Source: Solirubrobacteraceae bacterium
Lineage (GTDB): Bacteria > Actinomycetota > Thermoleophilia > Solirubrobacterales > Solirubrobacteraceae
DNA: 64,000 bases
Direction: 5' to 3'
Assembly: GCA_029263125.1 (NCBI GenBank)
Contig: JAJCYD010000043.1
Span: forward strand, 62,001 to 126,000
Shown one piece after another: positions 1 to 64,000 of the stretch (within the stretch, counting starts at the first letter, position 1; every line of letters starts with the position of its first letter). The notes under the pieces were generated by a model. It was not told the DNA's origin and ran no database searches. It saw only the letters and a list, made by a program, of their open reading frames with translations. The position numbers were made by a program, and so were the translations under genes.

Positions 1-1
1 C

Positions 2-184
<183 letters not shown>

Positions 185-199
185 GAGGAAGGACAACAG

Positions 200-1093
200 A
201 TGCAGAAGCTGAGATGGCGCTGGCTGACGGCGCTCGTGCTCGCGACGGGCATGGTGGCGGTGACCGCGTGTGGCGACGACGACGACAAGAGCAGCGGGTC
301 GAGCACGACGGCTCCGGCGCGGACGTTCGAAGCCGGCACGACGATGAAGAAGCTCCAGGACGCCGGCACGATCACGATCGGCGTGAAGTTCGAGGTGCCG
401 CCGTTCGGCCAGAAGAACCCGGCGAGCGGCAAGGTCGAGGGCTTTGATGTCGACCTCGGCCAGGCGATCGCCGACGAGCTCGGTGTCAAGGCGAAGTTCG
501 TCGAGGCGCTGTCGGACAACCGCATCCCGTTCCTCAAGGACGGCACGACCGACGTGATCCTCTCGACGATGACGATCACCGCCGAGCGCGACCAGGAGAT
601 CGACTTCTCCGATCCGTACTTCGTCGCCGAGGGCCGCATCCTGACCAAGAAGAGCGACGACTCGATCAAGGGCATCGACGATCTCGCCGGCAAGAAGGTC
701 TGCACGGCGCTCGGCTCGACCTACGAGGCGACGCTCAAGAAGCAGGCTCCGAAGGCCACGGTCCGCCCGGTGGACGGCTACTCCGATTGCCTGGAGCTGA
801 TCCAGAACGGGTCCGTCGACGCCGAGGCGACCGACGACGTGATCCTCACGGGCCAGATCATCCAGGACGACTCGCTGCAGCTCGTCGGCGACAAGCTCAC
901 CACCGAGCCCTACGGCGCCGGGATCAAGGAGGGCGACACGGAGTTCCTCGCCTTCGTCAACGAGGTGTTCGCGACGTTCAAGTCCGACGGCCGCTGGGCC
1001 AAGTCCTATGAGAAGTGGGTCGGCCAGTACACCGGTGAGGACCGCGATCCGCCCGAGATGTCCCTCAAGGAGGCGCTCGACCTCAGCACGTGA
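200..1093 (+). CDS. Amino-acid ABC transporter substrate-binding lipoprotein
   Basis: 297 residues. The N-terminus is a lipoprotein signal (basic MQKLRWRW, hydrophobic core, lipobox VTAC with Cys24), followed by an acidic/Ser linker and a family-3 periplasmic-binding-protein fold (about residues 50-275). Visible family motifs are GFDVDLGQAIAD, the ligand-loop region LSTMTITAERDQEIDFSDPY and GKKVCTALGSTYE. The RERDxxIDFSxPY-like element is typical of glutamate, glutamine or aspartate binders, but the exact ligand cannot be read. A GAGAGGAAGG Shine-Dalgarno region lies just upstream. The stop overlaps the GTG of the next permease by 4 bp, indicating translational coupling. Confidence 0.93.
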   Translation: MQKLRWRWLTALVLATGMVAVTACGDDDDKSSGSSTTAPARTFEAGTTMKKLQDAGTITIGVKFEVPPFGQKNPASGKVEGFDVDLGQAIADELGVKAKFVEALSDNRIPFLKDGTTDVILSTMTITAERDQEIDFSDPYFVAEGRILTKKSDDSIKGIDDLAGKKVCTALGSTYEATLKKQAPKATVRPVDGYSDCLELIQNGSVDAEATDDVILTGQIIQDDSLQLVGDKLTTEPYGAGIKEGDTEFLAFVNEVFATFKSDGRWAKSYEKWVGQYTGEDRDPPEMSLKEALDLST

Positions 1094-1752
1094 GCGCGCT
1101 GTTTGACGTCCTGACGGAGCACCTCGACGAGTTCGGGGGTGGCCTGTGGGTCACCCTCCGGCTCGTCATGGGGGCCTTCGTCATCGCGATCGTCGTCGGC
1201 ACGGTCGTCGCGGCGCTGCGGATCGCGCCGTCGGTGTGGCTGCGGCGGCTCGGCGGGATCTACGTCGAGTCGTTTCGCAACATCCCGCTGCTGGTGCTGC
1301 TGACGATGGCCTACGCGGGGCTGCGCCGTGCGGGCGTGCCGATCGGCCAGTGGACGGCGGGGATCGGGGCGCTCGGGCTGTACACCGCGGCCTATGTCGC
1401 CGAGGTGCTGCGCTCGGGCGTCTTCGCGGTCAGCAAGGGCCAGATCGAAGCGTCGCTGTCGCTGGGCTTCAGCTATGCGCAGACGCTGCGGCGGATCGTC
1501 CTGCCGCAGGCGTTTCGCACCGTGATCCCGCCGCTGGGCTCGATCACGATCGCGATGATCAAGAACTCGGCGATCATCGGCGTGTCGCTGATCGCGCTCA
1601 ACGACATCCTCAAGAGCGCGCGCATCGTGCAGGCCGAGACCTTCAAGACCGAGGAGGCGTTCCTGTGGGCCGCCGTCGGCTACCTGCTGATCACCGTGAC
1701 CGCGACGATCGCGTTCCGGTTCCTCGAGCGACGCTACGTGATCTCGAGGTAA
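1090..1752 (+). CDS. Amino-acid ABC transporter permease (first)
   Basis: 220 residues from a GTG that overlaps the previous stop (GTGA). The protein shows the membrane-segment pattern of HisM/GlnP-type permeases. The N-terminal helix is around residues 20-45. The family loop ESFRNIPLL is near residue 58, and the cytoplasmic EAA-type coupling loop (EASLSLGFSYAQTLRRIVLPQA) is near residues 118-140. The C-terminal ERRY ending is common in this family. It pairs with the permease starting 6 bp downstream to form the translocation pore. Confidence 0.93.
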   Translation: MSALFDVLTEHLDEFGGGLWVTLRLVMGAFVIAIVVGTVVAALRIAPSVWLRRLGGIYVESFRNIPLLVLLTMAYAGLRRAGVPIGQWTAGIGALGLYTAAYVAEVLRSGVFAVSKGQIEASLSLGFSYAQTLRRIVLPQAFRTVIPPLGSITIAMIKNSAIIGVSLIALNDILKSARIVQAETFKTEEAFLWAAVGYLLITVTATIAFRFLERRYVISR

Positions 1753-1758
1753 CGGCTC

Positions 1759-2559
1759 GTGACCTACCTCTTTCGTCCGGACAACTGGGAGTGGCTGATC
1801 ACCGGCCGCAACGCGCGGTTCATCTTCGAGGGCTTTCTCGTCAATCTTCAGCTCGCGCTGATCGCGATGGTCTTCTCGCTGATCTTCGGTCTGGGGCTTG
1901 CGTTGCTGCGCATCTCTCCGTGGGGGCCGGTCCGCTTCGCGACCGGCCTGTGGATCGACCTGTGGCGCAACCTGCCGCTGATCCTCGTGATCCTGTACTT
2001 CGCGATCGCGATGCCCGAGTCCTGGCGCGACGCCTACCAGACCGCGGCGCCGGGCTTCCTGCCCGACGTGCTTCAGCGCGGTCGCGTGTTCGCGGCGCTG
2101 CTCGCGCTCGTGCTCTACAACTCGGCGGTGCTGGCGGAGATCATGCGCGCGGGCATCCAGTCACTTGACCGCGGCCAGGGTGAGGCAGCGACCGCGCTGG
2201 GATTGACCTACGTCCAGCGCATGCGTCTCGTGATCCTCCCGCAAGGCCTGCGGCGGATGGTGCCGGCGACGATCTCCCAGCTGATCACCCTGAACAAGGA
2301 CACGACGCTCGTGAGCATCATCGGCATCCAGGAGGTGATGCGCCAGGGCCGGATCCTCACCGGCAACAACTTCTTCGGCGGCGTACAGGCGCCGCTGCTG
2401 CATGTGCTGCTGTTCATCGGGGCACTGTTCATCGTGACCAACCTGCTGCTGTCGCGACTGTCGCGGCGCCTGGAGATTGCCGAGCAGCTGCGCACCGGCA
2501 CGACGCTTGAGCCCATCAGCGGCCTGGAGGATCAGGTGCGGCCGGTCCAGGCGCGCTGA
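1759..2559 (+). CDS. Amino-acid ABC transporter permease (second)
   Basis: 266 residues, GTG start 6 bp after the first permease. The same HisM/GlnP family is indicated by IDLWRNLPLILVILY (near residue 70), the EAA loop GEAATALGLTYVQRMRLVILPQ (near 140-162) and NKDTTLVSIIGIQEVM. Between the first helices there is a periplasmic insertion of about 20 residues that the first permease lacks. With the ATPase, the binding protein and the first permease it completes the importer. No transcription terminator is obvious before the cupin gene 29 bp downstream. Confidence 0.93.
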   Translation: MTYLFRPDNWEWLITGRNARFIFEGFLVNLQLALIAMVFSLIFGLGLALLRISPWGPVRFATGLWIDLWRNLPLILVILYFAIAMPESWRDAYQTAAPGFLPDVLQRGRVFAALLALVLYNSAVLAEIMRAGIQSLDRGQGEAATALGLTYVQRMRLVILPQGLRRMVPATISQLITLNKDTTLVSIIGIQEVMRQGRILTGNNFFGGVQAPLLHVLLFIGALFIVTNLLLSRLSRRLEIAEQLRTGTTLEPISGLEDQVRPVQAR

Positions 2560-2587
2560 CGCTGTTCGATTCGGAGGTTTGCCTGCC

Positions 2588-3085
2588 ATGCCCGACGTAT
2601 CCATCCATGACCCCGAGTGGGACTTCGACGAGTCCGGCACGCCGTATCACGCCCGCGCGATGCTGCTCGGCCCGCGGATCGGCGCGCAGCGGCTCGGGGC
2701 CACGCTGTATGAGCTGGACCCGGGCGGGGCGGTGAGCCCGTACCACTGCCACGAGGCGAACGAGGAGATGCTCGTGGTTCTTGAGGGAGCGCCGACGCTG
2801 CGCACGCCGGAGGGGTCTCGCGATCTGGAGGCCGGCGCCGTGGTGGCCTTCGTCTGCGGTCCCGATGGAGCGCACCGCATCTCCAATCGCTCGGACGCTG
2901 CGGCGCGGGTGCTCATGGTCTCCACGCAGCGCTATCCGGAGATCGCCGAGCACCTCGACACCGGCGCGACGCTGGCGATGTCCGCGCCGGGCGCGGGCAA
3001 GGTGTTCCCGGCGGGGGTCGATGTCGACGTCATGACCGCCGTGGTGTCGGCGATGCAGCGCGGAGCGGAGCTGCAGGAGGAGTAG
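2588..3085 (+). CDS. Cupin-domain protein
   Basis: 165 residues. I chose the ATG at 2588 because a GGAGGT ribosome-binding site lies 8 bp upstream (2574-2579); an earlier in-frame ATG at 2477 would overlap the permease by 83 bp. The core is a single conserved beta-barrel. Motif 1 is GAVSPYHCHEANEEMLVVLEG (metal-ligand His-x-His and Glu), and motif 2 is around GPDGAHRISNRSD with the third His. The reaction is unknown; small cupins of this type include sugar epimerases, dioxygenases and binding proteins. It may be transcribed with the transporter but need not be functionally linked. Confidence 0.8.
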   Translation: MPDVSIHDPEWDFDESGTPYHARAMLLGPRIGAQRLGATLYELDPGGAVSPYHCHEANEEMLVVLEGAPTLRTPEGSRDLEAGAVVAFVCGPDGAHRISNRSDAAARVLMVSTQRYPEIAEHLDTGATLAMSAPGAGKVFPAGVDVDVMTAVVSAMQRGAELQEE

Positions 3086-3136
3086 CCCCGCGCGAGGATG
3101 CTGCGGCTCGCCGTGCCCCAGCGACCGCGGGTCGCG

Positions 3137-3142
3137 CATAAT
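3137..3142 (+). promoter_or_regulatory. Putative -10 box of a leaderless transcript (LtrA gene)
   Basis: CATAAT lies 8 nt before the GTG at 3151, the spacing expected if transcription starts at the start codon. No Shine-Dalgarno sequence is present. This is one of about a dozen such arrangements in the window. Confidence 0.4.
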
Positions 3143-3150
3143 CGCTGCTC

Positions 3151-4389
3151 GTGAGCGCGACGTCGCAGAGCCACGGCCGCCGGCGAATGAGCGGCCGCGA
3201 TCCCCACGCGGAGCACCGCTCGGCCACGCCGCTTGAGCTGCTCTACGACCTGACCTTCGTCGTCGCCTTCGGGTTCGCCGCCGACGAGCTCGCGCACGCC
3301 GTCGCCGACGACCACCTTCGCACGGGGATGGTCGGCTTCGCGTTCGCGCTGTTCGCCGTCAGCTGGGCGTGGATCAACTACACGTGGTTCGCCTCCGCAT
3401 ACGACACCGACGACTGGGTCTGCCGGCTGGCCGTCATCGTGCAGATGGTCGGCGTCGTGATCCTCGCGCTGGGCCTCGAGCAGGTCTTCGCGTCGATCCA
3501 GGAAGGCGACCGGCTCGACAACGGCGTGGTGGTGCTCGGCTACGTCGTCATGCGCCTGTCGATGATCTTCCTGTGGATCCGGGCCGCGCGCCACGACCCC
3601 GAGCGCGCCCGGGCGGCGATGACCTACGTGTGGACGCTCGCGGTGGCCCAGGTGGGCTGGGTGGCGCTGGTCTTCGCCGACCCGCGGCTGGAGGCGGCGT
3701 TTGCCTGTACGGCGGCGCTCGTCGCGCTCGAGGTCTCTGGTCCGCTCATCGCCGAGCGGCGCTTCGGCGGGACGCCGTGGCACGCCCACCACATCGCCGA
3801 GCGCTACGGGCTGCTCGTGATCATCACGCTCGGCGAGGGGATCATCGGCACGGTCGCGGCGATGAACGCGGTCGTCCACGGCGAGAACGGATGGACGGTC
3901 ACGGTGGCGGTCGTCGGCCTGGCGGGCGTCGGCCTGACGTTCGCCGCCTGGTGGAGCTACTTCGCGATCCCGTGGGCCGACGTCATCCACCGCCACCGCG
4001 AGCGATCGTTCGGCTGGGGATACGGGCACCTCGCCGTGTTCGGCGGGCTGGCCGCGATGGGCGGCGGGCTGCACGTCGCCGCCTTCTACCTGGAGGACGA
4101 GGCGAAGATCGGCGTGACGGGCGTCGTGCTCAGCGTCGCCATTCCGGTCGCGATCTTCCTGTTCGCGCTCTACGCGCTGTACACGACGCTCATGCGCGAG
4201 TCCGATCCGTTCCACCTGCTCCTGCTCGCGCTGACGGCGGCCGTCCTGGCGCTGGCCGTGGGGCTTGCCGTGGCGGGCGCGAGCATCGCCGTCTGCCTCG
4301 TGGTCCTCATGTTCGCGCCGATCGTGACCGTGGTCGGCTTTGAGACGCTCGGCCACAAGCACCTGGCCCACGCGCTGGACCGCCAGTAG
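3151..4389 (+). CDS. Low temperature requirement protein A (LtrA) family membrane protein
   Basis: 412 residues with a soluble N-terminal stretch of about 25 residues and then roughly ten hydrophobic segments. The diagnostic N-terminal element TPLELLYDLTFVVAFGFAAD (from about residue 26) and the HHIAERYGLLVIITLGEGII element near residue 220 are hallmarks of the LtrA family. The biochemical role of the family is unknown; the name comes from a Listeria cold-growth mutant. An in-frame ATG at 3187 is an alternative start. The GTG at 3151 is preferred because a CATAAT hexamer lies 8 nt upstream. It stands alone between unrelated genes. Confidence 0.9.
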   Translation: MSATSQSHGRRRMSGRDPHAEHRSATPLELLYDLTFVVAFGFAADELAHAVADDHLRTGMVGFAFALFAVSWAWINYTWFASAYDTDDWVCRLAVIVQMVGVVILALGLEQVFASIQEGDRLDNGVVVLGYVVMRLSMIFLWIRAARHDPERARAAMTYVWTLAVAQVGWVALVFADPRLEAAFACTAALVALEVSGPLIAERRFGGTPWHAHHIAERYGLLVIITLGEGIIGTVAAMNAVVHGENGWTVTVAVVGLAGVGLTFAAWWSYFAIPWADVIHRHRERSFGWGYGHLAVFGGLAAMGGGLHVAAFYLEDEAKIGVTGVVLSVAIPVAIFLFALYALYTTLMRESDPFHLLLLALTAAVLALAVGLAVAGASIAVCLVVLMFAPIVTVVGFETLGHKHLAHALDRQ

Positions 4390-4458
4390 CCGTACCGGTG
4401 CACACCTGACGCCTCGCGTCATGACCCCGTTGGCACGCGATGGCACGGGGGGCACGTT

Positions 4459-4487
4459 TTGCGCGACGTGCCCGGCGGGGGTAGGGT
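4459..4487 (+). promoter_or_regulatory. Putative promoter, leaderless start of the secreted protein at 4494
   Basis: TTGCGC (4459-4464), a 17-nt spacer and TAGGGT (4482-4487) form a sigma-70-type pair. The TAGGGT ends 6 nt before the GTG at 4494, so the mRNA probably begins at or next to the start codon. Confidence 0.45.
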
Positions 4488-4493
4488 CACGGT

Positions 4494-4946
4494 GTGAAGC
4501 GAGTCTGTGTTCTGGCGTTCGTCGCGGCAGTGCTCGCAGCTCTTCCCGCGTTTGCCGCCCGGCCCGCGGGCAGCAAGAAGTACACCGGCACGACGTCGCA
4601 GGATCGCCGCGTCAGCGCACGCGTGACGAGCGACCGCAAGGGCCTGCAAATCGAGTTCGACGAGGTGTTTCGCTGTAACAACGGGCGGCGCAAGTCGACG
4701 CACGCCGTCTACAAGAAGCAGCGCCCGACGATCCGCAGGGATGGCACGTTCAACTACTCAAGGACCTATCGCAATCTGCCGCCGGCGCCCGGGTTCAACG
4801 AGCGGCGAACCGAGCGCCAGCACGTGACGGGCAGCTTCAGCGCCGGCGGCACGCGCGTGAAGGGCCGCGCGGCGACGACGATCGTCGGACGCAGCGGGTT
4901 GCGTTGTTCCTCAAAGGTGACGTTCAAGGCGCGGCGTCGGTCCTGA
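4494..4946 (+). CDS. Secreted basic hypothetical protein
   Basis: 150 residues. A classical Sec signal peptide (MKRVCVLAFVAAVLAALPAFA) is followed by a mature part rich in Lys/Arg/Thr, with two conserved-looking cysteines (FRCNNGRRK and LRCSSKVTF) that could form a disulfide. The repeated pattern of xGTFNYSRTY and GSFSAGGTRVKGRAATT suggests a small beta-sheet protein. I do not recognise the family. Similar short secreted proteins are numerous in Thermoleophilia in my general knowledge; that comparison is not tested here. Confidence 0.7.
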   Translation: MKRVCVLAFVAAVLAALPAFAARPAGSKKYTGTTSQDRRVSARVTSDRKGLQIEFDEVFRCNNGRRKSTHAVYKKQRPTIRRDGTFNYSRTYRNLPPAPGFNERRTERQHVTGSFSAGGTRVKGRAATTIVGRSGLRCSSKVTFKARRRS

Positions 4947-5403
4947 GTACCGCGTGCCGCGTCGGCGATGGCGGCGCCGGCGAGTCACTCTGGCTCCTCA
5001 CGAAACTGCGCGCGACGTCGCTCGATGCGACGTGCGGCGGTGGTGACGAGGTCGGGGGGCGATACCGCAGATCAAGCCGACCGCACCACGGCTTGTTGTG
5101 CATCCAGGTGATGTGCCGACTCGGCGATCAAGCGGTGTCCAACCGTCAGGTGTGCACAGGTGAACCGCGCGATGGACAGCCACATCTCGCACGCGAACCG
5201 GCGGTCTTACAGGTGGTCTGCGTGATCAAGCGGCGGTGCCCGCAGGAAGAATCCAGTCGCCCTGTTGCCGGGTCGCGGCCGTGATCAGCATCAAGTCGCC
5301 CGTTGCACCAGGCCAAGCGCAGGGGCGAAGATCGGCCGGGACAGCGCGAGACCGGATCGGGTCGTCCGTTCACGACGTGACGGGCGCGGCGGACAGCGCC
5401 GCC
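4947..5403. other. Intergenic stretch with no recognisable feature
   Basis: About 460 bp between the secreted protein and gatC. Reading both strands I see no open frame with family-like composition, no tRNA cloverleaf, no conserved riboswitch core and no clear repeat. Base composition looks slightly less GC-rich than the flanking genes, which suggests non-coding or decayed sequence. Confidence 0.5.
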
Positions 5404-5409
5404 TAGAAT
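5404..5409 (+). promoter_or_regulatory. Putative -10 box of leaderless gatCAB transcript
   Basis: TAGAAT lies 8 nt before the gatC ATG at 5418 with no Shine-Dalgarno sequence in between, consistent with a leaderless operon mRNA. No convincing -35 hexamer is visible. Confidence 0.45.
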
Positions 5410-5417
5410 CAGCGCCG

Positions 5418-5705
5418 ATGATCGACCGTGAACAAGTACTGCACGTCGCCCGGCTCGCTCGGCTTGAGCTCACCGACGAGGAGGTCGGGCGGATGAGCGA
5501 CGAGCTGTCGGCCGTGCTCGACCACATCGAGAAGATCGGCGAGCTCGATCTCGACGGCGTTGCGGCGACGACGCATGTCGTCGAGGTGTCCAACGCGCTG
5601 CGCCCCGACGCGGTGCAGCCTTCCCTGCCGGCCGATGTCGCGCTGCGCAACGCGCCCTCGGTCGCCGACGGCGGCTTTCGCGTGCCGAGTCCGCAGGCCG
5701 GATGA
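5418..5705 (+). CDS. gatC: Aspartyl/glutamyl-tRNA amidotransferase subunit C
   Basis: 95 residues, the normal size for GatC. The family signature VLHVARLARLELTDEEV opens the protein and the C-terminal belt segment contains the NALRPDAVQPSL region that wraps between GatA and GatB. GatC stabilises the GatCAB heterotrimer, which converts mischarged Glu-tRNA(Gln) and Asp-tRNA(Asn) to the amidated forms. The start was set at the ATG 8 nt after a TAGAAT hexamer. The stop overlaps the gatA ATG by 4 bp, so the three subunits are translationally coupled. Confidence 0.96.
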   Translation: MIDREQVLHVARLARLELTDEEVGRMSDELSAVLDHIEKIGELDLDGVAATTHVVEVSNALRPDAVQPSLPADVALRNAPSVADGGFRVPSPQAG

Positions 5706-7140
5706 GCGCCACCGATCCCACGGCGATGACGGCCGCTGCCGCGGTCGCCGCCATCGAGAACGGCGACCTGAGCGCCGGGGAGCTGTTTGACGCCTACCGC
5801 GACGCCGCGGCCGCAGACGAGCTCAATGCCTATCTGTGGGTTGCCGACGGTCCGCCCGAATCGCCCTCGCAGGGCACACCGCTCAGCGGCGTCCCGGTCG
5901 CGGTCAAGGATCTCTTCTGCACCGAGGGCGTCCCCAGCCAGGCCGGCTCGAAGATCCTCGAGGGCTACTGCCCGCCGTACACCGCCTCGGTCGTCGCGCG
6001 GCTGCACGAGGCCGGCTCGCCGCTGCTTGGCAAGACCAACCAGGACGAGTTCGCGATGGGGTCCTCGAACGAGAACTCGGCCTTTGGACCCGTCCTGAAC
6101 CCGTGGGATCGAACGCGTGTGCCGGGCGGCTCCAGCGGGGGAAGTGCCGCATCCGTCGCGGCCGGATCCGCCCCGTGGGCGCTGGGCACCGACACGGGCG
6201 GATCGATCCGCCAGCCCGCCGCGCTGTGCGGGATCGTCGGACTGAAGCCGACCTACGGCGCCGTCAGCCGCTACGGGATGATCGCGTTCGCCTCGTCGCT
6301 GGACCAGGCCGGGCCGCTGACCCGCGACATCACTGACGCGGCGCTCCTGTTCAAGCACATGGTCGGCCACGACGACCGCGATTCGACGTCCGTCGGGTTT
6401 CCCGGATCAGTCGAGATGCCGACCGCGCAGCGGTTGGATGGCCTCCGCCTCGGCGTGCCGGAGGAGCTCTCGGGTGAGGGCATCGCGATCGACGCGGGCG
6501 TGCTCGAAGCGTTCAACAAGACGCTGAAGCTCGCCGAGGAGCTCGGCGCGACCGTGCAGACCTGCCGGCTGCCGCACGCGCCCCACGCGCTCAGCGCGTA
6601 CTACGTGCTGGCGCCCGCGGAGGCCTCGTCGAACCTCGCGCGCTACGACGGGGTGCGCTACGGAGCGCGTTCGGAGCATGCCGACGGGCTGGTGGAGATG
6701 TACACCAACACCCGCAGTGAGAACTTCGGCCCCGAGGTCAAGCGGCGCATCATGCTCGGCACCTACTCGCTCTCAAGCGGCTACTACGACGCGTACTACG
6801 GCCGCGCGCAGCGCGTGCGCACGAAGATCGCCGAGGACTTCCACACGGTCTTCGAGAACTTCGACTTCGTCGTCACGCCCACCTCGCCGACGGTCGCCTT
6901 CGAGCTCGGCTCAAAGACCGCCGACCCGCTGTCGATGTACCTCAACGACTACTGCACGGTCCCGATGTCGCTGGCCGGCATCCCCGCGATCTCGATGCCC
7001 TGCGGGCTCAGCGAGAACCTGCCCGTCGGCTTCCAGCTCGCCGGCCCGGCGTTCAGCGAGAACGCGATCCTCGACGCGGCGTTCGCGCTGGAACAGGCGA
7101 TCGGCTTCGACGGCTCGCCGGCGATGGGTGCGCTGGCGGC

Positions 7141-7144
<4 letters not shown>
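5702..7144 (+). CDS. gatA: Aspartyl/glutamyl-tRNA amidotransferase subunit A
   Basis: 480 residues, the usual GatA length. This amidase-signature-family subunit releases ammonia from glutamine for tRNA transamidation. The catalytic Ser-cisSer-Lys triad is visible as Lys69 (VAVKDL), Ser144 (PGGSSGGSAA) and Ser168 (GTDTGGSIRQPA). The C-terminal region contains the conserved YYGRAQRVR segment. It overlaps gatC by 4 bp upstream and gatB by 4 bp downstream. Confidence 0.97.
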
Positions 7145-8571
<1,427 letters not shown>

Positions 8572-8645
8572 GGCGCGCCCCGCCGGGCCGACCCGCGAAA
8601 CGATCGCCCGCGACACGGACGAACGCTCGCGGGCGACCCGTGCCC

Positions 8646-9105
8646 TCAGCAGATGACCTGCACCTCGAATGGCTGGTCCTCGTCGATGAAGGCACCGGCG
8701 CTGAATCGCTCGGTCCGGAGGGTTCACCCGTCCTTCGGTGCCTGCGGGCGCCACGGCCTTGTTGGCACTGATGATCCGGCTACCCGCGAAGCCGTTGTTG
8801 CGGGCGCCCTGCGAAGCCGTCACCGCGCATGACGTGACGTCGCGGTTGAACTCGAGCCAGCGCGAGGATCTGCGCCGCGTCGAGATTGTCGACGCGATCG
8901 GCGTTGAGGCCCGTCGCGATACCCGTCGCGTTGGTCGTGAACGGCCGCTTGGTGGGGCCGCCGTCGCCCACTGCGATGGTTCCCGCGATCTCGCCGCTCT
9001 TGGCGTTGAACTGAAATGCCTGTCCTGTCGAGAGGTTGTTCGCGCGCAGGCACGGGACGGCGTGGGCCTTGGACGGTGTGCGACAGCCGTAGATCGCAGA
9101 TCAGC
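8646..9105 (-). pseudogene. Decayed gene on the minus strand (frameshifted secreted/surface protein)
   Basis: Three reading-frame segments on the minus strand join into one plausible protein only if frameshifts are allowed. From high to low coordinates they are: a segment with LRANNLSTGQAFQFN and NATGIATGLNADRVDNLDAA; after a shift, LEFNRDVTSCAVTASQGARN and NGFAGSRIISANKAV; after a second shift, FSAGAFIDEDQPFEVQVIC ending in TGA at 8646. The N(A/T)-x-GLNADxVDxLDAA element resembles a motif I know from actinobacterial hypothetical proteins with Asn/Ala-rich stalks. An in-frame TGA also lies just upstream. Elsewhere in 8572-9317 I see nothing else. Confidence 0.5.
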
Positions 9106-9317
9106 CCGCGTTGGTCTCCGTCTGGGTGTTGGACTGTCGTGTGACGTATCCGCCGGTCGACCTCTCGTCACGAGTGTCGAATCGTGGGTGGATAGCGCCG
9201 CCCATTTCTCGACATCACGACCGGGTGGGGACGCGTGACCGCGCCAAGGCGCCTCGTCCGGTGTCGCACAGGCGTACCATCGGCAGCAACCGCACCGGCG
9301 ACCAGCGAGGCACGCGC

Positions 9318-9542
9318 ATGTCGAAGCTCATCCGCATGGACCACACCGGCCACTCGACGCTTGCCGAGTGGACAGCAGAGGACCCCGCGGCGGTGCAGGA
9401 CGCCGTCACCGCGTTCCGCGAGCAGCTCGACAACGGCTACCTCGGGATGGTCAGCACCGGACCCGGCCACGCCGAGCAGGTGCGCGAGCTGCCGGTCGAC
9501 GCGTCGCTTGTGATCATGCGCCTGCCGCTCTCCGGCGGGTAG
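9318..9542 (+). CDS. Small hypothetical protein
   Basis: 74 residues starting with MSKLIRMDHTGHSTLAEW, with internal EDPAAVQDAVTAFREQLDNGYLGM and a C-terminal VIMRLPLSGG. The TGHSTLAEW...FxxxxxxGY pattern is that of small conserved actinobacterial proteins of unknown function, which often sit beside membrane proteins. It has no signal peptide and no cysteines. The next gene starts 13 bp downstream, so the two are probably co-transcribed. Confidence 0.75.
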   Translation: MSKLIRMDHTGHSTLAEWTAEDPAAVQDAVTAFREQLDNGYLGMVSTGPGHAEQVRELPVDASLVIMRLPLSGG

Positions 9543-9555
9543 CGAAGCCGGCACC

Positions 9556-10245
9556 ATGGCCGCGGAGCCGCACGCGCTCGCACCCGGATTCGAGGTTCTG
9601 CCGGAGACCGCCGGAGTGCACTGGCGCCCGCGCGTGGACGACGCGCGACTGCGGCGGCTCGGCCTCCAGTGGACGCTGACGACGCTCGCTCACGTCGTGC
9701 CGTTCGTCGGAGCGGCGATCGGGCTCATGCTGCTCAATCCGCTGACGCTGCCCGTCGCGCTGGCCTGCATCGCGCACGCGTGGGTCATCCCAGAGCTGTA
9801 CGCCCAGCGCGGCGCGAACGTCGTGCGCCCGCGCGCACGCGCCGACAAGGAGCCCGAGCGCCGCGCCCTCGGCCTGCTCGGCGACCTGCTCGACCACGAC
9901 GCGCGCGACCTGCACAAGACCACCGGCCTCGTCCTGGAGCCGGGCCGGCTGGGTGTGTGGCTCGTCGGCGAGGCCGGGGCGCTGCTGCTGCACCGAGACC
10001 GCATCTACTGCTACTGCATCACCGTGGACGGCCGCGCGAAGGCGGCCAGCAAGCTGCCATCCGGCGACCGCATCGCGCACCTCCTGCTCGCGCTGCGCTC
10101 CGACGAGCAAGGCTTCGCGACGGTCGCCAACCTGAACTTCTCCGGGGCGCCCTGGAGGCTGTGCCGGCGCATCAGCCCGGCGATGGCTCCGGCGCTTCAT
10201 GCCGCCGTCGCGATGCACGCCAGCCGGTCCACCGACCCCGTCTGA
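9556..10245 (+). CDS. Hypothetical membrane-associated protein
   Basis: 229 residues with two adjacent hydrophobic segments near residues 40-80 (LTTLAHVVPFVGAAIGLMLL and LPVALACIAHAWVIPELY) followed by a soluble domain of about 145 residues. The soluble part carries RRALGLLGDLLDHDARDLHKTTG and LGVWLVGEAGALLL, a pattern conserved in hypothetical proteins of this lineage as far as I can judge. No catalytic motif is evident. It is probably in an operon with the 74-residue protein upstream. Confidence 0.75.
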   Translation: MAAEPHALAPGFEVLPETAGVHWRPRVDDARLRRLGLQWTLTTLAHVVPFVGAAIGLMLLNPLTLPVALACIAHAWVIPELYAQRGANVVRPRARADKEPERRALGLLGDLLDHDARDLHKTTGLVLEPGRLGVWLVGEAGALLLHRDRIYCYCITVDGRAKAASKLPSGDRIAHLLLALRSDEQGFATVANLNFSGAPWRLCRRISPAMAPALHAAVAMHASRSTDPV

Positions 10246-10512
10246 ATCTCGGACGCGCGGCCAATGGCCGGCGCGCCGCCAATCCCCAACATGCTTGGCA
10301 TGCACGCAACCTCCGACATCGCTCGCCGAGTTCTCGTACCGATCACATCCCGCACGACCACCACCACGTCCGTGCCTCGGGTCCGTCGCTACAAGATGGC
10401 TCGCATGGCTCCTGTCAGCCGTGCCGATCCGTCGATCGACCGCTTCGCACATCTGCGCAGAAGCTACGACTGACCACATCCACAACCGCAGGTCGCCCGC
10501 TGGCTGACGAGG

Positions 10513-10518
10513 TACCCT
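10513..10518 (+). promoter_or_regulatory. Putative -10 box upstream of the 59-residue membrane protein
   Basis: TACCCT lies 7 nt before the ATG at 10526, with no room for a Shine-Dalgarno site; this fits a leaderless transcript. The preceding 270 bp (10246-10512) show no supported gene. Confidence 0.35.
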
Positions 10519-10525
10519 TGAAGAC

Positions 10526-10705
10526 ATGTCCACTTCCACTCCTTCAAGCTCCTCGCTCGGCAAGCGGGCGCTCGCGGTACTGGTTCTGCTGGTCGCCGCG
10601 TTCATCCTCTTCAAGGTCGTCATCGGGATCGCGGTGGCGTTCGCGACCTTCCTTGCCGTGATCGCCGCCATCATCGCGGTGATCTGGGCGATTCGCGTCC
10701 TCTAG
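10526..10705 (+). CDS. Small two-segment membrane protein
   Basis: 59 residues. A Ser/Thr-rich start (MSTSTPSSSSLGKR) is followed by one long or two short hydrophobic helices (ALAVLVLLVAAFILFKVVIG and AFATFLAVIAAIIAVIWAI). The codon positions show the strong third-position GC of real genes here. The gene ends 13 bp before the next membrane protein, so the two probably form an operon. Function unknown. Confidence 0.6.
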   Translation: MSTSTPSSSSLGKRALAVLVLLVAAFILFKVVIGIAVAFATFLAVIAAIIAVIWAIRVL

Positions 10706-10718
10706 CGCCCGGCCGAAC

Positions 10719-11015
10719 ATGGCCGGAGGCGCCTACATCTCGATCGCGCTCGGCTTCGCCTTCGGCGGAGCGATCGTGGGCAAGATCAAGGGCAGCTCGT
10801 TCTTCTTGTGGTTTCTCATCAGCGGCGCGGTTCCGGTCATCGGACTGCTCGCCGCCGTCTGCTACCGGTCCGAGCGCGACGAGCTGCGCCGCGAGTGCCC
10901 GACGTGCGGGCGTGTCTGCAAGCTCCACGACGCACTGTGCGTGCGTTGTGGGACCGAGCTGGAGTTTCCCGAGCGGGCGCTGGCATCCGAGGCCGCCACT
11001 CCCGTCGCCTCCTGA
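10719..11015 (+). CDS. Membrane protein with C-terminal zinc ribbon
   Basis: 98 residues. Two hydrophobic segments (residues about 3-23 and 28-48) are followed by a zinc-ribbon-like knuckle pair, CPTCGRVC at about residue 60 and CVRCG at about 73. The layout, two helices plus a cytoplasmic four-cysteine ribbon, resembles DUF-type membrane zinc-ribbon proteins. Partner and function are unknown. Confidence 0.75.
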   Translation: MAGGAYISIALGFAFGGAIVGKIKGSSFFLWFLISGAVPVIGLLAAVCYRSERDELRRECPTCGRVCKLHDALCVRCGTELEFPERALASEAATPVAS

Positions 11016-11106
11016 CGCCCTTCCGCCCTGCTCGGGCCGCCACTAGACTGCTCCGCTCACGCTGGCCGCGCGGGCCGGCTCGCTGCTGTTGAGAGGAGGT
11101 CGTGAG

Positions 11107-12786
11107 ATGCGTGCTGTCGATGCCATCATGGAGTGCTTGAAAGCGGAGGGTGTGGACGTCGTATTCGGCCTTCCCGGAGGCGCGAACCTGCCCACCTACG
11201 ACGCGTTCGTCGACGGCGGCATTCGTCATGTCCTCGTGCGCCACGAGGCCGGCGGCGGCCACGCCGCCGAGGGCTACGCGAAGGCGACCGGCAAGGTCGG
11301 CGTGGCGTTCGCCACCTCGGGTCCGGGTGCGACGAACGTCGTGACACCGATCGTCGACGCGATGATGGACTCGGTGCCGACGGTCTTCATCACCGGTCAG
11401 GTGCGCACCGATCTGATCGGCACCGACGGCTTCCAGGAGACCGACACGCTCGGCATCACGATGCCCGTCGTCAAGCACTCCTTCCAGATCCGCTCGCCGC
11501 AGGAGATCCCGCGCGCGATTCATGAGGCGTTCTACCTCGCGCGCTCCGGGCGCCCGGGGCCCGTCGTCGTGGACATCCCGCAGGACCTCAGCCGTGCGGA
11601 CATCGACTACGAGCCGATCGGCGACGTCCATCTGCCCGGCTACCAGCCCACGACCGACGGCAACGCCAAGCAGATTCGCCAGGCCGCCAAGGCGATGGCC
11701 TCGGCGCGCCGGCCGGTCGTCTACGCGGGAGGCGGCGTCGTCAACGCCAACGCCGCCAAGGAGCTGACGGACTTCGTGACGTCCGACCGCTTCCCGGTCA
11801 CGTGCACGCTGATGGGGCTCGGGGCGTTTCCCGCTCCGCACCCGCAGTGGCTGGGCATGCTCGGCATGCACGGCACGCGCGCCGCCAACTACGCGATGGA
11901 CGAGGCCGACCTCATCTGCTGCATCGGCGCGCGCTTTGACGATCGCATCACCGGCAAGCTGTCGGAGTTCGCTCCGCACGCGAAGTTCATCCACATCGAC
12001 GTCGATCCGGCGGAGATCTCCAAGAACGTCCCGGCGCACATCCCGATCGTGGGCGACGCCAAGAGCGTGTTGGCCAAGCTCGTCAAGGAGTACCGGGCGC
12101 TTGACAGCGTCGATTCCTCGCGGATGGACGAGTGGTGGGCGCGGATCGAGGCATGGCGCAAGGACCACCCGCTGCGCTATGACGACTCGACCGACGGCGA
12201 GATCAAGCCGCAGTACATGGTGCAGGCGCTCTACGAGGCGACCGGCGGCGACGCGATCGTCTGCTCGGATGTCGGCCAGCACCAGATGTGGGCGGCGCAG
12301 TACTACCACTTCGACCAGCCGCGCCGCTGGATCAACTCCGGTGGCCTCGGAACGATGGGCTTCGGCCTGCCGGCGGCGATGGGTGCGCAGGTCGGCTGCC
12401 CCGATCAGACCGTCGTCTGCATCTCCGGCGACGGCTCGATCCAGATGAACCTGCAGGAGCTCGCGACCTGCGCCCAGAACGAGATCCCGGTGAAGATCTT
12501 CATCATGAACAACGGCTATCTGGGCATGGTGCGCCAATGGCAGGAGCTGTTCTGGGATAACCGCTACTCGCACGTCGACATGGGAACCTTCCCGGACTTC
12601 GTGAAGGTCGCCGAGGCCTATGGCGCGACGGGGTTGCGGCTGACCGAGAAGTCCACGCTCGTCGACGACATGAAGGCCGCGCTTCAGACTCCCGGCCCGG
12701 TGATGGTCGACGTCCGCGTCACGCGCGAGGAGAACACCTATCCGATGATCTCGCCCGGGATGCCGGCGCGGGACATGGTGGGGTGA
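11107..12786 (+). CDS. ilvB: Acetolactate synthase, large (catalytic) subunit
   Basis: 559 residues. It condenses two pyruvates (valine/leucine) or pyruvate plus 2-oxobutyrate (isoleucine) using thiamine diphosphate and FAD. Three domains are visible: the N-terminal ThDP Pyr domain with catalytic Glu47 (RHEAGGGHAAEGYAKATG), the central domain, and the PP domain with the GDGS...N28...NN cofactor motif (SGDGSIQMNLQELATCAQ ... MNNGYLGMVRQWQ). I chose the ATG at 11107 because AGGAGGT lies 6 bp upstream (11094-11100). A TAGACT hexamer at 11043-11048 is a likely -10 box. It is coupled to ilvN by a 4-bp GTGA overlap. Confidence 0.96.
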   Translation: MRAVDAIMECLKAEGVDVVFGLPGGANLPTYDAFVDGGIRHVLVRHEAGGGHAAEGYAKATGKVGVAFATSGPGATNVVTPIVDAMMDSVPTVFITGQVRTDLIGTDGFQETDTLGITMPVVKHSFQIRSPQEIPRAIHEAFYLARSGRPGPVVVDIPQDLSRADIDYEPIGDVHLPGYQPTTDGNAKQIRQAAKAMASARRPVVYAGGGVVNANAAKELTDFVTSDRFPVTCTLMGLGAFPAPHPQWLGMLGMHGTRAANYAMDEADLICCIGARFDDRITGKLSEFAPHAKFIHIDVDPAEISKNVPAHIPIVGDAKSVLAKLVKEYRALDSVDSSRMDEWWARIEAWRKDHPLRYDDSTDGEIKPQYMVQALYEATGGDAIVCSDVGQHQMWAAQYYHFDQPRRWINSGGLGTMGFGLPAAMGAQVGCPDQTVVCISGDGSIQMNLQELATCAQNEIPVKIFIMNNGYLGMVRQWQELFWDNRYSHVDMGTFPDFVKVAEAYGATGLRLTEKSTLVDDMKAALQTPGPVMVDVRVTREENTYPMISPGMPARDMVG

Positions 12787-13349
12787 GCGCCATGGGCGAG
12801 CCAGCCACGAAGGACCGTCTCAGCCTCGAAGATCTTGAGGCCACGACCAACCTGCGTTCCGGGCGCAAGCACATCCTGTCGATCCTCGTCGAGAACAAGG
12901 CCGGTGTCCTGACGCGGGTTGCCGGCCTGTTCGCGCGGCGCGGCTTCAACATCGACACGCTGACGGTCGGACCGACCGAGGACGAGCAGTTCTCGCGCAT
13001 CACGCTGACCTTCGACGGCGCGATGCATCCGGTCGACCAGGTCACCAAGCAGCTGCACAAGCTCATCAACGTCCTGAAGATCCGTGACCTGGAGCCCAAC
13101 GACACGGTTGCCCGCGAGCTCGCGCTGTTCAAGGTCGCCGTCGAAGGGCCTCAGCGCGCGGAGGTCATGCAGATCTGCGAGATCTTCCGCGGCAAGGTCG
13201 TCGACGTCACGCGCCGCTCGGTGATCCTCGAGATCACCGGCACGACCGACAAGGTCGAGGCGTTCGAGCGGATGGTCAGGCCGTTCGGCCTGATCGAGAT
13301 GATGCGCACCGGCGAGATCGCGATCTCGCGAGGCCGCGGCGAGACGTGA
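12783..13349 (+). CDS. ilvN: Acetolactate synthase, small (regulatory) subunit
   Basis: 188 residues from the GTG overlapping the ilvB stop (ATG at 12792 is an alternative). An N-terminal ACT domain (about residues 25-100) starts with KHILSILVENKAGVLTRVAGLF, the valine-binding signature that confers feedback inhibition. The C-terminal domain (about 110-185), with GTTDKVEAFERMVRPFGLIEMMRTG, activates the catalytic subunit. Its length is normal for actinobacterial IlvN. A strong hairpin follows 25 bp after the stop. Confidence 0.96.
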   Translation: MSAMGEPATKDRLSLEDLEATTNLRSGRKHILSILVENKAGVLTRVAGLFARRGFNIDTLTVGPTEDEQFSRITLTFDGAMHPVDQVTKQLHKLINVLKIRDLEPNDTVARELALFKVAVEGPQRAEVMQICEIFRGKVVDVTRRSVILEITGTTDKVEAFERMVRPFGLIEMMRTGEIAISRGRGET

Positions 13350-13374
13350 TCGGCGCCCTATAGCGGGTAATCAC

Positions 13375-13427
13375 GGGGGGTGTGCTGTTCTATGAACGTC
13401 CCGGTGTCCGAGAACGGCACACCCCCC
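13375..13427 (+). terminator. Strong 17-bp hairpin after ilvN (probable terminator)
   Basis: The arms 13375-13391 and 13411-13427 are complementary at all 17 positions with one G-U pair, closing a 19-nt loop. No U-tract follows, as is common in high-GC actinobacteria. Its position between the ilvBN stop and the start of menF fits termination, but see the finding for alternatives. Confidence 0.6.
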
Positions 13428-13444
13428 TCCGCGATGGGGTCTCG

Positions 13445-14896
13445 ATGACCGAGAAGGTCGCGCCGGCGCAGACGACCTCCCCGCTGGGTCTCGGCGCGTC
13501 CGATCACGCCGCCCTGCGCCGTCGTCTGGAGCAGGCCATTCGCCGGTCGCGCAAGCGCCGCTCGACCGGGGTGCTCGCGGCGCTCACGTTCCCCGTCGCG
13601 CGCGACGTCGACCCCGCCGCGATCGCGCTGCTGTGCCGCCGTCCCGGCGAGCCGTGGTTCTGCTTCGAGCAGCCTGACCGCGAGCGCTCGGCGATCGGCG
13701 CGCTGGGATGCGCCGTCGCCCTGGAGTCACGCGGACCCGATCGCTTCGACGACCTGGCCAAGCGCTGGAGGGCGCTCGCGCGCGAGGCGATCTGCGACCC
13801 GCCCGACGGGCCCCGCGGCGCCGGGCTGATCGCCTGCGGCGGCTTCGCGTTCGCCGCGGAGGGCGGCGCGAGCCCGCACTGGTCGGCGTTCGCGCCCGCG
13901 TCCTTGCACGTGCCCGAGGTGTCGCTCGCGCGCCGCGGCGACGAGGTGCTGCTCACCGTGGCAGCGCTCGCGCAGGCCGACGACACCGCCGACGGCCTGC
14001 TCGCACAGATCCAGCGGCGCCTGAGCGAGCTTGCGAGCAGGCCGCTGCCGCTGCTGGATCCCGATCCCGCGGAGCGCTGCACGGTCGCCGCGAGCACGCC
14101 CCCCGAGCACTACGAGCACGCCGTCGCGCGCGCCGTCGAGCGCATCGGCGCCGGCGAGCTCGAGAAGATCGTCCTGGCGCGCGAGGTGCAGGTGCACGCG
14201 CCGGCGCCGCACGACCCTGCGGCGGTCTTCGGCGTCCTGCGCGACGGGTTCGCGTCGTGCTTCTGCTTCTGCGTGGGCCGCGGCGAGGACGTCTTCACCG
14301 CCGCCAGCCCGGAGCTCCTGATCCGCCGCGACGGGATGCGGGCGAGCACGCTCGCGCTGGCGGGCTCCACGCGCCGCAGCGCCGACCCGTCCGTCGACGA
14401 CCATCTCGGCGAGCAGCTGTTGCGCTCGGACAAGGATCGCGGCGAGCAGCAGATCGTCGCGCGGCGCATCGAGCGCGCGCTTCGACCGCACAGCGTGTGG
14501 GTCGCGGCCGCCGAGGAGCCCGTCGTCGTGAAGATGGCGAACATCCAGCACCTCGCGACGCCGATTCGTGCGCAGCTGCGCAAGCCCGTCGGCGCGATCC
14601 GCCTGGCGGGGCTGCTGCACCCGACGCCGGCGGTCGGCGGCGAGCCGCTGGACGTCGCCGCGCCGCTGATCCCCGCGCTTGAGGGCATGGACCGCGGCTG
14701 GTACGCCGGGCCGGTCGGCTGGACGGACACCAACGAGGACGGCGAGTTCTGCGTCGCGCTGCGCTGCGCGCTGCTCAGCGGGCGCATCGCGCGCTGTTAT
14801 GCCGGCGTCGGGGTGGTGCGCGATTCCGATCCCGCCGCCGAGCTTGCCGAGACCGACGTCAAGCTGGGCGCGCTGCTGCCGGTGCTGGCGAGCTGA
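13445..14896 (+). CDS. menF: Isochorismate synthase
   Basis: 483 residues from the ATG at 13445; an upstream in-frame start would put the start codon inside the hairpin. The enzyme converts chorismate to isochorismate, the entry to menaquinone. The chorismate-binding domain (about residues 215-480) contains GELEKIVLAREVQV, the GSTRRSADP loop, the KDRGEQQIV segment, LLHPTPAVGGEP and EGMDRGWYAGPVGW. These match MenF/EntC/DhbC rather than anthranilate synthase. EntC-type use in siderophore or salicylate synthesis cannot be excluded from sequence, but menD and menH follow within 4 kb. Confidence 0.88.
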   Translation: MTEKVAPAQTTSPLGLGASDHAALRRRLEQAIRRSRKRRSTGVLAALTFPVARDVDPAAIALLCRRPGEPWFCFEQPDRERSAIGALGCAVALESRGPDRFDDLAKRWRALAREAICDPPDGPRGAGLIACGGFAFAAEGGASPHWSAFAPASLHVPEVSLARRGDEVLLTVAALAQADDTADGLLAQIQRRLSELASRPLPLLDPDPAERCTVAASTPPEHYEHAVARAVERIGAGELEKIVLAREVQVHAPAPHDPAAVFGVLRDGFASCFCFCVGRGEDVFTAASPELLIRRDGMRASTLALAGSTRRSADPSVDDHLGEQLLRSDKDRGEQQIVARRIERALRPHSVWVAAAEEPVVVKMANIQHLATPIRAQLRKPVGAIRLAGLLHPTPAVGGEPLDVAAPLIPALEGMDRGWYAGPVGWTDTNEDGEFCVALRCALLSGRIARCYAGVGVVRDSDPAAELAETDVKLGALLPVLAS

Positions 14897-14908
14897 GGGC
14901 CGGGACGC

Positions 14909-15171
14909 CTACTCGCAGAACCCGATCGACGGGATCCCGATGAACGTGACCTTCTTGCTCTGCGTGTCGACGGCGAACTGCAACCGCCCGCCGCCGCTTC
15001 TCGGAATCCGCACGAGCGTGATGCCGAACGTCGCGTCGGTGCTGTGATCTACGGGTGATCTTCTGCTGCGTCGCGCGGGTGGTTCGCGCCGGTGCGACGG
15101 TGGCGGCGAGCACGACGGCACTCACGCCGAGCAGCGCCACGAGCAGCAGGCGCAGGCGCAACGGGGTCATG
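14909..15171 (-). pseudogene. Small secreted protein gene broken by one frameshift
   Basis: On the minus strand an ATG at 15171 opens a clear signal peptide (MTPLRLRLLLVALLGVSAVV) and continues to QQKIT. The downstream frame, offset by one base, reads STDATFGITLVRIPRSGGGR then LQFAVDTQSKKVTFIGIPSI and ends at a TAG at 14909. The total span is 263 nt, one short of 264, so a single-base deletion near 15045-15060 explains everything. It could be a true recent mutation or a sequencing error. Function unknown; it sits between menF and menD. Confidence 0.6.
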
Positions 15172-15207
15172 GCGCAACGGTAGCGCCTGCGGCGGCGGCG
15201 GTGGGAA

Positions 15208-16920
15208 TCAGATCGCGGCGACCGCGGCGGCCGCGAGCTCGCGATGCAGCGCCACGTTCGCTGCTCGCGCGGTGCGGACCTCGAGGATCGTCGTCGCGGG
15301 GGAATCCAGGGCACGGCCCAGTCCGTCGCGCAGCCCCTCGACGCTTGCGACGTGCTCGTGCTCGCAGCCGTACAGCGCCGCTGCATGGGCGAAGTCCAGG
15401 CCGTGCGGCGTCGCGATGTGCTCCTCGAAGGCGTCGCGCTCGGACGCCACGGGTAGGAACTCGAAGATCCCGCCGCCGTCGTTGTTGAGCAGCACGATCG
15501 TCAACGACAGGCCGCCGCGCCGCGCCGCAAGCAGCCCGCCGACATCGTGGGCAAGCGCCACGTCGCCGATCAGCAGGACGACCGGGCCGCTTGACACCGC
15601 CGCCGCGCCGAATGCGCTGGACACCGTGCCGTCGATGCCGTTGGCGCCGCGGTTGCAGAGCACGCGCGGGGCGTCGTCGCGCACCGCGGTGAAGGACTCC
15701 ACGTCGCGCACGGCCATCGAGGAGGCGACGAACAGCGTCGCCTCGGCCGGCATCCGAGCTCCGAGCTCGCGCGCGACGCGGGGCTCGGACAGCTCGCCGG
15801 CGAGCAGATCGTCGATCGCGCCCGCCGCGCGCGCGTCGGCGTCCCGCCACGCCGACAGCCAGGCCGGGTCGGTCGCCGGCGCACGGACGGCGGCGGCAAC
15901 GAGCGTCGCCGCGGCGTCTGAGCCCAGCACGGCATGCACGCTTGCCGACGGATCCTGCCAGGCTGCCTGGGAATCGAACGCGAGCTGGGGCACGTCGTCG
16001 CCGAGGCTCTCCAGCCACGCGCGCAGCGGCTTGGACGTCGGCAGGTCCGCGCAGCGAACCACGAGGTCCGGCGCGTTGGTCGCCGAGAACGTGGGAGCGC
16101 GCAGCAGGAGGTCGTAGTGCGCGACCGCGGCGCCGCCTCGCCGTGCGCCGCTGAGCGGATCGGCCAGCAACGGCCAGCCGAGCGAATGGCAGGCGGCGCC
16201 GATCGCGTCGAGGCCGGGCTCGGCGCGCCCGGCGACGACCACGGGGCGGTGGGCGTCGCGCGCCAGCACCGCAAGCGCGCGGCCGGCCGCTGCGGCATCC
16301 GGGCCGGGCCCGCCGCGCAGCAGCCATGGGCGACCCGCGCTGCGGCCCGGCAGCGGGTCCTCGCCAAGCTCGACCGGCGGCACGAGCGGCTCGCGCAACG
16401 CGAAGTTCAGATGCACCGGGCCCCGACGACCGTCAAGCGCCGTCCAGACCGCCCGGCAGGCGAGCATCCGCATCCAGCGCACGCGCTCGGGCGTCGCCTC
16501 GTGCGTGCCGACCTCGAAGAACCACTTCGCCGCGGAGCCGTACAGCCCGATCTGATCGATCGTCTGCCCGGCGCCGACCTCGCGCAACTCCGGCGGGCGA
16601 TCGGCGGTCAGGACGACGAGCGGCACGCGCGCCTGCCACGCCTCGATCACCGCCGGTGCGAGGTTCGCGGCGGCCGTGCCGGACGTGCACGTGATCGCGA
16701 CCGGACGGCACGCCGCCTTCGCGGCGCCGACGGCGAAGAATCCCGAGCAGCGCTCATCGATGTGCGAGAAGCAGCGCAGGCGGTCGTCACGCACGAGCGC
16801 CAGCACGATCGGGGTGCTGCGCGAGCCGGGCGACGTGCAGGCCTCGCGCACGCCGCAGCGAGCGAGCTCGTCGACGAACGCGCGCAGCAGCAGGTGGGTG
16901 TCGGGGCCGGCAGGCATCAT
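15208..16920 (-). CDS. menD: SEPHCHC synthase (2-succinyl-5-enolpyruvyl-6-hydroxy-3-cyclohexene-1-carboxylate synthase)
   Basis: 570 residues from the ATG at 16920 (or 16917). This ThDP enzyme joins isochorismate and 2-oxoglutarate in menaquinone synthesis. The N-terminal domain has the MenD signature CTSPGSRSTPIVLAL with FSHIDERCSGFFAVGAAKA (catalytic Glu in HIDER) and TSGTAAANLAPAVIEA. The C-terminal cofactor domain has IGDVALAHDVGGLLAARR ... LLNNDGGGIFEFLP. Its ATG shares bases with the menH ATG on the other strand (CATG), so there is no intergenic space between the divergent genes. Confidence 0.96.
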   Translation of the reverse strand: MMPAGPDTHLLLRAFVDELARCGVREACTSPGSRSTPIVLALVRDDRLRCFSHIDERCSGFFAVGAAKAACRPVAITCTSGTAAANLAPAVIEAWQARVPLVVLTADRPPELREVGAGQTIDQIGLYGSAAKWFFEVGTHEATPERVRWMRMLACRAVWTALDGRRGPVHLNFALREPLVPPVELGEDPLPGRSAGRPWLLRGGPGPDAAAAGRALAVLARDAHRPVVVAGRAEPGLDAIGAACHSLGWPLLADPLSGARRGGAAVAHYDLLLRAPTFSATNAPDLVVRCADLPTSKPLRAWLESLGDDVPQLAFDSQAAWQDPSASVHAVLGSDAAATLVAAAVRAPATDPAWLSAWRDADARAAGAIDDLLAGELSEPRVARELGARMPAEATLFVASSMAVRDVESFTAVRDDAPRVLCNRGANGIDGTVSSAFGAAAVSSGPVVLLIGDVALAHDVGGLLAARRGGLSLTIVLLNNDGGGIFEFLPVASERDAFEEHIATPHGLDFAHAAALYGCEHEHVASVEGLRDGLGRALDSPATTILEVRTARAANVALHRELAAAAVAAI

Positions 16921-17683
16921 GGCGGGTGTGCCCGAGCCGCTCCTCCTTCTGCATGGCTTCACGCAGACGGGTCGCGGCTGGGACGAGGTGGTGGCTCGCC
17001 TCGCGGGCGAAACCTACCGGCCGGTGGCTCCCGACCTTCGCGGCCACGGCTCGGCGGGGGCGCTGCGACCGATCGACATGGCTGCGTGCGTGGACGACGT
17101 CCTCGGTCTCGCCGAGCGCCGTTTCGCGCTCGCCGGCTACTCGATGGGCGGGCGGATCGCGCTGCATGTCGCGCTCGCGGCGCCCGAGCGCGTCAGCCGG
17201 CTCGTGCTCGTCTCGACGACGGCCGGCATCGAGGATGCCTCACAGCGCTCGGCGCGACGCGCAGCCGACGAAGAGCTCGCCGGATGGATGGAGGACCACA
17301 CGATCGAGCAGGTCGCCGAGCACTGGGGTGCACAGGCCCTGTTCGCCGGTCAGGCGCCGCAGGTGTCAGACGCCGCGCGCGCCGACAGGCTGCACAACCA
17401 GCCCGAGCACCTCGCGGCGGCGTTGCGAGGGATCGGAACCGGCGTCATGGCGCCGCTCTGGGAGCGGCTCGGCGTGCTCTCGATGCCTGCCACCGTGCTG
17501 GCCGGCGAGGAGGACCAGAAGTTCGTGGCGCTGGGACGCCGGCTGGCGGAGGCGCTGCCACGGGCGACGCTGGTCGTCGTCTCCGGTGCGGGCCACGCGC
17601 TGACCCTCGAGGCTCCGGCCAGCGTCGCCGCCGCGATCACGCCGTGCTCAGCTGGCGAAGTCCAGGGCCTTCAGCAGTCGTAG
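16919..17683 (+). CDS. menH: SHCHC synthase (alpha/beta hydrolase of menaquinone synthesis)
   Basis: 254 residues. The alpha/beta-hydrolase fold shows LLLLHGFTQTGRGWDEV (oxyanion loop) near residue 5 and the nucleophile elbow GYSMGG near residue 77, the form typical of MenH. The acid is near LAGEEDQKF and the His is in SGAGHALTLEAP. It removes pyruvate from the MenD product. The assignment rests on family motifs plus its head-to-head position with menD. A GTG at 16928 is an alternative start. The 3' end overlaps the convergent M23-peptidase gene by 36 bp. Confidence 0.85.
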   Translation: MAGVPEPLLLLHGFTQTGRGWDEVVARLAGETYRPVAPDLRGHGSAGALRPIDMAACVDDVLGLAERRFALAGYSMGGRIALHVALAAPERVSRLVLVSTTAGIEDASQRSARRAADEELAGWMEDHTIEQVAEHWGAQALFAGQAPQVSDAARADRLHNQPEHLAAALRGIGTGVMAPLWERLGVLSMPATVLAGEEDQKFVALGRRLAEALPRATLVVVSGAGHALTLEAPASVAAAITPCSAGEVQGLQQS

Positions 17684-18454
17684 CGGGTCGACGGGTGCGC
17701 CGCCGGCTCGCCACCCCGGCGCGGTCCACAGCTCGAAATGCAGGTGACATGCGCTTGCTCGGCCCGTCTGCCCGACCTCGCCGAGGGGATCGCCGGCGGC
17801 GACGCGGCGTCCTCGCTTCACGGTCGCCCGCTTGAGCATGTGCATGTACACCTGGCTCGTACCGTCGTCGGACGTGATGACGACGTAGTTGCCGGCCGCC
17901 GAGTGGTAGCGCGTGGAGGTCACGGTACCCGCCACGGCCGCGACGAGCGGCGTGGCGCAGTCGGCGAGGACATCCTGACCCTGGTGGCCGCGCCCCGCAC
18001 CGAAGCGGTTGATCGCCGTTCCGTAGTCGTGCTCGCCCCGGATCGGGAACACGCCGGCGAGCGGCCCGCTCGTGGGCACGAGCGGCGGTGGCGTGGGCTT
18101 GGGCAGGATCCGCAGTCGCGGGCTGGTCGCCGAGATCGCCGAGGCGATGACGCGCACCCTGCCGCTGCGCGCACGCGACGGCACCCTGACCAGGACGCGA
18201 TGCGGGCTGGCGGTCCTCGGTCGCACGCGGCGGTCGTCGCGCTTGCCGCGCTTGCCCAGGAAGACGACGGTCCGCGTGCTGTCGAGATGCACGCCGCTCA
18301 GCCGCAGCAGCGATCCGCGCGGACAGCGGGTCTTCTCGCCGGTGGTGCATTTCAAGCCCGTGACCGCGGGGTACTTGACGCTCGCGCCGCCGCTGCGCGC
18401 GCTGTGCGCGGAATCGGCGCGCGCCGAGGCAGTGCCCAGCAGCGTCAGCAGCAC
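17648..18454 (-). CDS. M23-family peptidase, paralog 1 (secreted; start uncertain)
   Basis: 268 residues from a GTG at 18454, but homology with paralog 3 runs upstream to about 18505, where paralog 3 has ATG and this copy has ATC; a GGGGAG sequence precedes it. The signal-peptide region is followed by an IPT/TIG-like domain (KYPAVTGLKCTTGEKTRCPRG ... TASPHRV ... ISATSPRLRIL) and a Pro-rich linker. The C-terminal LytM domain has zinc-site motifs GHQGQD and CHLHFELW. It probably cleaves peptidoglycan cross-bridges. The gene is convergent with menH and overlaps it by 36 bp. The leader upstream looks like a degenerate c-di-AMP riboswitch. Confidence 0.85.
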   Translation of the reverse strand: MLLTLLGTASARADSAHSARSGGASVKYPAVTGLKCTTGEKTRCPRGSLLRLSGVHLDSTRTVVFLGKRGKRDDRRVRPRTASPHRVLVRVPSRARSGRVRVIASAISATSPRLRILPKPTPPPLVPTSGPLAGVFPIRGEHDYGTAINRFGAGRGHQGQDVLADCATPLVAAVAGTVTSTRYHSAAGNYVVITSDDGTSQVYMHMLKRATVKRGRRVAAGDPLGEVGQTGRASACHLHFELWTAPGWRAGGAPVDPLRLLKALDFAS

Positions 18455-18514
18455 GGCAGCACCGCAGGCGCGGCTGAGACTTCGATGGCGATCCCCGTAG
18501 ATGATGCGCTCCCC

Positions 18515-18660
18515 GGTCTGTCCGGCCTACGAGGACACGGCTGGAATCCCACGCCAGACTGCGCGTGCTCCGACCGACCCTAGTTCGCTTCCCCCCGGAC
18601 GACGACAGGCTCCCCCGCCCTCACTGATAGTCGTTCAGCGAGGCTCGGCACTTCGAAGCG
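18515..18660 (-). promoter_or_regulatory. Degenerate cyclic-di-AMP (ydaO/yuaA) riboswitch upstream of paralog 1
   Basis: Read on the minus strand, the leader keeps GUGCCGAG at the 5' end, GGCGGGGGAGCC in the middle and CCUCGUAGGC at the 3' end, in the same order and spacing as the two intact copies downstream. The CCCGUCAGCUCA part of the 3' core is lost and the GGGGCGAAUC element is altered. A TATCGT hexamer at 18669-18664 is a likely -10 box. Ligand binding is doubtful. Confidence 0.6.
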
Positions 18661-18750
18661 GGCACGATACAGTGGCGCGGCTCCAGATGTCGCGTTCGTT
18701 CTCAGACGCGTGTGAGCCGAATCGGGTCCAAGACCTGTGACGAGGCGACG

Positions 18751-19545
18751 TCATGTGGGCATCGCGTCGAGGGCCTTCAGCATCGGCAGCGGGTCCACCG
18801 GCGCTCCTCCCTCATACCAGCCGGGTGCCGTCCACAGCTCGAAATGCAGGTGGCAGGCGCTCGCGCGACCGGTCTGGCCGACGTCCCCCAACGGCTGCCC
18901 GGAGGCGACGCGATCGCCCTTCTTGACGATCGCGGGCTTGAGCATGTGCATGTACGCCTGACTGGTGCCGTCGTCAGCCTTGATGACGACGTAGTTGCCC
19001 GCCCGCGCCTGGAACTTGGTGAGCGTGACGGTTCCCGCGACCGCCGCGACGAGCGGGGTGGCGCAGTCGGCGAGGACGTCCTGGCCCTGGTGATCGCGTC
19101 CGCCACCGAAGGCGTTGATCGCCGTGCCGTAATCGTGGGCGCCTCGGATCGGAAACGCGCCTCCCAGCGGACCCGACGCCGCGATGGGCGGCGGGACCGG
19201 CTTGGGCAGGACCCGCAGCCTGGGGCTGGTTGCCGACATGTCGTCGGTGATCACGCGCAGCCGGCCGCTGTATGCCCGCTGCGGAACCTCGACGATGACG
19301 CGATGCGGGCTCGCGGTCTGAGGACGCGCGCGACGGTCGTCGCTCTTGCCACGCTTGCCCAGGAAGATCACGGTGCTCGTGGCGCCCAGATGCACGCCGC
19401 TGAGTCGCAGGACCGAGCCGCGCGGGCAGCGAGTGGTCTCGCCCGTACCACACTTGAAGGACTTGACCGCCGGAACCGCGACGCTGGCACCGCCGGTGCG
19501 CGCGCTGGCGGGGGCCGATGCCGCGAGCGCGATCAGGATCGACAC
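18751..19545 (-). CDS. M23-family peptidase, paralog 2 (secreted; start uncertain)
   Basis: 264 residues from a GTG at 19545; this gives a signal peptide with almost no basic n-region. The homologous upstream stretch (FTVLHRPLGAALCV) is in frame up to an ACG at 19590, the position of the ATG in paralog 3, with a CTG before it. The domains match the other copies: IPT/TIG-like region with KCGTGETTRCPRG, Pro-rich linker and LytM domain with zinc motifs DHQGQD and CHLHFELW. It is a predicted extracellular peptidoglycan endopeptidase. An intact c-di-AMP-type riboswitch precedes it. Confidence 0.88.
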   Translation of the reverse strand: MSILIALAASAPASARTGGASVAVPAVKSFKCGTGETTRCPRGSVLRLSGVHLGATSTVIFLGKRGKSDDRRARPQTASPHRVIVEVPQRAYSGRLRVITDDMSATSPRLRVLPKPVPPPIAASGPLGGAFPIRGAHDYGTAINAFGGGRDHQGQDVLADCATPLVAAVAGTVTLTKFQARAGNYVVIKADDGTSQAYMHMLKPAIVKKGDRVASGQPLGDVGQTGRASACHLHFELWTAPGWYEGGAPVDPLPMLKALDAMPT

Positions 19546-19599
19546 GCACAGCGCGGCGCCTAGGGGTCGATGAAGGACAGTGAAGATCGTCAGCTCCCG

Positions 19600-19747
19600 T
19601 GGGTTTCGCGCCTACGAGGTGAGCTGACGGGCTCGCGCGCTCTGCAGCGCGCTACGGCTCAGACCAGCGGCCGATTCGCCCCGAACTACTGGGTCCCCCG
19701 CTCTCGCCGGAACTGGTCCAGAGAGACTCGGCACATCAACTGCGCAG
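19600..19747 (-). promoter_or_regulatory. Cyclic-di-AMP (ydaO/yuaA-type) riboswitch upstream of paralog 2
   Basis: On the minus strand the conserved blocks occur in consensus order: GUGCCGAG, AGCGGGGGACCC, GGGGCGAAUC, then CCCGUCAGCUCACCUCGUAG followed by GCG. The ends UGCGC and GCGCG can pair as P1. TACGCT at 19753-19748 is a likely -10 box, so the RNA would start at the aptamer. The class binds c-di-AMP and in actinobacteria commonly controls cell-wall hydrolase genes. Confidence 0.88.
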
Positions 19748-19784
19748 AGCGTAACGGTCTGCGCGGCGGATGAAGCCCGATGCG

Positions 19785-19890
19785 CCACGTTCTGCCTGGG
19801 CGACGCTGCCCGTTTGCCGCAACGACCGGCTTTTTCGTCGCCGGTCGCGCGGCTCGAGGCGCCGGCCAGCGCCGCCGCCGCGATCGAAGC
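19785..19890 (+). pseudogene. menH-like 3'-end fragment beside M23 paralog 3
   Basis: Bases 19853-19885 match the menH 3' end (17606-17638) at 31 of 33 positions, and one plus-strand frame reads ARLEAPASAAAAIEAEP against menH HALTLEAPASVAAAI. A shorter match (GGGCGACGCTG) extends upstream. The fragment is not open as a gene. It sits next to the 3' end of paralog 3, just as real menH sits at the 3' end of paralog 1. Confidence 0.45.
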
Positions 19891-19908
19891 CGAGCCGATG
19901 GCTCGTCG

Positions 19909-20775
19909 TCACTTGCGCTGGGCAGCGCTTGCGTCGAGGGCCTTCAGGAGCTCCAACGGGTCGACCGGCGCTCCCCCCGTATACCAGCCGGGCGCGGTCC
20001 ACAGCTCGAAATGCAGGTGGCAGGCGCTCGCGCGGCCGGTCTGCCCGACGACGCCCAGCGGCTGGCCGGCAACGACGCGGTCGCCCTTCTTGACGATCGC
20101 GGGTGCGCGCATGTGCATGTAGGCCTGGCTGGCGTCATCCTTGGACTGGATCACGGTGTAGTTGCCGGCCCGCGACTGGTACTTGGCCAGCGTGACCGTT
20201 CCCGCGACGGCCGCGACCACGGGCGTGCCACAGTCGGCGAGGATGTCCTGGCCCTTGTGGTTGCGTCCGCCGCCGAAGGCGTTGACCGCCGTCCCGAAGT
20301 CGTGGTCGCCCTGGACGGGGAAGATGGCGGCCAGCGGGCCGGTCGTCGGGATGGGCGGCGGAGTGGGCTTGGGGAGGACCCGCAACCGCGGGCTCGTGGC
20401 GGAGCTGTCGTCGGAGACGACGCGAAGCCTGCCGCTGCGTGCGCGGCTGGGAACCTCGACGAGCACGCGGTGCGGGCTGGCGGCCGTCGGCTTCACGCGA
20501 CGATCGTCGCGCTTGCCGCGCCTGCCGAGGAAGATCACGGTGCTGGTGTCGCGGAGATACTCGCCGCTCAGCCGCAGGATCGACCCGCGCGGGCAGCGCT
20601 TGGTCTCGCCGGTGCCGCACTTGAACGACTTGACCTTGGGGACCGCGACGCTCGCACCGCCCGTGCGGGCGCTGCGCACGCTGTGCGCCTGCGCCGAGGC
20701 GGATGCCACGAGCAGCATGAGAACCGCCACGCCGAGGGCGTGGCCGAACGGTCGGTGAAGAGCGCGGGCGATCAT
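19909..20775 (-). CDS. M23-family peptidase, paralog 3 (secreted)
   Basis: 288 residues, and the only one of the three copies with an ATG at the homologous start. A signal peptide (basic MIARALHRPFGHALG, core, AQA cleavage region) precedes an IPT/TIG-like domain (about residues 43-135), a Pro-rich linker and the LytM/M23 domain (about 150-285). Predicted zinc ligands are His173 and Asp177 (NHKGQD) and His255 of CHLHFELW, with His253 catalytic. It is probably a peptidoglycan endopeptidase or a LytM-fold regulator of other hydrolases. An intact c-di-AMP-type riboswitch occupies the leader. Confidence 0.92.
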   Translation of the reverse strand: MIARALHRPFGHALGVAVLMLLVASASAQAHSVRSARTGGASVAVPKVKSFKCGTGETKRCPRGSILRLSGEYLRDTSTVIFLGRRGKRDDRRVKPTAASPHRVLVEVPSRARSGRLRVVSDDSSATSPRLRVLPKPTPPPIPTTGPLAAIFPVQGDHDFGTAVNAFGGGRNHKGQDILADCGTPVVAAVAGTVTLAKYQSRAGNYTVIQSKDDASQAYMHMRAPAIVKKGDRVVAGQPLGVVGQTGRASACHLHFELWTAPGWYTGGAPVDPLELLKALDASAAQRK

Positions 20776-20782
20776 CAGTTCG

Positions 20783-20930
20783 TGTGGGTTCGCGCCTACG
20801 AGGTGAGCTGACGGGCTCGCACGCTTGGCTGCGCGCTACGGCTTCAAAGCGAAGCCGATTCGCCCCAACGAACTGGTTCCCCCGCTCTCCCGGGACGGAC
20901 CCGGAGAGACTCGGCACATCAACGGCGCAC
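20783..20930 (-). promoter_or_regulatory. Cyclic-di-AMP (ydaO/yuaA-type) riboswitch upstream of paralog 3
   Basis: Minus-strand RNA shows GUGCCGAGUC, GAGCGGGGGAACC, GGGGCGAAUCGGC and CCCGUCAGCUCACCUCGUAG followed by GCG in consensus order, with GUGCGCC/GGCGCG closing P1. TAGTCT at 20936-20931 is a likely -10 box. The aptamer ends about 10 nt before the ATG at 20775, so control could act on translation initiation as well as transcription. Confidence 0.9.
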
Positions 20931-21023
20931 AGACTAGCGGTCCGGGCGGCGGAGTGTGCCATCGCCATCGAGCTGCGCCTCCGCGTAGGCTGACGTGCAT
21001 CCGACGGATCGTCTGAGCCCCGC

Positions 21024-21758
21024 ATGCCCGCGAGTCGCACAGCCCGCAGCCACCCGATCCCGCCGCTGGCTGCCGGGGGCTGCCAGGTCTGGTGGGCGAC
21101 GGCCTCGGCGGCCGCCCCGCACCTGCTCGACCTGCTCGACGCCGACGAGCGCCGCCGCCATCGCACGTTGCTTCGCGATCGAGATCGCGCGCTCTTTCTC
21201 GTCGCCCATGCGCTGGCGCGGATCGTCGCGGGCCGCCACGTCGCGGTCCCTGCCGGCGAGGTCGGGTACGTGCCGAGCGTCGCCAACCGCAAGCCCCGCC
21301 TGTGCGGTCCGGCCGCGCAGCTTGAGCTCTCGATCTCGCATTCCGGCGATCTCGTTGTCGTCGCCATCAGCCGCGGGATCGCGATCGGCGTCGACGTCGA
21401 ACGGGTGAAGGACGGCTACGAGCCCTCGCTCGCGCAGTCCGTGTTGCAGCCCTCCGAGCAGCGCTCACTGATGACGCTGGACGAGGCCGACCGGCGGTGG
21501 GGGTTCTGTCGCTACTGGACGCGCAAGGAGGCGATCCTCAAGGCGACCGGCGACGGCCTCGGCGTGTCCCCGGAGCTGATCGCCGTCACAGCGCCGTCGA
21601 GCGAGCCGGCGCTGGTCGACTGGCAGGCACCGGGGCGACCGCTGGCCGCGGTTGTTCTCTACGACCTCGACGGCGGACCGGGATACGCCGCCTCGCTGGC
21701 GGCGATCGGCGGCCCGCTTGCGTGCACCGAACATGACGCCGGCCCGCTGCTGGAATGA
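21024..21758 (+). CDS. 4'-phosphopantetheinyl transferase family protein (Sfp type)
   Basis: 244 residues. The family core is clear: SISHSGDLVVVAISRGIAIG, then VDVE (magnesium-binding Asp and Glu) and, about 45 residues on, CRYWTRKEAILKATGDGL with the catalytic WxxKEAxxKA motif. The enzyme would transfer phosphopantetheine from CoA to a carrier-protein serine. The size and domain order match Sfp-like rather than AcpS-like enzymes. No NRPS or PKS gene is visible here, so the partner is unknown. It is divergent from M23 paralog 3, sharing an upstream region of about 90 bp. Confidence 0.88.
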   Translation: MPASRTARSHPIPPLAAGGCQVWWATASAAAPHLLDLLDADERRRHRTLLRDRDRALFLVAHALARIVAGRHVAVPAGEVGYVPSVANRKPRLCGPAAQLELSISHSGDLVVVAISRGIAIGVDVERVKDGYEPSLAQSVLQPSEQRSLMTLDEADRRWGFCRYWTRKEAILKATGDGLGVSPELIAVTAPSSEPALVDWQAPGRPLAAVVLYDLDGGPGYAASLAAIGGPLACTEHDAGPLLE

Positions 21759-21816
21759 CCGCCCCGGTGTACCGTCTTGCTGACCGGGCACGTGCGACGG
21801 GCATGATCCCGGCGCT

Positions 21817-23274
21817 TCAGAGGCCACCGGCGATCGGCACGCGTCGCAGGCCCGAGCGCGTGACGGAGATCGACGCGCCGCCACGCTTGCAGGCGGGGAC
21901 CTCGCGCCCGGCGAGGAAGGCGGTCACCGCCGGGGTCGCGCACCCGTTGAAGTCCGTGCCGAGCACCGCGTGGCCGACGCCGCGCTCGGTGACGAGCCTG
22001 CCCTTGAGGGCGATGGCGAGCTGACGAGCGTTGGCGTTGGGCGTGCGCAGGTCAAGCTCTCCGGAGAGCACGAGCGTCTGTACGGACGTGGGCAGCGGGG
22101 CGGGCGGCGGCACGGGGCGCTCGCGTGCCGGCCAGCTGCCGCACAGCGACAGCGGGCCGAAACGCCGTCCCGAGCGCGGATCGAACGGCGCGAAGGATCT
22201 GGCCGGCAGCGCTGCGAGCGCGTCCCGCGCCTGCAACCTGCGCGTCGCAGGGTCCGCCGCCGGATCCCAGGCCAACGGCGACTCCTCGCAGGTGGTCGCG
22301 GCGTAGACCGCGGCGGAGAACTCGCTGGGGCTCTCGCCGTCCTCCGATCCGTCGAGGCCAAGCTTGAGCCGGACCAGCGGCTTGGGGTTGCCGCCCAGCG
22401 CCGAGCGCACAGCCGGCGGGATCCTGCGCATGAACCCCGTGAAGAGGTCGCTCGACACGAGCAGGCCCAGCACGTCGTCGGCCGTCACCCGCACGGTCAC
22501 GGTGCGCCGGCCGCGGCGCACGCGCCGGCGGATGGGCGATCGGCGCAGCCGCGCCACAAGGCGCTTGAGATCGCCGATCGGGTGCGCGTCGGCTCGACCG
22601 CAGCCGATGCGGCACACCCGGCGCACGACGGGTCCGATGGCGGACAGCGTCTCGCGCGCGAAGGGGTCGGGAGCGTCGATCCCGACCGGCGAGTCGAGGA
22701 TCATCCGCTCGACTCGTTCGGGGTGGCGGCTGGCGTACTCGACCGCCACTCGCGTGCCGTAGGACGCCGCGTACAGCGCGATCGTTGGAGCGCCGAGGCG
22801 GATGCGCAGCGCCTCGAGGTCCTCGGCGGAGTCCGCGCTGGTGTAGAACGAGCGCCGGGCGCCGAGCCGCCGCCCGCAGGCCGCGGTCGATCGCTCGACG
22901 CCGCGTTCGATGCGGCCCTCCAGCGATGGGCAGCGCAGCAGCCCCGAGGCGCCGGTGCCGCGCTGGTCGAAGAGGACGAGGTCGCGGCCCGGCGTGGGCA
23001 GGATGAACTCGTAGTCCTCCAGGAAGGTCACTCCCGCCTGGCCGGGGCCGCCGGTCAGGCCGATCAGCGGCGGCCGGGTCGCGCGCCCGGAGCGCAGTCG
23101 CGCCGCCCGGATGCGCACCGAGCCGGGCACCGCGCCGCTGCGATCCAGCGGCACGACGACGCTCAGGCAGCGCGCGGGCGACGGCGCCGGACAGCGCTTG
23201 GCGGCTGCCATCGCCGGCGCCGGCGCTGCGGCGAGCGCGGCGACGAGCAGGCTGATGGATGTCGTCGTGCGCAA
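21817..23274 (-). CDS. Secreted alpha/beta hydrolase with TAP-like C-terminal domain
   Basis: 485 residues with a Sec signal peptide (MRTTTSISLLVAALAAAPAPAMA). The tripeptidyl-aminopeptidase-like fold shows LTGGPGQAGV, DLVLFDQRGTGASGLLRCP and the nucleophile elbow ALYAASYGTRVAVEYASRHP (Ser in ASYG). The catalytic Asp lies in LSGELDLRTP and the His in GVGHAVLG. Two cysteine pairs are likely (RVCRIGCG and the C-terminal NGCATP...VPACK). It is predicted to be an extracellular proline iminopeptidase-like peptidase or esterase. Confidence 0.88.
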   Translation of the reverse strand: MRTTTSISLLVAALAAAPAPAMAAAKRCPAPSPARCLSVVVPLDRSGAVPGSVRIRAARLRSGRATRPPLIGLTGGPGQAGVTFLEDYEFILPTPGRDLVLFDQRGTGASGLLRCPSLEGRIERGVERSTAACGRRLGARRSFYTSADSAEDLEALRIRLGAPTIALYAASYGTRVAVEYASRHPERVERMILDSPVGIDAPDPFARETLSAIGPVVRRVCRIGCGRADAHPIGDLKRLVARLRRSPIRRRVRRGRRTVTVRVTADDVLGLLVSSDLFTGFMRRIPPAVRSALGGNPKPLVRLKLGLDGSEDGESPSEFSAAVYAATTCEESPLAWDPAADPATRRLQARDALAALPARSFAPFDPRSGRRFGPLSLCGSWPARERPVPPPAPLPTSVQTLVLSGELDLRTPNANARQLAIALKGRLVTERGVGHAVLGTDFNGCATPAVTAFLAGREVPACKRGGASISVTRSGLRRVPIAGGL

Positions 23275-23293
23275 GGCGGATGGTGTAGCACGT

Positions 23294-23299
23294 TAGGGT
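23294..23299 (+). promoter_or_regulatory. Putative -10 box of leaderless GH3 transcript
   Basis: TAGGGT ends 6 nt before the ATG at 23306, in the 31-bp gap between two divergent genes. There is no Shine-Dalgarno sequence. Confidence 0.4.
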
Positions 23300-23305
23300 C
23301 AGCGG

Positions 23306-24412
23306 ATGGGACAGCTGATTGCCGTGCTGGTCGCCCTCTTCGCGGCGGCCCTGCACGTCGCACCGCAATCCAGCGCGGCGGCGTCGGCCTCCGAGCGGCG
23401 TTCGGCGGCGCAGCGGGCGAGCGGCACGTCCCTGACCGTTCGCCAGCTCGTCGGCCAGCACATGGTGTTCGCCTACGACGGTCTTGCGCCGCCGGCGGCG
23501 CTGCGCCGGCGCATCGCGCGCGGCGAGGCGGCGGGCGTGATCCTCTTCGCGCGTAACGTGCGCTCCGTGGGGCAGGTGCGCCGCGTCGTCTCGGGCCTGC
23601 AGGCGATCAAGCGGCCACGCGGACTGCGTGCGCCGCTGCTGGTGATGGTCGACCAGGAGGGCGGGCCGGTTCGGCGCCTGCCCGGCGCCCCCCGGCGTGC
23701 CGCGTCCGACGTGGCCAGCTCCCGGCAGGCGCGGGCCGACGGCCGCGCGGCGGCGCGCGTGCTGCGCTCGGCGGGCGCGAACATGAACCTCGCGCCGGTG
23801 GCCGACGTGGGGCGCTCGGGCAGCGCGCTGCTCGGTGAGCGACGGGTCTACGGCAGCTCGGCGGGGCGCGTATCGAGCTTCGCCGGCTCGTTCGTGCGCG
23901 GCCTGCACGACGGCCGCGTGCGCGCGACCGCCAAGCACTTCCCCGGCTTCGGCGCCGCGAGCGTCAACACCGACGACGCGCCTGCGCGGATCGGCACCTC
24001 GCTGGCGACGCTGCGCCGCGTCGACGAGAAGCCGTTCGCCGCGTTGATCAAGCGCAAGGTCGACGCGGTGATGATCTCGACGGCCGTCTACCCGGCCCTC
24101 GACGCGCGCCCGGCGGCGTTCTCCTCGCGCTGGGTGACCGGCGAGCTGCGCGAGCGATTGCGCTTCCGCGGCGTCACGATCACCGACGATCTCGGCACCC
24201 CGGCGGTGCGCGCGTTCGGCTCCAACGCGAAGCGCGCGGTGCTGGCGGTCCGCGCGGGCGTCGACCTGCCGCTGTTCTCCTCCAGCTACCGCGACAGCGC
24301 CCGCGCCGCCGAGGGCCTGCTGAAGGCCGCCCGCCGCGGCGACGTCAGCCGCTCGGCGCTGCGCGCGCAGGCGCGGCGGGTGCTGGCGCTGCGGTCCAAG
24401 CTGCCGCGCTGA
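23306..24412 (+). CDS. Glycoside hydrolase family 3 protein (NagZ-like beta-N-acetylhexosaminidase)
   Basis: 368 residues with an N-terminal signal peptide. The GH3 TIM barrel shows GVILFARNV, LLVMVDQEGGPVRRLPGAP, MNLAPVADV, the KHFPGFGAASVNTDDAP loop (NagZ catalytic Asp/His region) and the nucleophile segment GVTITDDLGTPAVR. The C-terminal sandwich domain of larger GH3 enzymes is absent, as in NagZ. It probably releases N-acetylglucosamine from peptidoglycan or muropeptides outside the membrane. A -10-like TAGGGT precedes the ATG. Confidence 0.9.
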   Translation: MGQLIAVLVALFAAALHVAPQSSAAASASERRSAAQRASGTSLTVRQLVGQHMVFAYDGLAPPAALRRRIARGEAAGVILFARNVRSVGQVRRVVSGLQAIKRPRGLRAPLLVMVDQEGGPVRRLPGAPRRAASDVASSRQARADGRAAARVLRSAGANMNLAPVADVGRSGSALLGERRVYGSSAGRVSSFAGSFVRGLHDGRVRATAKHFPGFGAASVNTDDAPARIGTSLATLRRVDEKPFAALIKRKVDAVMISTAVYPALDARPAAFSSRWVTGELRERLRFRGVTITDDLGTPAVRAFGSNAKRAVLAVRAGVDLPLFSSSYRDSARAAEGLLKAARRGDVSRSALRAQARRVLALRSKLPR

Positions 24413-24600
24413 GCGGCACGCCGGCGGCTGGTCGCCAAGCTGCTCGTAGATCCGAGCCGCGTCCCAGGAGGACCGCCTCTGCCGCGTCCGAGCCGGTGCG
24501 GGCGAGGGTTGATCCGTGGCCGAGCAGGGCGTTGGCTTCCCCGAGGCGAGAGTCGATCTCACGGTAGATCGGGATGGCGTGCTGGTTAGCGGCCGACGGC
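24413..24600 (-). pseudogene. Tetratricopeptide-repeat gene remnant
   Basis: Minus-strand translation gives IPIYREIDSRLGEANALLGH then GSTLARTGSDAAEAVLL, and in the next frame SWDAARIYEQLGDQPPACRS. Together these are one and a half TPR units of the 'IYREIGDRLGEANALxxLG...AARIYEQLGD' kind found in large actinobacterial TPR regulators, with a frameshift near 24460-24480. No start, stop or flanking repeats survive. It fills the gap between the GH3 gene and the hydrolase. Confidence 0.55.
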
Positions 24601-24650
24601 TCGCGCTACAGCGCGGTGACGTCGTCCATGACCGGATGCCTCGCTCGGGC

Positions 24651-25433
24651 CTATCCCTTCCCGAGCCACCGCGCCGCGGCGTCCCACGACGCCGTCGTCG
24701 GATCGATCAGCGCGCGGTGGTCGCCCTCGGTCTCGATCAGCGTCACGGGCGAGCCGGCGGCCGCTGCGGCAGCGGCGTAGGCACGCGAGCGCTGCACGTC
24801 GACCGTGGGGTCCTTGGTGCCGTGCACGAGCGCCACCGGCAGGTCCAGCGGCAGCCGACGGATCGGGTCGGCCTGCGCCCAGCGCTCGGGCACCTCGTCG
24901 GGCGTGCCGCCCATGAGGTGGACGGCGACACGGCCCGCGCGCACGAGATCGCTGACCGGGGCCAGCGCGAGCACGCGCCCCGCGTTCACGCGGGGGATCG
25001 CTCCCGGAGCCCCGACCGGCAGATCCGGCCGCCCCGCGGCCCACAGCGCGAGCTGACCGCCGGCGGAGTGGCCGATCAGCGTCATGCGATCGAGGTCAAG
25101 TCCTTGCACCTCACCATCGGCGAGCAGGTCGATCGCGGCGGCGACATCGTCGAAGGTCTGTGGCCAGCCACCCCCGTCGCGGCCCAGTCGGCGATATTCG
25201 ACGTTGATCGCGGCGTAGCCGCGCGCCGCCAGATCGACGCACAGCGGACGCATGAGGAGCTTCGAGTACGGCGCTTGCCAGTAGCCGCCGTGTAGCACCA
25301 CGGCGACCGGGTGCGGCCCGCGACCGCTGGGGAGATGGACATCGCTGACCTGGTGCGTGTGATCGCCATAGTGCACCTGCTTCGGCGTGCGCCGCAGCGC
25401 CGACCACGCGATCCGCAGCGAGAGCGACGTCAC
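24651..25433 (-). CDS. Alpha/beta hydrolase (carboxylesterase / kynurenine-formamidase-like)
   Basis: 260 residues from a GTG at 25433 that overlaps the end of menC (ATGTGA), so it is translationally coupled to menC. Motifs are VVLHGGYWQ (HGG oxyanion hole), the nucleophile elbow LIGHSAGGQLALW, the acid in VHGTKDPTVDV and the His in EGDHRALIDP. The fold is that of the BD-FAE/esterase group. The operon menB-menA-menC-hydrolase suggests, but does not prove, a role near menaquinone synthesis, such as thioester hydrolysis. Confidence 0.85.
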   Translation of the reverse strand: MTSLSLRIAWSALRRTPKQVHYGDHTHQVSDVHLPSGRGPHPVAVVLHGGYWQAPYSKLLMRPLCVDLAARGYAAINVEYRRLGRDGGGWPQTFDDVAAAIDLLADGEVQGLDLDRMTLIGHSAGGQLALWAAGRPDLPVGAPGAIPRVNAGRVLALAPVSDLVRAGRVAVHLMGGTPDEVPERWAQADPIRRLPLDLPVALVHGTKDPTVDVQRSRAYAAAAAAAGSPVTLIETEGDHRALIDPTTASWDAAARWLGKG

Positions 25434-26446
25434 ATCAGCCCCGGCCCGGCCGGCACCGCGATCTGCCCGTCGCGCACGCTGAGCGGATGCGTGCCCGCGT
25501 CCTCGAAATGCTCGAGCGTCGCCAGGCCGCAGGCGGTCGTGATGCGCAGCGCCGCCGCGGCGTGCACGGCCGCCGCGATCCCGAGCGGGCCGTCGAACGT
25601 CGAGGCGACATAGGGCTCCGAGCCGGATGTACGCACGAGGGTCGCGGCCGCCAGCAGTCCTGAGATGCCCCCGCAACGCCCGAGCTTCAGGCACACGGCG
25701 TCCGCGGCGCCCGAGGCCAGCGCTCCGGGCTCGGCCGCGGTCTCGTCGATCGCGATCCGCACTGCGACCCGCTCGCGCACTTCCCGACACGCCGCCAGCC
25801 CATGCACCGGCTCCTCCACGAGCTCAAGCCCGCTCGCGGCCAGCGACTCGATCGCCCGCACGGCCTCGTCGACCGTCCAGGCGCCGTTGGCATCCAGGCG
25901 CAGCGCGACCTCCGGCCCGAGCGCGGCGCGCACCGCGGCGACGCGGCCGGCGTCGTCGCCGACGCCGACCTTGAGCTTCACGCAGCGAAAGCCCACCGAG
26001 CGCGCCGCGGCGGCGCTCGCGGCGGCGCCCGCGCGATCCTCCGCGCCGATCGTCGCGTTGACGGGCACGTGCGCGAGCACGTCGTCGGACAGCAGCTCGG
26101 CGACGGGCTTGCCGGCGCGGCGACCGGCACGGTCCCACAACGCGAGGTCGACGGCGGCCAGCGCCTGGGGGAGGTCATTCGCCTCCCGGCAGGCATCCAG
26201 CAGCGCACCTCCCTCCAGCTCGTCGCTGCCTTCCAGCACCTCCTTGTAGGACTCCAATGCCGCCAGCGTGCGCTGCGAGCTGACCCCGTCGTAGGCCTCA
26301 AGCGGCGCCGCTTCGCCTCGACCGGGTACGCCGTCGGCGCCCTCGATGACGAGCTCGAAGAGCTCGCGCGAGCGCAGCGGCTGTCCGTAGGAGGTCGCCA
26401 GCGGCGTGCGCAGCGTGAGCGATCGCCGGGTGATCGTCGCGCGCAC
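25430..26446 (-). CDS. menC: o-Succinylbenzoate synthase (enolase superfamily)
   Basis: 338 residues from the GTG at 26446; the gap to the menA stop is only 17 bp. The enolase-superfamily barrel shows KLKVG (Lys of the KxK motif), the metal ligands in LRLDANGAW, ELVEEPVHG and IAIDETAA, and the second catalytic Lys in VCLKLGRCGG. MenC dehydrates the MenH product to o-succinylbenzoate. N-acylamino-acid racemase or dipeptide epimerase are family alternatives, but flanking menA and menB make MenC the best call. Confidence 0.9.
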   Translation of the reverse strand: MRATITRRSLTLRTPLATSYGQPLRSRELFELVIEGADGVPGRGEAAPLEAYDGVSSQRTLAALESYKEVLEGSDELEGGALLDACREANDLPQALAAVDLALWDRAGRRAGKPVAELLSDDVLAHVPVNATIGAEDRAGAAASAAAARSVGFRCVKLKVGVGDDAGRVAAVRAALGPEVALRLDANGAWTVDEAVRAIESLAASGLELVEEPVHGLAACREVRERVAVRIAIDETAAEPGALASGAADAVCLKLGRCGGISGLLAAATLVRTSGSEPYVASTFDGPLGIAAAVHAAAALRITTACGLATLEHFEDAGTHPLSVRDGQIAVPAGPGLM

Positions 26447-26463
26447 GCCTGCGAGGCCTTGCG

Positions 26464-27342
26464 TCAGCTCGCGAGGATGCCGGCGCTGAGCAGCAGGCAG
26501 AAGGCGAGCTGCAGGATGCCCGTCTGCGCGAGCGCCTCGTTGAGCGTCGGCCCGTCGGTGTGCCGGCGCATCATGCGCACGACCCGCACGGCCAGCGGCA
26601 GCGTCAGCCAGCTCAACAGCAGCCACGCCGACAGCGGCGCGCCGAAGAGCCACGGCAGGGGTGCGATGAGGTAGGAGCCGTAGACCATCGCGCCATACAT
26701 CGAGCGTCCCTGCTCGCGTCCCAGCCGCACCGCGAGCGTGCGCTTGCCCGCGCGCTTGTCGGAGTCCATGTCGCGCACGTTGTTGACGACGAGGATCGCC
26801 GCCGCGAGCAGCCCGACCGGGACCGCCAGCACGAATGCTTCGACCGGCCAGCGCTGCAGCTGGGCGAACGTCGAGCCGGCGACCGCGACGATCCCGAAGA
26901 ACAGGAAGACGAAGACCTCGCCGAGCCCCTCATAGCCGTAGGGCCGCGGTCCGCCCGTGTACAGGACGCCGGCGGCGATCGAGGCGATCCCGACGAACAG
27001 CAGCTCGATTCCCGCGACCGCGACGAGGTAGCCACCGCAGACCGCCGCCAGGCCGAAGGTGATGTACGTCGCCTTGAGCACCTGCTTGGGCGGCACGAGC
27101 CCGCCGGCCGTCACGCGCACCGGTCCCAGCCGGTCGTCGGAGTCCGCGCCGCGCCGCGCGTCGGAGTAGTCGTTTGAGAGGTTCGTGCCGATCTGGATGA
27201 GGATCGAGCCGAGCATCGCCGCGACGAACGCGCCGGGGCGGAAGGTCTCCTCCAGCGTGTAGGCGAGCGCCGTGCCCACGAGCACCGGCGCGATCGCCGC
27301 CGGCAGCGTGCGCAGCCGCGCCGCCATCAGCCAGATGCGCAT
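26464..27342 (-). CDS. menA: 1,4-Dihydroxy-2-naphthoate polyprenyltransferase
   Basis: 292 residues with about nine membrane helices. The UbiA-family polyprenyl-diphosphate/magnesium motifs are both present: NLSNDYSDARRGADSDDR (near residue 55) and VNNVRDMDSDKRAGKRTLAVRLG (near 185). The MenA-type LGPVRVTAGGLVPP lies between. It attaches the isoprenoid tail to DHNA, forming demethylmenaquinone in the membrane. It follows menB by 15 bp in a minus-strand operon. Confidence 0.95.
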   Translation of the reverse strand: MRIWLMAARLRTLPAAIAPVLVGTALAYTLEETFRPGAFVAAMLGSILIQIGTNLSNDYSDARRGADSDDRLGPVRVTAGGLVPPKQVLKATYITFGLAAVCGGYLVAVAGIELLFVGIASIAAGVLYTGGPRPYGYEGLGEVFVFLFFGIVAVAGSTFAQLQRWPVEAFVLAVPVGLLAAAILVVNNVRDMDSDKRAGKRTLAVRLGREQGRSMYGAMVYGSYLIAPLPWLFGAPLSAWLLLSWLTLPLAVRVVRMMRRHTDGPTLNEALAQTGILQLAFCLLLSAGILAS

Positions 27343-27357
27343 GTCAGCCGGGTCCCA

Positions 27358-28191
27358 TCAGGGCCGCTTGGGGAAGCGCGAGAAGTCCGGCGCGCGCTTG
27401 GCCTTGTAGGCCTCGCGGCCCTCGCGCGCCTCCTCGCTGGCGTAGAACAGGAGGTTGGCGTCGTGGGCGAGCTGCTGGATGCCGCTCAGCCCGTCCTCGG
27501 CCGCGTTGAAGCTCGCCTTCATCAGCCGCAGCGAGAACGGCGACATCGCGAGCATCTCCCGGCACCACGAGACGGTCTCGGACTCAAGGTCCTCCAGTGC
27601 CACGACGGTGTTGACGAGGCCCATGTCCAGGGCCTGCTGGGCGTCGTACTGGCGGCACAGAAACCACATCTCCTTGGCCTTCTTGGGTCCGACGAGGTTC
27701 GCCAGCAGGCCGGCGCCGAAGCCGCCGTCGAAGGAGCCGACCTTCGGACCCGTCTGGCCGAAGCGGGCGTTGTCGGCGGCGATCGTCAGGTCGCAGACGA
27801 GGTGCAGGACGTGGCCGCCGCCGATCGCGTAGCCGGCGACCATCGCGACGACCGGCTTGGGCAGGCGGCGCATCTGGATGTGCAGGTCGGTGACGTGAAA
27901 GCGCCCGACCGCGCCCGGGCGCCCCGGCTCGGTCTCATAGCCGGTGTCGCCGCGCACGCGCTGATCGCCGCCCGAACAGAACGCCAGCGGTCCCTCGCCG
28001 GTCAGCACGATCACCCCGACGCTCGTGTCTTCGCGCGCGCGCTCCAGCCCGTCGGAGATCTCGATCAGCGTCTGCGGGCGAAAGGCGTTGCGCACCTCGG
28101 GGCGGGCGATCGTGATCTTTGCGATGCCATCGCCGCTGAGCTCGTAGCGGATGTCCGCGTAGTCGCCGGCGGCGGTCCAGGTGACGTCCAT
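27358..28191 (-). CDS. menB: 1,4-Dihydroxy-2-naphthoyl-CoA synthase
   Basis: 277 residues from the ATG at 28191. The crotonase fold shows [17 protein letters not shown], the oxyanion-hole [25 protein letters not shown], the MenB-typical [18 protein letters not shown], and the C-terminal [19 protein letters not shown]. It cyclises o-succinylbenzoyl-CoA. The gene heads a four-gene minus-strand operon (menB-menA-menC-hydrolase) and is divergent from menE with only 23 bp between start codons. Confidence 0.97.
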
Positions 28192-28202
28192 GGGATGCAG
28201 GC

Positions 28203-28208
28203 TACTTT
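28203..28208 (+). promoter_or_regulatory. Putative -10 box of leaderless menE transcript
   Basis: TACTTT lies 6 nt before the menE GTG at 28215, inside the 23-bp menB/menE divergent gap. The -35 element, if any, would have to lie within the menB coding sequence. Confidence 0.35.
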
Positions 28209-28214
28209 CAGGGA

Positions 28215-29504
28215 GTGCTCGTCGAATCCTGGTTGGGACGCGCGGCTCGCATGCGCCCCGATGCCACCGCGCTGCGCAGCGCCGACGCCACGCTGAGCTA
28301 CGCCGAGCTCGACGCGGGCGCGACCGTCGCCGCACGGCGGCTGAGCGCGCTGGGCGTCTGCCCAGGAGAGCGGGTCGGGCTGGCACTGCCCGCGCTCGCG
28401 CCGTTCGTGCTCGCGCTGCACGGCTGCATGCGCCTGGGCGCCGTCGCGGTGCCGCTTGACCTGCGCCTCATCGCCGCCGAGCGCGCCTCGCGGAGCGCTG
28501 GGTGTGTCGCGATCGTCGAGCAGCCGCTGGACGGCGAGGGGGATCCGGATGCGCCGCTGCTCGCCGAGCATGACCTCGATGCCACGGCGATCGTCGTGCA
28601 CACCTCCGGGACGACGGCCGATCCGACTGCGGTCGAGCTGACCTACGGCAACTGGTTGTGGAGCGCGCTGGGCTCGGCGGTCGCCCTGGGCTCAGACGAG
28701 GACGAGCGCTGGCTGTGCACGCTGCCGCTGTCGCACGTCGGGGGGCTGTCGATCCTGCTGCGCAGCACGATCACCGCGACGACCGCCGTGCTGCACGACG
28801 GCTTCGACGCCGCGGTCGCCGCGCGCGAGATCGCGACGGGTGCCATCACGCTCGTCTCGGTCGTGCCGACCACGCTCGCGCGCCTGCTCGACGCAGGCCT
28901 GTCGCACCCGGGGGCGCTGCGCGCCGCGCTCGTCGGCGGCGGACCGATTCCCGCGGTCCTGCTGGAGCGCGCCGCGGTCGCGGGCGTGCCGGTCGTCACG
29001 ACCTACGGGCTGACGGAGGCGTGCTCGCAGGTGGCGACGGGCGCAGGGCCGCTGTTCTGCACGCGCGTGAAGATCGCGTCCGATGGCGAGATCCTCGTGG
29101 CGGGACCGACCGTGGCCCCGAGGGCTCGCGCCGCGGACGGCTGGCTGCACACGGGCGACCTCGGCAGCGTCGACGCCGACGGCGCGCTGCGCGTCACCGG
29201 GCGCGCGGCGGACACGATCGTGACCGGTGGGGAGAACGTCGCTCCGGCCGAGGTCGAAGCGGTGCTGGCCTCCCATCCAGCCGTCGCCGACGTCGCGGTC
29301 CATGGCGAGCCCGACGAGCGATGGGGTGAGCGGATCGTTGCAACGATCGTCTTGCGTCCGCAGCGCAGCGCATCATCTGAGGATCTTGACGGCTACTGTC
29401 GAGCGCGTATCGCCCGCTACAAGGTGCCCAAGGCCTTCAGGTTCTCCCTAGACTTGCCGAGGACAGGGTCAGGAAAGCTCTTGCGCCGAGATCTGGAGGA
29501 ATGA
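28215..29504 (+). CDS. menE: o-Succinylbenzoate-CoA ligase
   Basis: 429 residues, compact for an adenylate-forming enzyme, as MenE often is. Core motifs: the P-loop [18 protein letters not shown] (Lys replaced by non-basic residues in the last part), [12 protein letters not shown] (A5), GWLHTGDLG (A7), [13 protein letters not shown] (A8) and the catalytic C-terminal Lys in [12 protein letters not shown] (A10). It forms o-succinylbenzoyl-CoA, the substrate of the divergently encoded MenB. Its stop is followed immediately by the next gene, with an AGGA site inside its 3' end. Confidence 0.92.
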
Positions 29505-31157
29505 ATGCTGAGGACGGGCCGCCGTTGCTCGCTGACCATCGCTGCCGTCGCCATCGCCGCTGCCGCAGCACTACCGGCGGCCGCTCAGGCGAAATCCATC
29601 ACGGTCAACCCCGCCGACGGGGCCTGCGGCGCTGACTTCACGTGCAGCACGCTCGCGCAGGCTGCGGCGATCGCGGTCTCGGGCGACGTCGTCACCGTCG
29701 CCAACGCCATCTATCGGTCCGCCGAGTTCGACGAGGGTGGCGTCACGATCGTCGGCTCCCCGAGCTTCGCCGTCGACGGCACGTTGACGTTCAGCGGCAC
29801 GTCCGGGGGCGTATCCAAGCTTCAGAAGGCGATCATCAGCCAGCAGAACGGCTCGAACCCGGGCGTCGCGGTGGGCGGTGGAGCGGGACTGCAGATCTCG
29901 GACTCCGCGGTGCTGAGCGTCGGCGGGGAGGGCGCGCTGTTCACCGCCGGAACCGCCAACAAGATCGAGCGCAGCGTCATCGCCTCGGCCGGGCAGTCGA
30001 CGCCGGCGGTCCGGGTGACCTCGCCCGACGTGTCCCCGGCGAAGAAGGCGCTGCTGGTCGAGTCGTCGATCATCACGGGCGGCTTGGCGGGTCTCAGCGT
30101 CAACACCGGCACCAACGGCCTGGTCATCGGCTCCACCGCCGGCGACGTCGACGTGACCCTGCGTCATGTCACGGCCGCCGGCGCCAGGGGCATCGTGCTG
30201 GATTCCACGAAGGCAGCCAGCGGCGTGCTCGGAAGCCCGGTCGGCAACATCACCGCCAACGTCGTCGACTCGATCGTCCTCAACGGGACGACGAAGGCGG
30301 CCTACGGGGGCATCGCGCTCGTCAGCCCCGCCAACTCGATCGGCGTGTCATATACGCGGACGCTCGACGGCGGCTTCAATCCCGACGCCGTGTTCGCGAA
30401 CCCCAGCACGCGCAACTACCGCCTGAAGGCCGGATCGCCTGCGATCAACGCGGGCGGCTTCACGCCGGGTGAGTCGACGACGGACATCGACGGCGAGGAT
30501 CGGTCCGGGCCGACGACCGACCAGGGTGGCGACGAGTTCAATCCCGCCCCGCCGCCGGCCAATGCGCCCACCGGAACTCCGGTGAAGGGCGACGGTGTCG
30601 CGCCAGCGGTCGTGATCAAGAGCCCGAAGCACAACCAGCGCATCAAGATCACCACCACGAAGACCAAGACGACGAAGAAGAAGCTCAAGAACGGCAAGAC
30701 CAAGACCACCAAGAAGAAGACGACCAAGCGCACGCCGATCAGCATCTCGGGCACCGCCACCGATGCCGCGGGCATCAAGGGCGTGATCGTGACGATTCAG
30801 CGCACCAGCGCGATCAAGAGCAAGAAGAAGAAGTCGACGAAGAAGAAGAAGTCGAGCAAGCAGAAGACGAAGTCGACGACGTCGGCCAAGGCGAGCCAGA
30901 CGACGGCCACGACCAAGAAGAAGTGCTACTGGCTGGACGACAAGCGCGGCATCAAGAAGCGCAGCTGTGATCGCCCGATCCTGATGCTCGCCAAGACCGA
31001 TGCGAAGGGCAACTGGAGGCTGGACATCGCCAAGAAGCTGCGCTTCAGCCCCGCGCGCTTCCGGATCATCGTGCTCGGCGGCGACAACTCGGGAGCGGTC
31101 GGCAACACGGCCGCCTCCAAGGACGCGATCCACAAGTTCTCGCTCGTGAGGAAGTAG
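29505..31157 (+). CDS. Secreted beta-helix protein with Lys/Thr-rich C-terminal region
   Basis: 550 residues; signal peptide, then a right-handed parallel beta-helix-like domain (about residues 30-330) opening with SITVNPADGACGADFTCSTL, typical of pectate-lyase-like surface proteins. From about residue 370 the composition changes to Lys/Thr-rich blocks (residues about 383-410 and 440-475, for example KTKTTKKKLKNGKTKTTKKK). These interrupt a beta-sandwich module (PISISGTATDAAGIKGVIVTI ... FRIIVLGGDNSGAVG) that resembles Ig-like 'Bacterial Ig' repeats. The Lys-rich blocks may bind wall polyanions. Function unknown. The ATG directly follows the menE stop, with GGAGGA upstream. Confidence 0.8.
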   Translation: MLRTGRRCSLTIAAVAIAAAAALPAAAQAKSITVNPADGACGADFTCSTLAQAAAIAVSGDVVTVANAIYRSAEFDEGGVTIVGSPSFAVDGTLTFSGTSGGVSKLQKAIISQQNGSNPGVAVGGGAGLQISDSAVLSVGGEGALFTAGTANKIERSVIASAGQSTPAVRVTSPDVSPAKKALLVESSIITGGLAGLSVNTGTNGLVIGSTAGDVDVTLRHVTAAGARGIVLDSTKAASGVLGSPVGNITANVVDSIVLNGTTKAAYGGIALVSPANSIGVSYTRTLDGGFNPDAVFANPSTRNYRLKAGSPAINAGGFTPGESTTDIDGEDRSGPTTDQGGDEFNPAPPPANAPTGTPVKGDGVAPAVVIKSPKHNQRIKITTTKTKTTKKKLKNGKTKTTKKKTTKRTPISISGTATDAAGIKGVIVTIQRTSAIKSKKKKSTKKKKSSKQKTKSTTSAKASQTTATTKKKCYWLDDKRGIKKRSCDRPILMLAKTDAKGNWRLDIAKKLRFSPARFRIIVLGGDNSGAVGNTAASKDAIHKFSLVRK

Positions 31158-31179
31158 GAATGCCCGGGCGGGTCGTGCC

Positions 31180-32031
31180 ATGAGGTACGACCCGTCCGCC
31201 TTCCGTGAGCAGAGCCTGGATCGCTGGGAGTGCGCCGCCAAGGGCTGGGGCGAGCATCGAGCTGTCTTCCAGGCGGCCGCGCAGCCAGTGTCGCGGTGGC
31301 TCATCGATGCGATCTCACCGCAGCCCGGCCACCGCGTCCTCGAGCTCGCGGCCGGACCCGGCGACACCGGCCTGCTGGCGGCCGAGCTCATCGCCCCGGG
31401 CGGAACGCTGATCAGCACCGACGGGGTGCAGGCGATGGTCGACCTCGCCCAAGCCCGCGCGGCGGAGCTGGGCATCGAGAACGCCGAGTTTCGCAGGATG
31501 AACGCGGAGTGGATCGACCTGCCGGCCGCGAGCCTCGATGGCGTGATCGCCCGCTGGGGCTACATGCTGCTCGCCGACCCCGCGACCGCGCTGTCGGAGA
31601 CCCGGCGCGTGCTGCGTCCGGGCGGCCGGGTCGCGCTGTCGGCCTGGACGGATCCGGACGACAACCGGTGGGCCTCGGTGCCCCAGGAGGAGCTTGCGTC
31701 GATGGGCGCCGTCGAGCCGGCCGATCCCGACGAGCCGAACATGTTCGCCTTCCGCGATCCCGCGACGATCCGCGAGCTGCTCGAGCAGGCGGGCTTCACC
31801 GAGATCGTCGTCGAACAGGTCGACATCGTGTGGCGCTACGCGAGCCTCGACGACTGGTGGGACACGCAGCTCGATCTCTCCACGGGGCTGGCGAAGGGCG
31901 TCGGCGCGCTCGCGCCGGCGCGGCGCGACGACCTGCGCGACGCGATCGACGCGCGCCTGGCCGAGTACCTCGCAGCGGACGGATCGGCGGAGCTGCCGGG
32001 CCGCACGCACGTCGCCTCCGCGAGCGCGTAG
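31180..32031 (+). CDS. SAM-dependent methyltransferase (class I)
   Basis: 283 residues. Motif I is VLELAAGPGDTGLLAAELI (near residue 55). Motif II (STDGVQAMVDLAQARAAELG) and motif post-I/III (VIARWGYMLLADP ... RRVLRPGGRVALSAW) follow, as in UbiE/Methyltransf_11-type enzymes. The substrate is not readable. It lies close to the men genes, but it is longer than MenG and lacks the MenG signature sequences, so I do not call it MenG. Confidence 0.85.
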   Translation: MRYDPSAFREQSLDRWECAAKGWGEHRAVFQAAAQPVSRWLIDAISPQPGHRVLELAAGPGDTGLLAAELIAPGGTLISTDGVQAMVDLAQARAAELGIENAEFRRMNAEWIDLPAASLDGVIARWGYMLLADPATALSETRRVLRPGGRVALSAWTDPDDNRWASVPQEELASMGAVEPADPDEPNMFAFRDPATIRELLEQAGFTEIVVEQVDIVWRYASLDDWWDTQLDLSTGLAKGVGALAPARRDDLRDAIDARLAEYLAADGSAELPGRTHVASASA

Positions 32032-32041
32032 CCGCGTTCGG

Positions 32042-32815
32042 TCAGCGGCGCTCCGCGTCGCCCGCCGCCACCCGCAGCAGCACCATCGCCCACGTCCGAA
32101 ACGGCTTCCAGCGCTCCGCCAGCTGTAGGAACGCGTCGCCGTCGGGCTGCTCGTCGAGCCCGTATGCCCGAGCGGCGCTCTCGATCACCCGCGGCTCGGC
32201 GGTCGGGACATCGGCAACGCCCGTGGACCGCACGAGGATCAGCCCGGCGTAGAACGGGCCGATTCCCCGCAGCGTGAGCAGATCGGCGAGCGCCGCCTCG
32301 GGTTCCATCGCTCGCAGCCGAGCCGGATCCAGGCGACCTTCCAGCGCGGCGTGAGCCACACCGTGCAGGCGCACGACCTTCTCCTCTGGCAGGCCGGGGC
32401 CGGCCTGCGTCTCCAGCAGCCGCTGGGGCAGCGGGAACGCCGCCATCGCCACGCCGCCGACGTCAAAGCTCGCGCCGAGTTCCTCCGACAGCCGCCGCCG
32501 CACCCCGGCGGCCTGCTTGGCCGGCCGGCGCGCGGAGACGATCGACCACGCCGCCGCCTCGTAGGGGGATGCAAAGAGGACCGGCCGCACGCCCGGGTGC
32601 TCGTGCTGCAGCCGCCCGATGACCGGGTCGCGCTCGCCCACCGCCAACCACGCCTCGCCGTCATGGTCCAGCGAGAGGATGCGAGCGACCTGTTCGCGCA
32701 CCGTCTCGACGTCGCAGCCACCCTGCGCGTCGCCCGCGATCGTCCCGTCGGATCCCGCGCGCAGCAGCACGCCCGCGTGTCCCGCGAAGCCGTCGACGGC
32801 GAAGGCCAGGCGCAT
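32042..32815 (-). CDS. DNA-3-methyladenine glycosylase II-like (AlkA/HhH-GPD) protein
   Basis: 257 residues from the first canonical start (ATG 32815). The HhH-GPD region shows SPYEAAAWSIVSARRPAKQAA, the helix-hairpin-helix LLTLRGIGPFYAGLILVRSTG, with the catalytic Asp region near VPTAEP (the usual Asp is not obvious). The sequence stays open and protein-like upstream for 40 codons (ELAPRGPFSLRAAAEFGFGG), matching the N-terminal beta domain of AlkA relatives. It contains only CTG candidates (32935, 32926, 32917) before an in-frame stop, so the true start is unresolved. Probably DNA repair, or an inactive relative. Confidence 0.75.
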   Translation of the reverse strand: MRLAFAVDGFAGHAGVLLRAGSDGTIAGDAQGGCDVETVREQVARILSLDHDGEAWLAVGERDPVIGRLQHEHPGVRPVLFASPYEAAAWSIVSARRPAKQAAGVRRRLSEELGASFDVGGVAMAAFPLPQRLLETQAGPGLPEEKVVRLHGVAHAALEGRLDPARLRAMEPEAALADLLTLRGIGPFYAGLILVRSTGVADVPTAEPRVIESAARAYGLDEQPDGDAFLQLAERWKPFRTWAMVLLRVAAGDAERR

Positions 32816-32936
32816 CGCACCGTCCCAGTCCGGCGCGCCGAGCGACCCGCCGAAGCCGAACTCCGCCGCCGCCCGCAGCGAGAACGGTCCGCGCGGCGCG
32901 AGCTCGAAGGCGCTCAGCTCCGGCAGGCTACGCAGA

Positions 32937-33878
32937 TCACCACCGCAGCTTCATCGTGCGCAGCGCTCGCCCGTCGGCGGCACGCCACTGAACGGAGATG
33001 CGGTTCCCGTAGCGCGCGGGCAGCATGACGCGAAACACCTGCTGCGGAACGGGCCGGCGGAATCTTGGCCGGTCCGGATGTGAGCGGGAGCGGATGATGA
33101 CGTGGTCGACCGTCGCCGGGACGAGGCCGCTGACCACGAGCCGGGGGTTGCCGTCCACGCGAGCCAGCTCGATGCTGGCGGTGCCCAGTCGCACGGCCAC
33201 GTCCGTGTAGGTCCCGGCCGCGCCGGCCAAGCTCCCATCCGGACGCAGCTGGGAGATCACCAGCCCCTCGCGCCCGAGGTTCTCGCGATGGGCGCGTTCC
33301 TGCGCTTCCAGGCTCCGTCGCGCGATCGCAAATGCCTGTGGATCGGCAGTTGGAGCACGCCGTTGCAGCTCCGCGAGCTGGACGGGCACGCAATCCGGGG
33401 AACGGCCGATACCGCTACCCCGACCGGCGGTGATCGTCAGCATGAAGCGGCTGCCATCGGTCGCCTTCAGCTCGCGAGCGCCACCGGAGAGCACGCGCTT
33501 CATGCCCGCGATGCGACCGTTGCTGCGAGCAAACTCGCGCTCGCGCCCTGTCGGCGGGCGACGCAACTGCGGGAAGGCCCGCAGCGCGAGGTCGCTGGCC
33601 GGCAGCGACGACAGCAGCGCAGGCCGGCGGTCGGGGCTGCGCGGCCGGCATGCCGGGACATCCTCCGTCGCTCGACCGACATCGTTGAGCAGGTTCGACG
33701 CCCGCCGGTTGGCGTCGGGTCCGCCGATGACGCCTGTTGCCGCAGCGGTGACCGCGCCGGCGGAGGTCAACACTGCCGCGGCGATGACGAACGTGCGAAT
33801 CAGCGGCCAGCGGCGGCGCGGGGCCAGTTCCGCCACCTTGCCTCGCAGCTGGCGCTCGAGATCGTCGAAGCCGGTCAT
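32937..33878 (-). CDS. Single-pass membrane protein paired with an ECF sigma factor (putative anti-sigma)
   Basis: 313 residues. A cytoplasmic N-terminus of about 30 residues ([20 protein letters not shown]) is followed by one membrane helix ([20 protein letters not shown]) and an extracytoplasmic domain of about 250 residues with two cysteines (VPACRP and PDCVPV). The start overlaps the sigma-factor stop (ATGA), with AGGAG upstream. Genes coupled this way to ECF sigma factors are usually anti-sigma factors. No HxxxCxxC zinc motif is present, so the assignment rests on context and topology. Confidence 0.7.
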
Positions 33879-34423
33879 GTCATCTCCTTGAGGTGTTCGC
33901 GCAGGCGCCGCAGGCCGCGATGCACGCGCTGGCGCACGACCGCCTCCGAGCACTGCAGGTCCGAGGCGATCTCGCGGTAGGAGCGCTCGTCGACCACATG
34001 GGCGGTCACGGCATCGCGGTGGTCGGGTGGCAGCGCGGCGACGAGCTCGCCGAGGTCGGGATCCGTGCCTGCGGCCTCCTCGACGCGCTCGAGGTCGGCG
34101 TCGGTGATCGACACCGGCTGCAGCGCCAGGCGCCGCCGCGCGTCGCTCTCCACGCGCTCGCGACGGATGCTGTCGGTGAGCTTGTGGGATGCGATGCCCA
34201 GCAGCCACGCGACCGCGGGCCCGCGCTCAGGATCAAACCGCGCCGCCGAGACGACAACGGCCGCGAACGTCTCAGCCGCGAGGTCGAACGCGGCCTCGCG
34301 GTTTCTCACTCGGCGCGCGAAGTACGCCGTCACGGCCGGCAGGTGACGCCGGTAGAAGGTCGAGAACCCGTCGGCGTCGCCTGTGGCGACCGCCGCCATC
34401 AGCTCTTCGTCGGTGCGCTGCAT
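33875..34423 (-). CDS. ECF-type RNA polymerase sigma factor
   Basis: 182 residues. Region 2 is at about residues 20-90 ([19 protein letters not shown] ... [19 protein letters not shown] ... [20 protein letters not shown]). Region 4 is at about 120-172 ([23 protein letters not shown] ... [21 protein letters not shown]), with the helix-turn-helix for -35 recognition. No extra N- or C-terminal domain. Translationally coupled to the membrane protein that probably controls it. Confidence 0.93.
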
Positions 34424-34481
34424 CAGATCGTCCTTCGCGGGCGCAACGGATCTGTGACAGCGGCGGGCGGCATGCGGCGAC

Positions 34482-34487
34482 TAGGAT
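34482..34487 (+). promoter_or_regulatory. Putative -10 box of leaderless ilvC transcript
   Basis: TAGGAT lies 8 nt before the ilvC ATG at 34496, with no Shine-Dalgarno site between them. The 72-bp gap to the divergent sigma-factor gene holds no leader peptide. Confidence 0.45.
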
Positions 34488-34495
34488 CTTGCGCC

Positions 34496-35491
<996 letters not shown>

Positions 35492-35522
35492 TTCACGCTC
35501 GACACGAAGCGGGGGAGGGCCA

Positions 35523-35528
35523 TAGGGT
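35523..35528 (+). promoter_or_regulatory. Putative -10 box of the secreted protein at 35536
   Basis: TAGGGT ends 7 nt before the ATG at 35536; same leaderless arrangement as for several other genes here. Confidence 0.35.
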
Positions 35529-35535
35529 TCTCTCG

Positions 35536-36408
35536 ATGTGGCGCAGGGTCATCCGGCTGAGCGTGACGGCGGCGGCGCTGCTGTTCGCCCCCGCGGCAGG
35601 TGCCGAGGTCCGCTTCGATGCCGAGACGACGCCGCCGCAGATCCGTTCGTCTTCCCCCGACGAGGTCACCTACCGCATCAGGATCCAGACGGACGCGGCG
35701 CCTGCGGAGTTCAGGATCGCCGAAGAGCCGCCCACGTGGGCGACGCGCGCCGATGTGCGTCCGGGTACGCCGGCACGGCACATCGGCAGCGAGCTCGAGG
35801 GCCCGGGACGACTCATCTTCGCAACGGTTCACGGTGATCCGGGGCCACTCCCCGCCAGGGCCGGGCTCATCCTGCCCGGCAACGTGCCCATCGGATCTGG
35901 CCCGATGATCACCGACCAGCGGCTCAGCATCCCGGCGCACAGCAGCTCGACGCTCGTCTCTCGGTGGACGCTGTCGCAGCATCCGCCGTTCAGCTTCACC
36001 GACTACCGCCCCGTCCTGAGGGCCGAGGGAACAGGGATCTCGCAGAGGATCATGCTGCCCAAGCCGCGGATCGTCGGTCCGACCGGCGTGCCGCTGCGGC
36101 TGCTGCGCGACGGCCCGCGTCGCGCCGGGCGTACGCAGCGGATACGCGGCCGGACGGACCCGCAGCTCGCCGGGCAGACGATCGTCCTGCGACTGTTCGG
36201 TCCGGTCAGCTGGGATGACCCGACGGTTGTGCCGAAGACGCAGGACTTCCGGACGCTCGCGCGGGTGAAGGTCAATCGCCTGGGCTACTACGACGTCGAT
36301 TGGAAGCCCCGACATGGTGGTCAGTACGGCGCGTATCCGTCGTTTCTCGGCAAGGCCGCCTTCCGGCTACGCGATCATGGTTGTCCGATCCCGCTGAAGG
36401 TGCGCTGA
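35536..36408 (+). CDS. Secreted hypothetical protein
   Basis: 290 residues with a Sec signal peptide (MWRRVIRLSVTAAALLFAPAAGA). The mature protein is rich in beta-forming segments with PPQIRSSSPDEVTYRIRIQT and a C-terminal FRTLARVKVNRLGYYDVDWKP, reminiscent of Ig-like or surface beta-sandwich domains. A single cysteine near the end (DHGCPIPLKVR) is notable. No enzymatic motif recognised. The ATG follows a TAGGGT hexamer by 7 nt. It lies between ilvC and the serC riboswitch and is probably unrelated to both. Confidence 0.72.
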   Translation: MWRRVIRLSVTAAALLFAPAAGAEVRFDAETTPPQIRSSSPDEVTYRIRIQTDAAPAEFRIAEEPPTWATRADVRPGTPARHIGSELEGPGRLIFATVHGDPGPLPARAGLILPGNVPIGSGPMITDQRLSIPAHSSSTLVSRWTLSQHPPFSFTDYRPVLRAEGTGISQRIMLPKPRIVGPTGVPLRLLRDGPRRAGRTQRIRGRTDPQLAGQTIVLRLFGPVSWDDPTVVPKTQDFRTLARVKVNRLGYYDVDWKPRHGGQYGAYPSFLGKAAFRLRDHGCPIPLKVR

Positions 36409-36449
36409 GCGCGAGGGAGTTGGATCGCCGGCGGCCCGGTACACTCATG

Positions 36450-36532
36450 CGGCCGTCGTGACTGGCGTTCGAGGTGGGGATCACCACCGGGAAGCGACGG
36501 AGCAGCGCCCTGCCGCACGCCTGGGCATCAGT
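36450..36532 (+). promoter_or_regulatory. ZTP (pfl-type) riboswitch upstream of serC
   Basis: The RNA contains the class hallmarks in order: GUGACUGGCG, GUGGGGAUCACCACCGGGAA followed by GCGACGG, a short variable stem, then ACGCCUGGGCA. CCGUCG (about 36453) pairs with CGACGG (about 36495) as P1, and GUGG pairs with CCAC inside it. A likely -10 box, TACACT at 36440-36445, places transcription start at the aptamer. GAGGA at 36552-36556 is the serC ribosome-binding site. ZTP riboswitches sense the folate-stress alarmone ZTP and control one-carbon and purine genes. Confidence 0.85.
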
Positions 36533-36537
36533 CCTGA

Positions 36538-37691
<1,154 letters not shown>

Positions 37692-37692
<1 letters not shown>

Positions 37693-39320
37693 TGGCGACC
37701 ACCGCGCCGCCGGCGATGAAGGTGCTCGTCGCCGAGGCGATCGGGGAATCGGGCCTGGACGTCCTGGAGGTCGCGGGCTTCGAGGTCGACTGCGGCTTTG
37801 ACTGGACGCGCGAGCAGCTCGAGGAGCGCATCGCCGCCTACGACGCGATCGTGATCCGCTCGGCGACGAAGGTCGATGCGGCGTTGATCGCGCGCGCCGA
37901 CCGGCTGAGCGCCGTCGCCCGCGCGGGTGTGGGCGTCGACAACGTCGACGTCGCGGCCGCCACCAAGCGCGGCATCCTCGTCGTCAACGCGCCGCGGTCG
38001 AACATCGTCACCGCCGCCGAGCACACCGTGGCGCTGCTGCTGGCGCTGGCTCGCAACATCCCGCAGGCACACGCTTCGCTGTCGGCGGGCCGCTGGGAGC
38101 GCAAGAACTTCAGCGGCACCGAGCTGTCGGGCAAGACGCTGGGCATCCTCGGCTTCGGGCGCATCGGCCAGCTCGTCGCCCATCGCGCAAAGGCGTTTGA
38201 CCTGGAGGTCATCGCCTACGACCCGTTCGTGGCGACCGAGCTGTACCGCTCGCTGCAGGTCACGCGCGCAGACAGCCCCGACGACGTCTACGCGGCCGCG
38301 GACTTCCTCACGCTGCACATGCCCACCACGCCCGAGACCGACGGCATGCTCGACGCTGCGGCCTACGCGAAGATGCGCGACGGGGTGCGGATCCTCAACG
38401 TCGCTCGCGGGACGCTGATCAACGACGACGACCTCAAGGCGGCGCTGGACAGCGGCAAGGTCGGCGGCGCGGCGCTGGACGTCTTTCGCTCCGAGCCGAT
38501 GACCGACCATCAGCTGTTCGGCTATCCCAACGTCATCGTCACACCGCACCTCGGGGCCTCGACGGCCGAGGCGACCGACCGTGCCGGCTACCAGGCGGCT
38601 GAGCAGATCGTCGCCGCCCTGCAGGGCGGCAGCGTCACGACGGCGGTCAACGCCCCATCGATCTCCGCCGAGGATCTTGAGCTGCTGAGCCCCTTTCTGC
38701 CGCTGTGCCGTCAGCTCGGCAAGCTCGCGACGGCGCTCGCTGCCTGTGGCTCGGTCGACAAGATCGAGATCGAGTGCCACGGGCGCATCGGTCAGCGCGA
38801 CACCGGTCCGCTCGGCATCGCGGTCGTCCTCGGCGCGCTCGCCGGCCGCACCGAGGACTCGATCAACGAGGTCAACGCGCTGTCGATCGCCGCCGAGCGC
38901 GGCATCGAGATCGTGCAGTCGCGCTCGAGCTCCGCGCGCGACTTCACCGACCTCGTGCGCGTCGCGGTCTGGTGCGGCGGCACCCGCCAGCGCGGGGTCG
39001 TCGGCACGACGATCGGCTCCAAGCACCGCCCGCACCTGCTCGCCGCCTGGGGCCAGCGCTTCAACCTGCAGCTCGAGGAGCACCTGACGCTGTTTCGCTA
39101 CCGCGACGTGCCGGGCATCATCGGCCATGTCGGCACGTCGTTCGGCGCCAGCGGCGTGAACATCGGCTCCGCCGCGGTCGGCCACACGCCGGCCAACGCC
39201 GAGGAGGACCGCCCCGCGGTGATGATCGTGACGACCGATGCGCCCGTGCCGCAGGCGCTCGTCGACGAGATCGCCAAGGGCGAGGACTTCCTCGACGGGC
39301 GGACCGTCGCGCTCAGCTGA
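37692..39320 (+). CDS. serA: D-3-phosphoglycerate dehydrogenase
   Basis: 542 residues, a long type I enzyme. The catalytic and NAD domains (about residues 10-325) show GVGVDNVDVAAATKRGI, the nucleotide motif GKTLGILGFGRIGQLVA, NVARGTLINDDDL (Arg) and VTPHLGASTAEATDRAG (Glu/His relay). An intervening allosteric substrate-binding domain (about 330-460) and a C-terminal ACT domain (about 465-540, TLFRYRDVPGIIGHVGTSFG) suggest serine feedback. It oxidises 3-phosphoglycerate and is co-transcribed with serC. Confidence 0.96.
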
Positions 39321-39768
39321 CGAGCGAACGTGCTCGTGTAAGGGCGGTGCCGGGAGCGCTCGACGACCGCCATGCTTGTAGGCGGTCTCCTCGTGTGGGT
39401 GCGCCGGGATCTGGGGCCTGGTCGCCTTGACCGTCGTCATCACGATGCTTGCCGTAGGCGACTGCAGGCAGGACGCGTCGTGTTCGATGAATCGTTCACG
39501 CTGACCGAGCCGGGAGCGGAGACCTGCGCAGCGCGGCGAAGACGGTCCGTGTCACGTTGAAAGCGACGGTAGTTGCGGACCGGTTCAAGGCGTCGGCGAG
39601 TTCGTCGAGGGGGCACATCGGAGCTCGCGATCATGCCGGACACGAGCGTCGTGGCCGCTGTTGTCATTGGAGCCGGCAAGACGCGGTTGCCCACGGCCCG
39701 CATCGGCGAGAACGGTGTGCCCGATTCCGGCTTCGCCGATGGCGGACGAGCCGACGCGGAGACCGGTC
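39321..39768. other. Intergenic region with possible delta-60-repeat gene remnants
   Basis: No intact gene. On the plus strand short stretches look like protein: TVRVTLKATVVADRFKAS near 39540-39595, and GAGKTRLPTARIGENGVPDS then GFADGGRAD near 39670-39755. The latter resembles the 'ARLxxxGxxDxxFGxGG' core of delta-60 repeats. The pieces lie in different frames with stops between, so at most these are remnants of a secreted repeat protein. Confidence 0.3.
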
Positions 39769-39807
39769 CGGGCGGGTTCTGCACGTGGGTCATGCAGAAA
39801 CCGCCCA
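39769..39807. repeat. Hairpin repeat, copy 1
   Basis: An imperfect inverted repeat (GGCGGGTTCTGCA ... TGCAGAAACCGCC, 12 of 13 pairs) surrounds CGTGGGTCA. A second copy with the same core begins 72 bp later, followed in both cases by GCAGCCCGGCAGCGA. On the minus strand the core reads as GGFCMTHVQNPP. Confidence 0.7.
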
Positions 39808-39838
39808 GGTCCGGAGGCAGCCCGGCAGCGAACGACGG

Positions 39839-39881
39839 CTTGGGCGGGTCTTGCACGTGGGTCATGCAGAAACCGCCCAAG
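39839..39881. repeat. Hairpin repeat, copy 2
   Basis: Same core as copy 1, GCACGTGGGTCATGCAGAAA, here closed by the longer outer arms CTTGGGCGGG and CCGCCCAAG. On the minus strand the core reads GGFCMTHVQDPP. It ends 89 bp before the next gene and could serve as a bidirectional terminator or REP-like element. Confidence 0.7.
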
Positions 39882-39970
39882 CCCGGGTGCAGCCCGGCAG
39901 CGACGTGGGTGTGTCATCCCTACACCTGGGGTCGTTCACCTCGCGGCGAAGTCCCAGCAGAGTGCTCACC

Positions 39971-40963
39971 ATGAACAAACGCATCGTCACATCACTCATC
40001 ACGCTCGCCGCACTCGCCGCGCCGACCGCCGCCGCGACCGCCGCCGACCGCATCGTGGTGCCCGAAAGCGATGCACAGATCGTGCACGACCAAGGGCCGG
40101 CAAGCACGATGACGGCGCTGAAGGACAACATCGTCTGGGTCAACGGCGAAGCTCCCAACCAGACGTTGATGCAGCGCGACGCAGGCGGGACCGTCAAGAG
40201 GGTGAAGGGCGCGCCGAGGGGAAGCTACCCGTCGATCGACCTCGGGATCACCAGTCGAGGCACGCTCGTGCTGACCTACCTACGGTGCCGGAGTCGCTCG
40301 CAGTGCACGGCATTCTCCGACGACCTCGACGGTCGCCGCGTGTCCTTCAAGCGCCTCACGCCGAGGCGCTGCGCGTTGTCAACTGCGCCGGCGCGCTGGC
40401 GCAACCGTGTCGCCTACAGCCTTGACTGCAACAAGCAGCGCGGTCAGCGGAAGGTTCGCGACACCGGGCGATCCGGGCTGTTCGTGCGCAAGAGCGGCCG
40501 TGCTGCCATGCGCCTGCGCCTGCCGGTCGCCGCCCGCAGGGGCTTCTTGGACTGGGTGGATCTGCGAGGTACTCAGGTTGGTGCGAGCGGAGGCGACATT
40601 GCGAAGGTTGCGTTCTCGCAGACCATCAACCGTTCGCGCCTGCGGTCCACCACCGTCGCCATATCAGAGGGCGAGGTCGTCGAGTTCGTCAGGGGCGTGT
40701 CGCTGGGATCCGCCGGCAGGCTGTGGACCCTTGCCCTGACGACGCGCTTTGACCCCGACGTCCACGAGCGGCTGATCTACCGGCAGGGCGCCGACGGGTG
40801 CCGCGTCGAAGAATCGCCGGTGACGGTTGCCTCGCTGGATGAGGGCGACCCCCTCGATGTCTTCGAGAGGGCGATGGCTGTGGACGGCAACACGATCTAC
40901 CTGTACAGGCCCGGCGTCGGCATCGTGACACACCAGTTCGACGCGGACCGCAGCTGCGGCTGA
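39971..40963 (+). CDS. Secreted hypothetical protein
   Basis: 330 residues with a signal peptide (MNKRIVTSLITLAALAAPTAAATA). Four well-spaced cysteines in the middle (YLRCRSRSQC, RRCALST, SLDCNKQ) and two near the end (DGCRVEE, DRSCG) suggest disulfides. Phrases such as DNIVWVNGEAPNQTLMQRDAGGTV and GNTIYLYRPGVGIVTHQFDA have the rhythm of beta-propeller blades (TolB/NHL-like). I do not recognise a named family. No Shine-Dalgarno sequence is clear at the ATG. Confidence 0.75.
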   Translation: MNKRIVTSLITLAALAAPTAAATAADRIVVPESDAQIVHDQGPASTMTALKDNIVWVNGEAPNQTLMQRDAGGTVKRVKGAPRGSYPSIDLGITSRGTLVLTYLRCRSRSQCTAFSDDLDGRRVSFKRLTPRRCALSTAPARWRNRVAYSLDCNKQRGQRKVRDTGRSGLFVRKSGRAAMRLRLPVAARRGFLDWVDLRGTQVGASGGDIAKVAFSQTINRSRLRSTTVAISEGEVVEFVRGVSLGSAGRLWTLALTTRFDPDVHERLIYRQGADGCRVEESPVTVASLDEGDPLDVFERAMAVDGNTIYLYRPGVGIVTHQFDADRSCG

Positions 40964-41038
40964 CGCGACGATGCTGTCGCACGTCGCGCACCGTGCCACC
41001 TTCCGCGCTGGATGCGTGCGACACGGGATGATCGACCA

Positions 41039-42508
41039 ATGAGCCTTGATCCGTGGTGGCGCGACGCCGTCGTCTACCAGATCTACCCGCGTTCCTTTCA
41101 GGACGCAGACGGCGACGGCGAGGGCGACCTGCGCGGCGTCGTGCAGCGGCTGGATCACGTCGCGCGGCTCGGCGCCGACGCGATCTGGCTGTCGCCGTTC
41201 TACGCCTCGCCGATGGCCGACGGCGGCTATGACGTCGCCGGCTACACCGAGGTCGACCCGCGCTTCGGCACGCTCGCCGACGCCGACGCCCTGATCGAGG
41301 CTGCCCACGCGCGCGGTCTGCGCGTGCTGCTCGATGTCGTGCCCTGCCACACCTCGATCGAGCACCCGTGGTTCACCCAGCATCCCGAGCGCTACGTGTG
41401 GTCTGACCGCGACGGGCCGCAGAACAACTGGCGTGCGTCCTTCGGCGGTCGCGCGTGGTCGCGCGACGAGCGCAGCGGGCGCTGGTACCTGCACTCCTTC
41501 TATCCCGAGCAGCCCGATCTGAACTGGCGCGAGGAGGACGTCCGCAGCGCGATGGCCGACGTGCTCGAGTTCTGGATCGACCGCGGCGTGGACGGCTTCC
41601 GCCTGGATGCGATCGATCACCTGATGAAAGACCCCGACCTGCGCGACGACCCACCCGCAAGCGCTCCGCCCGCGCTGCCCGAGATGGGCGAATGCGCGAC
41701 GCTCGACATGCGCCACAGCCGCAACGCGCCTGACATCGGCGAGGCGCTGGCCGTGCTGCGCGCGGGCGCGGGCGCGGACGCGCTGCTCGTCGGCGAGGTC
41801 TACCTGCCGGCGGACCGGCTCGCGCCCTACCTCGAGCACGTCGATGTCGCCTTCGCCTTCGAGTTGCTGCATGCGCCGTGGGAGGCCGCAGCGGTCCGCG
41901 CGGCGATCGCCTCGGCTCTGAGCCTGCAAGGTCGCGCCGCGTGGGTGCTGTCAAACCACGACTTCCCGCGCCTGCCAGACCGCGTCGGTGCTGCCAACGT
42001 ACGCGCGGCGGCGCTGCTGGCGCTCACGCTGCCCGGGCCGGTGTTCGTCTACCAGGGCGACGAGCTCGCGATGGCCGACGGGCCCGGTCGTGAGCCCCCG
42101 CACGACCGCGCCGGCCGCGACCGCCACCGCCATCCGATGCGCTGGGACGACGACGCGGCGCACGGCGGCTTCACGACGGGCGATCCGTGGCTGCCCGCGG
42201 TGCAGGTCGCCGGTGGATCGGTCGCCGCTCAGGAGCGCGACGCGGACTCCGTGCTCGCGTTGTATCGTGACCTCATCGGCCTGCGCGGCGGTCTCCGTGG
42301 CGGACTGCGGTTCGTCGACACGGCCGACGGCGTGCTCGCCTATCGCCGCGGGGATGAGCATCTTGTCGCGCTGAACCTCGACGATCGCCCGCGGCCGGCC
42401 CCGGCGGCCGGCGCGATCATGCGCTTCACACACGCCGGCCGCTGCGCGTCCGGGTCGCCCGCTCCGCTGGAACTCGGGCCCGGCGAGGGGTTTTTCGCAC
42501 GGATCTGA
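41039..42508 (+). CDS. Glycoside hydrolase family 13 alpha-glucosidase / oligo-1,6-glucosidase
   Basis: 489 residues from the ATG at 41039 (an in-frame ATG at 41012 is possible). It begins with the typical WWRDAVVYQIYPRSFQDADGDGEGDLRGV. GH13 conserved regions: I (LLDVVPCHTSIEHPWF, with Cys replacing the usual Asn), II with the nucleophile Asp (VDGFRLDAIDHL), III with the acid/base Glu (DALLVGEVYLP) and IV (LSNHDFPR). The C-terminal beta domain is short. It would hydrolyse alpha-glucosides, probably those imported by the ABC transporter encoded immediately downstream. Confidence 0.93.
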   Translation: MSLDPWWRDAVVYQIYPRSFQDADGDGEGDLRGVVQRLDHVARLGADAIWLSPFYASPMADGGYDVAGYTEVDPRFGTLADADALIEAAHARGLRVLLDVVPCHTSIEHPWFTQHPERYVWSDRDGPQNNWRASFGGRAWSRDERSGRWYLHSFYPEQPDLNWREEDVRSAMADVLEFWIDRGVDGFRLDAIDHLMKDPDLRDDPPASAPPALPEMGECATLDMRHSRNAPDIGEALAVLRAGAGADALLVGEVYLPADRLAPYLEHVDVAFAFELLHAPWEAAAVRAAIASALSLQGRAAWVLSNHDFPRLPDRVGAANVRAAALLALTLPGPVFVYQGDELAMADGPGREPPHDRAGRDRHRHPMRWDDDAAHGGFTTGDPWLPAVQVAGGSVAAQERDADSVLALYRDLIGLRGGLRGGLRFVDTADGVLAYRRGDEHLVALNLDDRPRPAPAAGAIMRFTHAGRCASGSPAPLELGPGEGFFARI

Positions 42509-42545
42509 CGTCTCGGCCGCCGCTTCAGTAGGTTTCGGACGAGAT

Positions 42546-43850
42546 GTGCGGTTCGTCACGAGCCTGCCCGGGTACCCGGCGCTCATGCTGAGGGGGATCG
42601 TCATCGCGCTGAGCCTCGCCGCGACGGCGTTGGTGCTCGCGGCCTGCGGCAGCGGCGCGAGCTCCAACGCCCGCGTCACGTTGACGTGGTTCATCTTCAA
42701 CGAGCCCAGCGGCGGCCCGCAGAAGGTCGCCAAGCGCTGCTCGGAGCAGTCCAACGGCGCATATGAGATCAAGTTCGAGTACCTGCCCTCCCAGGCCGAC
42801 CAGCAGCGCGAGCAGCTCGTTCGCCGCCTCGGCGCCGAGGACGACTCGCTGGACCTGCTGGGGATGGACGTCGTCTGGACCGGCGAGTTCGCCAATGCCG
42901 GCTGGCTTGCGCCGGTGCCCGAGAAGACCGCGCGCGTCGTCAGCGACCAGGTCTTCGACAGCGTGCTGCAGACCGCGCGCTTCGAGGACCGCCTCTACAC
43001 GATCCCGATCTGGTCCAACACGCAGTTCCTGTGGTATCGCAAGGACCGCACCCCGACCCCGCCGAAGACGTGGGACGAGATGATCGACGAGGCCGAGAAG
43101 CTCGGGCCGTCGAAAGGCCGCATCCAGGTGCAGGCAAACCGCTACGAGGGCCTCGTCGTGCTCGTCAACCAGCTCATCGAGTCCGCCGGGACGTCGATCC
43201 TCGCCGCGCCCAAGGAGATCGATCTGCAGCGCGAGCCGACCGAGCGCGCGCTCGGGATCCTGGGACGCCTGTCGCGCTCGCCGATCGCGGCGTCGAACAT
43301 CACGACGTCGACCGAGGACACCGCCCGCCTGGGCTTCGAGAGCGGCAACTCGGCCTTCATGATCAACTACTCCTTCGTCTATCCCTCCGCGAAGGCCAAC
43401 GCGCCGAAGATCTTCGAGCAGATGCGCGCGGCGAAGTACCCGCAGGTCGATCCGAGCATCCCAAGCAAGCCGCCCATCGGCGGCATCAACATCGGTGTGT
43501 CGGCGTACTCCAAGCATCAGCAGGAGGCGTTCGCGGCGACCGAGTGCCTCGTCAAGCCCGACAACCAGCTCGAGATCGCAAAGCTCGGCGGCCTTCCGCC
43601 GGTGCGCGCCGACATCTACGACCGGCCGGAGATCCAGGACGCCTATCCCGGTTTCGCGGAGATCGTCCGCGAGTCGATCAAGGACGCCGCGCCGCGCCCG
43701 TCGCAGTCGCCCGCCTACCAGGACCTGTCGCTGGCGATCTCGCGCGCGGTGCACCCGACGACGGCCATCGATCCGAAGAACCTCGGCGCGGCGTACGACA
43801 AGCTGCGCGACGCCGTGCAGAAGGCGATCGACCGCAAGGGCCTGCTGTGA
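42546..43850 (+). CDS. Sugar ABC transporter substrate-binding lipoprotein
   Basis: 434 residues from a GTG at 42546, 11 nt after a TAGGTT hexamer; an ATG at 42585 giving MLRGIVIALSLAATALVLAAC is equally plausible. The lipobox is LAAC followed by GSGAS. The family-1 solute-binding fold includes TLTWFIFNEPSG, LDLLGMDVVWTGEFANAGWL, YTIPIWSNTQFLWYRKD and PPIGGINIGVSAYSKHQ, similar to trehalose/maltose binders such as ThuE and LpqY. It is the first gene of a four-gene importer and overlaps the permease by 4 bp. Confidence 0.92.
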   Translation: MRFVTSLPGYPALMLRGIVIALSLAATALVLAACGSGASSNARVTLTWFIFNEPSGGPQKVAKRCSEQSNGAYEIKFEYLPSQADQQREQLVRRLGAEDDSLDLLGMDVVWTGEFANAGWLAPVPEKTARVVSDQVFDSVLQTARFEDRLYTIPIWSNTQFLWYRKDRTPTPPKTWDEMIDEAEKLGPSKGRIQVQANRYEGLVVLVNQLIESAGTSILAAPKEIDLQREPTERALGILGRLSRSPIAASNITTSTEDTARLGFESGNSAFMINYSFVYPSAKANAPKIFEQMRAAKYPQVDPSIPSKPPIGGINIGVSAYSKHQQEAFAATECLVKPDNQLEIAKLGGLPPVRADIYDRPEIQDAYPGFAEIVRESIKDAAPRPSQSPAYQDLSLAISRAVHPTTAIDPKNLGAAYDKLRDAVQKAIDRKGLL

Positions 43851-44772
43851 CCGCGATCCCGATCGGCAAGCGCTCCAAGAAGGCGCCGGCGAGCGACAAG
43901 ACCAAGGCGGAGCGCAAGCTCGGCCTGATGCTCTGCGCCCCGGCGGTCGTCGCGATGCTGCTCGTGACGGTCTATCCGATCCTCTACGCGGTCGCGCTGT
44001 CGGTGCAGAAGGTCGACCTGCGCTTCCCCGAGGAGTCGGGCTTCGTGGGCCTCGCCAACTACAAGGCCGTCCTGACGTCCGATCTGTGGTGGCAGGGCGT
44101 GTTCAACACCTCGCTGATCGCCGTCGTCTCGGTCTCGATCGAGCTCGTGCTCGGCATGGGCCTCGCCCTGGTCATGCACCGCGCGATCTTCGGCCGCGGC
44201 GTCGTGCGCACGGCGGTGCTGATCCCCTACGGCGTCGTCACGGTCGTCGCGGCGTTCGCCTGGTTCTTCGCCTTCGATCCCTCCAGCGGCTTCGTCAACA
44301 ACCTGCCGTTCGTGCCCGACGACAAGGCGTGGTTCGGCGGGCACAACAGCTCGCTGTCGGTGATCATCATGGCCGAGGTCTGGAAGACGACGCCGTTCAT
44401 GGGGCTGCTGCTGCTCGCCGGATTGGCGACGATCGACGAGGGCCTGTATGAGGCCGCGCGCGTCGACGGCGCGACCGCGTGGCAGCGCTTCTGGCGCATC
44501 ACGCTGCCGCTGCTCAAGCCGGCGCTGCTCGTCGCGCTGCTGTTTCGCACGCTGGACGCCTTCCGCGTGTTCGACTCGATCTTCGTCATGACGCGCGGCG
44601 CACAGGACACCGAGTCGGTGTCGATCCTCGGCTACAACCAGCTCATCTCGCGGCTGAACCTCGGCCTGGGATCGGCCGTCTCCGTGCTGATCTTCGTGCT
44701 CGTGCTGCTGATCGCGTTCGTCTTCGTGCGCATCCTGGGGACCAGCAACCCCGCCAGCCAGGGGGAGCGCTC

Positions 44773-44776
<4 letters not shown>
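43847..44776 (+). CDS. Sugar ABC transporter permease, MalF/ThuF type
   Basis: 309 residues from a GTG overlapping the previous stop. Six membrane helices follow a basic cytoplasmic N-terminus ([18 protein letters not shown]). Family motifs: [24 protein letters not shown] and the EAA loop [22 protein letters not shown] near residue 205-226. It partners the MalG-type permease downstream, with which it overlaps by 4 bp (GTGA). Confidence 0.94.
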
Positions 44777-45612
<836 letters not shown>

Positions 45613-45625
45613 AGGAGCCCACCCC

Positions 45626-46846
45626 ATGGCCGACATCGCTCTGCACGACGTCACGAAGCGCTACCCCGACGGCACCGAGGCCGTCAAGCACCTCAACCTC
45701 GAGATCGCCGACGGCGAGTTCATGATCCTCGTGGGCCCGTCGGGCTGCGGCAAGTCGACCGCGCTGCGCATGATCGCCGGCCTGGAGGACATCTCCGAGG
45801 GGGAGCTGCGGATCGGCGGCGAGGTCGTCAACGACCGCGCCCCGCGCGACCGCGACATCGCGATGGTCTTTCAGAACTACGCGCTGTACCCGCACATGAC
45901 GGTGCGCGAGAACATGGGCTTCGCGCTGAAGCTCGCCAAGGTCGACAAGGCCGAGATCGACCGCAAGGTGACCGAGGCGGCGGAGATCCTCGACCTCGAG
46001 GTCCACCTGGATCGCAAGCCCTCCAACCTCTCCGGAGGCCAGCGCCAGCGCGTGGCGATGGGCCGCGCGATCGTGCGCGACCCCAGCGCCTTTCTCATGG
46101 ACGAGCCGCTGTCAAACCTCGACGCCAAGCTGCGCGTGCAGATGCGCACCGAAGTCTCCCGTCTGCAGCGCGACCTCTCCACGACCACCGTCTACGTCAC
46201 CCACGACCAGACCGAGGCGATGACGCTCGGCGATCGCGTCGCGGTCATGCGCGGCGGCGTGCTGCAGCAGGTCGACACGCCGCGCGTGCTGTACAACAGC
46301 CCGCAGAACATCTTCGTCGCGGGCTTCATCGGCTCTCCGGCGATGAACTTCTTCTCCGGCTCGATCGCCAAGGGCAAGCTGAAGCTGCCGTTCGCGACGG
46401 TGCCCGCGCCGAAGGGCGTCGACGCGGACGGCGACGTCATCGTCGGCATTCGCCCGGAGGACTTCGAGGACGCCGCGCTGGCTCCCGAAGGACACAGCCA
46501 CGGCGTGAGCTTCGCGGCCCCCATCGAGGTGCTCGAGTCGATGGGCTCGGAGATCTACGCGTACTTCACCTTCGAGGGCGATGCGGTCAGCTCTGACGAG
46601 CTCGCCGAGCTCGCGCAGGACTCGGGCGTCGCCGATACGCCCGGCGCGGGGGCGGGGCGCGCGGTGGCCCGGCTGAGCCCCGAGTCCGACATCAAGGAGG
46701 GCGACAAGGCCAAGCTGTGGTTCGACGCGGCGAAGCTGCACGTGTTCGATCCCGCCGACGGATCGAACCTCGCTCACCGCGCGAAGGATGACCCGAAGCG
46801 CCCACCGCCGGCCGGCGAGGACGAGCCCGACGAGCCCGACGGATGA
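45626..46846 (+). CDS. Sugar ABC transporter ATP-binding protein (MalK/MsmX/UgpC type)
   Basis: 406 residues. Nucleotide-binding domain: Walker A GPSGCGKST (near residue 37), Q-loop FQNYALYPHM, signature LSGGQRQRVAMGRAIV, Walker B AFLMDEPLSNLD and H-loop YVTHDQTEAMT. The C-terminal MalK-type TOBE regulatory domain (about 240-385) contains GIRPEDFEDAAL. An unusual acidic, Pro-rich tail (PPPAGEDEPDEPDG) ends the protein. Having its own ATPase means this importer need not share a multitask ATPase. Confidence 0.94.
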   Translation: MADIALHDVTKRYPDGTEAVKHLNLEIADGEFMILVGPSGCGKSTALRMIAGLEDISEGELRIGGEVVNDRAPRDRDIAMVFQNYALYPHMTVRENMGFALKLAKVDKAEIDRKVTEAAEILDLEVHLDRKPSNLSGGQRQRVAMGRAIVRDPSAFLMDEPLSNLDAKLRVQMRTEVSRLQRDLSTTTVYVTHDQTEAMTLGDRVAVMRGGVLQQVDTPRVLYNSPQNIFVAGFIGSPAMNFFSGSIAKGKLKLPFATVPAPKGVDADGDVIVGIRPEDFEDAALAPEGHSHGVSFAAPIEVLESMGSEIYAYFTFEGDAVSSDELAELAQDSGVADTPGAGAGRAVARLSPESDIKEGDKAKLWFDAAKLHVFDPADGSNLAHRAKDDPKRPPPAGEDEPDEPDG

Positions 46847-46875
46847 ACACGGGTGCGCTCGGAGGCTTCTGCGGC

Positions 46876-46881
46876 TAGGCT
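46876..46881 (+). promoter_or_regulatory. Putative -10 box of the TIR gene pair
   Basis: TAGGCT ends 6 nt before the ATG at 46888, suggesting a separate, leaderless promoter for the TIR pair rather than read-through from the sugar operon. Confidence 0.4.
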
Positions 46882-46887
46882 GGATGT

Positions 46888-47379
46888 ATGAGCCGCAGCG
46901 TCTTCGTTTCCTACAGCCACCAGGACGAAGAGGCAGCCCACAACCTGAAGCGTGCGCTGGGCAGACGCGGATTTGACGCGTGGCTTGCACGAGACGAGAT
47001 TGGTCCGGGTGACAATGTCGTCGATCGCATCCAGGAGGGGCTGCGCTCGGCGAGCGCCGTCGTCCTGTTGATTGGCAAGGAGCCCAGCACCTGGGCTCGC
47101 AACGAGTGGAGCCAAGCGTTGGGGATGTCCTGGGATGCCGATCGTGCGCTGTCGCTCGTTCCGGTTCTACTCCCCGATGCCGAGCCGCCGCCGATCTTGC
47201 GCGATCACCTGCAGGTGCGGATCCAGGATGACCCGAAGGACTGGGATCGAGTCGCGGACATGCTCGAGCGATCACCGGACGACACGTTCGCATGGAGAAC
47301 ATCCGATTCGGCGAGGACGGATGTGGCGGATCGCTTGACCGCGCTTGAGAAGGTGGCCGCGACCCTGCCTGACGATTGA
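46888..47379 (+). CDS. TIR-domain protein
   Basis: 163 residues. The TIR fold occupies residues 1-125: strand A SRSVFVSYSHQDEEAA, the BB loop LARDEIGPGDNVVD, strand C ASAVVLLIGKEP and the catalytic Glu73 in WARNEWSQAL, placed as in NAD-cleaving TIR domains. The C-terminal 40 residues carry no recognised sensor domain. It starts after its own -10-like TAGGCT, and its stop overlaps the TTG of the next gene (TTGA), so the two are coupled. Possible NADase effector; substrate not proven. Confidence 0.85.
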   Translation: MSRSVFVSYSHQDEEAAHNLKRALGRRGFDAWLARDEIGPGDNVVDRIQEGLRSASAVVLLIGKEPSTWARNEWSQALGMSWDADRALSLVPVLLPDAEPPPILRDHLQVRIQDDPKDWDRVADMLERSPDDTFAWRTSDSARTDVADRLTALEKVAATLPDD

Positions 47380-47990
47380 CGTCGCAACCATCGTGGGCTG
47401 CCGAGCCCGAACTCAGCGTCTTCGTCAATTGTCCCTTCGACGACCAGTTTCGTGCTTCGCTGGACGCCATCATCTTCACGACGGTGCACGCCGGGTTCTT
47501 TCCATGGATGGCCGGAAGCACCGGCTCGGTCGCCGTGCCACGCGTCCAGCGTATCCTCGAAGGCCTGAGTTGGTGCCGCTACAGCATCCACGACCTCACG
47601 CGGTACCAGGGCGAAGGTCCCGACAACGTCAGCCGCTTCAACATGCCGCTGGAGCTCGGCATGGCGATGGCGCTTCGCACCCCCACGCCGGACTTCGATG
47701 CGCACGACTGGATGGTCATGGTCCCGGACGGACATGTCTACCAGCGGTATATTTCTGATCTCGCAGGGTTCGATCCGCAAGCTCACGACGAGTCGCCGCA
47801 GAAGGTGGCGCTCTGCGTCCTGTCCTGGCTCTTGACGCGACCCACAGTGCCGGTGGCGGTCGGTCCCGACGACGTGATCGGGAAGCTGCCCGAGTACTCG
47901 GCGCGCAAGCGCGCGCTTGACGAGAGCTGGGGCGCGAAGACTCCGTGGGGTCGGGTTATCGATCTTGCCATCGAAGTGGCTCGCGGCTAG
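47376..47990 (+). CDS. TIR-like / predicted nucleotide-binding protein coupled to the TIR gene
   Basis: 204 residues from a TTG overlapping the TIR stop. Conserved blocks are LSVFVNCPFDDQFRASLDAI (residues 13-32), CRYSIHDLTRY (67-77), RFNMPLELGMAMA (87-99) and VYQRYISDLAGFDPQAH (121-137). From general knowledge these blocks recur in an uncharacterised family scattered among bacteria. The 'RFNMPLELG' block resembles the '(R)xNVxxELG' active-site block of TIR-like nucleotide-binding domains (PF10137 type), which suggests a TIR/SLOG-like fold; this is inference. Function unknown; a defence role is possible. Confidence 0.75.
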   Translation: MTSQPSWAAEPELSVFVNCPFDDQFRASLDAIIFTTVHAGFFPWMAGSTGSVAVPRVQRILEGLSWCRYSIHDLTRYQGEGPDNVSRFNMPLELGMAMALRTPTPDFDAHDWMVMVPDGHVYQRYISDLAGFDPQAHDESPQKVALCVLSWLLTRPTVPVAVGPDDVIGKLPEYSARKRALDESWGAKTPWGRVIDLAIEVARG

Positions 47991-48835
47991 CGCCCCCGCC
48001 GCACCCGCTCGATCGCCTCGTCGGTCCACTCGTGCGTGCGCATCAGGCGGTAGCGGTCGCTTGACAGGCGCAGGTAGGCGTCGGTCTCGGTCTCGCGGCG
48101 CCCGATGAGGTCGGCCTCGTGCAGGATCGCGACAACCGGCTCGTACTCCTCGCGCCACCAGCGCAGGGCGACCTGCTCGCGATCCAGCCGCTCGCCCTCG
48201 TGCTGGGTCAGGCGAAAGCCCCACGCCTCGACGCCTTCGGCCAGCGAGCCGTAGTCCAGCGGATCGGTCACCGCGATCCGCTCCGCTGCAGCGGAGGGCA
48301 GCGGCACCCGCTCGCGGAAGACGCGCTCATGGCTCTTGAGCGGAAGCGCGTCGGAGCTGATCGACGCATCCACCGCCAGCCGGGTTGTCACCTGGACGAC
48401 GTGCGCGTCGATCGTGTCGCGCCCCTGCGCTCGCGCCACCGCGACGCGGTGATGGCCGTCGCGCACGAAGTGCAGGTCGCCGACGCGGTAAACGTCGATC
48501 GGCGGCATCGACGCTCCGCGCCGCTGCGCGTCGGCGATCCGCTCGAAGCGCACGCGCACGCGCGCTGATGTCGGGCGGAACGCGCGATCGAACTCCTTCG
48601 CGCGGTCGACGGTCCCGACGATCGAGTCGATCTCGATCGTCGTCACGCCGAGGTCGCGCTCCGCGACCCGGCCGAGCGCTTCGACGACCTCGTCGAAGGA
48701 GAGCATGACGTCGACGTCGCCGGCCTGCAGGCGCAGCATCGAGGACAGCCGCGCGAGCATGCGCCCGCGCCGCGCGCGCAGGAAGTCGTCCTGCGCGTCG
48801 CTGCCGGGAAAGCCGGTATCGCGGGCGATGGGCAT
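47987..48835 (-). CDS. ParB/Srx-fold domain protein of unknown function
   Basis: 282 residues. The central region has the ParB-like nucleotide-binding signature: IDVYRVGDLHFVRDGHHRVA followed by VARAQGRDTIDAHVV (near residues 112-150). The N-terminal helical part (DDFLRARRGRMLARLSSML) and the C-terminal part (REEYEPVVAILHEADLIGRRE) are as in DUF4032-like proteins. No helix-turn-helix is apparent, so it is unlikely to be a chromosome-partition ParB. It is convergent with the TIR-like gene, overlapping by 4 bp. Confidence 0.8.
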   Translation of the reverse strand: MPIARDTGFPGSDAQDDFLRARRGRMLARLSSMLRLQAGDVDVMLSFDEVVEALGRVAERDLGVTTIEIDSIVGTVDRAKEFDRAFRPTSARVRVRFERIADAQRRGASMPPIDVYRVGDLHFVRDGHHRVAVARAQGRDTIDAHVVQVTTRLAVDASISSDALPLKSHERVFRERVPLPSAAAERIAVTDPLDYGSLAEGVEAWGFRLTQHEGERLDREQVALRWWREEYEPVVAILHEADLIGRRETETDAYLRLSSDRYRLMRTHEWTDEAIERVRRGR

Positions 48836-48880
48836 CTGTCGTCGCGATCAGCATAGGCCCGAGCACTGCGCGCCGGGCGT

Positions 48881-48908
48881 TTGAACTGCGCGCCGAGGGC
48901 GCTACGAT
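48881..48908 (+). promoter_or_regulatory. Promoter of the leuA leader
   Basis: TTGAAC (48881-48886), a 16-nt spacer and TACGAT (48903-48908) form the clearest sigma-70-type promoter in the window. Transcription would begin at about 48915, a few bases before the GTG of the leader peptide. Confidence 0.6.
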
Positions 48909-48917
48909 TGCCACGTC

Positions 48918-48971
48918 GTGACGAGCCTGCTCTCCCTTCGCCTGCTGCTGCTCCCCCCTCGGGGGGAATAA
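48918..48971 (+). CDS. leuL: Leucine-rich leader peptide of leuA (attenuator)
   Basis: A GTG-to-TAA frame of 17 codons encodes MTSLLSLRLLLLPPRGE, in which 7 residues are leucine, four of them consecutive. It lies between a good promoter and leuA, 128 nt upstream of leuA. The end of the frame contains a C-run/G-run that can pair (about 48953-48966), and further inverted repeats follow. This is the layout of ribosome-mediated attenuation: leucine starvation stalls the ribosome and alters downstream folding. Confidence 0.75.
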   Translation: MTSLLSLRLLLLPPRGE

Positions 48972-49099
48972 TGCGTGGCGGCCGCCGTAGCCGCGAACCC
49001 ATCGCAGGAGAACGCTGAAGAGGGACGAGCGTTGCGACAGCCGGTCGCACTCGCCCGCACCGCGCGACGCGCGCCAGGAGACCAGAGAAGGAACCCACC

Positions 49100-51340
49100 A
49101 TGACGATGCCGTTTCACAAGTACCGGCCCTATCCGAACGTCGAGCTCGCCGATCGCACGTGGCCGGACACCCGCATCACCCACGCCCCGATCTGGACGAG
49201 CGTGGACCTGCGCGACGGCAACCAGGCGCTCGATCCCCCGATGGACGTCAAGCGCAAGCGCCGCATGTTCAAGCTGCTCGTGCAGGACATCGGCCTCAAG
49301 GAGATCGAGGTCGGCTTCCCGTCGGCCTCCAAGGCCGAGTTCGACTTCATGCGCATGCTCGTCGACGAGGATCTCGTCCCCGACGACGTCACGGTCATGG
49401 TCCTCACGCAGGCACGCGAGGAGCTCATCAAGCGATCGTTCGAGAGCCTCGAAGGTCTGCCGCAGGCCATCGTGCACCTCTACAACTCGACCTCCACGAC
49501 GCAGCGCCGCGTCGTCTTCCGGATGGATCGCGAGGGCGTCAAGAAGATCGCGGTCGAGGGAGCCAAGCACTGCCGCGAACAGGCCGAGCTGCGTCCCGAC
49601 CAGGACATCCGCTTCGAGTACAGCCCGGAGAGCTTCACGGCGACCGAGCCCGAGTACGCCCTGGAGGTCTGCGAGGCGGTGATGGACGTCTTCGAGCCGA
49701 CGCCCGAGCGCAGGCTGATCCTCAACCTGCCGGCAACGGTCGAGCTGTCGACCCCCAACCTCTACGGCGACATCATCGAATGGTTCTGTCGCAACGTCTC
49801 GCGGCGCGACTCGGTGATCGTCAGCCTGCATCCCCACAACGACCGCGGCACGGCGGTGGCCGCGACGGAGTTCGGCCTGATGGCCGGCGCGCAGCGCGTC
49901 GAGGGCACGCTGTTTGGCAACGGCGAGCGCACCGGCAACGTCGACATCGTCACGCTGGCGCTCAACATGATGGTCCAGGGCGTCGATCCAACGCTCGACT
50001 TCTCGCGCATCAACCACGTCCGCAAGGAGGCCGAGCACTGCAACCGGATGCCCGTCGGCGAGCGCCATCCGTACGTCGGCGACCTCGTCTACACGGCCTT
50101 CTCCGGGTCTCACCAGGACGCGATCAAGAAGGGCATGGAGGCGATGTCGACCGGCGAGGAAGCGGTCTGGGACGTCCCGTACCTGCCCTTCGATCCGCGC
50201 GATATCGGCCGCAACTACGACGAGGCGGTGCGCGTCAACTCGCAGTCGGGCAAGGGCGGCGTCGCGTACCTCATGCGCGCCGAGCACGACCTGGAGATGC
50301 CGCGGCTGCTGCAGATCGAGTTCACGCGCACCGTGCAGGCGCAGATGGACGAGAGCGGCCAGGAGATGACGGCCGAGGCGCTGATGAAGCTGTTTCGCCG
50401 CGAGTACATCGAACGTCGTGACGTCACGCTGCTCAGCCACCAGACGATCGTCAACGACCGCGAGCACCTGTCGTCGGTGGCCGCGCGCCTGCAGTACGAG
50501 GACGGCGCGCCGATCGCGATCGAGGGGTCGGGCAACGGCACGATCTCCGCGTTCGTCAGCGCGCTGGAGACGCTGCTTGAAACGAAGATCAAGGTCCGCG
50601 ACTACGCCCAGCAGACGCTGAGCGACGGCACCGACGCCAAGGCGATCACCTACGTCAAGGTGAGCATCGGCGACGACACGACGTGGGGGGTCGGCGAGGA
50701 CACCGACACCGCCAAGGCGAACTTCGACGCGATCATCTCCGCCGTCAGCCGCGTTCCCAACGCGTGGGAGCCGCTGGCCGGGGCATCGGCCGGTGAGCTG
50801 GACACACCGTCGGAGCTGCAGTTCGCGTTCATGGCAGCGGTCAAGGACGTCTTCATGCAGCACGGCGGCCTCGCGGCGGACGACGGCCTGTTCGAACGCG
50901 AGCCGCTCGCCCAGGAGGTGCTGCGATTGGAGCACGCGATCGCCGACCAGCGCCGCGCGGACGTCGTCGGCCACACGGTCACCTCCGACGACGCGCGATC
51001 GACCTGGAGCATTGCGGCGACGCTGCGCGTCGGCGACCGCGACATCGCCATCGACGGCGTCGGCAACGGCACGATCTCGGCGTTCGTCGACGCGCTGGAG
51101 CAGTGGCTCGCCGTGAAGCTGGAGATCAACGACTTCGCGCAGCAGACGCTCAGCGTCGGGACCGGTGCGCGGGCCATCTCCTGCATCGGGGCCCGCGTAG
51201 ACGGCGAGGATGCGTGGGGCATCGCGGTGGGCACCGACACGGTGACCGCGAACTTCAACGCGATCCTGTCGGCCGTGAGTCGCGTCCCGCAGGCATGGAA
51301 CGCCGTGGCGAGCGCGGCGCCCACGCAGCCCGCCGCGTGA
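49100..51340 (+). CDS. leuA: 2-Isopropylmalate synthase with duplicated C-terminal regulatory domain
   Basis: 746 residues, well above the 560-610 typical of this LeuA class. The catalytic TIM barrel (about residues 30-320) has WTSVDLRDGNQAL, VHLYNSTSTTQRR and metal-binding SLHPHNDRGTAVA. After the linker, the LeuA dimer/allosteric domain occurs twice: about residues 458-560 (IAIEGSGNGTISAFVSALE ... VSRVPNAWEPL) and 636-737 (IAIDGVGNGTISAFVDALE ... VSRVPQAWNAV). The two copies are separated by about 178 codons. It condenses 2-ketoisovalerate with acetyl-CoA, the first leucine step. A GAGAAGG site precedes the ATG. Confidence 0.96.
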   Translation: MTMPFHKYRPYPNVELADRTWPDTRITHAPIWTSVDLRDGNQALDPPMDVKRKRRMFKLLVQDIGLKEIEVGFPSASKAEFDFMRMLVDEDLVPDDVTVMVLTQAREELIKRSFESLEGLPQAIVHLYNSTSTTQRRVVFRMDREGVKKIAVEGAKHCREQAELRPDQDIRFEYSPESFTATEPEYALEVCEAVMDVFEPTPERRLILNLPATVELSTPNLYGDIIEWFCRNVSRRDSVIVSLHPHNDRGTAVAATEFGLMAGAQRVEGTLFGNGERTGNVDIVTLALNMMVQGVDPTLDFSRINHVRKEAEHCNRMPVGERHPYVGDLVYTAFSGSHQDAIKKGMEAMSTGEEAVWDVPYLPFDPRDIGRNYDEAVRVNSQSGKGGVAYLMRAEHDLEMPRLLQIEFTRTVQAQMDESGQEMTAEALMKLFRREYIERRDVTLLSHQTIVNDREHLSSVAARLQYEDGAPIAIEGSGNGTISAFVSALETLLETKIKVRDYAQQTLSDGTDAKAITYVKVSIGDDTTWGVGEDTDTAKANFDAIISAVSRVPNAWEPLAGASAGELDTPSELQFAFMAAVKDVFMQHGGLAADDGLFEREPLAQEVLRLEHAIADQRRADVVGHTVTSDDARSTWSIAATLRVGDRDIAIDGVGNGTISAFVDALEQWLAVKLEINDFAQQTLSVGTGARAISCIGARVDGEDAWGIAVGTDTVTANFNAILSAVSRVPQAWNAVASAAPTQPAA

Positions 51341-51410
51341 CGGCCCGATCGCCGCGTTGACGGGTGCTCGCTGCCTGTTCGTCGCCCGGCACCGACGGTC
51401 AGCGCGGCGG

Positions 51411-51680
51411 CTACCCGGGATCCTCGTCGGGCCAGCGGCCATGCTCGTCGAAGTAGTCGCGCGCCTGTGCCTCGCGGTCGCGTTCGGCGTCGCCGCTGAC
51501 TCCCACGCGGTAGAGCACGTTGAGCAGCAGGACCGATCCCGCCACGCCGATCGCCATCGCGAAGCCCTCGAGGCCCGTCAGCGAGCGATTGACGATCAGC
51601 ACGACGACGCCGGCGGCGATGATCCCGCCCGGCACGACGTAGCGAACCACGAACAGGCCCTTGGACCGGCTGGCTGACAT
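51411..51680 (-). CDS. Small membrane protein
   Basis: 89 residues. Two hydrophobic helices (VVPGGIIAAGVVVLIVNRSL and FAMAIGVAGSVLLLNVLYRV) are followed by a charged cytoplasmic tail (GDAERDREAQARDYFDEHGR ending WPDEDPG). The tail pattern is common in small actinobacterial membrane proteins of unknown function. The stop of the upstream phosphatase gene (51690) is downstream-adjacent on the same strand, so the two may be co-transcribed. Confidence 0.75.
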   Translation of the reverse strand: MSASRSKGLFVVRYVVPGGIIAAGVVVLIVNRSLTGLEGFAMAIGVAGSVLLLNVLYRVGVSGDAERDREAQARDYFDEHGRWPDEDPG

Positions 51681-51689
51681 GTCTCTGGG

Positions 51690-52415
51690 CTACCCGTTCG
51701 GGGCGCCATCGCCCCCTGGGAGGCCGCCGGCGAACTCCGGCCACGCCAGCTCGCGCAGCGAGGCTGCCACGACCGCGCCGTTGTCGAATAGGCGCTCGCG
51801 CACGATGACGGGGTCGGTCGTCTGATCGAGGATCGCGGTGATGACGCGCATCGGACCGGTGTGCGTGCTGATCAGGACGTCGAGCGGGCGACTCAGCCGC
51901 GCGGCGAGCGCGCGCAGATCCAGCAGGAACGACAGGCAGCGCCGGGCCAGCGCGACGTAGCTCTCGCCGCCGGTCGGCGCGATCTGCAGGTCGACCGCCA
52001 GGCGCGGGTCGCGCGGACGGATCTGCGTGCGCTCGAGCACGCCGAACGAGCGCTCGGCGAGGCGGGCGTCCTGCACCGTGCACGCCACGTCCAGGCCGCC
52101 CGCGTGCGCCATGAGCTCGAGCGTCTCGGTGCTGCGCTGGAGGGTTGAGGCACAGGCGATGTCGAAGGCGCGGCCGGCGATCGCCCGTCCCGCCTCCTGG
52201 GCCTGAAGGCGCCCGCGGACGGTCAGCGGCGAATCGGTGATGCCCGTGAACAGGCCGGCGGCGTTGGTCGTCGTCTCACCGTGGCGCACGAGCCACAGCT
52301 CGACCGCCGGGGCGGGCACCTGCCCGGCGATCCGCTCGCGGAGCCGCTCCCGGCTCTCGAGCTGCGTTGTGGCGACCCGCGTCCACGCGTCGATCACCGC
52401 GAGGTCCGCGGTCAT
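51690..52415 (-). CDS. Histidine phosphatase family protein
   Basis: 241 residues from the ATG at 52415, which overlaps the patatin stop (ATGA). The phosphohistidine motif is ELWLVRHGETTTN (near residue 40), followed by GITDSPLTVRGRLQAQEAG, CASTLQRSTETLELM (second Arg) and DVLISTHTGPMRVI (second catalytic His). An N-terminal extension of about 35 residues precedes the core. The substrate is not predictable: phosphoglycerate mutase, phosphosugar or nucleotide phosphatases share the fold. Confidence 0.88.
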   Translation of the reverse strand: MTADLAVIDAWTRVATTQLESRERLRERIAGQVPAPAVELWLVRHGETTTNAAGLFTGITDSPLTVRGRLQAQEAGRAIAGRAFDIACASTLQRSTETLELMAHAGGLDVACTVQDARLAERSFGVLERTQIRPRDPRLAVDLQIAPTGGESYVALARRCLSFLLDLRALAARLSRPLDVLISTHTGPMRVITAILDQTTDPVIVRERLFDNGAVVAASLRELAWPEFAGGLPGGDGAPNG

Positions 52416-53419
52416 CCCGCCGCCTTGCTGCCCCCGTCGCGGGCCCCGATCTCGCGCCCCTGCGCATACCCGCCGGTGAGCACGCGCTCGCGCAGGCTCG
52501 CGTCCATGAGGTTGGGTCCCATGACGCGCGCGATCTCCTGGCTGGGGCCGATCATCCGCACCTTCGCGCCGCGGCTGCGCAGGGTCATCGTCTCCAGCGC
52601 CGCCGTGCTGCCGGCGATCGCCCGCAGCAGCCCGAACGGCGAGGCGATCGCGATGTCGAGGCTCGCGATCGGATTCAGGCACAGGATCTCGGTCTGTCGT
52701 GCCGCCGGAGCGATGTCGAGGTTCGTGTTGCTCCAGACGCCGCCGTCGACGTACTCGCGCCCGTCGATGCGCACCGGCGCGAAGATCCACGGGACCGAGC
52801 ACGATGCCTGCACCGCCTTGGCGACGGTTGCCTCGGGCGCCCCTGGAGCGCCGAAGACGACGCGCCGGCCGCTCTCGCGGTCGACGGCGACGACGCGCAG
52901 GCGCCCGTCGAAGCGCGCGCCGGTCTCGCTGACGCCGTCGTGGATCTCGTCCAGCGACGTGTCCGAGCCGGGCGCGCGTCCAAGCAGGGCGGCGCGCATG
53001 GCGCTGCTGCCCGTCGAGCCGATCGCCAGCGCCATCGGTGCCAGCGGCGTGGCCGCGATCCCGGCGAGCCGCGCCGCCTCGCGCGCGATGCTCGTGATCG
53101 CCGAGCGCGGGATGCCCAGGAACGGCGCGGCCAGCTGCGAGGCGGTCTCGGAGGCGACGTCGGCACCCGACGCCGCCGGATCGCCGGCCCCGAGGGTCCG
53201 CCGCGCCGGCGGCCCCGTCGGGCGACGCGGTCGCTGGCCGGCGGCCAGCGCCGCTGCGACGAGCGAGCCGGCCGACGTGCCGATGAACGCCTCGGTCTTG
53301 CGAAAGTCATGATCGGCCGCGTCTTCGATCCCCGCCAGCAGGCCGCTCATCCACGCCTCGCCGAGCGTCCCGCCGCTCGCGAGAACCAGCACGTCGGGTG
53401 GCATGAAGTGCTCGCTCAC
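52412..53419 (-). CDS. Patatin-like phospholipase
   Basis: 335 residues from a GTG (ATG at 53404 also possible). The serine-Asp dyad is present: GTSAGS (GxSxG, near residue 48) and DGGVWSNTNLD (DGG, near residue 222). The anion-hole Gly-rich loop is LASGGTLGEAWM near residue 13. Predicted lipid acyl hydrolase, cytoplasmic as no signal peptide is seen. Translationally coupled to the histidine phosphatase. Confidence 0.88.
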   Translation of the reverse strand: MSEHFMPPDVLVLASGGTLGEAWMSGLLAGIEDAADHDFRKTEAFIGTSAGSLVAAALAAGQRPRRPTGPPARRTLGAGDPAASGADVASETASQLAAPFLGIPRSAITSIAREAARLAGIAATPLAPMALAIGSTGSSAMRAALLGRAPGSDTSLDEIHDGVSETGARFDGRLRVVAVDRESGRRVVFGAPGAPEATVAKAVQASCSVPWIFAPVRIDGREYVDGGVWSNTNLDIAPAARQTEILCLNPIASLDIAIASPFGLLRAIAGSTAALETMTLRSRGAKVRMIGPSQEIARVMGPNLMDASLRERVLTGGYAQGREIGARDGGSKAAG

Positions 53420-53463
53420 GCCGCGGGAGCGTAGCGCCCGCGGCTACCCGCGGCGGGAGTCGA

Positions 53464-53982
53464 TCACTTCCAGCGCCAGGAGCCCAGCATCTCGTCGAAC
53501 TCGTCGTTGGCCGACGCAAAGCGCGATGCCAGCGCGGTCAGCGTGATGGTGTGCGCGCGGCCCTTGTGGATGACAGCCACCTGCCGGCCATGGAGCTCGT
53601 CGCCTTGCGGGCTCTTCTGGTCGTACTCGTACGTGAAGCCGTCGTCGTCATCGACGTTCAGCGCCTTCGCGGCGGTGATCTTCGTCGCGCCAACGGCGTC
53701 CAGCTGTCCGCGATAGATCGTGCGCAGATCGCCGAGGCCGACCTCGTCGGGGACGCTCTCGCGCAGGATGTTGACGTTCGTGTTGAACGTGCCGCCCGCC
53801 TTGCCGATCAGCAGATCGAAGCGGATGACCGAGCCCTCGACCTTGTCAGTGCCGTCCTTCCAGCCCTCGGCCAGCGTGACCTCATAGCCGGTGCCCGAGA
53901 CGGAGCCGCCGTCGCCACCGCCGCAGCCCGCGAGCAGGAGTGCGAGGACGCCCAGCAGCGCAAGCGCGCTGGATGGATGCAT
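53464..53982 (-). CDS. Lipoprotein of unknown function
   Basis: 172 residues from the ATG at 53982. The signal peptide and lipobox are clear (MHPSSALALLGVLALLLAGC, then GGGDGG). The mature domain has YEVTLAEGWKDG, GTFNTNVNILRE, DDDDGFTYEYDQ, AVIHKGRAHTITLTALASRF and NDEFDEMLGSWRW. This is the layout of PsbP/DcrB-like lipoproteins ('valuewkdgt...tinvvre...tltatasafdaneaefdamlaSwrw'). The role of such proteins is mostly unknown. The gene is divergent from the XRE-cupin regulator, 69 bp away. Confidence 0.82.
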   Translation of the reverse strand: MHPSSALALLGVLALLLAGCGGGDGGSVSGTGYEVTLAEGWKDGTDKVEGSVIRFDLLIGKAGGTFNTNVNILRESVPDEVGLGDLRTIYRGQLDAVGATKITAAKALNVDDDDGFTYEYDQKSPQGDELHGRQVAVIHKGRAHTITLTALASRFASANDEFDEMLGSWRWK

Positions 53983-54051
53983 CGCGCGACTGTAGATGTC
54001 TGACCCATGCGGAGCAACACCCCGCGGCGTATGCGATAGCGTACAAGCGTA

Positions 54052-54639
54052 ATGACGACGATCGAACATCCGACGCCGATCGGCCCGCGGATTCGAGCAC
54101 TGCGCGACGCGATGGAGCTCAGCCTGCGCGACCTCGCCGATCGCTGTGGTGTCAGCGCGCCGATGCTCAGCCAGGTCGAGCGCGGGGAGACGAGCCCGAC
54201 GCTGGCGGTCGCGGCGCGGATCGCGGGCGGTCTCGAGCTGAGCCTGTCGCAGCTGCTGCGCCTCGACGAGGGCGCGACCGTCTCCATCGTCCGTGCCACC
54301 GAGCGCCGGCCGGGCACCAACGACCCCGCATCCGGCCACCGAGCCGAGATCCTCACGCCACCGCTTCCAGGACAGCGCGCCGAGCTCTCGCGCCACGTCC
54401 TCGCACCGAACGCCGCCACGGGCGGTCCCGGCGACCCGCCGATGCACGAGCCCGGAAGCCGTGAGACCGCGCTCGTCCAGGAGGGCCGGGTCGTGCTGCA
54501 GATCGACGGCGAACGCTACGAGCTCACCGCCGGCGACTGCGTGACCTTCGACGCCGACCTGTCTCATCACTTCGAGAACCCCGGCTCCGACGACGCGGTC
54601 CTGCTCGCCGTCGTCTCCGCCGGCCTACGCAGGAGCTGA
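54052..54639 (+). CDS. XRE-family regulator with C-terminal cupin domain
   Basis: 195 residues. A helix-turn-helix (about residues 10-65: [20 protein letters not shown], then [26 protein letters not shown]) is joined to a cupin ligand-binding domain (about 110-192: [20 protein letters not shown], then [21 protein letters not shown]). Only 4 bp separate it from leuC, whose ribosome-binding site lies in its last codons. It is therefore the first gene of the leuC-leuD unit and may regulate it. The effector is unknown. Confidence 0.88.
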
Positions 54640-54643
54640 CGCC

Positions 54644-55999
54644 ATGACCGCACCGACGACGCTGTTTCACAAGATCTGGTCTGACCACGAGGTCGCGCCG
54701 GGCCTGTTGTGGATCGACCTGCACCTCGTCCACGAGGTGACCAGCCCGCAGGCCTTCGACGGGCTGCGGCTGGCAGGCAGGCCCGTGCGCCGCCCCGACC
54801 GCACGCTCGCCACGGCCGACCACAACGTGCCGACCGACGACACGCCGACCGCCGCGCTCATCAAGGACCAGCTCAGTCGCGTGCAGGTGCAGAAGCTCGA
54901 AAGCAACTGCGCGGAGTTCGGCGTGCCGATCTACTCGCTGGGCTCTGACAGGCAGGGCATCGTCCACGTCATCGGGCCGGAGCTCGGCGTCACGCAGCCG
55001 GGCATGACGATCGTCTGCGGCGACAGCCACACCGCCACCCACGGCGCGTTCGGCGCGCTGGCGTTCGGCATCGGCACCAGCGAGGTCGAGCACGTGCTCG
55101 CCACGCAGTGCCTGGTTTCCAACAAGCCGCGCTCGATGCGCATCCTCTACACGGGCGATCTGGGCTTCGGCGTCACGGCGAAGGACCTGATCCTCGCGAC
55201 GATCGGCCAGATGGGCGTCGACGGCGCCACGGGCCATGTCGTCGAGTACGCCGGACCGGCGATCGCGGCGCTGTCGATGGAGGGCCGCATGACCGTCTGC
55301 AACATGACGATCGAGGGCGGCGGGCGGGCCGGCATGGTCGCGCCGGACGACACGACGTTCGCGTGGGTCTCCGAGCGCGCCGGCATCGACATCCCCGACG
55401 CCTGGCGAGCCCTGAGGACCGACGAGGGCGCGAGCTTCGACCGCGAGATGACCGTCGACGCCGCCGCCATCAGCCCGCAGGTCACGTGGGGCACCGCGCC
55501 CGACATGGTCGCCGGCGTCGCCGACGCCGTGCCCGAGCCGACGACCGAGGGCCACGAGCGCGCGCTGACCTACATGGACCTGCGCGCCGGCACGCCGATC
55601 CAGGAGATCGCGCTGGACCGCGTCTTCATCGGCTCCTGCACGAACAGCCGCATCGGCGACCTGCGCGTCGCGGCCGAGGTCGCCCGCGGCCGCAAGGTCG
55701 CCTCCTCGGTGCACGCGATGGTCGTGCCGGGCTCGGCGCAGGTCAAGGCGCAGGCCGAGCGCGAGGGCCTGCACGAGGTCTTCCGCGAGGCGGGCTTTGA
55801 CTGGCGCGGCGCCGGCTGCTCGATGTGCCTGGGGATGAACCCCGACACGCTGGAGCCGGGCGAGCGCTGCGCCTCGACGTCCAACCGCAACTTCGAGGGC
55901 CGCCAGGGACGCGGCGGGCGCACCCACCTCGTCTCACCCCAGATGGCCGCCGCCGCAGCCATCGAGGGCCGTTTCGTCGACATCAGGGAGTGGAGCTAA
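54644..55999 (+). CDS. leuC: 3-Isopropylmalate dehydratase, large subunit
   Basis: 451 residues. The aconitase-type active site is visible: [15 protein letters not shown]-like [20 protein letters not shown], the first Fe-S Cys in [13 protein letters not shown] and the CxxC pair in [11 protein letters not shown], plus [14 protein letters not shown]. It starts [14 protein letters not shown], as in LeuC. With LeuD it isomerises 2- to 3-isopropylmalate and, in the citramalate pathway, citramalate to methylmalate. Its stop overlaps the leuD start by one base (TAATG). Confidence 0.96.
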
Positions 56000-56559
56000 T
56001 GGAGCCGATCGTCACCTTCCAAGGAGGCGTGTCCGTGCTGGATCGCGCCGACGTCGACACCGACCAGATCATTCCCAAGCAGTTCCTCAAGCGCGTCGAG
56101 CGCTCGGGCTTCGGCGAGTTTCTCTTCCACGACTGGGCCAAGGACACAGACTGGGAGCTGCCGGTCAACCCGATCCTCGTGACGGGCCGGAATTTCGGCT
56201 GCGGCTCCAGCCGCGAGCACGCGCCGTGGGCGCTTGAGGACTACGGCTTCAAGGCGATCGTCGCGCCGTCATTCGCGGACATCTTCAAGTCCAACTGCAC
56301 GAAGATCGGGCTGCTGCCAATCGAGATCGGCGAGGCGGATGTGCGCGCGCTGATGGGCGCCGAGCGGGCCGAGGTCGACCTGAAGGCCCAGGAGATTCGC
56401 TGGGACGGGACAAGCGCCTCGTTCGAGATCGATCCCGAGACCAAGCACCGGCTGCTCAACGGCCTCGACGACATCGCGCTCACGCTCGCCCAGGACGACG
56501 CGATCGCCGCCTACGAGCGCGACCGCGAACGTGCGGGGCCCGTCACGACCGCCCTGTGA
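55999..56559 (+). CDS. leuD: 3-Isopropylmalate dehydratase, small subunit
   Basis: 186 residues. LeuD motifs: RADVDTDQIIPKQFLKR, VTGRNFGCGSSREHAPWAL and FADIFKSNCTKIGLLPI. It forms the swivelling domain that completes the LeuC active site. It overlaps leuC by one base and the next methyltransferase by 4 bp (GTGA). Confidence 0.96.
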   Translation: MEPIVTFQGGVSVLDRADVDTDQIIPKQFLKRVERSGFGEFLFHDWAKDTDWELPVNPILVTGRNFGCGSSREHAPWALEDYGFKAIVAPSFADIFKSNCTKIGLLPIEIGEADVRALMGAERAEVDLKAQEIRWDGTSASFEIDPETKHRLLNGLDDIALTLAQDDAIAAYERDRERAGPVTTAL

Positions 56560-57323
56560 GCCTCGTGGCCACCGACTGGAACGCCGACACCTATCACCGC
56601 GTGTCGGGTCCGCAGGTGACCTGGTCGGCGGAGGTCCTCGACCGCCTGCGGTTGCGCGGCGACGAGACGGTGCTTGACGCCGGCTGCGGGTCGGGACGTG
56701 TGACGCGCCTGCTGCTCGACAGGTTGCCTGCAGGCCGCGTCATCGCGGTCGACGCGTCGCCGGACATGGTGGCTCGCGCGCGCGTCGAGCTGGCGGATGA
56801 GCCGGTGGATGTTCGACAGGCCGATCTCGCGATGCTGCGGCTGAAGCCGGGCGAGCAGGTCGACGGCGTCTTCTCCAACGCCACCTTCCATTGGGTTCTT
56901 GACCATGACGCGCTGTTCGCGTCGCTGGCCGGCGCAGTTCGTCCGGGCGGCCGTCTCAGCGCGCAGTGCGGGGGAGCGGGCAACGTCGCCGCGGTGCACG
57001 TGGCCGCGCTGGATGCGGCGACCGACCTCGGCGTTGCCGAGCGCTTCGTGGGCTGGCCCGCGCCATGGAACTTCGCCGGTCCGGACGTGACCGAGGAGCG
57101 CCTGTGCGCCGCGGGCTTTGACGAGGTTTGCTGCTGGCTGCAAGCGTGGCCGCTGACACCGGACGAGCCGCGCGATTTCCTGCAGACCGTGGTCCTCAGA
57201 CCGCACCTCGATCGCCTGGAGGCCGCCGATCGCGAGCGCTTCCTCGACGCCGTCATGGCCCATCTGGGAGAACGTCCGGTGCTCGACTACGTGCGCCTGA
57301 ACATCGTGGCCCGACGCCCCTGA
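56556..57323 (+). CDS. SAM-dependent methyltransferase (trans-aconitate methyltransferase-like)
   Basis: 255 residues from a GTG overlapping the leuD stop. Motif I is VLDAGCGSGRVTRLLLDRLP; FSNATFHWVLDHDALFASLA and AVRPGGRLSAQCGGAGN match the Tam/Methyltransf_25 type. Trans-aconitate methyltransferases detoxify a side product of aconitase-type enzymes, and LeuCD also belongs to the aconitase superfamily. The coupling to leuCD is suggestive, but the substrate is inferred only from similarity and context. Confidence 0.83.
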   Translation: MSLVATDWNADTYHRVSGPQVTWSAEVLDRLRLRGDETVLDAGCGSGRVTRLLLDRLPAGRVIAVDASPDMVARARVELADEPVDVRQADLAMLRLKPGEQVDGVFSNATFHWVLDHDALFASLAGAVRPGGRLSAQCGGAGNVAAVHVAALDAATDLGVAERFVGWPAPWNFAGPDVTEERLCAAGFDEVCCWLQAWPLTPDEPRDFLQTVVLRPHLDRLEAADRERFLDAVMAHLGERPVLDYVRLNIVARRP

Positions 57324-57331
57324 CGGCACGC

Positions 57332-57337
57332 TAGATT
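57332..57337 (+). promoter_or_regulatory. Putative -10 box of the Uma2 gene
   Basis: TAGATT ends 7 nt before the GTG at 57345, again the leaderless arrangement; it implies an internal promoter within the leu cluster. Confidence 0.35.
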
Positions 57338-57344
57338 CTGACCT

Positions 57345-57902
57345 GTGACGTCCGAGACCCCGCTGCGTCTCATGACTGCGCAGGAACTGTTCGAATACCG
57401 CCGCGAGCCCTACCAGCAGGAGCTGGTCGACGGGATCCTCTATGAGATGGAGCCACCCGGAGTCGAGCATGGTGCGGTCGCGGCGCGTATCGCCGGTCTG
57501 CTGATGCGCCATGTCGAGCGGTCCGAGCTTGGGATCGTGTTCGCCAGCGAGGTCGGCTTCCTGCTGGCAACCGAGCCGGACACCGTGCGTGCGCCGGATG
57601 TGTCGTTCGTCGCCGCGGACCGGGTGGCGCAGACAGGCATCCCACGCCAGTACTGGCCCGGTCCGCCGGATCTCGCGGTCGAGGTCGTCTCGCCCAACGA
57701 CCGCCACGCGACGGTCGAGGCCACGGCGCTGCACTGGCTGGATGCCGGGACGCGCGCGGTCATGGTCGTGCAGCCGCGGCTGCGAACGGTGACCGTCTAC
57801 CTCGCCCGCGACGACATCCAGATCCTGCGCGCCGGCGAGACGCTGGATCTCGGCGACGTCGTGCCTGGCTGGTCGCCCGACGTCGACGGCTTCTTCGTCT
57901 GA
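57345..57902 (+). CDS. Uma2-family endonuclease-like protein
   Basis: 185 residues from a GTG. The family (DUF820, PD-(D/E)XK fold) is recognised by MTAQELFEYRREPYQQELVDG, GILYEMEPPGVEHGAVAARI, the catalytic Asp in RAPDVSFVAADR and the ExV motif in DLAVEVVSPNDRHATVEATA. Members are predicted restriction-type nucleases of unknown biology, often in multiple genomic copies. It sits between leuD and leuB with its own -10-like TAGATT, so it looks like an insertion into the leu cluster. Confidence 0.88.
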   Translation: MTSETPLRLMTAQELFEYRREPYQQELVDGILYEMEPPGVEHGAVAARIAGLLMRHVERSELGIVFASEVGFLLATEPDTVRAPDVSFVAADRVAQTGIPRQYWPGPPDLAVEVVSPNDRHATVEATALHWLDAGTRAVMVVQPRLRTVTVYLARDDIQILRAGETLDLGDVVPGWSPDVDGFFV

Positions 57903-57915
57903 GGCTGCTCTGACA

Positions 57916-57921
57916 TAGCCT
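57916..57921 (+). promoter_or_regulatory. Putative -10 box of leaderless leuB transcript
   Basis: TAGCCT lies 8 nt before the leuB ATG at 57930; no Shine-Dalgarno site between them. Confidence 0.35.
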
Positions 57922-57929
57922 GCCCGGCC

Positions 57930-58976
57930 ATGCCCACGATCATCACCCTGCCCGGCGACGGGATCGGCCCGGAGATCCTGGCGCCGGCCCTTGAGCTGCT
58001 GCGCACGATCAGCGAGGACTTCACCTTCGACGAGCACGCCTTCGGCGGGGCGGCGATCGACATCCATGGGACGGCGTTGACCGATGAGACGCTCGCCGCC
58101 TGCAGGAAGGCCGATGCGGTCCTGCTCGCCGCCGTCGGCGGACCGAAGTGGGACACGACCGATCCCGAGGCCCCCCGTCCCGAGCAGGGCCTGCTCGGGC
58201 TGCGCAAGGGCCTGGGCCTGTACGCGAACCTGCGTCCCGTCCGTCCCCTGCCGGCGCTGTATGACGCCAGCCCGCTCAAACGCGAGCGGATCGAGGGCAC
58301 TGACCTGCTCGTCGTGCGCGAGCTCACCGGCGGCATCTACTTCGGCGCCAAGACCCGCACTGCGCGCAGCGCCAGCGATCTCTGCGAGTACTCCGTCGAG
58401 GAGGTCGACCGCATCGCCCACGTCGCATTCGACGCCGCCCGGCTGCGGCGAAAGAAGGTCGCGAGCGTCGACAAGGCCAACGTCCTGGAGACCTCGCGCC
58501 AGTGGCGCGAGGTCGTGCACATCGTCCACAGGGCGCGCTACAACGACATCGAGCTGACCGACGTGCTCGTCGACAACGCGGCCATGCAGCTGATCGCGCG
58601 CCCCGCTGACTTCGACGTCATCGTCACCGAGAACCTCTTCGGCGACATCCTCTCCGACGAGGCCGCGATGATCACGGGCTCGATCGGGATGCTCCCCAGC
58701 GCGAGCCTCGGCGAGCACGGCGATCCCGGCCTCTTCGAGCCCGTCCACGGGTCGGCGCCGGACATCGCCGGCAGCGGCGCCGCCAACCCGCTGGCGATGT
58801 TCCTCTCGGCCGCGATGATGCTGCGCCACGGGCTCGGGCGCGACGCCGACGCGGCGGCCGTCGAGGCCGCCGTCGACCGTGCCCTGGATGGCGGCCTGCG
58901 CACGCGCGATCTCGGCGGCGAGGCGACGACGGCGCAGGCGACGCGCGCCGTGATCGACGAGCTCGGCCGGGAATAG
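57930..58976 (+). CDS. leuB: 3-Isopropylmalate dehydrogenase
   Basis: 348 residues. Family motifs: [99 protein letters not shown] followed by [11 protein letters not shown], and [20 protein letters not shown]. It oxidises and decarboxylates 3-isopropylmalate. In the citramalate route the same enzyme, or a close relative, oxidises methylmalate to 2-oxobutyrate. Confidence 0.96.
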
Positions 58977-59071
58977 CGCACCCACCGCTGGCCCGCGGGA
59001 CCCCGCCGCCCTAGAATCGCAGGCCGGGCCGCTGTGCACACGGCCCATTCGACTACCGCTAGGAGCCCGCC

Positions 59072-60010
59072 GTGAAGCAAGCCGACCTCATCTGGATGAA
59101 TGGTGAGTTCGTGGCATGGGAGGACGCCAAGGTCCATGTGCTCACCCACGGGCTGCACTACGGGACGGGTGTCTTCGAGGGCATCCGCTGCTATGACACC
59201 GAGTCCTGCGGCCCGGCGATCTTCCGCCATCGCGACCACCTGCGCCGCCTGGAGCGCTCGGCCGAGCTGTACTACATGCCCGCGCCCTTCGATGTCGAGG
59301 CGCTGCGCGCGGCGACCAACGAGCTGATCGGCCGCAACAACCTGCGCTCGTGCTACGTGCGGCCGCTGATGTACCGCGGCTACGGCCAGATGGGCCTGAA
59401 CCCGCTGGAGGCGCCGGTCGACGTCGCGATCGCCGTCTGGGAGTGGGGCGCCTACCTCGGCGAGGAGGGCAAGAAGAACGGCATCCGCACGAAGGTCTCC
59501 AGCTGGCGGCGCATCAGCCCCGGCTCGCTGATCCCGGCCGCGAAGGCGTCCGGCCAGTACCTCAACAGCGTGCTGGCGAAGATCGAATCCCAGAAGGCCG
59601 GCTACGAGGAGGCGATCCTGCTCGACGACCACGGCAACGTCTGCGAGGGCTCCGGCGAGAACATCTTCGTGGTCTGGGAGGGCCGGCTGGTGACCCCGCC
59701 GCCCGAGGCGTCGATCCTCGACGGCATCACGCGCAAGTCGGTCATCCAGATCGCTCGCGATCACGGCTATGAGGTCATCGAGCGCAACATCGCGCGCGCC
59801 GAGCTGTATCTCGCCGACGAGATCTTCATGACGGGCACCGCGGCCGAGCTCGTCCCGGTGCGCGAGGTCGACGACCACACGATCGGCGGCGGCCAGCCCG
59901 GCGAGGTGACGCGCACGATCCAGACGACGTTCGAGGACGCCCTGCACGGTCGCAGCGACGGCTACCGCGAGTGGCTGGATCCCGTCGGCGCGCCCGCGAA
60001 CGTCGCATGA
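59072..60010 (+). CDS. ilvE: Branched-chain amino-acid aminotransferase
   Basis: 312 residues, class IV PLP fold. Motifs: IWMNGEFVAWEDAKVHVLTHGLHYGTGVFEGIRCY, cut here to its key GLHYGTGVFEGIR; the PLP Lys in AAKASGQYLNSVLA; EEAILLDDHGNVCEGSGENIF; and MTGTAAELVPVREVD. It catalyses the last transamination for leucine, isoleucine and valine. A TAGAAT hexamer near 59011 and an AGGAG site before the ATG suggest a leadered transcript. It is coupled to cimA by an ATGA overlap. Confidence 0.95.
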   Translation: MKQADLIWMNGEFVAWEDAKVHVLTHGLHYGTGVFEGIRCYDTESCGPAIFRHRDHLRRLERSAELYYMPAPFDVEALRAATNELIGRNNLRSCYVRPLMYRGYGQMGLNPLEAPVDVAIAVWEWGAYLGEEGKKNGIRTKVSSWRRISPGSLIPAAKASGQYLNSVLAKIESQKAGYEEAILLDDHGNVCEGSGENIFVVWEGRLVTPPPEASILDGITRKSVIQIARDHGYEVIERNIARAELYLADEIFMTGTAAELVPVREVDDHTIGGGQPGEVTRTIQTTFEDALHGRSDGYREWLDPVGAPANVA

Positions 60011-61587
60011 CCCGGGTCGAGCTCTACGACGCGACGCTGCGCGACGGCATGGGCAGCGGCGGGCTGTCGCTGACCGCCGAGGAGAAGGTCCGCCTCGTGC
60101 ATCGCCTCGACGACCTCGGTATCGACCTGATCGAGGCGGGCTTCCCCGCGTCCAACCCCAAGGAAGCCGAGCTGTTCTCGCTGCTGGAGCACGAGCCGCT
60201 GGAGCACGCGACGATCGCGTCCTTCGGCATGACCCGCCGTCGCGGCGTGCTGGCCTCCGAGGACGCCGGCCTGCGGGTGCTGGCGGACTGCTTCGCGCCG
60301 GTTTGCACGATCGTCGGCAAGACCTGGACGCTGCACGTCGAGAAGGTCGTGCGCGCGACCCGTCAAGAAAACCTCGCGATGATCGCCGAGTCCGTGGCGT
60401 TCCTCGTCGCGCAGGGCAAGCGCGTGATCTTCGACGCCGAGCACGTCTTCGACGGCCTGCTCGCCGACCACGACTACGCGATCGCCTGCCTGCGCGCAGC
60501 GGCCGATGCCGGCGCGCAGCGCCTGGCGCTGTGTGACACCAACGGCCCCTCGCTGCCCAGCCAGGTCGCGGCCGCGGTCGCCGATGTCGCGTCGGCGCTG
60601 CCGGGCGTGGCGCTCGGGATCCACTGCCACGACGACGGCGGCTGCGCCGTCGCGAACTCGATGATGGCCGTCGAGGCCGGCGCGACGCAGGTGCAGGGCA
60701 CGATCAACGGGATCGGCGAGCGCACCGGCAACACCAACCTCATCACGATCATCGCCAACCTCCAGCTCAAGCTCGGCCATCGCGTCGTCTCCGACGAGCA
60801 GCTTCAGCGCCTGACCGAGACCGCGCACTTCGCCGACGAGCTGCTCAACCGCCAGCCCGACGCCGCCCAGCCCTACGTCGGCAAGCACGCCTTCGCGCAC
60901 AAGGCGGGCCTGCACGCCGCGGGCATTCGCGCGGATGCGACGACCTTCGAGCACATCGACCCCGCGCTGGTCGGCAACCGCCGCGACCTGCTCGTCTCCG
61001 AGCTGTCGGGCCGGGGCACCGTGACCGACAAGGCCGAGAGCGCGGGCCTCGCGCTGGACGACGAGGTGACCTCGCGCGTGCTGGAGCGGATGAAGGCGCT
61101 CGAGCACGGCGGCTACCAGTTCGAGGCCGCCGACGGCTCCTTCGAGCTGTTGCTGCGCAAGGAAGCCGGGCAGTACGAGCCGCTGTTTCGGCTGGAGTCC
61201 TGGCGCGTGATCGTCGAGCAGCGCGCCGACGGCAAGGTCGAGACCGAGGCGACGATCAAGATCTGGGTCGACGGCGAGCGCTACGTGCGCACCGCCGAGG
61301 GCAACGGCCCGGTCAACGCGCTCGACGCGGCGCTGCGTGCGGCGATCACGCAGACGCACCCGCACCTGTCGGACATCTGGCTGACGAACTTCAAGGTCCG
61401 CATCCTCGACGAGACGAAGGGCTCCGGCGCGACGATCAGGGTCCTCATCGAGTCCACCGACGGCGAGGACGAGTGGGGTTCGATCGGCGTGTCGACGAAC
61501 CTCATCGGCGCGTCGTGGATGGCGCTCGTGGACTCGCTGGAGTACGCCGAGCAGCCCAACCGCCTGCGCGGGCGCGCGACGGCCTAG
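60007..61587 (+). CDS. cimA: (R)-Citramalate synthase
   Basis: 526 residues, TIGR00977-type length. The N-terminal barrel begins VELYDATLRDGMGSGGLSLT and has DLIEAGFPASNPKEAELF, FGMTRRRGV and GIHCHDDGGCAVANSMMAVE. The 'GSGG' variant and the His-Cys-His-Asp segment fit citramalate synthase rather than isopropylmalate synthase. A single LeuA-dimer regulatory domain occupies about residues 395-520. It makes citramalate from pyruvate and acetyl-CoA, the threonine-independent entry to isoleucine, using LeuCD and LeuB encoded just upstream. Confidence 0.93.
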   Translation: MTRVELYDATLRDGMGSGGLSLTAEEKVRLVHRLDDLGIDLIEAGFPASNPKEAELFSLLEHEPLEHATIASFGMTRRRGVLASEDAGLRVLADCFAPVCTIVGKTWTLHVEKVVRATRQENLAMIAESVAFLVAQGKRVIFDAEHVFDGLLADHDYAIACLRAAADAGAQRLALCDTNGPSLPSQVAAAVADVASALPGVALGIHCHDDGGCAVANSMMAVEAGATQVQGTINGIGERTGNTNLITIIANLQLKLGHRVVSDEQLQRLTETAHFADELLNRQPDAAQPYVGKHAFAHKAGLHAAGIRADATTFEHIDPALVGNRRDLLVSELSGRGTVTDKAESAGLALDDEVTSRVLERMKALEHGGYQFEAADGSFELLLRKEAGQYEPLFRLESWRVIVEQRADGKVETEATIKIWVDGERYVRTAEGNGPVNALDAALRAAITQTHPHLSDIWLTNFKVRILDETKGSGATIRVLIESTDGEDEWGSIGVSTNLIGASWMALVDSLEYAEQPNRLRGRATA

Positions 61588-61601
61588 CGGACCTGCGGAA
61601 C

Positions 61602-62705
61602 GTGGAGGAGATCCCGCTCGCCCGGCCGGTGCTGGGCGCGGCCGAGGAGGAGGCCGTGCTCGGCGTGCTGCGCTCCGGCCAGCTGTCGCTGGGTCCGCGC
61701 GTGCCGGCCTTCGAGGCGGCGTTCGCGGCGCGCCTCGGCGTCGCTCACGCCTGCGCGGTGTCCAGCGGCACTGCCGGCCTGCATCTCGCGCTGCGCGCTG
61801 CCGGCGTCCGGGAGGGCCACGAGGTGATCACGTCGCCGTTCTCCTTCGTGGCCAGCGCCAACGCGCCGATCTACGAGCGTGCGCGGCCCGTCTTCGCCGA
61901 CATCGACGCGCGCACGCTGAATCTCGACCCGCGGGCCGCCGCCGCCGCGATCACCGAGCGCACGGCGGCGATCCTGCCCGTCCACATCTTCGGCTACCCC
62001 GCGGACCTGCCGGCCATCGAGGCGCTCGGCCTGCCGGTCGTCGAGGACGCCTGCGAGGCGCTCGGCGCCGTGCACGCCGATGGCGTCGCCGTCGGCGGCC
62101 GCGGGCACCCGGCGGCGTTCGGCTTCTACGCCAACAAGCAGCTGACGACCGGCGAGGGCGGCATGGTCACGACGGGCGACCGGGCGGTCAAGGCACGCAT
62201 CGACTCCGAGCGCAACCAGGGCCGCGCGCCGGACATGGGCTGGCTGGACCACGACCGCCTCGGCTTCAACTACCGCCTGTCGGACATCGCGTGCGCGATC
62301 GGCCTCGCGCAGCTCGATCGGCTCGACGCGATGCTCGCCGGTCGCGCTCGTGCCGCGGCGGCCTATCGCGAGGCCCTCGCGGGCATCGAGGGGCTGACGC
62401 TGCCCTGCGAGGACGCCGCCGGGGACCGTCGCGGCTGGTTCGTCTTCGTCGTGCAGCTGCCCCGCTCAAGCGATCGCGACGCGACGATCCGCGCCCTGCG
62501 CGAGCGCGGCGTGCAGTCCAAGCCCTACCTGCCCGCGATCCACCTCATGTCCTACTACCGCGAGACGTTCGGCCACCGCGAGGGCGAGTTTCCCGTCTGT
62601 GAGGACGTCGCGGCCCGCTCGGTGGCCCTGCCGTTCTTCCCCGAGCTCACCGACGGCCAGATCGAGCGCGTCGCGCTGGCGCTACGCGAGGTCCTTGGTC
62701 ACTGA
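61602..62705 (+). CDS. DegT/DnrJ/EryC1/StrS-family aminotransferase
   Basis: 367 residues from a GTG 14 bp after cimA. PLP aminotransferase of the sugar-aminotransferase family: ARPVLGAAEEEAVLGVLRSG, SSGTAGLHLALRA, VITSPFSFVASANAPIY, VVEDACEALGA, the PLP Lys in FYANKQLTTGEGGMV and GFNYRLSDIACAIGLAQL. Substrates are usually nucleotide-linked keto-sugars used for surface glycans or antibiotics. No sugar-nucleotide genes flank it, so its product is unknown. It may be co-transcribed with cimA. Confidence 0.9.
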   Translation: MEEIPLARPVLGAAEEEAVLGVLRSGQLSLGPRVPAFEAAFAARLGVAHACAVSSGTAGLHLALRAAGVREGHEVITSPFSFVASANAPIYERARPVFADIDARTLNLDPRAAAAAITERTAAILPVHIFGYPADLPAIEALGLPVVEDACEALGAVHADGVAVGGRGHPAAFGFYANKQLTTGEGGMVTTGDRAVKARIDSERNQGRAPDMGWLDHDRLGFNYRLSDIACAIGLAQLDRLDAMLAGRARAAAAYREALAGIEGLTLPCEDAAGDRRGWFVFVVQLPRSSDRDATIRALRERGVQSKPYLPAIHLMSYYRETFGHREGEFPVCEDVAARSVALPFFPELTDGQIERVALALREVLGH

Positions 62706-63368
62706 CAGCAGGTGGCCGCCCTCGTTGAAGCTGCGAACCGACCAGCGGCCGTCGGGAAAGACGATCAGGCGCGAGATCGAAGCGTTGTCGGCGTGGACGA
62801 ACGAGAACGCCCTGCTGCCGCATGCCTGCCTGCAGAGCTCGCCGATGACGCCGCCGTGGACCACCGCGACGACCGTCGCTCCCGGTCGCGACGCGGCGAC
62901 GATCCGCTCGATCCCGGATCGTGTGCGCCGCTCGAAGTCCTCCATGCGCTCCGCGCCGTCGATCACGTCCCAGCGCTCGGTCGCGAACACCTCCGGGATG
63001 CGCGGGTCGCCGTTGTGCAGGGCGATCCGGAAGGCGCCGCCGTCGAGCTCGCCGAGGTGGACCTCGCGCAGCTCGGGCACGACCTGCGGCTCTAGACCGG
63101 TCATCGCAGCCAGCGGGGCGGCCGTCTCCGCGGTCCGGCGCAGCGGCGTGATGAAGATCGCGTCGAAGCGCTCCTCGGCCAGTCGCATCGCGAGCGCGTG
63201 GGCTTGCATCCGCCCCTCGGGCGCCAGCGCGGGATCGGCCTGGCCCTCCAGCAGCTCCAGCGTCTCGCCATCGACCACGGCCTCCGAGGCGCCGTGGCGC
63301 GCCAGCACGATCTCGATCGCCTCCGGCGGGCGCGAGTAGTCGCGCTGGGGGTAGCTGCGCTCGGACAC
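62682..63368 (-). CDS. Histidine phosphatase family protein
   Basis: 228 residues from a GTG at 63368, chosen because TACCCT lies 7 nt upstream; an ATG at 63392 is also in frame. The phosphohistidine motif is EIVLARHGASEAVVDG; LAPEGRMQAHALAMRL, FITPLRRTAETAAPLA and VVAVVHGGVIGEL complete the active site. It lacks domains giving substrate identity. Its 3' end overlaps the DegT gene by 24 bp convergently. Confidence 0.88.
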   Translation of the reverse strand: MSERSYPQRDYSRPPEAIEIVLARHGASEAVVDGETLELLEGQADPALAPEGRMQAHALAMRLAEERFDAIFITPLRRTAETAAPLAAMTGLEPQVVPELREVHLGELDGGAFRIALHNGDPRIPEVFATERWDVIDGAERMEDFERRTRSGIERIVAASRPGATVVAVVHGGVIGELCRQACGSRAFSFVHADNASISRLIVFPDGRWSVRSFNEGGHLLSVTKDLA

Positions 63369-63391
63369 GGCGGGGAGGGTAGTGCCCCGCA

Positions 63392-63397
63392 TAGACT
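63392..63397 (+). promoter_or_regulatory. Putative -10 box of leaderless argH transcript
   Basis: TAGACT lies 8 nt before the argH ATG at 63406, in the 37-bp gap between the divergent phosphatase and argH starts. Confidence 0.4.
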
Positions 63398-63405
63398 CGC
63401 CCGCG

Positions 63406-64000
63406 ATGTCGCGCTTCTCCGAGCCCCAGGATCCGGTCTTCCGGCTGCTCAACACATCGCTGGGCTTTGACCGGCGGCTGTGGCATCACGACATCGCGCA
63501 GTCTCGTGCGCACGCGCGCATGCTGGCCGCTCAGCGGGTCATCGGCGACGAGGATCGCGATGCGCTGCTGGCGGCGCTCGACGCCGTCGAGGCCGAGCTC
63601 GCCGCCGGCACGTTTGGATTCGCTGAGGATGACGAGGACATCCACATGGCGATCGAGCGCCGCGTCACCGAGCTCGGCGGCCGCGCAGGCGGCAAGCTGC
63701 ACACGGCGCGCTCGCGCAACGACCAGGTCGCCACCGACGTGGCGATGTTCACGCGCGACGCGGCCGGCCACGCGGCCCGCGCGATCGACGCGCTGGCCGG
63801 CGTGCTCATCGACGCGGCCGAGGCGCACCTCGACTGGACGGTGCCCGGGTACACCCACCTGCAGCGCGCGCAGCCCGTCTACCTCTCCCACCATCTCCTC
63901 GCCTACGTCTGGATGCTGCTGCGCGACCGCGAGCGCTTCCGGTTCGCGGCGGCGCAGACGGCGGCCCTCCCGCTGGGTGCGGGCGCGCTGGCGGGGGTGA
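63406..64000 (+). CDS. argH: Argininosuccinate lyase (5' part)
   Basis: The frame runs from the ATG at 63406 to the window end, 198 codons with no stop, so about 40% of the usual 460-residue protein is visible. Motifs: FDRRLWHHDIAQSRAHARML, EDDEDIHMAIERRV, GGKLHTARSRNDQVATDVAM and GYTHLQRAQPVYLSHHLLAY, the last two being substrate-binding regions of the fumarase/ArgH superfamily. It splits argininosuccinate into arginine and fumarate. A TAGACT hexamer 8 nt upstream indicates a leaderless start. Confidence 0.95.
   Translation, partial: MSRFSEPQDPVFRLLNTSLGFDRRLWHHDIAQSRAHARMLAAQRVIGDEDRDALLAALDAVEAELAAGTFGFAEDDEDIHMAIERRVTELGGRAGGKLHTARSRNDQVATDVAMFTRDAAGHAARAIDALAGVLIDAAEAHLDWTVPGYTHLQRAQPVYLSHHLLAYVWMLLRDRERFRFAAAQTAALPLGAGALAGV

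What the first reader, a model, noticed from the sequence alone, without database searches (positions are those of the whole stretch)
17648..20930. Three tandem M23 peptidase paralogs, each behind its own cyclic-di-AMP-type riboswitch
Seen: three minus-strand genes with the same signal peptide, IPT/TIG-like domain and LytM domain, each preceded by a leader with ydaO/yuaA blocks (GUGCCGAG, GCGGGGGA, GGGGCGAAUC, GUCAGCUCACCUCGUAGGC) and a -10 hexamer at the aptamer's 5' end. Known: this riboswitch class binds c-di-AMP and often controls wall hydrolases in actinobacteria. Inference: the array amplifies one c-di-AMP-controlled wall-remodelling output. A tandem triple with one aptamer per gene is unusual.
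Basis: partly seen in the sequence, partly recalled or inferred. Interest (0 to 1): 0.75.

Follow-up and report, generated by a model that had tools for sequence, protein, structure and literature searches.

The report
Tandem wall-enzyme genes, two riboswitched
An actinobacterium carries three side-by-side copies of a cell-wall-cutting enzyme gene; two sit behind genuine c-di-AMP RNA sensors, while the third keeps only the outer frame of the sensor and has probably escaped that control, so this is a known regulatory theme seen while duplicating and decaying.

Summary
The three genes are real: minus-strand paralogs (68-76% identical) with an IPT/TIG-like and an intact M23 domain. Copies 1 and 2 have full RF00379 c-di-AMP aptamers (67.6 and 65.9 bits; cut-off 38). 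Copy 3 has no RF00379 match even at E=10. A lineage-specific covariance model shows that its leader is homologous (37.4 bits, E 2e-7), but only in the outer shell; the inner core is replaced (P4 broken, the near-invariant GAGCCCGUCAGCU block lost). Copy 3 is therefore predicted to be blind to c-di-AMP, so 'one aptamer per gene' and 'amplified output' hold for two genes of three. The copies form one clade (100/99), are under purifying selection and arose by tandem duplication: a piece of the neighbouring menH gene lies between copies 2 and 1. Relatives have one copy with one switch; a sister genus has an independent tandem pair of switch + wall hydrolase. Five of the genome's six other switches precede wall hydrolases. 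Side findings: this lineage lost the family's loop-5/ribosome-site pseudoknot, and copies 2 and 3 lack ATG/GTG/TTG at copy 1's start site. Known theme, unusual arrangement, modest interest.

The parts
20777..20926 (-). c-di-AMP aptamer of copy 1
   Evidence: RF00379 67.6 bits, full length; lineage model R1 132.9 bits
19909..20775 (-). copy 1: secreted IPT/TIG-like + M23 (LytM) peptidase, ATG start
19594..19743 (-). c-di-AMP aptamer of copy 2
   Evidence: RF00379 65.9 bits, full length; R1 124.3 bits
18751..19593 (-). copy 2: same architecture; no ATG/GTG/TTG in frame before 19545; CTG 19593, ACG 19590 and ATC 19587 are candidate starts
18508..18660 (-). leader of copy 3: outer shell of the aptamer kept, ligand core replaced
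   Evidence: no RF00379 match at E=10; R1 37.4 bits, shell only; shell 23/25 against core 20/37 conserved positions
17648..18502 (-). copy 3: same architecture, catalytic residues kept; candidate ATC start at 18502, first canonical start GTG 18454
20931..20936 (-). -10-like TAGTCT, copy 1
19748..19753 (-). -10-like TACGCT, copy 2
18664..18669 (-). -10-like TATCGT, copy 3
19853..19895 (+). remnant of the menH 3' end (88% identical to 17606-17647), footprint of tandem duplication
   Evidence: blastn 52.7 bits, E 9e-12; best of 143 control stretches 28.3 bits
20776..20875 (-). copy 1 possible anti-aptamer helix: CAGUUCGUUGGG (20875-20864) with CCCACACGAACUG (20788-20776), next to the AUG
   Evidence: -18.0 kcal/mol; 0 of 300 shuffled tails and 0 of 13 other tails as good; hypothesis only
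19588..19629 (-). copy 2 possible core/ribosome-site helix: CGUCAGCUC (19629-19621) with GAGCUGACG (19596-19588), 9 perfect pairs
   Evidence: p<1/200 against shuffled tails for this leader, but 61 leaders were tested; hypothesis only

Best explanation
A self-contained cassette (promoter, c-di-AMP aptamer, secreted IPT/TIG-LytM peptidoglycan hydrolase) was duplicated twice in tandem in this lineage. Copies 1 and 2 still carry ligand-competent aptamers and are controlled by c-di-AMP, most likely at translation initiation, because the aptamer ends about 20 nt before the start and no terminator lies between; the expected default is OFF at high c-di-AMP, as shown for C. glutamicum nlpC. Copy 3 kept its promoter-like site and the outer shell of the leader but lost the ligand-binding core, so it is expressed without c-di-AMP control. 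The array thus pairs two switch-controlled hydrolases with one uncoupled paralog. Shown here: anatomy, homology, shell-versus-core difference, clade, selection, duplication footprint. Inferred: ligand binding by copies 1-2, its lack in copy 3, translational OFF logic.
For: RF00379 full-length hits for copies 1-2. Copy 3 is homologous only in the shell; conserved positions kept 23/25 in the shell against 20/37 inside, Fisher p 0.0017; P2 in copy 3 keeps pairing through two double changes, P4 is broken. The copy 3 core motif occurs nowhere else as a riboswitch in 232 genomes of the order. The copies are one clade, 100/99 support, copy 3 on the longest branch. Pairwise dN/dS 0.28-0.37, catalytic HxxxD and HxH kept. 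The menH remnant between copies 2 and 1 agrees with the tree (c1,(c2,c3)). Close orthologs are single copy with one RF00379 each. The genome has a DAC-domain diadenylate cyclase and five of six other RF00379 switches precede wall hydrolases. No terminator-like site on the minus strand. Translational OFF control by a ydaO-type switch was shown in C. glutamicum (PMC9960051).
Against: The shell of copy 3 is conserved beyond neutral expectation (fourfold sites differ at 43-49%), so that leader may still do something. The lineage has lost the loop-5/tail pseudoknot that most family members have, so OFF logic cannot be assumed; the alternative helices found in copies 1 and 2 would, if real, favour ON logic. 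No expression or binding data. The c2+c3 grouping has only 83/76 support.
Confidence: 0.72

Rival explanations
1. All three leaders are working c-di-AMP riboswitches and the array simply multiplies one c-di-AMP-controlled output. Copy 3 would be a divergent but still binding aptamer.
For: Copy 3 keeps P1, P2, GCGGGGGA and CCUCGUAGGC and its promoter-like site.
Against: No RF00379 match at E=10; loss of the GAGCCCGUCAGCU block kept by all or nearly all of 22 aligned family aptamers; P4 pairing broken.
Confidence: 0.1
2. The copy 3 leader is a re-purposed sensor: the outer frame is kept by selection and a new core binds another ligand or a fixed structure tunes translation.
For: Shell conserved 23/25 and P2 maintained by double changes while the core is almost fully rewritten; gene under purifying selection.
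Against: A single known example; core motif not found as a riboswitch in 232 genomes of the order; the leader does not fold better than shuffles (z 0.41).
Confidence: 0.1
3. In this lineage copies 1 and 2 are ON switches: without ligand, aptamer segments pair with the ribosome site or start; c-di-AMP binding frees it.
For: Loss of the family's loop-5/tail pseudoknot; strong alternative helix in copy 1; nine-pair core/ribosome-site match in copy 2 and eight in G036.
Against: The two copies would use different helices; core/tail matches across 61 leaders are no commoner than chance (4 at p<0.05); all tested relatives are OFF switches (PMC9960051, PMC10117811).
Confidence: 0.15

Closest known systems
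C. glutamicum nlpC c-di-AMP riboswitch (PMC9960051)
   Same: RF00379-type aptamer ahead of a secreted wall peptidase gene, no canonical terminator, actinobacterium
   Different: Single gene; NlpC/P60, not M23; there a CTCC stretch is proposed to pair with GGAG of the ribosome site, while the comparable loop-5 pairing is absent in copies 1-2
Streptomyces rpfA and other ydaO-controlled wall hydrolases (PMC10117811)
   Same: Several wall hydrolases per genome, each behind its own c-di-AMP switch
   Different: Not described there as a tandem array of paralogs, and no gutted switch described
Tandem c-di-AMP riboswitch doublets (PMC9481103)
   Same: More than one RF00379 aptamer within a short stretch
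   Different: There two aptamers in one leader act on one gene; here one leader per coding sequence
Tandem RF00379 + transglycosylase-like gene pair in genus g11 (L116, L117)
   Same: Tandemly repeated unit of switch + wall hydrolase in the same family
   Different: Different enzyme, two units, both aptamers over the Rfam cut-off

Membership tests
RF00379 c-di-AMP riboswitch, copies 1 and 2 | covariance-model score over the gathering cut-off, full length | tested here: met
   67.6 and 65.9 bits against 38, model positions 1-134
RF00379 c-di-AMP riboswitch, copies 1 and 2 | binds c-di-AMP | not testable with these tools
   needs in-line probing or ITC
RF00379 c-di-AMP riboswitch, copy 3 | covariance-model score over the gathering cut-off | tested here: not met
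   no match at E=10; homologous to family aptamers only in the outer shell
RF00379 c-di-AMP riboswitch, copy 3 | conserved inner core (GGGGCGAAUC, GUAGCGC, GCGCGAGCCCGUCAGCU, P4) | tested here: not met
   20 of 37 conserved inner positions kept; P4 pairs broken
Peptidase family M23 (PF01551) | profile match over cut-off with HxxxD and HxH zinc/catalytic motifs | tested here: met
   80.6-87.6 bits against 28.7; motifs invariant in the three copies
IPT/TIG domain | profile or fold match | tested here: inconclusive
   no Pfam match; fold match to IPT/TIG-type domains of cyclodextrin glycosyltransferases, Z about 11
Tandem (pseudo-cooperative) riboswitch | two aptamers in one 5' leader acting on one gene | tested here: not met
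   one leader per coding sequence, each with its own -10-like site

The most novel reading that the evidence does not exclude
The copy 3 leader is a c-di-AMP aptamer scaffold whose ligand core was replaced under selection, giving a new RNA sensor or fixed regulatory element born by gene duplication next to its two unchanged siblings.
Probability: 0.1. Interest if true: 0.7.

Novelty: new variant of a known kind. Interest (0 to 1): 0.36.

Why it matters
c-di-AMP control of wall hydrolases in actinobacteria is known. This locus is a natural side-by-side series, two intact switches and one gutted one on paralogous genes. It shows how a duplicated riboswitch can be lost while its gene is kept, and gives an internal control for testing what c-di-AMP control of a wall hydrolase is for.

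Tried and rejected
Assembly duplication: rejected, the copies differ at 24-32% of residues and 40-49% of fourfold sites. A conserved variant class behind copy 3: a pattern search of 232 genomes found only this locus and two places that the lineage model does not recognise. Conserved genomic neighbourhood: none of the menF/menD/menH/PPTase/GH3 neighbours lies near the ortholog in ten relatives. Intrinsic-terminator platform: none on the minus strand. Loop-5 pseudoknot in copies 1-2: absent. Core/ribosome-site pairing as a general mechanism: only 4 of 61 leaders reach p<0.05, about as many as chance gives, so the nine-pair match in copy 2 stays a hypothesis. Free-energy folding of single leaders does not recover the aptamer shell and was not used as evidence. 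A first loop-pairing script captured P4 together with P5 in many leaders and was replaced. The crystal-structure papers of ydaO aptamers and the 2013 discovery paper were not held, so ligand contacts could not be mapped residue by residue.

Full report
Check of the observation. The window lies in a 3.75 Mb genome; the named relatives are mostly Solirubrobacteraceae or other Thermoleophilia assemblies. Three minus-strand reading frames at 17648-20775 encode 68-76% identical proteins with a signal-peptide-like start, an N-terminal domain and a C-terminal M23 peptidase domain. Pfam does not see an IPT/TIG domain, but a predicted model of copy 1 (mean pLDDT 58 overall, about 80 over residues 41-140) matches the IPT/TIG-type domain of cyclodextrin glycosyltransferases at Z about 11, and M23 enzymes such as LytM and lysostaphin (sequence matches to solved M23 enzymes). 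That the matched CGTase domain is of IPT/TIG type is my own knowledge.

Aptamers. Rfam's RF00379 model matches the leaders of copy 1 (67.6 bits) and copy 2 (65.9 bits) over their whole length, against a cut-off of 38. The copy 3 leader is not matched at all, even at E=10. I built a lineage-specific covariance model, R1, from 22 family aptamers without copy 3. It scores 132.9 and 124.3 bits for copies 1 and 2 (which are in the model) and 37.4 bits (E 2e-7 in the whole window) for copy 3, but in copy 3 it aligns only the outer shell: P1, the P2 hairpin and the helix GCGGGG/CCUCGU, leaving the inner 65 nt unaligned. Of positions at least 90% conserved in the family, copy 3 keeps 23 of 25 in the shell and 20 of 37 inside (Fisher p 0.0017). 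P2 in copy 3 keeps its pairing through two changes on both sides, while P4 is broken and the block GAGCCCGUCAGCU is lost. Copy 3's leader is therefore homologous but, by inference, does not bind c-di-AMP. The retained shell suggests that this part is, or was until recently, under selection. The two other places in 232 genomes with the copy 3 core pattern are not riboswitches by R1, so no variant class is supported.

Origin. A maximum-likelihood tree puts the three proteins in one clade (100/99), with copy 3 on the longest of their branches and copies 2 and 3 grouped at 83/76. Pairwise dN/dS is 0.28-0.37, and 0.18-0.27 in the M23 part, so all three are under purifying selection. Downstream of copy 1, at 19853-19895, lies a 43-nt stretch 88% identical to the 3' end of the neighbouring menH-like gene (17606-17647): 52.7 bits against a best control of 28.3. 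This is the footprint expected of a tandem duplication whose unit began inside menH, and it separates copy 1 from copies 2 and 3, as in the tree. In the closest relatives the gene is single copy, with one RF00379 switch, in unrelated neighbourhoods. Among 101 family genomes no other shows adjacent full copies of this gene (read from the listed positions; only matches at E<=1e-20 are listed and at most 24 candidates per genome were scored).

How unusual. Each of 146 Solirubrobacteraceae genomes has RF00379, 1 to 12 times. Among 20 well-assembled genomes, two of one genus (G031, G010) carry two RF00379 switches 1.2 kb apart, each ahead of a peptidoglycan-binding + transglycosylase-like gene, named here from the sequence by eye. 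Tandem switch + hydrolase units have thus arisen at least twice in the family. Of the six other RF00379 targets in this genome, five look like wall hydrolases (NlpC/P60-like, M23, transglycosylase-like, by eye and for M23) and one is a small protein of unclear type. A diadenylate cyclase domain is present. Published work: almost all actinobacterial targets of this switch are wall related, and the C. glutamicum nlpC switch acts as a probably translational OFF switch (PMC9960051); S. coelicolor and S. venezuelae have seven and six such hydrolases (PMC10117811). 77 c-di-AMP doublets, two aptamers in a row, are known (PMC9481103), a different architecture.

Mechanism. A TAnnnT hexamer about 20 nt before the aptamer is present in all three leaders and in all 18 leaders examined (12% in shuffles), so each copy probably has its own promoter. 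No terminator-like site lies on this strand, and the aptamer ends about 20 nt before the start, which points to translational control (inference). In most family members loop 5 of the aptamer can pair with the tail that holds the ribosome site (mean score 12.8 against 10.3, sd 0.47, after swapping tails), with varied sequences on both sides, but copies 1 and 2 and their closest orthologs G036 and G064 lack this pairing. Copy 1 has instead a strong alternative helix between 20875-20864 and 20788-20776 (-18 kcal/mol, none of 300 shuffles as good), and copy 2 has nine perfect pairs between the core CGUCAGCUC and GAGCUGACG at its ribosome site. Across the family such core pairings are no commoner than chance (4 of 61 at p<0.05), so these remain hypotheses; if real, they would make ligand binding free the start (ON), opposite to the published OFF logic.

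Start codons. At the position of copy 1's ATG, copy 2 has ACG, copy 3 ATC, G036 ACG and G064 GCG; the following codon is ATC in all five, at a plausible distance from a purine-rich ribosome site in four of them. Copies 2 and 3 have no ATG, GTG or TTG in frame until 19545 and 18454, which would remove the positively charged start of the signal peptide. An AUC or other near-cognate start is possible but unproven.

Verdict. A known theme, with one correction to the finding (two switches, not three) and one informative feature (a paralog whose switch has been gutted while its gene is kept).

Noticed in passing
window 19585-19593 and 18500-18505; L022, L023: Copies 2 and 3 and two orthologs lack ATG/GTG/TTG at the shared start site; an ATC codon is common to all five, hinting at a near-cognate start in a riboswitch-controlled gene.
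   Followed up: partly
L116 about 1951-3325 (+); L117 (minus strand): Independent tandem pair of RF00379 + peptidoglycan-binding/transglycosylase-like genes in genus g11 (G031, G010).
   Followed up: partly
   Followed up: partly
window 36448-36533 (+): ZMP/ZTP riboswitch over the Rfam cut-off (59.9 bits); downstream gene not examined.
   Followed up: no
window 19853-19895: The menH 3'-end remnant is 88% identical to its source, higher than the fourfold-site identity between the copies (51-60%), which may mean a younger event or gene conversion.
   Followed up: no
L001, L082, L083, L084, L088, L090: RF00379 ahead of a small protein beginning MAH/MGH..EA..WWADV (170 aa in L001), with one C-terminal hydrophobic stretch; not an obvious wall hydrolase and conserved in the genus.
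   Followed up: no
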